In this document: piece after piece, positions 1 through 33,529 of the stretch | How positions within the stretch are numbered: the stretch's first letter is position 1 | Layout: each line of letters opens with the position of its first letter | IMG/VR virus record: IMGVR_UViG_3300022213_000020 | Location: 1 to 33,529 of that record | Length of the DNA: 33,529 nt | Strand: one strand, 5' to 3' | DNA from: a virus | The notes under the pieces: model-generated | The model's input: only the letters and a program-made list of their open reading frames with translations | Databases searched by the model: none | What the model was told of the DNA's origin: nothing | Made by a program: the position numbers and the translations under genes

Positions 1-147
1 GTATATCCTTACATTGATTACGCAACGAATAACGATACAGATTGGAAGGTAACGGATTTCAAACCTGCTGTTTATGTTTACACAATACTTAAAAAGATAT
101 TTGAAACTGAAGGATTTAGTTGGACATCGACATTCCTTGAGTCATCG
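1..147. repeat. Terminal redundancy, left copy
   Basis: These 147 bases recur at 33383-33529 with one difference: C at 21 against T at 33403, a silent TAC/TAT change. The repeat lies inside one long open frame that continues in phase from the right end to the left end. This is the usual sign of an assembly of a circular or circularly permuted molecule that was not trimmed. A true short terminal repeat is possible but less likely, because the repeat sits inside a tail gene. Confidence 0.93.
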
Positions 148-2370
148 CATTTCAAATCTTTAATCATTCCATATACACAAGGTCAGGCATTGTTAAGCAA
201 TTCACAGATTCTTGACAGAACATTCAGGGCATCATCAACAAGTGATTTAATAATTAATGCAAGTGGTTCACCTGTTTATACAACTATTCCATTTCAAGAT
301 GATTCATCGAGTCCTAACTATGATCCGGGCAATGTTTACAATACTTCAACCTACACATTTACAGCATCTAATTCAGGCACATACAATATCATTGGTGGAT
401 TCAATATTGACCTACAGTTTAATACTTCAGGCACAACTACATTAAATACTACAAGTATTTATCCAATTGCTAATATTATATCTTATAGAAATGGAATAGT
501 AATTAATGCTTTACCTGTAAATATCAGAGCATCCAATGCTACATCAATACAAGCGAATGCTATTAATATAGATTCAGGATATACAGCAGGTTCAGCAATT
601 CCATCAGGCACTTATTCAACTATTGGTAATGGTCAAAGCATTTGTCAAACATATTTAAATCAAGGTGATGTTGTAAAGATAAAGATTTATACATATAACG
701 CAGGATTCACTTTAGCAACAGGACAAAGTCCATCTGCAACTAATTACTGGAAAACAAGAATAAAATCAGGTTCTTACTTTAATGCATCCATTGCCGATAC
801 AACAATAATGGAAGGTGACACAGTTGATATGAATGGTGTGCTACCTCAACAGATAAAGCAAAAGGATTTCTTGTCATCTATTATCAAGATGTTTAATCTT
901 TATGTTGACCAAGATAAATTGAACTCAAATAATTTCATAATCGAACCGAGAGATGATTTTTATGCATCAACAGGAACGGTGAGAGATTGGACATATAAGC
1001 TGGATATGTCAAGAGATTTGGAAATTATTCCGATGGGTGAGTTGGATGCAAAGACATATCACTTTACTTACAAGGATGATGCGGATTACTATAATAAAAA
1101 ATACAAGACAGATTATGGGTATAATTATGGTCATAAGTTGTATAGTGTCCGTAATGATCATCGCAAGAATGAGCGAAAAACGGAAGTGATATTCAGCGCA
1201 ACTCCATTAGCAGATAGGAATGCAACAGATAGAGTTGTTCCAAGAATATTTGATATTTCATCGACAGGTGTTCCAACTCCCAAGACAGGAAACATCAGAA
1301 TACTTTACTATGGCGGTGTTAAGACAACACAGTTTCCATATAACTACATGACATCATCAGGTACTACATATACTCAAAGTAGTTATGCTTATGCAGGTCA
1401 TTTGGATAGTGTTTCTGCTCCAACATTCGACTTATCATTTGGGATGCCGATTGAAGTATATTATACAGCGACAGCTTACACAGATGGCAACTTATTCAAT
1501 CGTTATTGGAGAAAGATGATTAATGAAATAACAGACAAGGATTCAAAAATCATTCGTGGTTATTTCCATCTTAATGCCATTGATATTCTTCGCCTTGACT
1601 TCAGAGATGTATATTATTTTGAAAGGGATTACTACCGATTAAATAAGATTATTGATTACAATCCTGCTGAAGTTAAACCAACATTGTGCGAGTTCATTAA
1701 GATAAAAGATGCTCCATCGTTTACTTTTTCAACTGGAACAATAACAGGTGGAACAACTGACACAGGCATTGGACTTGATGGCGCAGTTGTGTACAATCCA
1801 AGAAGTAACGAGAATACGAACTATGCGAGAATGTTTCAACTGCAATCGGGAATGGATAACATTATCAATCCTTCAGCGATGGGGGTTATTGTTACAGGGA
1901 ATGATAACTTTGTTGGATACAACGATAATGTTTCAATCATTGGTTCATCAGGAGTAAGTGTATTGCCAGGTGTAACGAATGTCAATGTGATTGGTTCAAC
2001 TGACTTGATATTGGATTCAACATATAATGATTTAACTATTGTAAATAATATCATTCAAGGAAATATCAGAGTAGTTGGTAAGCAAGTTGATTATAGAATA
2101 AAGCCAGAGGATAGAGGTTCAATGATTGGTTATCTTCCAACAGGCAACAGAACAACATACTTGCCTGATGTGGATGATATTCAAGATGGATGGACTTGTA
2201 TAGTTAAAAATGGAAACAATTCAGGATATACAGTAACGGTAACAATTACAAGTGGCACAACTACTCCTATATGGTCACCCGGTGATGGAACAACAGCATC
2301 AACTCATGTCTTGGCAGCAGGTGATGCATATCATTATACTTACTTTAACGGATATTGGATAATATATTAA
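1..2370 (+). CDS. Large tail-tip/baseplate-like protein, C-terminal part (gene continues from right end)
   Basis: The frame is open from base 1. On the circle it joins the segment starting at ATG 32858, giving a protein of about 964 residues, 789 of them encoded here. The first ATG inside this part comes after many in-frame codons and should not be taken as the start. The middle is rich in Tyr, Asp and Thr, as in virion proteins. The last 200 or so residues contain short repeats of the type NDNVSIIGSSGV and VNVIGSTDL, which suggest a beta-helix stalk, and then a small beta-rich end domain (ending YFNGYWIIY). It lies between a tail protein and a tail-fibre gene, so a tail-tip, hub or adhesin role is inferred. 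No enzymatic motif is visible. Confidence 0.8.
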   Translation, partial: VYPYIDYATNNDTDWKVTDFKPAVYVYTILKKIFETEGFSWTSTFLESSHFKSLIIPYTQGQALLSNSQILDRTFRASSTSDLIINASGSPVYTTIPFQDDSSSPNYDPGNVYNTSTYTFTASNSGTYNIIGGFNIDLQFNTSGTTTLNTTSIYPIANIISYRNGIVINALPVNIRASNATSIQANAINIDSGYTAGSAIPSGTYSTIGNGQSICQTYLNQGDVVKIKIYTYNAGFTLATGQSPSATNYWKTRIKSGSYFNASIADTTIMEGDTVDMNGVLPQQIKQKDFLSSIIKMFNLYVDQDKLNSNNFIIEPRDDFYASTGTVRDWTYKLDMSRDLEIIPMGELDAKTYHFTYKDDADYYNKKYKTDYGYNYGHKLYSVRNDHRKNERKTEVIFSATPLADRNATDRVVPRIFDISSTGVPTPKTGNIRILYYGGVKTTQFPYNYMTSSGTTYTQSSYAYAGHLDSVSAPTFDLSFGMPIEVYYTATAYTDGNLFNRYWRKMINEITDKDSKIIRGYFHLNAIDILRLDFRDVYYFERDYYRLNKIIDYNPAEVKPTLCEFIKIKDAPSFTFSTGTITGGTTDTGIGLDGAVVYNPRSNENTNYARMFQLQSGMDNIINPSAMGVIVTGNDNFVGYNDNVSIIGSSGVSVLPGVTNVNVIGSTDLILDSTYNDLTIVNNIIQGNIRVVGKQVDYRIKPEDRGSMIGYLPTGNRTTYLPDVDDIQDGWTCIVKNGNNSGYTVTVTITSGTTTPIWSPGDGTTASTHVLAAGDAYHYTYFNGYWIIY

Positions 2371-2373
2371 TAT

Positions 2374-3213
2374 ATGGCATATTCAAGAAATAATAATAAT
2401 GGCGGTGGTGTCTCCGATGGGGATAAAGGTGACATCACAGTTAGTAGTTCAGGAGCAACTTGGACTATTGACAATGGAGTAGTTACAAACGCAAAGATAA
2501 ACGATGTTAATGCTACTAAAGTAACAGAAGATTCAACACATCGATTTACAACTGACACAGAGAAATCAACATGGAATGGAAAGCAGGATGCGTTAAGTAA
2601 TGCAAGTGCATCAGTTAGTGGTATTCTAACTTCAACAGATTGGAGTACATTCAATGATAAACAAGCTGCTTTGGTTAGTGCTACAAATATTAAAACAATA
2701 AATGGTTCATCTGTATTAGGTAGCGGTGATTTAGTTGTTACTGGTTCTGCTCCTGATGGATATACTTACATTATTAAGTCAGTTAATCAAGATGTAACCA
2801 ATGCAGGTGTTACCAATGACACAGAGTTTAGTTTTTCTGTTGTAGCTGCAGGTCAGTATATGGTAGAGATGGAAGTGGCAATATCTGGTAACAATACAAC
2901 AGGAGATTACACTTTTGATTTTCAAGTTTCGGCAGGAACAATGAAAGGTAAAGGAACAGCGCAAAATCTAACGGCTGCTTCTGCAATTCAGAATATTATT
3001 GTTACTGCTGCTGGTGCTGCCAATACTACTGCTGTTGTTTGTGGTGTTGTAACAGCTGATTTGGATGATGTAATTGCAATGAGAATTATTTATTCATTTA
3101 CAGCTTCTGCAAATGCTACATTCAGATATAGATTTGGGAATAATTCAGCAGGAGCAGGAAGAACATCAAGAACATGGAAAGGTTCAGTATTAAAATATAA
3201 AACATTAGATTAA
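2374..3213 (+). CDS. Tail fibre / virion appendage protein
   Basis: This 279-residue protein starts 3 bases after the preceding stop. Its N-terminus is a low-complexity Asn/Gly stretch, followed by SDGDKGDITVSSSGATW and later TINGSSVLGSGDLVV. I know both from phage tail fibres and appendages, where they form trimeric beta-structured repeats. The C-terminal half (from about residue 125) is rich in Ala, Thr and Val and looks like a compact beta-sandwich head domain. Its place between the large tail-tip protein and the tape measure supports a tail-associated, possibly receptor-contacting role. The receptor cannot be read from the sequence. Confidence 0.72.
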   Translation: MAYSRNNNNGGGVSDGDKGDITVSSSGATWTIDNGVVTNAKINDVNATKVTEDSTHRFTTDTEKSTWNGKQDALSNASASVSGILTSTDWSTFNDKQAALVSATNIKTINGSSVLGSGDLVVTGSAPDGYTYIIKSVNQDVTNAGVTNDTEFSFSVVAAGQYMVEMEVAISGNNTTGDYTFDFQVSAGTMKGKGTAQNLTAASAIQNIIVTAAGAANTTAVVCGVVTADLDDVIAMRIIYSFTASANATFRYRFGNNSAGAGRTSRTWKGSVLKYKTLD

Positions 3214-3214
3214 A

Positions 3215-5062
3215 ATGGCAACAAGTAAAATAGCAATAGATGTTGAAGTAAAAGCAGAAGGTGGCGCAAAGTCACTGAAAGATTTGAAAGGTGAATTAAA
3301 AGCATTACAAGCTCAAATATCACAAACTAAAGAAGGTTCAGAAGAATATCTTGCAGTATTAAGACAAATTGGAGATACCAAAGATCAGATTGATGACTTA
3401 AATGAAAGTATCGCAGCTACAACTGGTGCAGGTAGATTTCAAGCAATCGCTAATATTGGGGCAAAGATAGCAGCAGGATTTCAGTTGGCTTCATCAACAA
3501 TGGCAATGTTCGGAACTGAATCTGAAGAAGTTGAAAAGGCATTACAAAAAGCACAGGCAGCGATGGCATTTGTGCAAGGGATAAAAGAGTTGGAAGGATT
3601 AGGAGATGCGTTAAAGAATGCAGGTTCTGCCATTAAATTATTTGCACAAGGTGGAATTTCAGCTTTGCGTTCATTATGGGCAGCAATGTTAGCAAATCCA
3701 ATTACTGCCATATTAATTGGACTAACTGCACTTGGAGGTGCAATTGCTTGGCTTATTACAAGGGAAAATGATCACACTAAAGCAATTAAAGAAAATATTG
3801 AAGAAAGTAAGAAACAAGAAAAAGAAGTTTCTAAAAAATATGATAATGAAATAAAATTAGCTAAAGCAGCAGGAAAAGAAGTAACTGATTTAGAATTAAA
3901 AAAATTACAAGCGGTTGAAAAAAACCTAAAAGAACAAGAGTCATCATATAAAGCACTTGCTAAATCTAAAGGAAAATTAAATGAAGATGAAGCAAAAGAG
4001 TATCAAGAATTACAAGATAAATTATTGGCAGCCACTACAGATAGAACAGTTAAGGAATTAGAAATAGAAAAAGCTAAAAATGAAAAATTAAAAGAATATA
4101 ATACTGAAAGAGAAAATGCAGCAACAAGATTGACAGTTGCAAAAATGAATGATAGAAATAAAGAATTATATGATATAGAACAAAAACAACAAGAAGAAAT
4201 AAAAAAACTTGGAACATTACAACAAGTTGATAGTGAAAAAGAATATAAAGAATATGAAAAATCTCTTAATGAAATTAATGAATATTATAATATAGAGAAA
4301 GCAAAAGTTAATAAGAAATATAATGAAATTGAAAAAGAAGCAAGAGAAAAAAGAGAAGCAGAAGAATTAGCAAAAAGAACAAAAACTTATGAAGATGATA
4401 TTAATGCTATTCAAATAAAAACTGTTACAGAAAATGAAATAAAGGAAGAAGGATTAAGAACATCAGATGGTTTAGATGCTTTTTGGAAAGCAAAAATGGA
4501 TGAAAGAGATGCGTATTATGCTCAAAAGAAAAAAGAAAGAGATGAAAGAAATAAACAATTTGCAATAGATTCAACATTACAAACTTTAACAGTTATTCAA
4601 GAATTAACATCAGCATTTGCCGGTAAAAGTGAAGCAGCACAAAAAAGAGCATTTAATATAAATAAAGCAGCACAGATAGCAGAGGCAACAATTTCAAGTA
4701 TATTAGCTGCTCAAAAAGCATATACATCACAAATAATACCGGGAGATCCAACATCACCAATAAGAGGAGCAATTGCAGCAGCATTAGCTATTGCATCAGG
4801 TGTTGCAAGAGTTAAAAAAATTGCATCTACTCAATTCGAAGGTGGTGGAGGAGCAGCCGGTGGTATGGAAAGCGCAGCAGGTGGAGCAGGTGGAGCAATG
4901 TCTGCACCATTACAAGGTGGAGTTAATAACACTTCAACCATGCTTGAAAATTTAGGACAGCAACAAGAACAGAAACCAATTAAAGCGTATGTGTTGCAGA
5001 CAGATGTGGCTTCAGAGGATCAAAAGATTAAAGCAATAGAAAACAAATCAAAAATAGAATAA
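3215..5062 (+). CDS. Tape measure protein
   Basis: 615 residues. The N-terminus (KAEGGAKSLKDLKGELKAL) is a typical tape-measure opening. Hydrophobic segments lie around residues 150-180 (including ANPITAILIGLTALGGAIAW). A long charged coiled-coil region rich in Lys/Glu covers about 185-440, a second helical region follows, and the end is rich in Gly/Ala (GGGGAAGGMESAAGGAGGA). In siphoviruses and myoviruses this protein sets tail length. At roughly 0.15 nm per residue it would correspond to a tail of about 90 nm. The coding sequence is very AT-rich over the coiled coil. It starts 1 base after the fibre stop and its own stop abuts the protease ATG. Confidence 0.85.
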   Translation: MATSKIAIDVEVKAEGGAKSLKDLKGELKALQAQISQTKEGSEEYLAVLRQIGDTKDQIDDLNESIAATTGAGRFQAIANIGAKIAAGFQLASSTMAMFGTESEEVEKALQKAQAAMAFVQGIKELEGLGDALKNAGSAIKLFAQGGISALRSLWAAMLANPITAILIGLTALGGAIAWLITRENDHTKAIKENIEESKKQEKEVSKKYDNEIKLAKAAGKEVTDLELKKLQAVEKNLKEQESSYKALAKSKGKLNEDEAKEYQELQDKLLAATTDRTVKELEIEKAKNEKLKEYNTERENAATRLTVAKMNDRNKELYDIEQKQQEEIKKLGTLQQVDSEKEYKEYEKSLNEINEYYNIEKAKVNKKYNEIEKEAREKREAEELAKRTKTYEDDINAIQIKTVTENEIKEEGLRTSDGLDAFWKAKMDERDAYYAQKKKERDERNKQFAIDSTLQTLTVIQELTSAFAGKSEAAQKRAFNINKAAQIAEATISSILAAQKAYTSQIIPGDPTSPIRGAIAAALAIASGVARVKKIASTQFEGGGGAAGGMESAAGGAGGAMSAPLQGGVNNTSTMLENLGQQQEQKPIKAYVLQTDVASEDQKIKAIENKSKIE

Positions 5063-5689
5063 ATGGAAAAATTACCTTTTTACAAGTTAGTCATTGACGA
5101 AAACGATGACAACGATTCAGGTGTAAATTATGTGGCACTTGTTGATGCCCCTGCAACTGACAAAGTATGGATGGCATTCAATAAGCATTATCAGTTCAAA
5201 ACTTCTGCTCCAGAAAAAAGAATTATCAGCGGTGCGCTCATGGTTGCTAATTTGCCCATCTACCGGGAGGATGCACAACTTGGTAAATATTATGTCGCAT
5301 TTGATAAGGATACAATCTTTAAGATAGTGCGGAAGTTTTTCAGAAATGGAAATACATCCAATGTAAATATGATGCATGATTCAAAAAAGAAAGTTGATGG
5401 TGTATATATGATTGAATCCATGCTTATTGACAAACAGCGAGGCGTTGTTGCACCAGCCGGATATGGTGACCTTCCTGAAGGTTCATGGTTTGGTTCATTC
5501 AGAGTAGATAACCAAGATATTTGGGATGAATTCATAAAAACAGGGGTATTTAAGGGATTTAGTGTTGAGGGATTATTTCAACAGCAATATATGGTAGATG
5601 CAACATCGCAAACACTTGAAACTCTGCACGATAGGATTGTAAATTTAAGAAAAGAGATGGTAAAATTGTTACATATTAAAAACAAATAA
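5063..5689 (+). CDS. XkdF-type prohead protease
   Basis: 208 residues. The pattern GALMVANLPIYR, YYVAFDKDTI, VNMMHD, VDGVYMIESM and GSWFGSFRVDN...FKGFSVEG matches the phage XkdF-like putative serine protease family (Peptidase_S78_2), which processes capsid and scaffold during head maturation. The His of MMHD and the Ser of GFSVEG are candidate catalytic residues by analogy with other prohead proteases. It directly precedes the scaffold-like and capsid genes, as expected for a head-maturation protease. The length is typical. Confidence 0.87.
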   Translation: MEKLPFYKLVIDENDDNDSGVNYVALVDAPATDKVWMAFNKHYQFKTSAPEKRIISGALMVANLPIYREDAQLGKYYVAFDKDTIFKIVRKFFRNGNTSNVNMMHDSKKKVDGVYMIESMLIDKQRGVVAPAGYGDLPEGSWFGSFRVDNQDIWDEFIKTGVFKGFSVEGLFQQQYMVDATSQTLETLHDRIVNLRKEMVKLLHIKNK

Positions 5690-5700
5690 CACTTTATATT

Positions 5701-6390
5701 ATGATGTTACCAGAAGCTACATTAAATGAGTTAAAGTCATTGCTGAACGATACAAAAAAATTGTTCTTTGGCGATGCGAAACCTCAGAAGTTTGCAATGG
5801 AAGGAACATTGCCTGATGGCACTAAAGTAATGATTGATGGGAACGAAATCAATGTCGGAGTTCCTGTTATGGTTATGGATGCTGAAGGCAATACTGCTCC
5901 AATTGCAGATGGCGAGTACGAAGTAATCATGGAAGAAAAATACATGATTGTAACGGTAGGTGGCTTGATTACGGAGGTTAAAGGCGAAGGTGAGGCTGTT
6001 GCACCTGAAGCTGTTGCTCCTGAATCTGCTCCTGCTGAACCTGCACCTACTGAACAGCCAATGGGTGAAGATATGCCAAAGATGGATGAAGAAACAAAAG
6101 TTAAACTTGCATCCCTTGAAGAGCGTATCAGTAAACTTGAATCTGCACTTGGAAAAAGTGAAGAAGAAAAAGTAATGGCACAGGAAGAAGTTGGTCAATC
6201 AAAGCAGATAGTAATTAAGTTACAATCTGAAGTTGAGAAGCTTACAAAGTCATCCTCTGACCTTATCAACATTGTGGACAAGCTATTGAACTCTCCTGCT
6301 TCATCCTCAACGCACAAACCAAAAGAAAAAATATTGTCACCATCAATTGGTAGCACAATCGAAGAGTTCAGAAAGAAATATATGAATTAA
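5701..6390 (+). CDS. Capsid scaffolding-like protein
   Basis: 229 residues, encoded between protease and capsid. The N-terminal 95 residues form a small beta domain (LPDGTKVMIDGNEINVGVPV...DGEYEVIMEEKYMIVTVGGLITEVKG). A Pro/Ala/Glu-rich linker follows (about 97-120), then a coiled coil (about 130-205) and a basic tail ending STIEEFRKKYMN. Linker plus coiled coil is typical of scaffolding proteins, and this N-terminal domain is one I associate with the same position in Bacteroidota phages. It is probably cleaved by the neighbouring protease. No enzymatic function is suggested. Confidence 0.72.
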   Translation: MMLPEATLNELKSLLNDTKKLFFGDAKPQKFAMEGTLPDGTKVMIDGNEINVGVPVMVMDAEGNTAPIADGEYEVIMEEKYMIVTVGGLITEVKGEGEAVAPEAVAPESAPAEPAPTEQPMGEDMPKMDEETKVKLASLEERISKLESALGKSEEEKVMAQEEVGQSKQIVIKLQSEVEKLTKSSSDLINIVDKLLNSPASSSTHKPKEKILSPSIGSTIEEFRKKYMN

Positions 6391-6414
6391 AAAAAACAAT
6401 TAAATTAAAAAACA

Positions 6415-7377
6415 ATGTCATTATCATTAGACCTAACAGCTTACGTTGAAGAAAACAAAGCTGATCTTATCTCCAAAGCAATTTTAGGAGGTAAAACGAT
6501 GGAAATCGTAGATGTTCGTTACGGAATCAAATCTACTGAAAACATCCCTACTTTAGAATCAACTGCTCCATTCCAAGCAGGTTCTGCTTGTGGTTTCACT
6601 TCTTCTGGTACTACTACCATCAGCAAAGTGCAACTTGCAACTTCACCAATTAAAGTTGCTGAAGAAATCTGTTTGCAAGACCTTGAAGCGTATTTCACAC
6701 AGAAATATCTTCCTCAAGGAGCAAACCCTGACACAGCTACAATTGCACAAGATATTATCAATCGCAAGGTTGCTAATATTGCTCGTTCAGTTGAACAAGC
6801 TTTGTGGCAAGGTAAAACTACCTACACCAATGATACAGTATTAAAATCAATCGATGGTTTCTTGACAAAGATTGCTGCAGGTGCTCCTGTTGCTGCTACT
6901 CAACAATCAGCTATTGATTCTTCAACTGTACTTGGAATCTTCACCGACATCTACGAAAAAATACCTGCTGCTGCAATCTATAACGAACCAGTTATTGCTT
7001 TCTGCGGTATGAATACTTTCCGTACATTGTTGAACAAGATTACCTCAACTTATGGTTTCTATGGTAACTATACTACTGATGCTGCTGCTAACAGTTGGTC
7101 ATTAGTATTCCCCGGAACTAACATGAAGGTGGTCGCCACAGCGGGAATGAATAATGACAATCCTGTCGAAAACGGAGTCCTCCCCACAGCAGTTAAGAAT
7201 CGTATCATTGCTACTTATGCTTCTAACTTGGTGGTTGGTACTGACCTTGGAACTGACATGACACAGATGGATGCTTGGTATTCTAAAGATAACCAAACTT
7301 TCCGTATGCTTACTCGCTTCCGTTTAGGAGTTGCAGTAAAGTGGATGGATCATGTTGTTCAATATACCAACAGCTAA
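6415..7377 (+). CDS. Major capsid protein
   Basis: 320 residues, following protease and scaffold in the canonical order. Codon choice is visibly different from the neighbours, with many C-ending codons such as AAC, ATC and ACC, as expected for the most highly expressed virion gene. The N-terminus (LDLTAYVEENKADLISKAILGGKTM) and the central part (NRKVANIARSVEQALWQG) look like HK97-fold capsid proteins of Bacteroidota phages. A hairpin just after the stop codon may set its expression level or protect the mRNA. The fold is inferred from context and pattern, not computed. Confidence 0.82.
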   Translation: MSLSLDLTAYVEENKADLISKAILGGKTMEIVDVRYGIKSTENIPTLESTAPFQAGSACGFTSSGTTTISKVQLATSPIKVAEEICLQDLEAYFTQKYLPQGANPDTATIAQDIINRKVANIARSVEQALWQGKTTYTNDTVLKSIDGFLTKIAAGAPVAATQQSAIDSSTVLGIFTDIYEKIPAAAIYNEPVIAFCGMNTFRTLLNKITSTYGFYGNYTTDAAANSWSLVFPGTNMKVVATAGMNNDNPVENGVLPTAVKNRIIATYASNLVVGTDLGTDMTQMDAWYSKDNQTFRMLTRFRLGVAVKWMDHVVQYTNS

Positions 7378-7394
7378 TTAATAATTAACTAACC

Positions 7395-7419
7395 AGAGGG
7401 GAGGGGAAACTCTCCCCTT
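7395..7419 (+). terminator. GC-rich hairpin after the capsid gene
   Basis: AGGGGAG at 7397-7403 pairs with CTCCCCT at 7412-7418. The alternative AGGGGA/TCCCCT has a 5-base loop. It starts 20 bases after the capsid stop in otherwise AT-rich DNA. What follows is TATTAAAATAATAAA rather than a T-run, so this may be a weak terminator or an mRNA-stabilising hairpin. Confidence 0.5.
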
Positions 7420-7436
7420 ATTAAAATAATAAAAAT

Positions 7437-7952
7437 ATGGCTTGTAATTTTGTCGAAGGTTCTGCGCTGTATTGTAACGATGGCATTGCCGGTATTCAGA
7501 AGCTTTGGCTTACTGAATGGAGCAATGTATCTTCATATACAGAAACAAGCGGAACTATTACTGCCCTTACACAAGCGGCAAGTACGAAATTTTGGCTTGT
7601 AGACCTTGCTCCTGAAAATGGCTCATTAACTGAAGCTATGGCAGGTGGTCTCAATGTGCCAAATGTATGGACTCAAACATTATCATTCACAGTAAACAAA
7701 CCAACTGCTAAACTTCGCAATTGGATGAAGGTAGCTATTCAGAATCGTTTGATGGCTTTAATCCTTGATTCTAATGGAACTTACAAGATGGTTGGACTTA
7801 CTCGTGGTGCTTATGTACCATCTATCTCTGTGACATCAGGTAAAATGGCTGCTGATTTCAGCGGTGCTACTATTACCATCGAAGCAAAAGAACCACAAGA
7901 GGCGATGTTTGTAAGCGGTTCAGTAGTTAGTGGTTTATCTACTGGAGCATAA
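7437..7952 (+). CDS. Virion structural protein, possible major tail protein
   Basis: 171 residues, flanked by two hairpins: the post-capsid hairpin upstream and a strong terminator downstream. The sequence is soluble and beta-rich with no enzymatic motif. FTVNKPTAKLRNWMKVAIQNRLMALILDSNGTYK followed by an ITIEAKEP segment resembles tube-type or capsid-accessory proteins from Bacteroidota phages. Its isolation between hairpins suggests it is expressed at high level with the capsid protein. A head-decoration protein is the main alternative to tail tube. Confidence 0.5.
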   Translation: MACNFVEGSALYCNDGIAGIQKLWLTEWSNVSSYTETSGTITALTQAASTKFWLVDLAPENGSLTEAMAGGLNVPNVWTQTLSFTVNKPTAKLRNWMKVAIQNRLMALILDSNGTYKMVGLTRGAYVPSISVTSGKMAADFSGATITIEAKEPQEAMFVSGSVVSGLSTGA

Positions 7953-7980
7953 ATATTGGTTAGTTGTCTGTTTCGTTGGT

Positions 7981-8013
7981 AGCCCATCCCCGTAAGGATG
8001 GGTTATTTTTTTG
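7981..8013 (+). terminator. Rho-independent terminator
   Basis: AGCCCATCC (7981-7989) pairs with GGATGGGTT (7996-8004) around the loop CCGTAA, with a G-T wobble near the base of the stem. A run of T residues follows at 8006-8012. This is the best classical terminator in the late region. It sits 28 bases after the stop of the 7437-7952 gene and should end much of the transcription coming from the capsid genes. Confidence 0.85.
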
Positions 8014-8025
8014 TAACAAAATCAG

Positions 8026-8040
8026 ACCTTATTGCACTTT
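8026..8040 (+). promoter_or_regulatory. Shared 15-bp motif before the portal gene group
   Basis: ACCTTATTGCACTTT lies 7 bases before ATG 8048, just after the terminator. The same motif with one change (ACCTAATTGCACTTT) lies 5 bases before ATG 30177. I saw no other long match on a read-through. It does not match the host TAnnTTTG box or an anti-Shine-Dalgarno complement. A phage-specific promoter or translation signal is the inference. Confidence 0.45.
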
Positions 8041-8047
8041 TAATTAG

Positions 8048-8461
8048 ATGCAGATAATTACACGTTCAACTAATTCAACTTTAGTTTTCACTTTGAAGGA
8101 AAAGCAGACATTGACTGCTCCCTATTGGTTATTTGAATTAAAGTTTAGAGGCGATGGCACAACAAGTAAAACTTTTATCGCATCTGACATCAGCGGATTT
8201 CCTGATAGATTTAATAAATTCCTTGTGACTGAAGTAAATGCAGGAAGTGAAAATCTAACAAGCGGAACAGTTAATTTACCCTATGTAGGAGAATGGCATT
8301 ATAGAATATTTGAACAATCATCTTCATCAAATCTTGATGTGGCTTTGGCTACATCCGAAGTTGAAAATGGAATTGTAAGAGTAGTAAGCGATTCAGCAAC
8401 TAACCCATCTACTCATCAAATAAATCAGTCATCCTATGTATATAATCCATCAATAGTATGA
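8048..8461 (+). CDS. Probable virion structural protein, unknown
   Basis: 137 residues. The start is the first ATG after the terminator and the 15-bp motif. The sequence looks beta-rich (STLVFTLKEKQTLTAPYWLFELKF, then YVGEWHYRIFEQSSSSNLD) with no catalytic motif. The ending YNPSIV overlaps the portal start by 4 bases, so the two genes are translationally coupled. Position upstream of the portal and the fold-like pattern of a small decoration or appendage domain suggest a virion protein. The exact place in the particle is unknown. Confidence 0.5.
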   Translation: MQIITRSTNSTLVFTLKEKQTLTAPYWLFELKFRGDGTTSKTFIASDISGFPDRFNKFLVTEVNAGSENLTSGTVNLPYVGEWHYRIFEQSSSSNLDVALATSEVENGIVRVVSDSATNPSTHQINQSSYVYNPSIV

Positions 8462-10287
8462 AGTTTGTTAATTTAGAATTCAATACAACTAATCCTCCGG
8501 TATTTAAGGAGGTAAAAGATTTGGATTGGATTACATTCGGAAATGAAAGACCATGGATAAATCGTTATCCTGATTATTTAATTTCTTTATATCTTAAATC
8601 ATCAAAGCATAGAACATTACTTGATACTAAATCTTATTATTTAACAGGTAATGGTGTTACAATAGACAAGGAAGGACTTACAGTTGAAAAGCAGTCATTC
8701 ATGATTGATGCGCTTAAAAACTTAAACGAGAACGGTGAATCAATTAGCGACATATTAGAAAAAGTTGGAGTTGATTTTGAATTATTTAACGGAGCATATT
8801 TAGAAATCAATTGGCATCGTAACGGAAAGACATTTGATGTTAGTCATATGCCATTTAAGAATTTAAGAATATCAAAAGAAAAGGATGGATATTTTTATAG
8901 CAATGATTGGAGTCAGCCAAAAAATAAACAAACTAAAGACCAAACTGGTTTTGAATTTATTCCTCTTTATGATACTGCTGAACCTAAAGGAAAACAAATA
9001 TATCCTTTGATTGCTTATGATCCATCATTGGAATGGTATCCTCGACCTAATTACTCACCTGCTATATGGGCTTGTGAGGCAGATTATGAGATTGGAAATT
9101 ATCACATCAATGATATTAAGTCAGGTTTCTATGTAGGTACAATAATTACTTTCATCGGTAAGCCAACTGCAACAGAGATGCAGGATATTGAAAGGCAGAT
9201 AAAAAGTAAGTTTACCGGAACAGATAGAGCAGGTTCATTGTTGTTACAATTTACAAGAGATAAAGAAGGTGCGCCAATTATTTCTCGCCTTGAACCTGAA
9301 AGTTTATCAGCAAAGTTCGACACGCTTAACATGACTGTGAAGAAAGAGTTGTTTTATGCCCACAAGATGAATCCGATGTTGATTGGAGATAAAACAGAAG
9401 GTCAGTTAGGTGGAAGAACAGAGATAATTGAATCACATGAATTGTTTAAGAATATTTATATTAAACCTCGTCAGTTAAAAATTGAGAAGTGGATTAATGC
9501 ACTTTATTATGAGCAATTCGGTAATAGAATAAAGTTAAAAGAGGCGCAGCCAGTAATGCCATTTGATTTGACAACTGTCAAGGAGGTATTGACAACTAAT
9601 GAGATTCGTGAGATGATTGGATATCATAAGATTGAAGAGAATCCACAAGAGCAGAAGTTTAGTTCTCATGAAGATGCACAACTTCATTTGGCTTTACACT
9701 TATTCGGTGAATGCGGAGAAAGTCGCAACAGCTTTGAGATAATTGAATCGGCAAAGGTTGACACAATGGGTGCATTCTCATTTGCTTCTGAAGATGAACT
9801 TACAACACTTCAAAAGAATGTATTATCATTACTTCGCAAAGATGCAAAAGTTGATAACAAGACATTAGCAAAAATATTAGAAACTACTCCGAAAAGAATT
9901 GAAGAAGCTGTGCAAGTGTTATCTGATTTGGAGATGATAAAGATTGATACTGTCAATCAGGAAGGAATGGAAGTAAGGGAGATAAAAGTTTATAAGGAAG
10001 GCAAGACAGCAAGTAAGGAAACAGAAATGACTGGTAAGGAGATTAGATACTCTTATGAACTTGCACCGGGTTTCAAAGATCCTATTATTGATACTACTCG
10101 TTATTTCTGCGAGAAAATGGTTAATTCAGGTAAATTATTTACAAGGTCAGAGATTGATTCAATTTCAAGCAGATTAGGTTACAATGTATGGGAAATGAGA
10201 GGCGGATGGTATCGTAAAAAGGGAACAGACATATCAGTTCCAAAATGCAGACACATTTGGATGTCACATATAGTTAAAAGAAAGTAA
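8458..10287 (+). CDS. Portal protein with C-terminal winged-helix and extra domain
   Basis: 609 residues, longer than a usual HK97-type portal (about 400). Residues 1-420 are portal-like: TKSYYLTGNGV, FELFNGAYLEINWHRNGK, PNYSPAIWACEADYEIGNYH, and SLSAKFDTLNMTVKKELFYAHKMNPMLIG leading to the long helix region. Residues about 447-497 (LQKNVLSLLRKDAKVDNKTLAKIL...RIEEAVQVLSDLEMIKI) look like a winged-helix domain. Residues about 534-609 (PGFKDPIIDTTRYFCEKMV...GYNVWEMRGGWYRKKGT...PKCRHIWMSHIV) form a conserved Cys/Trp-rich domain that I have seen at the end of Bacteroidota phage portals or head proteins. The portal forms the DNA entry ring, and the tail domains may recruit minor head proteins. It overlaps both neighbouring genes. 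Confidence 0.83.
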   Translation: MKFVNLEFNTTNPPVFKEVKDLDWITFGNERPWINRYPDYLISLYLKSSKHRTLLDTKSYYLTGNGVTIDKEGLTVEKQSFMIDALKNLNENGESISDILEKVGVDFELFNGAYLEINWHRNGKTFDVSHMPFKNLRISKEKDGYFYSNDWSQPKNKQTKDQTGFEFIPLYDTAEPKGKQIYPLIAYDPSLEWYPRPNYSPAIWACEADYEIGNYHINDIKSGFYVGTIITFIGKPTATEMQDIERQIKSKFTGTDRAGSLLLQFTRDKEGAPIISRLEPESLSAKFDTLNMTVKKELFYAHKMNPMLIGDKTEGQLGGRTEIIESHELFKNIYIKPRQLKIEKWINALYYEQFGNRIKLKEAQPVMPFDLTTVKEVLTTNEIREMIGYHKIEENPQEQKFSSHEDAQLHLALHLFGECGESRNSFEIIESAKVDTMGAFSFASEDELTTLQKNVLSLLRKDAKVDNKTLAKILETTPKRIEEAVQVLSDLEMIKIDTVNQEGMEVREIKVYKEGKTASKETEMTGKEIRYSYELAPGFKDPIIDTTRYFCEKMVNSGKLFTRSEIDSISSRLGYNVWEMRGGWYRKKGTDISVPKCRHIWMSHIVKRK

Positions 10288-10868
10288 TGGCACAAACATT
10301 TTTTATATCGGTGCAATATGTTAAGGAGAATTCCATCGTTGATGAGAATGTCGATGAGAAATACATCCGTATTGCAATACAAAAGGCACAGAAGAACTTT
10401 ATCTTGTATCTGATAGGTACAGGACTATATAATGAGATAGCTACGCAGATTCAAGGTAATACGCTTACTGCATTAAATACTACTTTGCTTGATTCATATA
10501 TTGCTCCATGCTTATTAAGTTATTCATTAGTTGAATTATCACCATTCTTACTTTACAAGCTGTCTAATCGTAATCTTGGAGTTAAAGATGCCGATAAGAT
10601 GACAGCCACAGACTGGGCAACGATGGACAAAGTGATGGAACGCTTTGAAAATGATGCACAATTGGAAGCAAAGAAGATGCGTGACTATCTATTGGAGAAT
10701 CAAACGCAATATCCATTGTATTACAATCCGGGTACTGGCATTGACATCATATATCCGAAACAAGATACATTTGAGCAGAGCATTTGGCTTGGTGGAAGAT
10801 ACGATAGAAATAACATATCAAGAATAGACCGGGCAGAATATCCCGGCACTTATGGCTGCGAAGAATAG
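10287..10868 (+). CDS. Head-tail connector / adaptor-like protein
   Basis: 193 residues; the ATG shares one base with the portal stop. The helical N-terminus (VKENSIVDENVDEKYIRIAIQKAQ) is the usual opening of gp6-type head completion proteins in Bacteroidota phages: a short extended start, then a helix bundle. The C-terminal part ends in GTGIDIIYPKQDTFEQSIWLGG. Position directly after the portal supports a ring that binds the portal and prepares it for the tail. Assignment is by pattern and position. Confidence 0.6.
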   Translation: MAQTFFISVQYVKENSIVDENVDEKYIRIAIQKAQKNFILYLIGTGLYNEIATQIQGNTLTALNTTLLDSYIAPCLLSYSLVELSPFLLYKLSNRNLGVKDADKMTATDWATMDKVMERFENDAQLEAKKMRDYLLENQTQYPLYYNPGTGIDIIYPKQDTFEQSIWLGGRYDRNNISRIDRAEYPGTYGCEE

Positions 10869-11004
10869 GAAAAAATATCACAAACAATACTATAATTATC
10901 AGAAACTGATTAAGTTTTTGAAACAAAGTAACGATGGTAATACGGACATTAAATCAAATAATAAACGAATTAAAGGAGATAGCAAATCAGCATCTTCAAA
11001 TTAA
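10852..11004 (+). CDS. Small basic ORF bridging connector and tail-completion genes
   Basis: 50 codons open at ATG 10852, overlapping the connector end by 17 bases and the next gene start by 71 bases. The product is very basic (MAAKNRKKYHKQYYNYQKLI) and ends SKSASSN. It fills the 65-base gap between the two large genes, which otherwise would be one of the few gaps in the late operon. The heavy overlap and low-complexity composition make it doubtful. It may be a real small basic protein or chance. Confidence 0.3.
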   Translation: MAAKNRKKYHKQYYNYQKLIKFLKQSNDGNTDIKSNNKRIKGDSKSASSN

Positions 11005-11959
11005 TTCATTCAATGCGGGTACGCTTGATGACTTTGCTACATCAGGTGATACAAGGTATCCTGCAATGTGGGTGAGTTACGAAAATGCTGCTATATCTTC
11101 AAGAACTGAATCTTATTCGTTTAGTATTTGGATTGTAGATAGAGTAAAAAAGGACAGAAGCAATTTAATAGAGGTTCATTCCGACTGCAAAAGTATCTTA
11201 AACGATATTAAAGCGCAAGTGATGAATCCCGGTTATGGATGGGTGGTAGGTCAAGATTGGAATTATCAAGCCATATTTGAACCATTCATGGAGGATGAGG
11301 TGGCAGGATGGTTAGCAGATATTACGATAACGCAGCCATTCAGTAATGATACTTGTCAGATACCTTTCAATCAAGAACCGATACCAGGTCTTGCATCAAC
11401 ACAACCGACCAATGGTTCTGTTATTTCATCCTATGTGCCTACATCACGCATCATTACAATCAATGGAGTTAGTTATGATCTTCAATTCAATAGAACTTGG
11501 GAATTTAGATGTTATGGTTCATTCTATGATACTACTACTCAACAGGTAACTGCTAATGGAATTGCAGCATTAAAGTTTGATTCAACAGATACAGATGTGA
11601 CATTTGGAGTATCAATCGTTAATGATTCACAGATAACGGTAAATAAGGATGGTGTTTATAACATTCAATTCTCGGCACAACTTCAAAGATTTGCAGGAGG
11701 ACAACCAAAAAGAGCAGTATTTTGGTTAAGAAAAAATGGTGTTGATGTTCCAAATACTTCTACCATCATTACTTTACAAGCCAATAATGATTATTTGGTG
11801 GCTGCTTGGAATTTCTTTGTGCAATTAAATAATGGCGAATATGCAGAAATAATGTGGACACAAGATGATGACATTAGATTGGTTGCTGAACCTGAAAATC
11901 TAATTATACCATATCCTGAAATCCCATCAATAATATTAACAGTAAATAAAATAAATTAA
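10934..11959 (+). CDS. Tail-completion-like protein fused to a jelly-roll-like domain
   Basis: 341 residues with two visible parts. Residues 1 to about 145 (VIRTLNQIINELKEIANQHLQINSF, YSFSIWIVDRVKKDRSNLIEVHSDCKSILNDI) have the helix and beta pattern of tail-terminator or neck proteins, which suits the position after the connector. After a Pro/Ser/Thr linker, residues about 165-341 resemble a C1q/TNF-like jelly roll (GVYNIQFSAQLQR, KRAVFWLRKNGVDVPN, AAWNFFVQLNNGEYAEIMW). Such modules are common as surface-exposed binding domains on virions. The fusion would display this domain at the neck. Function of each part is inferred. Confidence 0.55.
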   Translation: MVIRTLNQIINELKEIANQHLQINSFNAGTLDDFATSGDTRYPAMWVSYENAAISSRTESYSFSIWIVDRVKKDRSNLIEVHSDCKSILNDIKAQVMNPGYGWVVGQDWNYQAIFEPFMEDEVAGWLADITITQPFSNDTCQIPFNQEPIPGLASTQPTNGSVISSYVPTSRIITINGVSYDLQFNRTWEFRCYGSFYDTTTQQVTANGIAALKFDSTDTDVTFGVSIVNDSQITVNKDGVYNIQFSAQLQRFAGGQPKRAVFWLRKNGVDVPNTSTIITLQANNDYLVAAWNFFVQLNNGEYAEIMWTQDDDIRLVAEPENLIIPYPEIPSIILTVNKIN

Positions 11960-11971
11960 AAACAAATAAAA

Positions 11972-12277
11972 ATGGCAGCACTTGACAGAATAGCTGGAAA
12001 TGGTGGTACTTACTTTTGCGAAGTAACCACAGCACACACAAGTAAAACATTCAGCGGATTATTAATTAACTCCGATGCAGTATTTACAACTTTAACCATT
12101 ACTGATAGCAATGGTGATACTCACAATGCCTTATTAACTGCTGATGCTTGGGGACAGAATCTCGCAGCAAGAACAGTTAAACAAGGAACATTACTTACTG
12201 CACCTGATGGCAGTTGGTTTTCTGCTTTAACAATGTCAAGCGGTGATTGTGTAGGTATCATAACAAGAAGTAAATAA
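11972..12277 (+). CDS. Small virion protein, unknown
   Basis: 101 residues, 12 bases after the previous stop. It is Thr/Ala/Gly-rich and without Lys/Glu-rich helices (AALDRIAGNGGTYFCEVTTAHTSKTFSG), so probably a small beta domain. It lies between the jelly-roll fusion and the lectin-like protein in the late operon, which suggests a decoration or adaptor piece that belongs with them. No motif of known activity is visible. Confidence 0.45.
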   Translation: MAALDRIAGNGGTYFCEVTTAHTSKTFSGLLINSDAVFTTLTITDSNGDTHNALLTADAWGQNLAARTVKQGTLLTAPDGSWFSALTMSSGDCVGIITRSK

Positions 12278-12279
12278 AT

Positions 12280-13062
12280 ATGTTTAGTTTTGGATTTAAT
12301 GTAAAGCCACGAAAAGCAGGTGGAGTAAGTTATGATGCGGATGCACAAGCTTTCTTTACTGCTGCCTCGATTACTGATACAACGCAAAAAAGCGCAGTTA
12401 ATCAGTTAGTATTGGATTTGAAGAGTTATGGAGTATGGACTAAATGTTCAGCTATCTATCCAATTGTTGGGGGTAGTGCTTCAAGCCATGCGGTCAATCT
12501 TAAAACACCGGGAACATTTAATTTAACCTTTGCAACAGGAATGACGCATAGTTCAACAGGAATGGTAAGCAATGGAACAAGTGGATATGCAAATACTTCA
12601 TTAATTCCACAAACTTTTTATTCTACAAATATGCATTTATCTTACTATTCAAGAACTTCTACTATTCAAACGGTTCAAGAAATTGGAGCAAATCAATCAA
12701 CTAATTACTCAAGTTTAGCTGTCGCAAGAAATACTATATTTGGACAAACAACAAATGGATTAGTTAATTATTTAAGTCAATCAAACGCTTTAGGTTTTTT
12801 TGTTGGTCAAAAAGTTAGTAATTCATCAAGAAAAGTTTACAGAAATGGTACTCTAAATAATTCAACAACAACAACCGATTCAAATACATTGCCTAATAAC
12901 AATGTTTATATTTGTGCCTTAAATGTTAATAATACTCCTGCAAATTATTCCATAAAACAATGTGCCTTTGCTTCAATAGGTAGCGGTTTAACAGATACAG
13001 AAGCTGCTAATTTTTACACAGCAGTACAAGCATATCAAACAACTTTATCAAGACAAGTATAA
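12280..13062 (+). CDS. Lectin-like (LamG/ConA-type) virion protein
   Basis: 260 residues, 2 bases after the previous stop. The segment DADAQAFFTAASITDTTQKSAVNQLVLDLKSYGVW is a helical lead-in I know from Bacteroidota phage structural proteins. It is followed by a Ser/Thr/Asn-rich region with alternating strands (HLSYYSRTSTIQTVQEIG, SSRKVYRNGTLNNST) that fits a laminin-G/concanavalin-like sandwich. The end (LTDTEAANFYTAVQAYQTTLSRQV) is the typical closing helix. Such domains usually bind glycans. A receptor-binding or decoration role is inferred from domain type and position. Confidence 0.6.
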   Translation: MFSFGFNVKPRKAGGVSYDADAQAFFTAASITDTTQKSAVNQLVLDLKSYGVWTKCSAIYPIVGGSASSHAVNLKTPGTFNLTFATGMTHSSTGMVSNGTSGYANTSLIPQTFYSTNMHLSYYSRTSTIQTVQEIGANQSTNYSSLAVARNTIFGQTTNGLVNYLSQSNALGFFVGQKVSNSSRKVYRNGTLNNSTTTTDSNTLPNNNVYICALNVNNTPANYSIKQCAFASIGSGLTDTEAANFYTAVQAYQTTLSRQV

Positions 13063-13283
13063 TGGAAGGAAGAGTAGTAATACCAGAAGTTGCTGAACGA
13101 TTAGAGGGAGTTTTTTTCGATTCAGACACATTTTTCAACTTTGTTCAAGACATCAATGATGAATGGTTCTTGATATTGTCACAACAAGATGAGCAGGATA
13201 TAGCAGTAACTGAATATGCATATCTATTGGACTTGCCATTAGAACCATACGAACCTAAACCATCACCTTTACCTCCATTATGA
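13062..13283 (+). CDS. Small acidic protein, unknown
   Basis: 73 residues. The ATG shares one base with the lectin-like gene's stop, and the end overlaps the next gene by 4 bases. It is acidic (EWFLILSQQDEQDIAVTEYAYLL) and ends in a proline-rich tail (YEPKPSPLPPL). I do not recognise it. Tight coupling to a virion protein and to the lysis-like group suggests a small virion-associated or chaperone-like protein, but nothing in the sequence shows it. Confidence 0.5.
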   Translation: MEGRVVIPEVAERLEGVFFDSDTFFNFVQDINDEWFLILSQQDEQDIAVTEYAYLLDLPLEPYEPKPSPLPPL

Positions 13284-13540
13284 ACTATATAATTGAAATA
13301 ATTATCGGATGTGTTGTAACATTAATAGGTTTCTTCTTAAAAAGAACTATGGATCAACTTGACAAAACAACTGCTAAATGTTATCAGAATGAAAATGCTT
13401 TGAAGATTCTTTCAAATACATTCGAATTAAAGCATGAATCACTTGGTAAGCAAATGGAAAAACTTACACAATCATTAGATAAGCTAACGGATAAAATTGA
13501 CTTGCTCAATGAAGCGGTGCAGGAATTAAAATATAAATAA
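13280..13540 (+). CDS. Membrane-anchored coiled-coil protein, possible lysis accessory
   Basis: 86 residues. One N-terminal membrane segment (about residues 3-20, IIEIIIGCVVTLIGFFL) is followed by KR and a coiled coil to the end (EKLTQSLDKLTDKIDLLNEAVQEL). This layout resembles XhlA-like haemolysin proteins that work with a holin and endolysin, or an inner-membrane spanin-like piece. It directly precedes the DUF5675-like gene and shares one base with it. The lysis role is inferred. Confidence 0.55.
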   Translation: MNYIIEIIIGCVVTLIGFFLKRTMDQLDKTTAKCYQNENALKILSNTFELKHESLGKQMEKLTQSLDKLTDKIDLLNEAVQELKYK

Positions 13541-13995
13541 TGGAATTAAAAGTAATTCGAAAAGAATTTAGTTCAAAGACATCTATTGGTGAGTTATACA
13601 TTAATGATGTCTTTTTTTGTTATACATTGGAAGATACCGACAGGAATCTTATGCAGACAATGGGAAGGAAAGAGATTGAAGCTTTGAAGATTTATGGAAA
13701 GACAGCCATACCATACGGAAGGTATGAGGTGATAATGTCATGGAGTAATAAGTTTAAGTGCGTGATGCCATTGGTTAGTAATGTTCCCGGTTATCTTGGA
13801 ATAAGAATCCACAAAGGTAACTCCGAAGTTGACACATTAGGTTGTTTGCTCGTTGGAATGAAGAAAGGAATTGATAAGATAACCAACAGCACAGATGCTT
13901 TTGATAGGTTATTTGTTATATTAAAAGATGCTTGTTCTAAAGGTAAGGTTTGGATAACTTACGAAAAAGCAAAAGAAAATTGTGTCTACAGATAA
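13540..13995 (+). CDS. DUF5675-family protein, probable lysis enzyme or virion-associated cell-wall protein
   Basis: 151 residues that match the DUF5675 pattern well: TSIGELYINDVFFCYTLED near the start, GKTAIPYGRYEV around 53-63, VPGYLGIRIHKGN around 82-94 and DTLGCLLVG around 98-106. The conserved His91 and Cys102 are arranged somewhat like the catalytic pair of L,D-transpeptidases, so a cell-wall activity is plausible but unproven. The family is common in Bacteroidota phages near lysis genes. Here it lies between a membrane/coiled-coil gene and later small membrane genes. Confidence 0.68.
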   Translation: MELKVIRKEFSSKTSIGELYINDVFFCYTLEDTDRNLMQTMGRKEIEALKIYGKTAIPYGRYEVIMSWSNKFKCVMPLVSNVPGYLGIRIHKGNSEVDTLGCLLVGMKKGIDKITNSTDAFDRLFVILKDACSKGKVWITYEKAKENCVYR

Positions 13996-14983
13996 TAAAG
14001 TAAAAAAAAAGATTGTAGAGGAATATTGCGAAAGACATCCATTGGTTGGTGACAGATCATTGGCAAAAATGATTTATAATGATAATAAACAGCAGTTCAT
14101 AGATTTTGAGCAGGTTTATATGATGACAAGATATAAAAGAGGACATCATGGTAATAGAAATAGAAAGGAAGTAAAGAATAAATCTTTTTTTAAACCATTA
14201 CAAACTGAAAATAAATATAAAACATTACCGAAAAGCTATACTGAATATCCGGAGAAATGGTATCTACCAAAGGCATCAAAGAAAGTATTGGTATTATCTG
14301 ACATTCACATTCCATATCACGATGTGGATGCTATTCACGCTGCATTGGAGTATGGTAAACAGCAAGGCATTGATACAATATATCTGAATGGTGACATCGC
14401 TGATTTCTATATGATAAGTCAGCACCAAAAGGATGCAAGGTTCAGACCTACATTAAAGGAAGAACTTGAGATGTGCCAAGATTTCTTTGCTTATTTAAGG
14501 CAGGAGTTTCCAAAGGTGAATATCTATTTCAAGCCGGGCAATCACGAGCATCGTTTAGAAAGATATCTTATACTCAAAGCACCTGAATTATTAGGATGTG
14601 AAGAATTTGAACTTGATATACTTCTGAAGTTAAGAGAATACGGAATTTTATACCTGAAGCGCAGAACAAAAACTTATTTCGGACATCTGTTAGTTGAGCA
14701 TGGTGACAGAATGAAGGGCAGCGGAGGAGTCAATCCTGCTCGGACTTTGTTTACTAAATACAAGCGTCATGTATTGTGCGGACATTTTCACCGTAAGTCA
14801 GAGCATTTGGAGAAGATATATGATGATAAGATTGTAAGTACATTCTCAACAGGATGCCTTTGCGAATTAGAACCTGAATACTTTGAATGCAACAATCATG
14901 CACACGGAATGGCCATAGTTGAAATGACTGGAGATAATTTCAAAGTCCGTAATATATCTATTGAAAATGGAAAGATTTATTAA
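13982..14983 (+). CDS. Calcineurin-like metallophosphoesterase
   Basis: 333 residues from a GTG start that overlaps the previous gene by 14 bases. No in-frame ATG lies close by. Residues 1-95 form a basic region with a possible small helical domain (VEEYCERHPLVGDRSLAKMI). The metal-binding motifs of the superfamily follow in order: SDIH at 106-109, NGD at 136-138, GNHE at 186-189, EHGD at 239-242 and GHFH at 267-270. All key residues are present, so the enzyme should be active on a phosphoester. The substrate is unknown: nucleic acid and nucleotide are both possible. Such genes occur in many phages, but one inside the late/lysis region is unusual. Confidence 0.85.
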   Translation: MSTDNKVKKKIVEEYCERHPLVGDRSLAKMIYNDNKQQFIDFEQVYMMTRYKRGHHGNRNRKEVKNKSFFKPLQTENKYKTLPKSYTEYPEKWYLPKASKKVLVLSDIHIPYHDVDAIHAALEYGKQQGIDTIYLNGDIADFYMISQHQKDARFRPTLKEELEMCQDFFAYLRQEFPKVNIYFKPGNHEHRLERYLILKAPELLGCEEFELDILLKLREYGILYLKRRTKTYFGHLLVEHGDRMKGSGGVNPARTLFTKYKRHVLCGHFHRKSEHLEKIYDDKIVSTFSTGCLCELEPEYFECNNHAHGMAIVEMTGDNFKVRNISIENGKIY

Positions 14984-15326
14984 TCCATTTTATGCGATGA
15001 AGGTATTTGATAGGCATCAGATACACGAACTTGTGAAAGGTACTGATAAGGTTACTAAACTGCATTCTAACGGATGGTATAAGTTTAATGCCTGTTATGA
15101 TATTAATTATAATGTCATTATCAGTTATTCAGAGTATGTGTTATTCGACGATGAGAACGATACAGGCACCAAATGTATCAAGGTTACATTCCATGACCAG
15201 AGTTATATCTTTGCAGCTTATTCATTTGATACTTTCATAAAATTCTTAAATGAAGTATATTTGCCTGTGTATTATAATTGGTGTTCAACATTAAACTTAA
15301 ATAAAAATGAAAAAACTGAATCCTGA
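14967..15326 (+). CDS. Hypothetical protein
   Basis: About 119 residues from ATG 14967, which overlaps the phosphoesterase end by 17 bases. A TTG at 14961 and a later ATG beginning MKVFDRHQ are alternative starts. The product is Tyr/Phe/Asn-rich (NACYDINYNVIISYSEYVLFDDEND) with no clear membrane segment or known motif. The C-terminus (NLNKNEKTES) overlaps the next gene by 20 bases. I do not recognise it. Conserved spacing in a tight operon argues that it is a real gene. Confidence 0.5.
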   Translation: MERFINPFYAMKVFDRHQIHELVKGTDKVTKLHSNGWYKFNACYDINYNVIISYSEYVLFDDENDTGTKCIKVTFHDQSYIFAAYSFDTFIKFLNEVYLPVYYNWCSTLNLNKNEKTES

Positions 15327-15489
15327 TTTCCTTGCTACAGCATTAGGATTGCTTGTGGCTATTGCTAACGCATGGATGACTATTGACTGGGATAACTTTG
15401 AATGGAACGCAAATAACTGCGTTAAAATAGGTCTGTCGGCAGTTATCGCTATGGGTGGATATGTATCAACAATTAAATCAAAGAAATAA
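15307..15489 (+). CDS. Holin-like small membrane protein
   Basis: 60 residues with two predicted membrane segments: about 8-26 (FLATALGLLVAIANAWMTI) and 39-55 (CVKIGLSAVIAMGGYVS). They are joined by an acidic/Asn turn, and the end is basic (KSKK). Size, topology and position at the end of the late operon fit a class II-like holin, and similar small proteins appear in many Bacteroidota phages. It would permeabilise the inner membrane at lysis. No biochemical motif can confirm this. Confidence 0.6.
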   Translation: MKKLNPDFLATALGLLVAIANAWMTIDWDNFEWNANNCVKIGLSAVIAMGGYVSTIKSKK

Positions 15490-15722
15490 TGAATCTACTG
15501 AAACCTGAATCATTCGAGGATGTATCTATCGACATGGATGCGCCATCAAGTATTGAAGAACACAAAGGAGAAAGGGCAAAGGATTTCTTTTGTAGCCATT
15601 GGGATAACGGAAAGAAGGCATTGCAATTGGCTCATGATATGGTTAAGAATCCAATCGTTAAACTAATTATAAAATGCTGCCTATTCTTGGGTGATGGGAT
15701 TCAAGAAAGGATATGCAAATAA
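15489..15722 (+). CDS. Last late gene, unknown small protein
   Basis: 77 residues; the ATG shares one base with the holin-like gene's stop. The N-terminal half is acidic and polar (EDVSIDMDAPSSIEEHKGERAK). The C-terminal half has one moderately hydrophobic stretch (NPIVKLIIKCCLFLGDGI) that could be amphipathic or membrane-associated. As the last gene before the convergent junction and next to a holin-like gene, it may belong to lysis or its timing. I do not recognise the family. Confidence 0.5.
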   Translation: MNLLKPESFEDVSIDMDAPSSIEEHKGERAKDFFCSHWDNGKKALQLAHDMVKNPIVKLIIKCCLFLGDGIQERICK

Positions 15723-15738
15723 ATATAATTAACTGATA

Positions 15739-15795
15739 ATACCTTATCGGGTATGTAAATGCATATAACTTAATTAATTATACCTTATCGGGTAT
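15739..15795. repeat. Two direct copies of a 16-bp hairpin-forming sequence at the convergent junction
   Basis: ATACCTTATCGGGTAT occurs at 15739-15754 and again exactly at 15780-15795, 41 bp apart. Each copy can fold as ATACC/GGTAT with a 6-base loop. They lie where the rightward late operon and leftward operon meet. They may act as a pair of weak bidirectional terminators, as protein-binding sites, or as the trace of a recombination site. No strong T-run follows either copy. Confidence 0.6.
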
Positions 15796-15799
15796 TATA

Positions 15800-15883
15800 T
15801 TATTTCATCTTCGCTTTCATTATTCGTTGGTATAATTCCCAGTTAAAGTTATCCCAAAATTGATAGTATGCTGATGGTATCAT
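15800..15883 (-). CDS. 27-residue ORF overlapping the exonuclease stop
   Basis: The ATG overlaps the TGA of the preceding YqaJ-like gene as ATGA, the same coupling used throughout this leftward operon. The product MIPSAYYQFWDNFNWELYQR... is aromatic-rich and ends basic (IMKAKMK). It fills the space up to the junction repeats. Coupling and fit suggest a real small protein, but its shortness makes this uncertain. Confidence 0.35.
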   Translation of the reverse strand: MIPSAYYQFWDNFNWELYQRIMKAKMK

Positions 15884-16566
15884 AGGTTAAATTTATCAAT
15901 TATAGTTCGTAAATAATTCTCTGCTTTACTAATTACATTTGGGAAGTTAGTTTGAAAATCCTCATCCGCAGGAACATCATAGATTGCCAATCGAAGCTTG
16001 GGTTCAATCATTAGCGGACAATACGATACAAATACTCCCTTTAGATTCATTGGATTGATATCTAATTCATGAGCAACACAAGCAATATTCATCTGAAGTT
16101 GATACCAGTAATCCTTATTCATAGATTTTATATCATTTTCACAAAGCAGGTATTCGATATGCGTAGTAGGATTAGGGCATTTGATTTCAAATACTAAATT
16201 ATCCTCATAGCTTACAGCATCAGGACTGCCTCCGCTGAAATCTGAATATTGGAAGAACTTTGGATTCTCTGCGCCATAGTATGTAAGTCCTTTGTATTTG
16301 TCTTGTAGCAGTTCAATGGCATAAGGTTCTTGTATCAATCCCCATTCCATTTCAGGTGTTCTGAAAGTGTTTCTGACTGTGCCTGTAAGCAGTTCGCTAA
16401 CCTTCTGCATGATGTAGGTCTTTGCAGTTTCAGAGAGTTCTCCTGCCTCCTTTGCTGCCTTTGTTTTGGGTTCTGTAAACAAGCAGCCGATTTGACTGCT
16501 TGTGAAACTACCTGCTCGTTTCTGCATCCACTCCCCATCAGGATATACATACGGATCATGCTTCAT
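15880..16566 (-). CDS. YqaJ-type (lambda-exonuclease-like) recombination nuclease
   Basis: 228 residues. RAGSFTSSQIGCLF near the start, a Glu in WGLIQEPYAIELL (about residue 80), GGSPDAVSY (Asp116) and FEIKCPNP (Glu127, Lys129) together give the active-site pattern of YqaJ/lambda-exonuclease PD-(D/E)XK enzymes. These chew 5' ends of double-stranded DNA to give single strands for annealing. The gene overlaps the RecT gene by 11 bases, so the two make a RecE/RecT-like pair used for replication-linked recombination or genome circularisation. The key residues look intact. Confidence 0.85.
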   Translation of the reverse strand: MKHDPYVYPDGEWMQKRAGSFTSSQIGCLFTEPKTKAAKEAGELSETAKTYIMQKVSELLTGTVRNTFRTPEMEWGLIQEPYAIELLQDKYKGLTYYGAENPKFFQYSDFSGGSPDAVSYEDNLVFEIKCPNPTTHIEYLLCENDIKSMNKDYWYQLQMNIACVAHELDINPMNLKGVFVSYCPLMIEPKLRLAIYDVPADEDFQTNFPNVISKAENYLRTIIDKFNL

Positions 16567-17332
16567 TTGATGTGGTTTTAAGTTTGTTTAATCTTACCAT
16601 TGCATCCTGTGCTGCCTTCTCCTTTGCTTCGGTTACATCCTGCCCGGCATCCACATAGTCAACATCCATTGTTTCGGCATCTTTAATGATTGCCTGATCA
16701 GCTATAACTGCCTTCTGCATTTCGATTGATAATGGAGCAAACTTGCTTAATAATAGTTTCAGCACAGTTTTACAAGCCATCGCATCGAAATCTGTCTTCC
16801 AAACCCCATTACCGAATGTTTTGCTGAATCTTTTACCATGTCCTTGTATTTCTTCCACAGTCATGTAATGCGTCTTTTCAAAGCCATTTATGAGCGAAAA
16901 ATAGGCAGCATAACCAACTACCTTATCAGATACCTTGTTTGCCCAATCGAACTCAAATCCTGTTAGTGGATTCTGTTGCTTGATCTGACCTTCGTAAACT
17001 GGTGATACGGAAATGGTCTTGAACTGCCCGGAACGAAGTGCTAACTGAATCAATCCTTTGTAGCCAACTTGGAACTGTGCTTGTTGCCCATAAGGGATGA
17101 TGTAAGCAAATCCAAGATTAGGATTAACAGGCAAGTCAAGCGTGGCAGCCATAAGTGCTGCGCTAAATACTGATTCAGGTGTGGCATTCTTCAGATAACT
17201 ATTGTTGTTTACAATAGATAGAACGGATGTAATGAACTGTGCGGATCGTTGTCCCATGAGTTCGTTAAACTTAGCTTTTACATCATCTCTGTAAAAGAAC
17301 CCTTTAATTGTCAGTTGGTTGTTGGTTGTCAT
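16556..17332 (-). CDS. recT: RecT-family single-strand annealing protein
   Basis: 258 residues with the RecT signature: NATPESVFSAALMAATLDLPVNPNLGFAYIIPYG, FQVGYKGLIQLALRSGQFKTI, then VVGYAAYFSLINGFEK and DFDAMACKTVLKLLLSKFAPLS. The acidic tail (DAETMDVDYVDAGQD) and basic end are normal for the family. It anneals complementary single strands and partners the overlapping YqaJ-like nuclease. A TATATTTG box 25 bases before the ATG may give the pair its own promoter. Confidence 0.92.
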   Translation of the reverse strand: MTTNNQLTIKGFFYRDDVKAKFNELMGQRSAQFITSVLSIVNNNSYLKNATPESVFSAALMAATLDLPVNPNLGFAYIIPYGQQAQFQVGYKGLIQLALRSGQFKTISVSPVYEGQIKQQNPLTGFEFDWANKVSDKVVGYAAYFSLINGFEKTHYMTVEEIQGHGKRFSKTFGNGVWKTDFDAMACKTVLKLLLSKFAPLSIEMQKAVIADQAIIKDAETMDVDYVDAGQDVTEAKEKAAQDAMVRLNKLKTTSNEA

Positions 17333-17344
17333 TGTTTTTGTTTT

Positions 17345-17623
17345 TTATTGGTTATTGCAAATATACTTTAATTTATTAAGTGTGGCTTCATACATCTCAT
17401 AAAACTTTTGAGGTTCTATGGTTTCAAATCCTTCAGACAGGGCAAAGTAGGCAGGTGCAAAGTTTTTTATCTCGTATTCGCCAATGTGTTCATAGAATCC
17501 AATTTTCATGTTATCATTGGCATTATCTGATACTATTTTATAGTATGTACATCCGTTACTTGCATAATAAGGGAGTGGTAACTCAACCTCTTGCGTGATT
17601 GTCTTTTTAATTGTTGCTTTCAT
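17345..17623 (-). CDS. Hypothetical protein
   Basis: 92 residues, overlapping the zinc-finger-like gene upstream by 17 bases and ending 12 bases before the recT ATG. The N-terminus is a basic beta-like stretch (KATIKKTITQEVELPLPYYA). The rest is acidic and aromatic (GFYEHIGEYEIKNFAPAYFALSEGFETIEP). I do not recognise it. It lies among small genes near recombination genes, as host-takeover or accessory proteins often do. The possible recT promoter is embedded in its last codons. Confidence 0.55.
   Translation of the reverse strand: MKATIKKTITQEVELPLPYYASNGCTYYKIVSDNANDNMKIGFYEHIGEYEIKNFAPAYFALSEGFETIEPQKFYEMYEATLNKLKYICNNQ
17358..17365 (-). promoter_or_regulatory. Possible promoter (TATATTTG box) for the recT-exonuclease pair
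   Basis: Read leftward, 17365-17358 is TATATTTG, a full match to the Bacteroidota TAnnTTTG box. It lies 25 bases before the recT ATG, a spacing like that of the other boxes in this window. I see no good TTTG/TTG element about 20 bp upstream, and the box falls within the preceding gene's last codons, so it could be chance. Confidence 0.35.
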
Positions 17624-17840
17624 TGTTTATTTTTATTTCAGTTATACATTCATTGCAATAGAATACTTCTTGGTCAGGATGGAGATCGTAATCGATAAAC
17701 AGTCCACCGCAATCGGGGTGTGTATATTCTCCGCATCCTTGACATTGTGGGTAATATAATCGTTTGAACTCTTCTTCATCGATGTTTGATTCAAACCAGT
17801 CATCAGAGCAGGACTGACCATTGGCGAGTAGATGGTTCAT
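17607..17840 (-). CDS. Small putative zinc-binding protein
   Basis: 77 residues with a compact Cys/His cluster: CQGCGEYTHPDCGG (about residues 33-46) and, after an acidic loop, FYCNECITEI (about 60-69). Two CxxC knuckles plus a His/Cys suggest one or two structural zinc sites. The start ATG overlaps the ribbon-helix-helix stop as ATGA. Such small zinc proteins in phage early regions often bind nucleic acid or host proteins. Its target is unknown. Confidence 0.6.
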   Translation of the reverse strand: MNHLLANGQSCSDDWFESNIDEEEFKRLYYPQCQGCGEYTHPDCGGLFIDYDLHPDQEVFYCNECITEIKINNESNN

Positions 17841-17986
17841 AGTTTATAGAATTGCTTTAGTTTATAAATGACTTCCTTTGACATCGTGCGGACATTTGAA
17901 GCTGCATCTTGTTTAATTCTTTTGTAGATTGCTTCAGGGATGTCACTGATTCTTAATTCGAATCGTATTTTTTTTTGGCTTTTCAT
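17837..17986 (-). CDS. Ribbon-helix-helix (Arc-like) DNA-binding protein
   Basis: 49 residues from ATG 17986, below the usual length cut-off. KIRFELRISDIPEAIYKRIK supplies the beta-strand with alternating side chains and first helix, and NVRTMSKEVIYKLKQF the second helix, a good match to the Arc/MetJ fold. It should dimerise and bind operator DNA. It overlaps the upstream ORF by 44 bases in another frame and the downstream zinc-like gene by 4 bases (ATGA). A role in controlling early promoters is inferred. Confidence 0.72.
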   Translation of the reverse strand: MKSQKKIRFELRISDIPEAIYKRIKQDAASNVRTMSKEVIYKLKQFYKL

Positions 17987-18125
17987 GGAGATAGGTTTTA
18001 AGATGGTTAATCATTACATCGCAGTATTCATACATTGCCGGGTTGAATGGCTCGTTTAATACTTTTTTGATTTGCAGGTGCATAATTGCTTCCCTGATTT
18101 CTTTTTGTTTTTGTTTTTGTGTCAT
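17943..18125 (-). CDS. Small hypothetical protein
   Basis: 60 residues: a Lys/Gln-rich start (MTQKQKQKEIREAIMHLQI), a helical middle (NPAMYEYCDVMINHLKTYL) and a basic end. It is the first gene after an 87-base gap that contains a possible promoter. It overlaps the ribbon-helix-helix gene by 44 bases, an unusually long overlap for this operon. Either one of the two starts differs from my choice or the overlap is real. I do not recognise the family. Confidence 0.45.
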   Translation of the reverse strand: MTQKQKQKEIREAIMHLQIKKVLNEPFNPAMYEYCDVMINHLKTYLHEKPKKNTIRIKNQ

Positions 18126-18147
18126 AGATTGGTTATTAATTATACCG

Positions 18148-18181
18148 CTAAATTACACCTTTTTCCACATATACAACCAAA
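18148..18181 (-). promoter_or_regulatory. Possible leftward promoter
   Basis: Leftward, TAATTTAG at 18155-18148 is one base from TAnnTTTG and lies 22 bases before ATG 18125. Upstream TTG elements exist at spacings of 18 and 22 rather than 20. It lies in an 87-base AT-rich gap separating the glycan/membrane genes from the recombination group, a logical place to restart transcription. Confidence 0.4.
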
Positions 18182-18198
18182 TTAAGAAATTAAAGTTA

Positions 18199-18216
18199 TT
18201 AACATTAAATTGTTAA
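18199..18216. repeat. Perfect 6-bp inverted repeat
   Basis: TTAACA (18199-18204) and TGTTAA (18211-18216) flank a 6-base spacer at the stop codon of the 18213-18422 gene and upstream of the possible promoter at 18148-18181. It is too AT-rich to be a strong terminator. An operator, perhaps for the nearby ribbon-helix-helix protein, is possible. Confidence 0.35.
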
Positions 18217-18422
18217 ATTCCTTCTTCCACTATATGCTCCCAAAGGGTAAGAAAAATGGTGTGGTAACAGCTTGAGCAGTTGGCTGTTGGCTGATGACCT
18301 ATTTCAACATATAGTTCCTTCATTGCCACAGCTTCAGAATGGATAGGATTAATCAGATGGTATTTATAGTTGTATAAAGATGTCCTAAATCCTTTTAGTT
18401 TCTCTTTTAGATGAGCTTCCAT
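18213..18422 (-). CDS. Small hypothetical protein
   Basis: 69 residues: a basic helical N-terminus (MEAHLKEKLKGFRTSLYNYK), a CSSCYH motif near 49-54 that could bind metal, and a helical end (TIFLTLWEHIVEEG). It overlaps the membrane-protein gene by 16 bases and ends the operon that starts with the large glycosyltransferase. Not recognised. Confidence 0.5.
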   Translation of the reverse strand: MEAHLKEKLKGFRTSLYNYKYHLINPIHSEAVAMKELYVEIGHQPTANCSSCYHTIFLTLWEHIVEEGI

Positions 18423-18664
18423 ACACGAAGGATTAAATATATCATGTTAGCAATAAACCCTGCACATAAGCCATAAACAACCGACCAAAACAGACCACAT
18501 CCTGCATTGTATGAATATATGCCCTGAATCCAGAACGCAAGGCAAAGTTCACAATCTATAGGTTTAATCGACTTTAGTTTATATGCCCATTTAATACGAG
18601 CAGGAATTCCGGTCAAGTGAACCCAAGTAAAGGTGGCGATGGAGATAAGGATAAGTGAGATCAT
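18407..18664 (-). CDS. Small integral membrane protein
   Basis: 85 residues with about three hydrophobic segments: near 1-15 (MISLILISIATFTWV), 40-62 (LCLAFWIQGIYSYNAGCGLFWSV) and 63-80 (VYGLCAGFIANMIYLILRVW). The motif DCELCLAFW resembles small phage membrane proteins I know from Bacteroidota phages. It shares one base with the glycosyltransferase stop, so it belongs to the glycan operon. It could anchor or assist glycan transfer, or be an inner-membrane exclusion protein. Neither can be shown here. Confidence 0.55.
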   Translation of the reverse strand: MISLILISIATFTWVHLTGIPARIKWAYKLKSIKPIDCELCLAFWIQGIYSYNAGCGLFWSVVYGLCAGFIANMIYLILRVWKLI

Positions 18665-19230
18665 CAGTATAGCTTATTATATGAGATAAAATTATATTGA
18701 TATATTGGTTTATCTATTTTATATTCTGTTTTAATCAATCCGCTTTCTTTTAGCTTCATGCAGAAATCAAAATCCTCACCATTACTTTTATTTGGAAAAC
18801 CAATCTGTAAAGATATTGATCGTTTCATTGGAGTAATATGATTAGGTGGTCTTAAAAATACCTCATTTCCACTTGACCAATCAGTCATATATTCCAAATC
18901 TTTAGAAATAAACCATTGTCTCTTATTTGCTCCATTTTCAGTATATGTTCCATTAATAGCGAAAGAATCTGGATTCTCTTCAATTCCTTTCAATATATCC
19001 TGAATTGCTGTATCACTAATCCAATCATCATCATCTATAAACCAAACATATTCACCACAAGCTGAATGTAATAAATCATTTCTTTTCTGTCCGGTTGTTT
19101 TAACTCCTATATCAGCCATGTCAGATATTACCTCAACATCTTCAGTTTTCTGTTTATTGATATGCTCAATTAATTTAGTATAAAAATTTAATCTTCGTGG
19201 AACTGTTGGAATTAATATAGATAGTTTCAT
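18664..19230 (-). CDS. Glycosyltransferase family 2-like (GT-A fold)
   Basis: 188 residues. KLSILIPTVPRRLNFYTKLIEHI is the first nucleotide-sugar-binding strand and helix, TTGQKRNDLL the second signature and YVWFIDDDDWISD (about 66-78) the metal-binding DxD motif. The C-terminal part (FPNKSNGEDFDFCMKLKESG) supplies the usual ED catalytic-base motif. The enzyme is short and single-domain, as phage-encoded ones often are. It is the last transferase of the six-gene glycan cassette and is noticeably AT-rich. Sugar and acceptor are unknown. Confidence 0.82.
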   Translation of the reverse strand: MKLSILIPTVPRRLNFYTKLIEHINKQKTEDVEVISDMADIGVKTTGQKRNDLLHSACGEYVWFIDDDDWISDTAIQDILKGIEENPDSFAINGTYTENGANKRQWFISKDLEYMTDWSSGNEVFLRPPNHITPMKRSISLQIGFPNKSNGEDFDFCMKLKESGLIKTEYKIDKPIYQYNFISYNKLY

Positions 19231-19892
19231 AAATTTTTATTCTTAAGAAGCACATCACCTTGATAATCACATTCAATATCAAAATCAGGTAACATTTTAA
19301 GTATATCATTTAGTCCTTTATCTCCTTTATATAAACCACCATTAGAATATTCAGTATAAAAATATCTTACATTCTTAAAAGTTTTTCTACCTCCTCTTAT
19401 TAGATTAGCTTCTGCTCCTTGAATATCCGCCCAAATGAAATCTATTATTTTATCTTTCAAATTATTTTCTTTAATAAATGAATCAAGTTTTACAGATTGA
19501 ATTTGTTTCTTTTCAAATGTCATATCCGGCCAGTAAATAAATACATTTTTTGGTTGATTGATTGATGAACTGCCATAATAATTCTCTACATTAATACCAT
19601 CAACAATTTTTTGTCCTCCGCTTTCATAAAAATCAACAAGACCATCTTTATTTCCAATAGCTTTATTTATTGGATAAAATTTACCATAGGGATAATGTTG
19701 TTTATATTCTACTATTTGATTGTATAATTTCTCGACAGGTTCAAAACCATAATAATCAAACTTTTTTTGTCTTGAATTAATTAAATTACATATTGTATTA
19801 GTGTGAAATCCATCACACATACCAAATTCAAAAAACAATAATTCATCTTTAGAATTAATTATTTCTTCTATGTATTCAAATATATCTTTCAT
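19227..19892 (-). CDS. FkbM-type methyltransferase
   Basis: 221 residues. LLFFEFGMCDGFHTNTICNLI is a glycine-motif variant (EFGMCDG in place of DxGxxxG) for S-adenosylmethionine binding. YYGFEPVEKLYNQIVE, INKAIGNKDGLVDFYESGG and IIDFIWADIQGAEANLIRGG follow the FkbM family order, with WADIQGAE in place of the usual IDxEG. It overlaps both neighbours by 4 bases. FkbM proteins commonly O-methylate sugars. The changed motifs may alter activity. AT-rich like its two neighbours. Confidence 0.78.
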   Translation of the reverse strand: MKDIFEYIEEIINSKDELLFFEFGMCDGFHTNTICNLINSRQKKFDYYGFEPVEKLYNQIVEYKQHYPYGKFYPINKAIGNKDGLVDFYESGGQKIVDGINVENYYGSSSINQPKNVFIYWPDMTFEKKQIQSVKLDSFIKENNLKDKIIDFIWADIQGAEANLIRGGRKTFKNVRYFYTEYSNGGLYKGDKGLNDILKMLPDFDIECDYQGDVLLKNKNL

Positions 19893-20497
19893 ATTGTCAT
19901 TATTATATTTTCTAAATTAATCAAAACTGGTTTCATATTAAACTTATTTCCGTATTCAATATATTTATCTAAATCCTTTCCGTTATATTCAACACATATC
20001 ATTTTTGTTTTTAATCTTTTCAAAGGCAGTTGTATCAATATATCATAATCATAACCTTCTGCATCAATACTAATAAAGTCAAACTTACTATATTGAACCA
20101 TATATAACCAATCTCTGAAAGTAAAGCAATTAACTGATGTTTTAATAAATTGCTCTCTTGTCCATCTCTTCGTTTCATCTTGCTTCAATGAACTTAACAA
20201 TGAATAATCTCCATTTCCTAAATGCTCTCCAGATTCATAAAAATCAAAATGTCCAGTTTTGTCAGAGATGGCACAATTGTAAATTCTTACTTTCTTAAAT
20301 TTCTCATAATTCTTAACTGCTTTCTCATAACTTATCATAGATGGTTCAATTAATGCTCCTTTCCAACCTTTTTCAGCTAATGCCCGAACATTAGAAAGAG
20401 TAATACCATCGTTCGCCCCAATGTCTAAAAATATCCCCTGACTCTGATTTGAAAAGTAATTCAGTATAACTTGTTCCTCGTTGTTCTGTGAATACAT
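19889..20497 (-). CDS. FkbM-type methyltransferase
   Basis: 202 residues. SQNNEEQVILNYF and IFLDIGANDGITLSNVRALAEKGWKGALIEP give the S-adenosylmethionine-binding motif and the acidic strand-2 end. IYNCAISDKTGHFDFYESG and FDFISIDAEGYDYDILIQLPL complete the standard FkbM pattern. All core motifs look intact, unlike the variant next door. Ends 4 bases inside the next gene. A methyl cap on a sugar chain built by the neighbouring transferases is the natural reading. Confidence 0.87.
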   Translation of the reverse strand: MYSQNNEEQVILNYFSNQSQGIFLDIGANDGITLSNVRALAEKGWKGALIEPSMISYEKAVKNYEKFKKVRIYNCAISDKTGHFDFYESGEHLGNGDYSLLSSLKQDETKRWTREQFIKTSVNCFTFRDWLYMVQYSKFDFISIDAEGYDYDILIQLPLKRLKTKMICVEYNGKDLDKYIEYGNKFNMKPVLINLENIIMTI

Positions 20498-20499
20498 AA

Positions 20500-21153
20500 T
20501 TAATTAATAAAGTTTTCATTTTTACGATTTCTATAATTTATTTCATCTTTGAAATACAATGATGGATGTTCATTTTTGGAATACTGTCCATCAAATTCTG
20601 CTTTTCCCCATGCCGGATGCTCATGGTTAAATATATGCAATGGAATATAGATATAACATCCTCTCATTTGTGCCACATCCTGTGCCTCGTTATCACAATA
20701 TACTGACTTGTAAGATGGATGATAAATGTATTTATCTCTCATAAAATAATCATAACCGATAATACTCATTGTGGCTAATCTGTCCTGATTCCCATCCGGG
20801 AAATGAATGAACTTGTCAAGATCGGTGAAGCTATCACGAATATCTTTATCAAATCCTTTTTTGATGAATACTTGGTCATCAGATACATTAACCAAAATAT
20901 CCCATTTGAACCTGACTCGTTCAATATCTCTATTAATAGCATCAATCTTATTTTCTGATTTACCGAATGCAATAACAATCTTTTCAAACTTTCCGGAACA
21001 CCAGTCATAAATATCGGGTGTTGTCATGTCATCCTCATCCAAAGTAATCAATATATTAAAGTTATCTGATTCAACATTATTGAAGATTGATTCCAATGTC
21101 TTGATGGCTCGTTGAGGTCTGCTCCTTGTAGTTAGTTTGAAGAGTATCTTCAT
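20500..21153 (-). CDS. Glycosyltransferase-like protein (GT-A type)
   Basis: 217 residues. KILFKLTTRSRPQRAIKTLESIF is a GT-A opening, FNILITLDEDDMTT and ILVNVSDDQVFIKKG give acidic pairs in the places of nucleotide-sugar and metal binding, and DNEAQDVAQMRGCYIYIP and NHEHPAWGKAEFD resemble the C-terminal region of small phage transferases. The gene before it overlaps by 4 bases and the one after starts 2 bases downstream. I am fairly sure of the fold but not of the family or sugar. Confidence 0.72.
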   Translation of the reverse strand: MKILFKLTTRSRPQRAIKTLESIFNNVESDNFNILITLDEDDMTTPDIYDWCSGKFEKIVIAFGKSENKIDAINRDIERVRFKWDILVNVSDDQVFIKKGFDKDIRDSFTDLDKFIHFPDGNQDRLATMSIIGYDYFMRDKYIYHPSYKSVYCDNEAQDVAQMRGCYIYIPLHIFNHEHPAWGKAEFDGQYSKNEHPSLYFKDEINYRNRKNENFIN

Positions 21154-21797
21154 GGCTTAAACTTTTTATGTATTGGTTGTTCTTTTAATTCCTCTTGAAA
21201 TATATTAAAGTTGTGCTGATAATTTTCTTGTTTCTTTGCATCAGTTATTGAACTTTCAATCTTTTTGTTGTAATCATGAGCAAATAAATAAGTAGGTAAT
21301 TTATCAGGCATAAGATAAGGTGATGTATTTAATCCTGCTTTATGAATCCTGTTAGAATATCCTGCGTGTTCAAATCCCCATCCAATGTATCTTGTATCCA
21401 TGTAACCAATCTCATTAACTGCTTTCTTTGTCATTGCCATAAATACACCACCACATTCTTTGTAGGTAGTAATGCCAATATGTTTCTTTCCCAATGGGAA
21501 ATGCATATTATCATTTAAGAATAAGAAATGATTCTCACCGGTATTCTCAAATGCTTCCATCAGATATTCAGTCCATAAATATTCAGAGGGATGACAATCA
21601 TCATCAAAAAGAAATATATAATCATTTGACTTTAGATGATGAAGGCACATATTCTTTGCGTATGCAACTCCCTTAAATTCCGCATCATTGTAAATGTAAA
21701 GATTAGAAATTGGACTAAATTTGTCCAATGCATCCAAGCATTCATCAAGTCGGTTCTTTCTATTCGGTGTGGTTGTTATGCCGATGCCTATGGTCAT
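21150..21797 (-). CDS. Glycosyltransferase family 2-like (GT-A fold)
   Basis: 215 residues. IGIGITTTPNRKNRLDECLDAL is the first binding motif, GVAYAKNMCLHHL and DYIFLFDDDCHPSEYLW (acidic triad at about 62-65) the DxD region, and CGGVFMAMTKKAVNEIGYMDTRYIGWGFEHAGYS the acceptor/base motif of GT2 and galactosyltransferase-like enzymes. It overlaps both neighbours by 4 bases. Key residues appear complete. Sugar donor unknown. Confidence 0.84.
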   Translation of the reverse strand: MTIGIGITTTPNRKNRLDECLDALDKFSPISNLYIYNDAEFKGVAYAKNMCLHHLKSNDYIFLFDDDCHPSEYLWTEYLMEAFENTGENHFLFLNDNMHFPLGKKHIGITTYKECGGVFMAMTKKAVNEIGYMDTRYIGWGFEHAGYSNRIHKAGLNTSPYLMPDKLPTYLFAHDYNKKIESSITDAKKQENYQHNFNIFQEELKEQPIHKKFKP

Positions 21798-23059
21798 AAT
21801 ATATCCTGATACATTTGTAATCTAATAGCTGTCCACTTCTCAAGGTTGTAATGTATATTGACATACTCTTGTATTTTACCAGCATAATCATCGACCATTT
21901 GCCGATTACCTATAAATTTCTTTACAGCTTTATACCATCCTTTTTGGTTGTCGTATGTTGCTACTTTGTAAACGGTATCGTTAGGAAACATTGAATAAGG
22001 TAAACAATCAGTAACAATAATAGCTTTTTTCTTTGCAGCCGCTTCGATAATTTTGAGTTCAGATTTGCAATTATTAAAAGCATTAGAACGCAAAGGAGCA
22101 AGTGAGATGTCAATAGTATCATAAATGGTAGCATATTGATTTATACTTTTTCCCCATACCCTACGGTAAGATTCTGGAGTATGGAAATCTGATTTAATTG
22201 TGTTCTGTAAATATCGTTTATGGTCATTTGATATCATCCGTTTGTTATCGGATAAAATATCCTCATATCGCAGATACTGACTTCTGTTCTGAATTTCATT
22301 TAACCTTGCCTTGTAGCATGGATTGTTTCCATACATATAAGCAGGATTGTTTTTGTGAAACTCTGCCACATGATGCTGAAAGTTATCTTCTAAATTAAAC
22401 CCACCTAAAACAAACTGATAATCCTTTAATGATTTATCTGAATATACATAACTGATAGACCTACTCATTAGTTCTAAATCACCTTGATGCCATAGTCCAC
22501 CAATCCATCCAAACCTTAACTTATCACTTTTCTCTGCTTTAGTGTTCCATTGTTCTTCCTGCATATCGATGCAGTTTGGGATTACTTCACCTTTTCCAAT
22601 AAAATTTCGAAGATGTTCAGTCGTTGTTGTAACGAGGTCAGCGTGTTCAATAGCTTGGCGTACATTAGCAATGTATTCCTTGTATGGTATTTGTCTTGAT
22701 TCATATTCGCTTAATTGTATTACTCGTTCCTGTTTATATTCTTTGCACTTTTGTAATAGCATTTTCTCCACAAAAACGCCATGATGCGATGGCAAATTGT
22801 AGTTATCATCAATATCAAATACCACTTTGCATCCGTTAGCATGACATCTGTCAATTATCTCCTTTGTTTTTCCTTTAATACTTATCTGCCTAATGAACTG
22901 AACAATGTCAAAGTATTGTAATTCAATATCACTTACCTTATCAAAATCATGAACTATTCTTACCTCGTTACCAGTAAGCCGATGCAATACCTTATGTGGC
23001 ACTATCTGCCTATGATATTGCAGACCTGTATCTCCGGTGACAACGAGTAGAATCTTCAT
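21794..23059 (-). CDS. Glycosyltransferase, GT-B fold (GT4-like)
   Basis: 421 residues, the first and largest enzyme of the cassette. Residues 1 to about 180 form the N-terminal Rossmann-like domain (KILLVVTGDTGLQYHRQIVPHKVL, DLVTTTTEHLRNFI, VIPNCID). LRFGWIGGLWHQGDLELM begins the C-terminal domain. DISLAPLRSNAFNNCKSELKIIEAAAKKKAIIVTD holds the E-x7-E-like donor-binding motif. The tRNA-like gene ends 14 bases upstream of its ATG, suggesting co-transcription. It likely starts or extends a glycan chain in the cytoplasm. Confidence 0.85.
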   Translation of the reverse strand: MKILLVVTGDTGLQYHRQIVPHKVLHRLTGNEVRIVHDFDKVSDIELQYFDIVQFIRQISIKGKTKEIIDRCHANGCKVVFDIDDNYNLPSHHGVFVEKMLLQKCKEYKQERVIQLSEYESRQIPYKEYIANVRQAIEHADLVTTTTEHLRNFIGKGEVIPNCIDMQEEQWNTKAEKSDKLRFGWIGGLWHQGDLELMSRSISYVYSDKSLKDYQFVLGGFNLEDNFQHHVAEFHKNNPAYMYGNNPCYKARLNEIQNRSQYLRYEDILSDNKRMISNDHKRYLQNTIKSDFHTPESYRRVWGKSINQYATIYDTIDISLAPLRSNAFNNCKSELKIIEAAAKKKAIIVTDCLPYSMFPNDTVYKVATYDNQKGWYKAVKKFIGNRQMVDDYAGKIQEYVNIHYNLEKWTAIRLQMYQDIL

Positions 23060-23073
23060 TTAATTATTATTTG

Positions 23074-23167
23074 TAGTCAGGGCAAGATTCGAACTTGCAG
23101 CGTTGAACTCAAATCTTTGTTCAAAGCAATTGATTTTATTTGCGTCTACCAATTCCGCCACCTGACT
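23074..23167 (-). tRNA. tRNA-Leu-like gene with abnormal anticodon region
   Basis: Read leftward, the acceptor arms AGTCAGG (23167-23161) and CCTGACT (23081-23075) pair perfectly over 7 bp. The D-arm GCGGAATTGGTAGACGC is diagnostic for tRNA-Leu. The T-arm GCAAG/CTTGC closes the loop TTCGAAT. CCA is not encoded. The 43 bases between D- and T-arms (23141-23099) should hold a 17-base anticodon arm and a variable arm, but I found no 5-bp stem with a 7-base loop. A CTTTGAA loop (anticodon UUG) closed by only 3 bp, or an alternative 6-bp pairing TTGAAC/GTTCAA, are the best candidates. The length is 94 bases, longer than normal. Anticodon not assignable. Confidence 0.72.
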
Positions 23168-23699
23168 ATTTAATCTTTTCTTTTAATTCAAACTTAAACT
23201 CTTTTAGTGTCGTAGAAATGGAACGCATTGGAATGTTTGTGATGCGAGATAAGTCACGATAATTGCCGACCTTCAGATACATCTTAAATAACTTCTTCTT
23301 ATAGTCATCCGACCAGGTATCTGCTTCAGATGGTTCAAGTGCTGCATCAACCAAATCAAAGATTCCGTTGTATTCATCATCTGATATCTTATCAGGAATA
23401 ATACTTATCGGCATATCAGGTCTGTTGGTATTATATCCGTATTTCTTACCCATCTGATAGCTTCGGATTGTCCTATATCCCCATGCGAAGAAATAATATT
23501 TAAGTGATTTGATTTCTGTAAGGTCATCCCCATTCTCGATTATCTTAAGTATTATCTCGCTGTGCAGGTCATTACTATAATGCGTTCCTATTCTATGACA
23601 CAAGTTTCTTGTGATTTCTTTGTATTCATTGTTGCAATATAGTTGCTCAACTAACTGCATCAGTTTTGATTGGTTTTCTTCCTCTGCGTGGTGTTTCAT
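23166..23699 (-). CDS. Sigma-factor-like DNA-binding protein
   Basis: 177 residues, all helical. The middle (LHSEIILKIIENGDD...LKYYFFAWGYRTIRSYQMGKKYGY) resembles sigma region 2. The end (YKKKLFKMYLKVGNYRDLSRITNIPMRSISTTLKEFKFELKEKI) reads as a region-4-like helix-turn-helix. Bacteroidota phages often carry such diverged proteins. It could redirect host RNA polymerase to phage promoters, perhaps the 15-bp motif seen before 8048 and 30177. It overlaps the small DNA-binding gene upstream by 53 bases, which suggests a later start may be used. Similarity is by pattern only. Confidence 0.62.
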   Translation of the reverse strand: MKHHAEEENQSKLMQLVEQLYCNNEYKEITRNLCHRIGTHYSNDLHSEIILKIIENGDDLTEIKSLKYYFFAWGYRTIRSYQMGKKYGYNTNRPDMPISIIPDKISDDEYNGIFDLVDAALEPSEADTWSDDYKKKLFKMYLKVGNYRDLSRITNIPMRSISTTLKEFKFELKEKIK

Positions 23700-23847
23700 C
23701 CGGCAAAGTTACATCAATGAACATTGTTCCCTTAATCAGTTCAGTTTTAACATAACCTTTTTTAATGCGATTGTAAACACTAACAAGTGAGATACCTTTC
23801 TGCTTTGCGTATTCACTCACTAAAATCAAATTATTTGTTGCTTCCAT
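23647..23847 (-). CDS. Small helix-turn-helix protein (excisionase/MerR-like)
   Basis: About 66 residues from ATG 23847. A TTG upstream gives a longer frame but falls within the TATATTTG promoter box, so the ATG is preferred. LVSEYAKQKGISLVSVYNRIKKGYVKTELIKGTMFIDV is the winged-helix pattern of excisionase-type proteins: helix-turn-helix followed by a beta hairpin. The tail is basic (RRGRKPIK). It resembles the protein at 24713-24871, so the two may be paralogues. Likely a regulator. Excision has no clear role, as no integrase is seen. Confidence 0.68.
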   Translation of the reverse strand: MEATNNLILVSEYAKQKGISLVSVYNRIKKGYVKTELIKGTMFIDVTLPDETPRRGRKPIKTDAVS

Positions 23848-23862
23848 TTTATTTATTTTAAG

Positions 23863-23870
23863 CAAATATA
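23863..23870 (-). promoter_or_regulatory. TATATTTG promoter box
   Basis: Leftward, 23870-23863 reads TATATTTG followed by C, an exact match to the Bacteroidota consensus box, 15 bases before ATG 23847. No clear TTTG element is seen 20 bp upstream. It would drive the HTH gene, sigma-like gene, tRNA and glycan cassette separately from the switch promoter. Confidence 0.55.
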
Positions 23871-23901
23871 GACAATAGGTTTATATGTTTAATTTATTTT
23901 A

Positions 23902-24126
23902 TCAACAAAACGACCTAATAAACATCTCGTAATTAATAACAGCTAACAAATCATGGTTGTGCCGATATGCTCTGGCATATACCTTTATCTGCTCGTTACT
24001 CATTGCAGGAACTTCTTGGCATATCTTCCTTGCCATCTCCATTTCTTTCTTAATTGCTTCCATCTTCATTTCTCTTTTGTACATCTTGTACATCTTGTTT
24101 TTTTCTGATTGTAGTGTTGGTTTCAT
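23902..24126 (-). CDS. Small helical protein, unknown
   Basis: 74 residues, almost all charged helix: KNKMYKMYKREMKMEAIKKEMEMARKICQEV, then MSNEQIKVYARAYRHNHDLLAVINYEM. The MYKMYK repeat comes from a 9-bp tandem duplication in the DNA. It begins 6 bases after the stop of the nuclease gene in the same leftward operon. The true start may be a later Met. Not recognised. A coiled-coil adaptor or regulator is possible. Confidence 0.5.
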   Translation of the reverse strand: MKPTLQSEKNKMYKMYKREMKMEAIKKEMEMARKICQEVPAMSNEQIKVYARAYRHNHDLLAVINYEMFIRSFC

Positions 24127-24132
24127 ATTTAT

Positions 24133-24579
24133 TTATTTGAATGTTTCGTTATACCAGTTATAGAATGTATCAAAGTCCTTCGCAATGTAGTATATCCCAC
24201 CTGCTTTCTCAATTGCCTCTTGGTATTGTTTTTGAACATCGGATTGTTTATCTCTTCCAATCTTTACCTCTATCTTTACGGACTTACCTTCAATCGTTGC
24301 GGATATATCAGCACTCCCCAATGTTCCTGTTCCCTTAATCCATTTGTCCTGTCCTATGGTCTTTGTGATGCCCATCACATCCTTATATGTCTTTGCCTTT
24401 ATTAATCTTCCAGTTGTATTAATTCTTTCAGCTTGTCCTCCGTTGTAGTTAATCCAATCGATAATCATTCGAGTCAGTCCATTGGCTGTCTTATCAGTAT
24501 ATGTTCTTGGCAACATATCCTTAAACCTTTCGGGTAAAGTATTTCGCCATAATTCAATTAGATGTTTCTTGGGAATCAT
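24133..24579 (-). CDS. VRR-NUC-like PD-(D/E)XK nuclease
   Basis: 148 residues. The C-terminal half carries the VRR-NUC arrangement: GSADISATIEGKSVKIEVKIG with Asp91, Glu104 and Lys106 as the metal-binding and catalytic residues, then DVQKQYQEAIEKAGGIYYIAKD with Gln and the closing helix-strand. The N-terminal half (ANGLTRMIIDWINYNGGQAERI) is the usual family lead-in. Such phage enzymes are thought to cut branched or flap DNA during replication and recombination. The key residues are intact. ATGA coupling to the gene upstream. Confidence 0.82.
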   Translation of the reverse strand: MIPKKHLIELWRNTLPERFKDMLPRTYTDKTANGLTRMIIDWINYNGGQAERINTTGRLIKAKTYKDVMGITKTIGQDKWIKGTGTLGSADISATIEGKSVKIEVKIGRDKQSDVQKQYQEAIEKAGGIYYIAKDFDTFYNWYNETFK

Positions 24580-24716
24580 TTGTTTATTTTTAGATATTCT
24601 ACATTACTATATTTATGTTCTTCCTTATCAACTATTATCTGAACAGCATGATAAATAGATGAGGCAATTACACTATATGTTTTGCCTGATGGTGATTTAA
24701 TTTTGTATAGGTTCAT
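24576..24716 (-). CDS. 46-residue hypothetical protein
   Basis: Runs from ATG 24716 to a TGA that overlaps the nuclease start as ATGA. Its own ATG overlaps the stop of the preceding HTH gene in the same way. The product (MNLYKIKSPSGKTYSVIASS, then IYHAVQIIVDKEEHKYSNVE) looks like a small alpha/beta domain. Overlap at both ends makes it a likely real gene despite its size. Function unknown. Confidence 0.55.
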   Translation of the reverse strand: MNLYKIKSPSGKTYSVIASSIYHAVQIIVDKEEHKYSNVEYLKINK

Positions 24717-24871
24717 TTCAGTTGTTTTATTGGTTCAGATTCTTTTTTAATAAATTTCTTTCCGGCAATAGTAACTACTTTTAAGTAATTCTGTTTAATC
24801 CAATAATGCACATTACTAACAGATACCTGTTTATATCTTGCATATTGGCTAATTGTCATTAGGTTTTTCAT
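24713..24871 (-). CDS. 52-residue HTH protein, first gene of the leftward operon
   Basis: MTISQYARYKQVSVSNVHYW, then IKQNYLKVVTIAGKKFIKKE, matches the excisionase/MerR-type helix-turn-helix plus wing, as in the 23647-23847 protein. It lies 20 bases downstream of a strong leftward promoter and next to the palindrome at 24887. That position fits a Cro-like or autoregulating protein acting on the divergent promoters. It is the first gene transcribed leftward. Binding to the palindrome is inferred. Confidence 0.68.
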   Translation of the reverse strand: MKNLMTISQYARYKQVSVSNVHYWIKQNYLKVVTIAGKKFIKKESEPIKQLK

Positions 24872-24886
24872 TGTTAATAAAATTAT

Positions 24887-24900
24887 TTGTACAAATGTAC
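24887..24900. promoter_or_regulatory. Palindromic operator candidate in the switch region
   Basis: TTTGTACAAA (24887-24896) is a perfect 10-bp palindrome. With the following TGTAC it also forms GTAC-N4-GTAC. It covers the -33 element of the rightward promoter and part of the -7 box of the leftward promoter, so one bound protein could control both directions. This is the typical layout of a phage switch operator. Confidence 0.6.
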
Positions 24901-24918
24901 TAAATTTTTATATCTTCG
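24887..24918 (+). promoter_or_regulatory. Rightward early promoter
   Basis: TTTG at 24887-24890, 20 bases of spacer, then TATCTTCG at 24911-24918 (one base from TAnnTTTG). The spacing equals that of the late promoter at 28320. It would produce a roughly 130-base leader before the nuclease gene at 25058. Confidence 0.72.
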
Positions 24919-24923
24919 TGCAA
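24892..24923 (-). promoter_or_regulatory. Leftward early promoter
   Basis: Leftward, TTG at 24923-24921, 21 bases of spacer, then TACATTTG at 24899-24892, a full TAnnTTTG match, 20 bases before ATG 24871. It overlaps the rightward promoter almost completely, so the two are likely to be mutually exclusive. Confidence 0.72.
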
Positions 24924-25054
24924 GTTCTTTATGAGCAACTTTTATATACACTAAAAGTAAATGATTAATAATATTGCCCTGTGTGGGTTGGTGCTAATTA
25001 ATTTCTATGTTTAGTTAATTAGGTGTATCTCCAACTTGTGCAGGGTTTTTTTTT
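24922..25054 (+). ncRNA. Structured leader RNA (possible attenuator or stand-alone small RNA)
   Basis: From the predicted start just after TATCTTCG to the T-run, no gene is present but several stems are. ACTTTTA/TAAAAGT pairs at 24938-24944 with 24952-24958. An outer three-part stem is formed by CCCTG and GTTGG (24977-24991) with CCAAC and CAGGG (25031-25045). An inner stem CTAATTAA/TTAATTAG pairs at 24994-25001 with 25015-25022. The outer stem is followed by nine Ts. CAAGTT near the 5' end (24921-24926) can pair with AACTTG (25033-25038) in the outer stem, which would break the terminator. A ligand or protein-controlled attenuator or a small RNA are both possible. It matches no family I know. 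Confidence 0.6.
24977..25054 (+). terminator. Terminator-like hairpin directly before the early nuclease gene
   Basis: The outer stem (CCCTG/CAGGG and GTTGG/CCAAC, joined by a 5-by-5 region of G-U type pairs) is followed by T25046-T25054. The next gene's ATG starts only 3 bases later. A terminator with its T-run against a start codon makes sense only if read-through is regulated or if a short RNA is the main product. Confidence 0.68.
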
Positions 25055-25057
25055 CTT

Positions 25058-25669
25058 ATGATTGAAGAAGAATTTAAATTAAAACTTGTTTCAATTTTTG
25101 AAAATCATTTTAATGTAATGATTGAAGTTTGGAGTAAATGCAAAACAAAAAGAATTGATATTGTATTAACTCATAAAATATTAAAAGAAGTTTCTTTTGG
25201 TATTGAATGTAAAATACCAGATAGAAAAAGAGGTCAGCAAATTGGTGAATATGTAATACAAGCTAATCATTATTCTAAATTAGAATGGCAAGATTATAAT
25301 GGTTATTACAAAAAAATACCAATACTTATTTGTCCACCACTTTCATATAAATATTTTTTAATGAATGAAAAAACAATAGACATTAATGATACATCAAATT
25401 TAAAAATATCAAATATTAATAATTGTAATATTCATAATAAATGGCATCAAGATAGACATACTGAAAATAGTACCCACCATTCATTTAATGGATTTTTGTC
25501 TGCTTTTAATATTGGTGAAGTAAGAAAAAAATATAATAAATATTATTTTGTTTTTGCCAATCAAATATTATTTGATACATCTGAAAATATGAAATTTAGT
25601 AGAATATTTAAAAATAATATACATTTTAATAATTATAATAAATTAATTAAACGAATAAACAATGATTGA
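25058..25669 (+). CDS. PD-(D/E)XK-like nuclease, early gene
   Basis: 203 residues. RIDIVLTHKILKEVSFGIECKIP gives Asp34 and the Glu50-x-Lys52 pair, followed by a helix with GQQIGEYVIQANHYS, the PD-(D/E)XK arrangement. The C-terminal half is His/Asn-rich (NCNIHNKWHQDRHTENSTHH), with no recognised domain and very AT-rich codons. It is the first gene rightward of the switch and overlaps the primase by 8 bases. A role in host DNA breakdown or replication-linked cleavage is possible. It could also be a diverged resolvase. Substrate unknown. Confidence 0.68.
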   Translation: MIEEEFKLKLVSIFENHFNVMIEVWSKCKTKRIDIVLTHKILKEVSFGIECKIPDRKRGQQIGEYVIQANHYSKLEWQDYNGYYKKIPILICPPLSYKYFLMNEKTIDINDTSNLKISNINNCNIHNKWHQDRHTENSTHHSFNGFLSAFNIGEVRKKYNKYYFVFANQILFDTSENMKFSRIFKNNIHFNNYNKLIKRINND

Positions 25670-26543
25670 ATTTAACTACTACCCGGCAGATATTAAGAAA
25701 GCCGAACCACTTGGTAAAATTTCTTTGCAGTATTTCATTGACTCTGTTCGGTATCCTAAACCTCACATTATTCAAATCTTTGAACAGATTAGGATTGCGG
25801 AACAAAATAAAGATCAGGCAAGAAAATCAGAACTGAAAACTAAACTGGTATCATTTACACCATGTGTATTGATAGATAAGATACGCAACTATAACAATAT
25901 ACTATCATGGACTGGGCTTATGGTTCTTGATTTTGACCATTTAGATTCTCCTGAATATGCAGAAGAATTTAAGCAGTATCTATTTAATGAATATAAATTC
26001 ATAATTGCATCATGGTTATCAGCTTCAAGGCATGGAGTCAGAGCATTCGTAAACATTCCAATCTGCACATCAACTGATGAATTCAAATCTTATTTTTTAG
26101 GCATTAAAGAAAAATTGTTTAAGTATAAAGGATTCGATATTGCACCTCAAAATTGTGTCCTGCCTTTATTTTATTCTATTGATGAGAAAATTCTTCATAG
26201 ATTTGATGCCCTTCAATTTAAAACTAAACATAATCCAATAATAAAACCTATTGTAAAACAATATATAATTCAAGACAAAACCAATATAATCGAAAAAATA
26301 ATTCTAAATAAAATTAATGTTATTGTCGATAACGGACATCCTCAACTTCGTGCTGCTGCTTATCTTCTCGGTGGTTATGTTGGTGCAAGATATATCGACC
26401 ATGATTATGCAATTACAATGCTTCACAGAATGATTGAATGCAATGCTTATCTATCACAGAAGCAATCAATCTATAAAAAAACTGCAATCACAATGATTAA
26501 TCAAGGAATTTATCAACCTGTATATTTAGAAAATTATGAATAA
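25662..26543 (+). CDS. VirE_N/BT4734-type primase-like protein
   Basis: 293 residues. LVSFTPCVLIDKI, then NNILSWTGLMVLDFDHLD (Asp90 and Asp92) and IIASWLSASRHGVRAFVNIPI (Ser121, Arg123, His124), is the BT4734/VirE N-terminal pattern related to archaeo-eukaryotic primases. Residues about 225-285 (HPQLRAAAYLLGGYVGARY, then MLHRMIECNAYLSQKQSIY) look like a primase C-terminal helical domain. With the next gene, an SF3-type helicase, it forms a primase-helicase unit next to the putative origin. Overlaps both neighbours by 8 bases. Confidence 0.82.
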   Translation: MIEFNYYPADIKKAEPLGKISLQYFIDSVRYPKPHIIQIFEQIRIAEQNKDQARKSELKTKLVSFTPCVLIDKIRNYNNILSWTGLMVLDFDHLDSPEYAEEFKQYLFNEYKFIIASWLSASRHGVRAFVNIPICTSTDEFKSYFLGIKEKLFKYKGFDIAPQNCVLPLFYSIDEKILHRFDALQFKTKHNPIIKPIVKQYIIQDKTNIIEKIILNKINVIVDNGHPQLRAAAYLLGGYVGARYIDHDYAITMLHRMIECNAYLSQKQSIYKKTAITMINQGIYQPVYLENYE

Positions 26544-28095
26544 ATTTATTAAAGAAGAAAATAATGTTCTGCTGAATCCTGTTGACTGGTTCAACTTCTA
26601 TGGATCATTCGTAAGTATATTTGAGAATATACGAGATAAGACAATTAAATCAGAAACTGAAATTTGTCTTTATAACCCAAAGAAACCTGATTCGAAAGAT
26701 TTGTCTGAACCTACATTCATACTTAAAAATGGATTGGTTGAGGTAAAGAAATTAAATGAGTTTGATATACCAAAAGGACAAAAAGTGTCCAAATTTATGC
26801 TACTCACAGCAGTTAAATTCAAAGGAGATTATTTCAATGCAATGTCTTATGTGTCTTATCAACTTCAAAAAAATGAAATACCATACATACGAGTTGGTGT
26901 AGATTATTTCAAAGTGATTAATAAAAAAGACAGATACGGAAGCGAAGCACAAACACTTAAAGCATGGAAGAAGGATGAAATTAAACAGGATCATTCAAAA
27001 CAATTAATTCCATACATCTTTAAGTTTGATGACTTTTGCCTGATTCCTGATAATATTAATTATCAACCTTCCAATAATAACTGCTATAATCTTTATTCAA
27101 AGTTCATGCACCAACCATCTGATATTGATGTTAAGTTTAATGACTTACCAAATACAATGGAAGTAATGAATCATATATTCGGTGAACAGGTAATGCTCGG
27201 ACTTCAGTATCTTAAAGTTCTTTATGAATATCCTAAACAAATTCTCCCGGTGCTTGTACTTGTTTCAACTGAAAGAGAAACTGGCAAGACAACATTTCTT
27301 AATTGGATGTCAATGATATTCGGGAACAACTCTGTATTAATATCTCCTGATGAACTTACACATTCATTCAATTCATCCTATGCCACAAAAAACATTGTGA
27401 TGGTGGATGAAACAATAATTGAGAAATCAACATCCGTAGAGAAACTTAAATCACTTGCAACAGCTAAAAGTATTTCCGTTCAACAAAAGTTTGTCAGCAG
27501 CTATTCAATTCCTTTTTATGGCAAAGTAATCATTTGCACCAACAAGGAAAAGGACTTTATGAAGATTGATGAGGAAGAAATTAGGTTTTGGATTCGTAAG
27601 ATAAACCCCATCACAGGAGCAAAGAATACCAACATCGAATCTGACCTTTATAACGAGATACCTAAATTACTTAAATACCTTGAATCCATGCCGGATGTCG
27701 ATTTTACTAAATCTCGGATGGTTTTTACTGCCGAACAGATAAAAACTAATTCACTCAAAGAAGTGAAGGAAGAAAGCAAGTCATCCATACGCAAAGACAT
27801 TGAATATCTGATAGATGACGTATTTAATAACAATGATTCAATAGATATTTTTTATGCAACACCGAAAGATATTAAGGATCAGTGGTTTTTAAGAAATTCA
27901 AATATATCTATCTCATACATTTCCAAGATATTAAAGGAAGAAATGAAGCTAATTCCTGAAAATATGATGCGATATAACAAGTTTGGAGAAAATGACATTG
28001 CAAAGATTTCTGGAAAGCCATATAAATTCGTGAGAAAAACTCAACGCATTCAAATTGAATCAATTGACAATATTGACTACACTCCTCCGTTCTAA
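26536..28095 (+). CDS. SF3-type replicative helicase
   Basis: 519 residues. Residues 1-200 form an N-terminal domain of unknown fold. The helicase core follows: VSTERETGKTTFLNW (Walker A, Gly250-Lys251-Thr252), NIVMVDETII (Walker B, Asp291-Glu292), KVIICTNKEKDF (sensor Asn336) and EEIRFWIRKI (Arg finger candidates 350 and 354). The C-terminal 120 residues resemble a winged-helix DNA-binding region (WFLRNSNISISYISKILKEEM). It unwinds DNA for replication, together with the primase-like protein before it and the repeats just after it. Confidence 0.85.
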   Translation: MNKFIKEENNVLLNPVDWFNFYGSFVSIFENIRDKTIKSETEICLYNPKKPDSKDLSEPTFILKNGLVEVKKLNEFDIPKGQKVSKFMLLTAVKFKGDYFNAMSYVSYQLQKNEIPYIRVGVDYFKVINKKDRYGSEAQTLKAWKKDEIKQDHSKQLIPYIFKFDDFCLIPDNINYQPSNNNCYNLYSKFMHQPSDIDVKFNDLPNTMEVMNHIFGEQVMLGLQYLKVLYEYPKQILPVLVLVSTERETGKTTFLNWMSMIFGNNSVLISPDELTHSFNSSYATKNIVMVDETIIEKSTSVEKLKSLATAKSISVQQKFVSSYSIPFYGKVIICTNKEKDFMKIDEEEIRFWIRKINPITGAKNTNIESDLYNEIPKLLKYLESMPDVDFTKSRMVFTAEQIKTNSLKEVKEESKSSIRKDIEYLIDDVFNNNDSIDIFYATPKDIKDQWFLRNSNISISYISKILKEEMKLIPENMMRYNKFGENDIAKISGKPYKFVRKTQRIQIESIDNIDYTPPF

Positions 28096-28098
28096 AAT

Positions 28099-28297
28099 GC
28101 ATTTACGATTTACACTCCATTTACACTCCATTTACATTATATATATATATATATATTATTAATAATTAATAAGTTATATATATATTATAGAGAAAACGTA
28201 AATCGTAAATCGTAAAACAGGAAAAAGTTTTGAAATTCAAAAAATGGAAAAAATGATTCTAATAGTTTTGAAAACAGCATTTACATTTACGATTTAC
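28099..28297. other. Putative replication origin: 13-bp repeats around TA-rich DNA
   Basis: ATTTACGATTTAC occurs at 28101-28113, inverted at 28198-28210, and again at 28285-28297. Shorter ATTTAC units with ACTCC spacers extend the first cluster to 28135, and further GTAAATC and ATTTAC units extend the others. Between the first two copies lie 19 bases (28138-28156) and 11 bases (28175-28185) of alternating T and A plus other AT-only DNA, a good DNA-unwinding element. It follows the helicase gene and precedes the late promoter, and contains no gene. Origin function is inferred. Confidence 0.72.
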
Positions 28298-28319
28298 ATT
28301 TAAAATTGTTAAAAAATAA

Positions 28320-28351
28320 TTTGAATTAACTGAAACCTTTTTGTAATTTTG
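28320..28351 (+). promoter_or_regulatory. Late operon promoter
   Basis: TTTG at 28320-28323, exactly 20 bases of spacer and TAATTTTG at 28344-28351 match both Bacteroidota promoter elements. The first late gene starts 13 bases later at 28365. Position next to the origin repeats suggests that replication and late transcription could be linked. Confidence 0.78.
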
Positions 28352-28364
28352 GAATAAAATACTA

Positions 28365-28544
28365 ATGCCAATCCCTCAACCATCTTCAGGACAATCAGAG
28401 AATGAATATGTGTCCGAATGCATAGCCACACTAATAAATGAAGGAAAAGACCAAGAACAAGCCGCTGCTATCTGTTACGAGCAATGGAGAAATCAAATGG
28501 AGTCGCAGAAAAAGAAAACGTTTACAATCAAAAAAACAAACTGA
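28365..28544 (+). CDS. 59-residue late-operon leader protein
   Basis: First ATG after the late promoter; 59 residues, so below common length limits. MPIPQPSSGQSENEYVSECIATLINEGKDQEQAAAICYEQW matches a short module (Met-Pro-x-Pro start, Cys, then QAxAICYxxW) that I know from phage head proteins, either alone or at the start of larger proteins. The end is basic (KKKTFTIKKTN). It lies just before the terminase small subunit gene. A small head or packaging-associated role is inferred. Confidence 0.68.
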   Translation: MPIPQPSSGQSENEYVSECIATLINEGKDQEQAAAICYEQWRNQMESQKKKTFTIKKTN

Positions 28545-28547
28545 TTA

Positions 28548-29003
28548 ATGTCCGCACCTTTAGATAATAACTTTAATGAATACTCCCTTGAGGAGATGAA
28601 ACAATTAATACTTAAATATGTAAAGCATATTGAGGAAGGATATTCCAAAGAAGCTTTTGTGCCTTGCGATTATAGAACAATTGAGACACATTGTAAGAAA
28701 TATGCAAATGAATTGCAGTCCGAAAAAAAACTAATAGAACAAGCTTTCAGAGGAAACCGATTATTTTGGGAAGAGAAAGGAAAGAAAGGACTGATGGTTG
28801 GTAAACGATTCAATGCAACTGTTTGGATCTTCAACATGAAGAACAGATTCAAAGATGAATGGATGGATAAGGTAGTAAGGGAGAACAATGACAAGGTAGA
28901 TGCTAATGTAAACCATAGCGGAACAATAAAGGTAAGTTTTGGAAATTCAACTATACAGCCCCCACAAGGGACAGGAGAAGATACACCAAGCAATCCTGAA
29001 TGA
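28548..29003 (+). CDS. Terminase small subunit-like protein
   Basis: 151 residues. The first half is a helical DNA-binding region (LEEMKQLILKYVKHIEEG, CDYRTIETHCKKYANEL). RFNATVWIFNMKNRFKDEW is typical for small terminases of Bacteroidota phages. The Asp/Asn-rich tail (NNDKVDANVNHSG) precedes a stop located 65 bases inside the large terminase gene. It would recognise phage DNA and start packaging with the large subunit. Confidence 0.78.
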   Translation: MSAPLDNNFNEYSLEEMKQLILKYVKHIEEGYSKEAFVPCDYRTIETHCKKYANELQSEKKLIEQAFRGNRLFWEEKGKKGLMVGKRFNATVWIFNMKNRFKDEWMDKVVRENNDKVDANVNHSGTIKVSFGNSTIQPPQGTGEDTPSNPE

Positions 29004-30144
29004 ACCATTTAAGTATTATGTACTTAATATTGGAAGGCAGTTTGGGAAAAGTTTACTCGCAGTAAATCAAATGTTATATTGGGGATTGCAGAATCCCGGA
29101 TGTAAGATAGCTTGGGTATCTCCCATCTACAAACAAGCAAAGAAAGTATTTGATGACATAGATTCAGCCATTTACAAAACTCCTATCTGTGCAGAACGCA
29201 ATAAGGCAGATTTGTTCTTTAAGTTACTTACTGGCTCGACAATTCAATTCTTTAGTGCAGAGAGATACGATAACCTTCGTGGTTTTACTTTTGATTATTT
29301 AGTTTGTGATGAGTTTGCCTTCATCGAAGAAGCTGCCTGGACTGAAGTATTAAGGGCAACAGTATTGGTTCATGGTAAGAAAGTACTACTCATTTCTACT
29401 CCTAAAGGTAAAAACCATTTCTTTAATCTATATCAATTCGATGGGATAAATCAGCAATACAAGTCATTTACGATGACTTCGTACGATAACCCACTAATCA
29501 ACCCATCAGAGATAGATGATGCAAGAGCAACACTGCCAGATCATGTATTTAGGCAAGAATACTTGGCGGAGTTTATTGATGGGGGTGCGACATTGTTTCC
29601 TAATTTAACTATTAATGATCAGCCGGAACAAACAGCCAGGTATTATGCAGGAGTCGATGTTGGAAGAGCAGAAGATTACACAGTTTTAACCATATTCAAT
29701 GACAAAGGTCAGATGGTGGTATGTGAGAGATGGAGACAGATGACATGGACAACAATAGTTAAGTTATTAGCAGAAATCCTAAAAGAATATCGACCTGAAA
29801 CCTTTGTGGAGATCAACTCTGTTGGCGATGCTGTGTTTGAGATGCTTGACAAAGAACTGCAAGGTCACATCTACATTGAACCATTTGTCACCACATCCAA
29901 GTCAAAGCAGGATATGATTGAACAATTGATGGTTGCCAATCAGAATAAAGAATTTACTATTTTAAGTAATCCTGACATAAAGAAAGAGTTTGATATATTC
30001 ACCTACGAATACAATCCAAAGTCAAGACAAGTAAAGTATTCTGCACCTTCAGGATTCCATGATGATATAGTAATGTCGGTGGCTATTGCCTATCAGTCAC
30101 TTAAGTCAATGAAAAAAACAGGAGCAGGATTCACATTACGATGA
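28939..30144 (+). CDS. terL: Terminase large subunit
   Basis: 401 residues from TTG 28939. An in-frame stop lies just upstream (28933-28935), and no ATG occurs before residue 45, so TTG is the only start that keeps the conserved LYSPHKGQ opening. Motifs: Walker A GRQFGKS (32-38), Walker B YLVCDEF with Asp124-Glu125, coupling motif STP (153-155), then the nuclease domain with GVDVGRAED (Asp240), FVEINSVGD (Glu291) and FHDDIVMS (Asp375/376). It cuts and pumps DNA into the prohead. All catalytic residues are present. The 65-base overlap with the small subunit suggests coupled translation. Confidence 0.95.
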   Translation: MEIQLYSPHKGQEKIHQAILNEPFKYYVLNIGRQFGKSLLAVNQMLYWGLQNPGCKIAWVSPIYKQAKKVFDDIDSAIYKTPICAERNKADLFFKLLTGSTIQFFSAERYDNLRGFTFDYLVCDEFAFIEEAAWTEVLRATVLVHGKKVLLISTPKGKNHFFNLYQFDGINQQYKSFTMTSYDNPLINPSEIDDARATLPDHVFRQEYLAEFIDGGATLFPNLTINDQPEQTARYYAGVDVGRAEDYTVLTIFNDKGQMVVCERWRQMTWTTIVKLLAEILKEYRPETFVEINSVGDAVFEMLDKELQGHIYIEPFVTTSKSKQDMIEQLMVANQNKEFTILSNPDIKKEFDIFTYEYNPKSRQVKYSAPSGFHDDIVMSVAIAYQSLKSMKKTGAGFTLR

Positions 30145-30156
30145 CAACAAAAACTA

Positions 30157-30171
30157 ACCTAATTGCACTTT
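30157..30171 (+). promoter_or_regulatory. Shared 15-bp motif before the tail-chaperone group
   Basis: ACCTAATTGCACTTT lies 5 bases before ATG 30177 in a 32-base gap after the terminase. It differs by one base from the motif at 8026-8040. Finding it at the start of two late gene groups points to a phage-specific signal, promoter or translation enhancer. Confidence 0.45.
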
Positions 30172-30176
30172 AAGAT

Positions 30177-30803
30177 ATGAGCAAGAAGAAAAAACTGCCA
30201 AAGGATTACAGCGAGGTAACTATTAAACAATTGATTGAACTTAAAGCAATCGATGAGGATAAGACAATCGATGCCGAACCTGCTCCACATTTAACCAGAG
30301 CATTATTAAGATTGTCCGTTTTCAACGATGTGCCATACGAGGAACTTGAGTCAATGCCAATCAGCGAATTAAAAGATGACATCAAGAAGTTGGGATTCCT
30401 TGACACATTGCCTTCGGACAAAAAGATAGAATGGTTTAAGTGTGGCGGTTATTGGTGGAAGGTGAATTATGACATCACCAAGCTATCAGCAGGTTCATAC
30501 ATTGACCTTGATATGTATGTTAAAGATCCTGACAAAGTCCTTGAGAATACTCATAAAATCATGGCTTTGTTCTGCACACCATTCAGATGGCTGCGTAAAA
30601 CTAAATTACCTGATGAGGTGATGTGGGATAAACTTAAAGATGTACCTGTATCAGTTGCTTATCCATTGACGGTTTTTTTTTGCAATCTCTTTCAGACCTT
30701 CATAGAAAGTTTGCCGGACTTTTTACAGAGTCAGTCAGAAAAGCTGATGAAGGAGGCGAAGGAACTTCAAGAGTCACAAGGGTTGAGTTTCCAAAAGAAC
30801 TAA
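30177..30803 (+). CDS. Tail assembly chaperone, short form (gpG-like)
   Basis: 208 residues in the unshifted frame. The pattern (YSEVTIKQLIELKAIDED, then HLTRALLRLSVFNDVPYEELESMPISELKDDI) is a familiar Bacteroidota phage protein before the tail genes. The slip site T TTT TTT at 30674-30680 lies at codons 166-168. A -1 shift there produces a 263-residue fusion with the 30680-30967 frame. By analogy with lambda G/GT, the two products would coat the tape measure during tail assembly. Confidence 0.75.
   Translation: MSKKKKLPKDYSEVTIKQLIELKAIDEDKTIDAEPAPHLTRALLRLSVFNDVPYEELESMPISELKDDIKKLGFLDTLPSDKKIEWFKCGGYWWKVNYDITKLSAGSYIDLDMYVKDPDKVLENTHKIMALFCTPFRWLRKTKLPDEVMWDKLKDVPVSVAYPLTVFFCNLFQTFIESLPDFLQSQSEKLMKEAKELQESQGLSFQKN
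30674..30680 (+). other. -1 ribosomal frameshift site
   Basis: Nine Ts (30673-30681) contain the ideal slippery heptamer T TTT TTT in phase with the upstream gene (GTT TTT TTT TGC). After slipping back one base the ribosome reads TTG at 30680 and continues in the 95-codon downstream frame. That frame overlaps the first by 124 bases and has no ATG near its start, so it makes sense only as an extension. Confidence 0.8.
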
Positions 30804-30967
30804 TGTGGTTTCAGGTGTTAGATAATCTTTCAAATAACGATAGAACGAAATGGGATTACTTTATGAATATGAATGTCATCGCATTCTTAAACACATTGCA
30901 ATACTACCGAATTAAAGAAAAGCATTTAGATCATCAAAGAAGATTAATGAAGCATGGCAGTAGATAA
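30680..30967 (+). CDS. Tail assembly chaperone, frameshift extension (T-like part)
   Basis: 95 codons that follow the slip site in the -1 frame: LQSLSDLHRKFAGLFTESV, then FPKELMWFQVLDNLSNNDRTKWDYFMNMNVIAFLNTLQYYRIKEKH. The length and helical, aromatic content are typical of the shifted part of tail chaperones in Bacteroidota phages. The predicted fusion is 168 plus 95 = 263 residues. It overlaps the next gene by 14 bases. Separate translation from TTG is the less likely alternative. Confidence 0.75.
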   Translation: MQSLSDLHRKFAGLFTESVRKADEGGEGTSRVTRVEFPKELMWFQVLDNLSNNDRTKWDYFMNMNVIAFLNTLQYYRIKEKHLDHQRRLMKHGSR

Positions 30968-31592
30968 GAAAGTAATAGATGGATTGCTTGATGAGTTTGG
31001 TGTTGAATCATCTGCTGTAAAGATATCTGATGACATCATTGACCAGGTGTTGCAGAAGTATATTAAGATATGGCAGGATAATCTTGCAAAGAAGAATCAT
31101 ATTGGAACTGGTAACTTATTTCAATCTCTTGCATCTGACAAAGGTCAGTATGGATTTAGAACAGAATCCAAAGGTGGCAAGATTAGAATTTATTTAAGTT
31201 TACCTGAATACTACGAATATACTGATACTGGAAGAGGTGCAACAGAAAAAGGAGGCACAGGTCAGTTGAGAAAAAACTTGATGGGACTTAAAGGTTGGAT
31301 TTCACAGAAGGGATTGATTGGTGGAGGAGGAATGACAATCAAACAAAAAGTTAAATTAAAGAACGGAACGATTAAAGAATATACTCGCAAACTTACAGCA
31401 GTCCAAGCTAACAAAGCATTAGCATTTTTAATATCTCGTAAAATACACAAGAAAGGATTCAAAGGCACTAAATGGTTTAGCAGCGAAGTAGATAATTTTA
31501 TGGATGAGATAATTGAAGCATTAAATATTAAAACAGGTAAAGTATTCGAATTAGTAATTAATAAAGTTGTTGAAGATACAAATAAAAAATAA
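30954..31592 (+). CDS. HK97-gp10-like / neck or tail-completion protein
   Basis: 212 residues. SDDIIDQVLQKYIKIWQDNLAKK, then GTGNLFQSLAS, IYLSLPEYYEYTDTGRGAT, LKGWISQKGL and ALAFLISRKIHKKGFKGTKWFS follow the order of HK97 gp10-type tail-completion proteins: helix, beta sandwich with a YxxYxDxGR-like motif, helix, then a basic closing strand. It lies between chaperone and large tail proteins. Its distance from the portal group is unusual for such a protein. No enzymatic motif. Confidence 0.62.
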   Translation: MAVDKKVIDGLLDEFGVESSAVKISDDIIDQVLQKYIKIWQDNLAKKNHIGTGNLFQSLASDKGQYGFRTESKGGKIRIYLSLPEYYEYTDTGRGATEKGGTGQLRKNLMGLKGWISQKGLIGGGGMTIKQKVKLKNGTIKEYTRKLTAVQANKALAFLISRKIHKKGFKGTKWFSSEVDNFMDEIIEALNIKTGKVFELVINKVVEDTNKK

Positions 31593-32854
31593 TGGCAATC
31601 ACAGTAAATAAAACTCCGGAGAATAGATACAATCCGATAACCATCCCGACAGAGTTCAGCGTTAGTTCAACGAATGTAAACCAACCGAACTTCAAATATA
31701 TCTGCGATGTGTATGTGGATGGCGAAACAGGATACTATCGTATGAAGCAGTCACCTCATCCGACTAACGGATATACTGTCTTTGATGTTGGAGGAATAAT
31801 GAAATCGTTTCTTTCATCCGATGCTCCAAAAACTGGAACAACAATTGAGTTTCAACACGCATCGAATAGCTATAAGCTTTACACATTAAAATTCGGTGAG
31901 GAGTATGGCGCATCATCAGCCATCATTACATATCCAAACTTAACTAATTTAACTACTAATTATTATGGAGTAATTAATGCAACACTTGACTTTGATGAAT
32001 GGGCAGGTCAATTCAGAACGATGGATGATTACACAGTTCTAAACTCATCAAAGAAATTCTTAACTAATGCTCCAACTACACAAACTGTTTATCCTTCTAC
32101 TCGTGCTTATCTTTACTTCTTAAATAATACTGCTGCTTCTAATGCTGCAAGTTATGTTGAGTATATTGGTTACGATGCAAATAATAATCCAACCGTTCAA
32201 ATAAAATTCGATACAGCTTACGATGAAAATCAAAGGATTCAATATGTAGGTGTCGGTTACGAAAATCTTGAATTGATTGATGGGTTTGAACCCGGATATA
32301 GTGCGAACATTGGAACAATACCATTCTTTACTGCACAATCAGTAGTTAAATACACAGTACAATTATTTGATTACACTAATCAACAAGTAACCGAACTTCG
32401 GACATTTAATGTAGGTGAAGATTGCAATATCGGAGATACATATCAGCTTATCTTCCAAAATAAGTTAGGTGGATATGATACATTCAGCTTCAGGTCATTT
32501 GCTGACAAGTCATATTCAGTAACTACAAAGGATAACTTTAAGAAACGATTGGGAGCATGGAACGGAACAGATTTCGAATACGAACCATATCAAAGGGCAA
32601 CTACTCAATACAATACCATATACAAAGACAGGATTGTAATTAAGTCCGATTGGATTACAGAAGATGAATCACAATGGTTACATGAACTTGTTACATCTCC
32701 AGATGTGTATATGGTCATTGATGGCAGACAAGAATTAATGGCAATAAACATCATCGATACTGAATACTCGGTTAAGAAGTTTAATAAGGATCAGTTGTTT
32801 AATTTGCAACTAACCATTGAAAAATCATTCGACAGATACAGACAACAATTTTAA
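31592..32854 (+). CDS. Tail structural protein
   Basis: 420 residues; the ATG shares one base with the previous stop. It is beta-rich and Tyr/Thr/Asn-rich (NRYNPITIPTEFSVSSTNVNQP, then FKYICDVYVDGETGYYRMKQSP). The C-terminus (DVYMVIDGRQELMAINIIDTEYSVKKFNKDQLFNLQLTIEKS) has the form of distal-tail or baseplate hub-associated proteins in Bacteroidota phages. It directly precedes the 964-residue tail-tip protein. A distal tail role is inferred from both. Confidence 0.62.
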   Translation: MAITVNKTPENRYNPITIPTEFSVSSTNVNQPNFKYICDVYVDGETGYYRMKQSPHPTNGYTVFDVGGIMKSFLSSDAPKTGTTIEFQHASNSYKLYTLKFGEEYGASSAIITYPNLTNLTTNYYGVINATLDFDEWAGQFRTMDDYTVLNSSKKFLTNAPTTQTVYPSTRAYLYFLNNTAASNAASYVEYIGYDANNNPTVQIKFDTAYDENQRIQYVGVGYENLELIDGFEPGYSANIGTIPFFTAQSVVKYTVQLFDYTNQQVTELRTFNVGEDCNIGDTYQLIFQNKLGGYDTFSFRSFADKSYSVTTKDNFKKRLGAWNGTDFEYEPYQRATTQYNTIYKDRIVIKSDWITEDESQWLHELVTSPDVYMVIDGRQELMAINIIDTEYSVKKFNKDQLFNLQLTIEKSFDRYRQQF

Positions 32855-32857
32855 GCC

Positions 32858-33529
32858 ATGATTAAGACACAACTATTTCTTGAAGGATACAATGTTGATT
32901 TAGATAGTGATGTAGTTATACCTTTGAATTATGCAATTGCAGATGTTAGAGAACCTGAAAAGAAATCAGGCAACTTCACAAAGACAATATCATTACCAGG
33001 CACAACAAACAACAATGAGATATTTTCGTTTTTATATGATACATCTGTGCTTGTTAATTCGTCAGGCACTTATCAATATGATTTAGGTTTTGATCCTAAC
33101 TTAAAAAGTGAATGTGTTATTACTTATGAAGGTGCGGAGATATTCAGAGGATATTTAGAGTTAAATAAGATTGTAAAAATAGATAATTACAAAGTGAGGT
33201 ATGAGGTGACTTGTACCGGTAACCTTGTGAATTTATTTTTCAGTATTGGGGAGAAGTTTCTATCAGATATTTCTTTGGATGAATACAATCACGCATACAC
33301 TTATGATGTGCAGAAAGCATCATGGAACAATTATATCTACAAAAATGGTGTAACGCAGTCCTATGCTTTGGGTGATGGTTATGTATATCCTTACATTGAT
33401 TATGCAACGAATAACGATACAGATTGGAAGGTAACGGATTTCAAACCTGCTGTTTATGTTTACACAATACTTAAAAAGATATTTGAAACTGAAGGATTTA
33501 GTTGGACATCGACATTCCTTGAGTCATCG
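32858..33529 (+). CDS. Large tail-tip/baseplate-like protein, N-terminal part (continues at position 1)
   Basis: ATG 32858 lies 3 bases after the preceding stop and opens a frame that reaches the window end without a stop. It keeps phase with the frame entering at base 1. The 175 residues unique to this side begin MIKTQLFLEGYNVDLDSDVV and include REPEKKSGNFTKTISLPGT, a conserved opening of large tail-tip or baseplate proteins in Bacteroidota phages. The complete product is about 964 residues. The last 147 bases duplicate 1-147. Confidence 0.82.
   Translation, partial: MIKTQLFLEGYNVDLDSDVVIPLNYAIADVREPEKKSGNFTKTISLPGTTNNNEIFSFLYDTSVLVNSSGTYQYDLGFDPNLKSECVITYEGAEIFRGYLELNKIVKIDNYKVRYEVTCTGNLVNLFFSIGEKFLSDISLDEYNHAYTYDVQKASWNNYIYKNGVTQSYALGDGYVYPYIDYATNNDTDWKVTDFKPAVYVYTILKKIFETEGFSWTSTFLESS
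33383..33529. repeat. Terminal redundancy, right copy
   Basis: Matches 1-147 except T at 33403 for C at 21. Trimming one copy gives a closed circle of 33,382 bp with an intact tail gene across the join. Confidence 0.93.

What the first reader, a model, noticed from the sequence alone, without database searches (positions are those of the whole stretch)
24921..25058. Structured leader RNA with a terminator hairpin pressed against the first early gene
Seen: between the rightward promoter and ATG 25058 lie an early hairpin, a long outer stem with a perfect inner 8-bp stem (CTAATTAA/TTAATTAG), then nine Ts ending 3 bases before the start codon. CAAGTT near the 5' end can pair with AACTTG in the terminator stem. 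Inference: an attenuator that decides whether the replication genes are transcribed, or a small phage RNA that ends here. It resembles no riboswitch or phage RNA I can name.
Basis: partly seen in the sequence, partly recalled or inferred. Interest (0 to 1): 0.75.

Follow-up and report, generated by a model that had tools for sequence, protein, structure and literature searches.

The report
Kissing-loop RNA switch before phage replication genes
In front of its DNA-replication genes this bacterial virus makes a short RNA whose first hairpin loop pairs with a loop inside a stop signal pressed against the first gene; related uncultured phages keep the pairing but change its letters in matched steps, so it looks like a self-recognising RNA switch that decides whether replication genes are read.

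Summary
The observed structure is real. A Bacteroidota-type promoter (24886-24918), a 5' hairpin (24938-24958), a 16+10 bp terminator hairpin (24976-25046) and nine Ts end 3 nt before ATG 25058. Relatives confirm it. In 57 distinct leaders from uncultured phage contigs, 26 different loop sequences (K) each have their exact complement (K') inside the terminator. In 28 aligned leaders 99.8% of structural cells pair, with 163 double compensatory changes (shuffles 53). T-run to ATG spacing (3-21 nt) is kept before many unrelated first genes and two unrelated replication modules, so read-through looks obligatory. One subfamily has only three K types, mutually orthogonal, invariant within a type and shuffled among genomes. 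No Rfam match; no integrase in 16 related records. Best reading: a conditional terminator (attenuator) of the replication operon with a kissing-loop specificity tag, working like P4 CI-RNA or pT181 attenuation. The fold is well supported; regulation in trans is inferred. No expression data exist.

The parts
24885..24896 (.). palindrome ATTTGTACAAAT over the -33 element, kept in L003; possible operator
24886..24918 (+). Bacteroidota-type promoter: TTTG (24886-24889), 21-nt spacer, TATCTTCG (24911-24918)
   Evidence: sequence; TAnnTTTG stands at the same place before nearly all related leaders
24924..24931 (+). GTTCTTTA near the predicted 5' end, shared with L003 and L060/L063; resembles boxA (own knowledge)
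24924..24936 (+). weak first hairpin GTTC/GAGC
   Evidence: MFE; not conserved in relatives
24938..24958 (+). hairpin P1 (7 bp), loop TATACAC
   Evidence: MFE
24946..24951 (+). K: loop segment ATACAC
   Evidence: complementary to K'; position conserved in relatives with other sequences
24976..25046 (+). terminator hairpin: outer stem P2 (24976-24991/25031-25046), inner stem P3 (24994-25003/25013-25022)
   Evidence: MFE; covariation of the equivalent stems in relatives
25023..25028 (+). K': GTGTAT in the 8-nt bulge 3' of P3 (25023-25030)
   Evidence: unpaired in MFE; pairs with K
25046..25054 (+). run of nine T, end of the intrinsic terminator
25058..25669 (+). first gene of the operon, 203 aa, no Pfam/PHROG hit; relatives L246-L250 also have a kissing leader in front
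25662..26543 (+). BT4734-like / VirE-N primase-type gene (PF08800, phrog_23402)
26536..28095 (+). DUF5906 / VapE-like helicase

Best explanation
A phage RNA attenuator with a built-in specificity tag. Transcription from the promoter makes a leader of about 130 nt. Its 5' hairpin (P1) shows loop K; the downstream intrinsic terminator (P2/P3 plus U-run) shows K', the exact complement of K. The terminator ends 3 nt before the first start codon, leaving no room for another promoter, so the replication operon is read only by polymerases that pass it: it must be a conditional or partial terminator. The K-K' kissing contact is conserved as a pairing, not as a sequence, and sets the outcome. Most likely mode: leader RNAs of one phage type recognise themselves, in cis and, once the short terminated RNA builds up, in trans, raising termination and limiting early replication-gene transcription, as in P4 CI-RNA or pT181-type attenuation. 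Shown by comparison: RNA-level stems, kissing pairing, terminator anatomy, position, type discreteness. Inferred: termination in the cell, direction of the effect, action in trans.
For: Covariation: 28 distinct leaders, 30 pairs, 99.8% of cells paired, 163 double-change cells (shuffle mean 52.6, 0/500 as high), slid controls at most 47% paired; K helix 4 of 8 pairs doubly changed and 100% paired; G-U pairs in P2/P3 point to RNA. 57 distinct leaders, 26 K sequences, all with exact K'; MFE leaves K open at 397/441 nt and K' at 415/441. K left free in a pattern scan: every complete hit had its K'. Close pairs change K and K' together, including a matched one-base indel and L144/L148. New test set found by the first gene: K GTCGTCG / K' CGACGAC. 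T-run to ATG 3-21 nt before many different first genes. Same leader before VirE-type and DUF6291+DnaB modules. Three K types with own-pair energies -10.3 to -12.6 versus cross -1.0 to -5.7 kcal/mol, invariant within a type, random on the neighbour-gene tree. Each genome's own K octamer occurs only in the leader in 10 near-complete genomes. P4 precedent: PMC4825925; pT181: PMC3753616.
Against: No transcript data. Cis kissing does not exclude the terminator, so this is not a classic two-state attenuator and the sign of the effect is unknown. In the window the contact is only 6 bp (-4.8 kcal/mol) with one near relative (L003). Five or more related lineages (L031, L052, L057, L079, L156) show no recognisable element, nor do the isolates phi18:2, lotta8-2 and FPSV-S1. 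Replication-module type is also shuffled on the tree, so random K distribution may only reflect general recombination. No antisense gene or second K site was found.
Confidence: 0.6

Rival explanations
1. Cis-only attenuator: the kissing fold is a platform bound by a phage or host antitermination protein (LoaP/UpxY-, N- or Q-like) that lets polymerase through; K varies by neutral compensated drift.
For: GTTCTTTA near the 5' end of the window, L003 and L060 recalls boxA; a kissing fold needs no fixed sequence; specialised NusG antiterminators exist in Bacteroidota (UpxY, papers listed; details from own knowledge).
Against: The boxA-like sequence is absent from most subfamilies; no gene linked to K type was found within 2.5 kb upstream or 5 kb downstream; neutral drift predicts a continuum of K, but one subfamily has three discrete types with zero variation within a type while P2/P3 vary.
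Confidence: 0.25
2. The terminated leader is itself a stable small RNA (6S-like decoy or sponge for host RNA or RNA polymerase); read-through into the operon is simply leaky.
For: Own promoter and strong terminator; defined fold of about 90-135 nt.
Against: No match to 6S or any Rfam family; the start codon 3-21 nt after the terminator in many unrelated contexts points to control of the downstream gene; variable K makes a fixed host target unlikely.
Confidence: 0.08
3. A 5' UTR controlling translation or mRNA stability: the hairpin and U-rich tract next to the start codon act on ribosomes, not on polymerase.
For: Very short and conserved U-run to ATG distance.
Against: A GC-rich stem directly followed by a U-run is the anatomy of an intrinsic terminator, kept in every subfamily.
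Confidence: 0.1
4. DNA-level element such as a replication origin or protein-binding inverted repeat.
For: It lies beside replication genes.
Against: G-U pairs and single-strand loop complementarity point to RNA; a better origin candidate with iteron-like repeats and an AT-rich stretch lies at 28099-28301; the element always stands just downstream of a promoter, once per genome in ten records.
Confidence: 0.02

Closest known systems
Phage P4 immunity region (CI RNA; seqA/seqB/seqC)
   Same: Untranslated leader ahead of replication genes; internal complementary segments; RNA-RNA pairing linked to premature termination (PMC4825925).
   Different: P4 has two target sites and a processed CI RNA and serves lysogeny; here there is one K and one K' per genome, no integrase found in 16 records, K sits in a 5' hairpin loop and K' inside the terminator.
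pT181 antisense transcription attenuators
   Same: Kissing hairpins control termination; loop sequence sets specificity and gives orthogonal types (PMC3753616).
   Different: There the partner is a separate antisense RNA; here both loops lie on one sense RNA and no conserved antisense promoter was seen on inspection.
c4 antisense RNA of phages (Rfam RF01695)
   Same: Phage regulatory RNA acting by complementary segments.
   Different: No match of the window or 18 related loci to the Rfam model; other host phylum (PMC2864571).
LoaP/UpxY leader antitermination
   Same: Leader RNA control of a long operon at the level of termination; UpxY occurs in Bacteroidota.
   Different: No gene linked to K type nearby; their leaders are not known for variable kissing loops (own knowledge).

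Membership tests
Intrinsic (rho-independent) terminator | GC-rich hairpin followed at once by a U-run | tested here: met
   same in 57 leaders
Intrinsic (rho-independent) terminator | RNA 3' end at the U-run | not testable with these tools
   needs term-seq or in vitro transcription
Kissing-loop RNA | two loops with compensatory covariation between them | tested here: met
   for the family; the window itself 6/6 complementary
P4-type CI RNA immunity | leader upstream of replication genes | tested here: met
P4-type CI RNA immunity | two separate target sites (seqA, seqC) for one guide segment | tested here: not met
   own K and K' once each in 10 genomes
P4-type CI RNA immunity | temperate life style | tested here: not met
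   no PF00589 integrase in 16 records, some possibly incomplete; only one bacterial record holds the primase
P4-type CI RNA immunity | processed small RNA acting in trans | not testable with these tools
   needs RNA experiments
Rfam families (c4, 6S-flavo, riboswitches) | score over the gathering cut-off | tested here: not met
pT181-type attenuator | separate antisense RNA from the opposite strand | tested here: inconclusive
   no conserved reverse promoter seen by inspection sequences; no systematic test
lambda nut-type antitermination site | boxA plus boxB hairpin and an N-like protein | tested here: inconclusive
   GTTCTTTA in the window, L003, L060/L063 only; no N-like gene sought

The most novel reading that the evidence does not exclude
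K types are RNA incompatibility or superinfection-exclusion groups in non-integrating phages: a short leader RNA from a resident phage of the same K type shuts off the replication operon of a newcomer, and negative frequency-dependent selection keeps several orthogonal K types in circulation.
Probability: 0.3. Interest if true: 0.88.

Novelty: new variant of a known kind. Interest (0 to 1): 0.75.

Why it matters
It would be an undescribed phage RNA family in a host group where few regulatory RNAs of phages are known, found ahead of unrelated replication modules. The discrete, mutually orthogonal loop types make a concrete, testable case for RNA-coded identity in phages, and the natural set of orthogonal kissing attenuators could serve as regulators in Bacteroidota.

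Tried and rejected
CAAGTT/AACTTG switch pairing: not conserved in L003. Rfam at loose threshold: only chance hits. Named phage isolates: no clear element in phi18:2, lotta8-2, FPSV-S1; no real match of the element or of the DUF6291 protein among phage records, and only a weak partial match of the helicase. Bacterial genomes: one contig only. K-type-linked partner gene: none. Second own K or K' site in the genome: none. Resemblance of some K to tRNA T-arm letters (GGTTCGA): considered, not pursued because 26 different K exist. The detector that requires K biases the catalogue; therefore the K-free pattern scan, folding without K constraints and a covariance model without K (finds L004, L021, L131, L159 at the element; the window is not found) were used as checks.

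Full report
Observation. The leader 24921-25058 is as described: promoter of Bacteroidota type, 5' hairpins, a 16+10 bp hairpin, nine Ts and ATG 25058 three bases later. The fold is more stable than shuffles (z -2.85). The genes behind it are an unassigned 203-aa protein, a BT4734/VirE-N primase-type protein and a DUF5906 helicase. The gene on the other side is divergent, so the terminator can only act on RNA from its own promoter.

The missed feature. L003, the nearest relative, lacks the first gene and has a very different leader sequence, yet has promoter, 5' hairpin, hairpin with U-run and then ATG. Its 5' loop holds ATCCAC and the terminator bulge GTGGAT; the window has ATACAC and GTGTAT. 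The difference is a compensated base pair. Chance of a 6-nt match between the window's two loops is 0.003-0.004.

The family. Loci found through the helicase, the primase alignment, a K-free DNA pattern and the first gene gave, in the set that was folded, 57 distinct leaders with 26 K sequences. MFE folding without any constraint leaves K open at 397 of 441 nt and K' at 415 of 441 nt. Two designs occur: K' in the apical loop of the inner hairpin (most), or K' in the bulge 3' of the inner hairpin (window, L003, L038-L045).

Covariation. On 28 distinct aligned leaders (alignment A2), 99.8% of 840 cells pair; 163 cells carry double changes against 52.6 in shuffles; slid controls reach at most 47%. 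The K helix has 4 doubly changed pairs of 8 and no broken cell. G-U pairs in P2 and P3 point to RNA, not DNA. Close pairs outside this set repeat it: L026/L028 differ at 8 of 104 columns, 4 of them the two compensated K pairs; L005/L009 share a matched one-base indel; L065/L068 and L038/L039 likewise change K and K' together; L144/L148 too. A covariance model from the 28 leaders, blind to K, finds L004, L021, L131 and L159 at the element; it does not find the window, whose membership rests on anatomy and on L003.

Position and modularity. The end of the T-run lies 3-21 nt before the start codon of the first gene in 45 leaders; five apparent outliers of 136-138 nt arise because a short first ORF fell below my 45-aa limit. 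First genes are of many unrelated kinds. The same leader types also precede a DUF6291 plus DnaB-type module instead of the VirE-type module. So the leader serves replication operons as such. With no room for a promoter, read-through appears obligatory (inference).

Types. With K free in the pattern, one subfamily shows only GATTCCAC, GGTCTCAC and GGTTCGAC, in 13, 18 and 16 distinct stretches; two hits cut off by the end of the stretch could not be checked for K'. They differ by two or three bases, are predicted not to cross-pair well, never vary within a type while P2/P3 do, and sit at random on the tree of an adjacent gene (20 changes, shuffled mean 21.2). The last point is weak because the replication module is shuffled as well. 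Own K octamers occur nowhere else in ten near-complete genomes, so a phage-encoded partner in trans would be the leader RNA itself.

Mechanism. Because K and K' lie in loops of hairpins that can both form, the kissing contact need not exclude the terminator. I favour type-specific self-recognition that tunes termination, in cis and in trans, by analogy with P4 CI RNA (PMC4825925) and pT181 attenuators (PMC3753616). The kissing fold in the family I hold at about 0.93, attenuation of the operon at about 0.75, action in trans at about 0.4. A protein-dependent cis switch is the main rival.

Limits. No RNA data, no cultured member; host phylum inferred from promoter type and from relatives of the primase in Flavobacterium and Cellulophaga phages. 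Some related lineages lack the element. A detector requiring K was used for part of the catalogue; at the strictest setting it gave 59 hits on the plus strand against 5 in dinucleotide shuffles and 17 on the minus strand. Literature searches found no description of this element in the papers held, but most subscription papers and the 224-motif paper were not held.

Noticed in passing
window 28099-28301: Behind the helicase gene: repeats ATTTACGATTTAC / GTAAATCGTAAAT and two ATTTACACTCC copies around a TATATA-rich stretch; looks like an iteron-type replication origin.
   Followed up: partly
window 24885-24896: Palindrome ATTTGTACAAAT over the -33 element, conserved in L003, next to a divergent small HTH_17-like gene (24713-24871): possible operator and repressor.
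   Followed up: no
window 24924-24931; also L003, L060, L063 leaders: GTTCTTTA close to the predicted 5' end recalls boxA; absent in most other subfamilies.
   Followed up: partly
window 18664-23059 (- strand): Run of glycosyltransferase-like and FkbM methyltransferase genes in a 33-kb phage, perhaps virion or host-surface sugar modification.
   Followed up: no
window 17607-17840 (- strand): 77-aa cysteine-rich protein with a weak PHD-finger match.
   Followed up: no
L246-L250, just upstream of the leader promoter: A second ordinary terminator (GGCACGTG...) closes the upstream genes right before the leader promoter, insulating it.
   Followed up: no
L090 32023-31979 (- strand), Flavobacterium phage FPSV-S1: A strong terminator with a 6-nt possible kissing partner in an intergenic region of a cultured phage; probably chance.
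   Followed up: no
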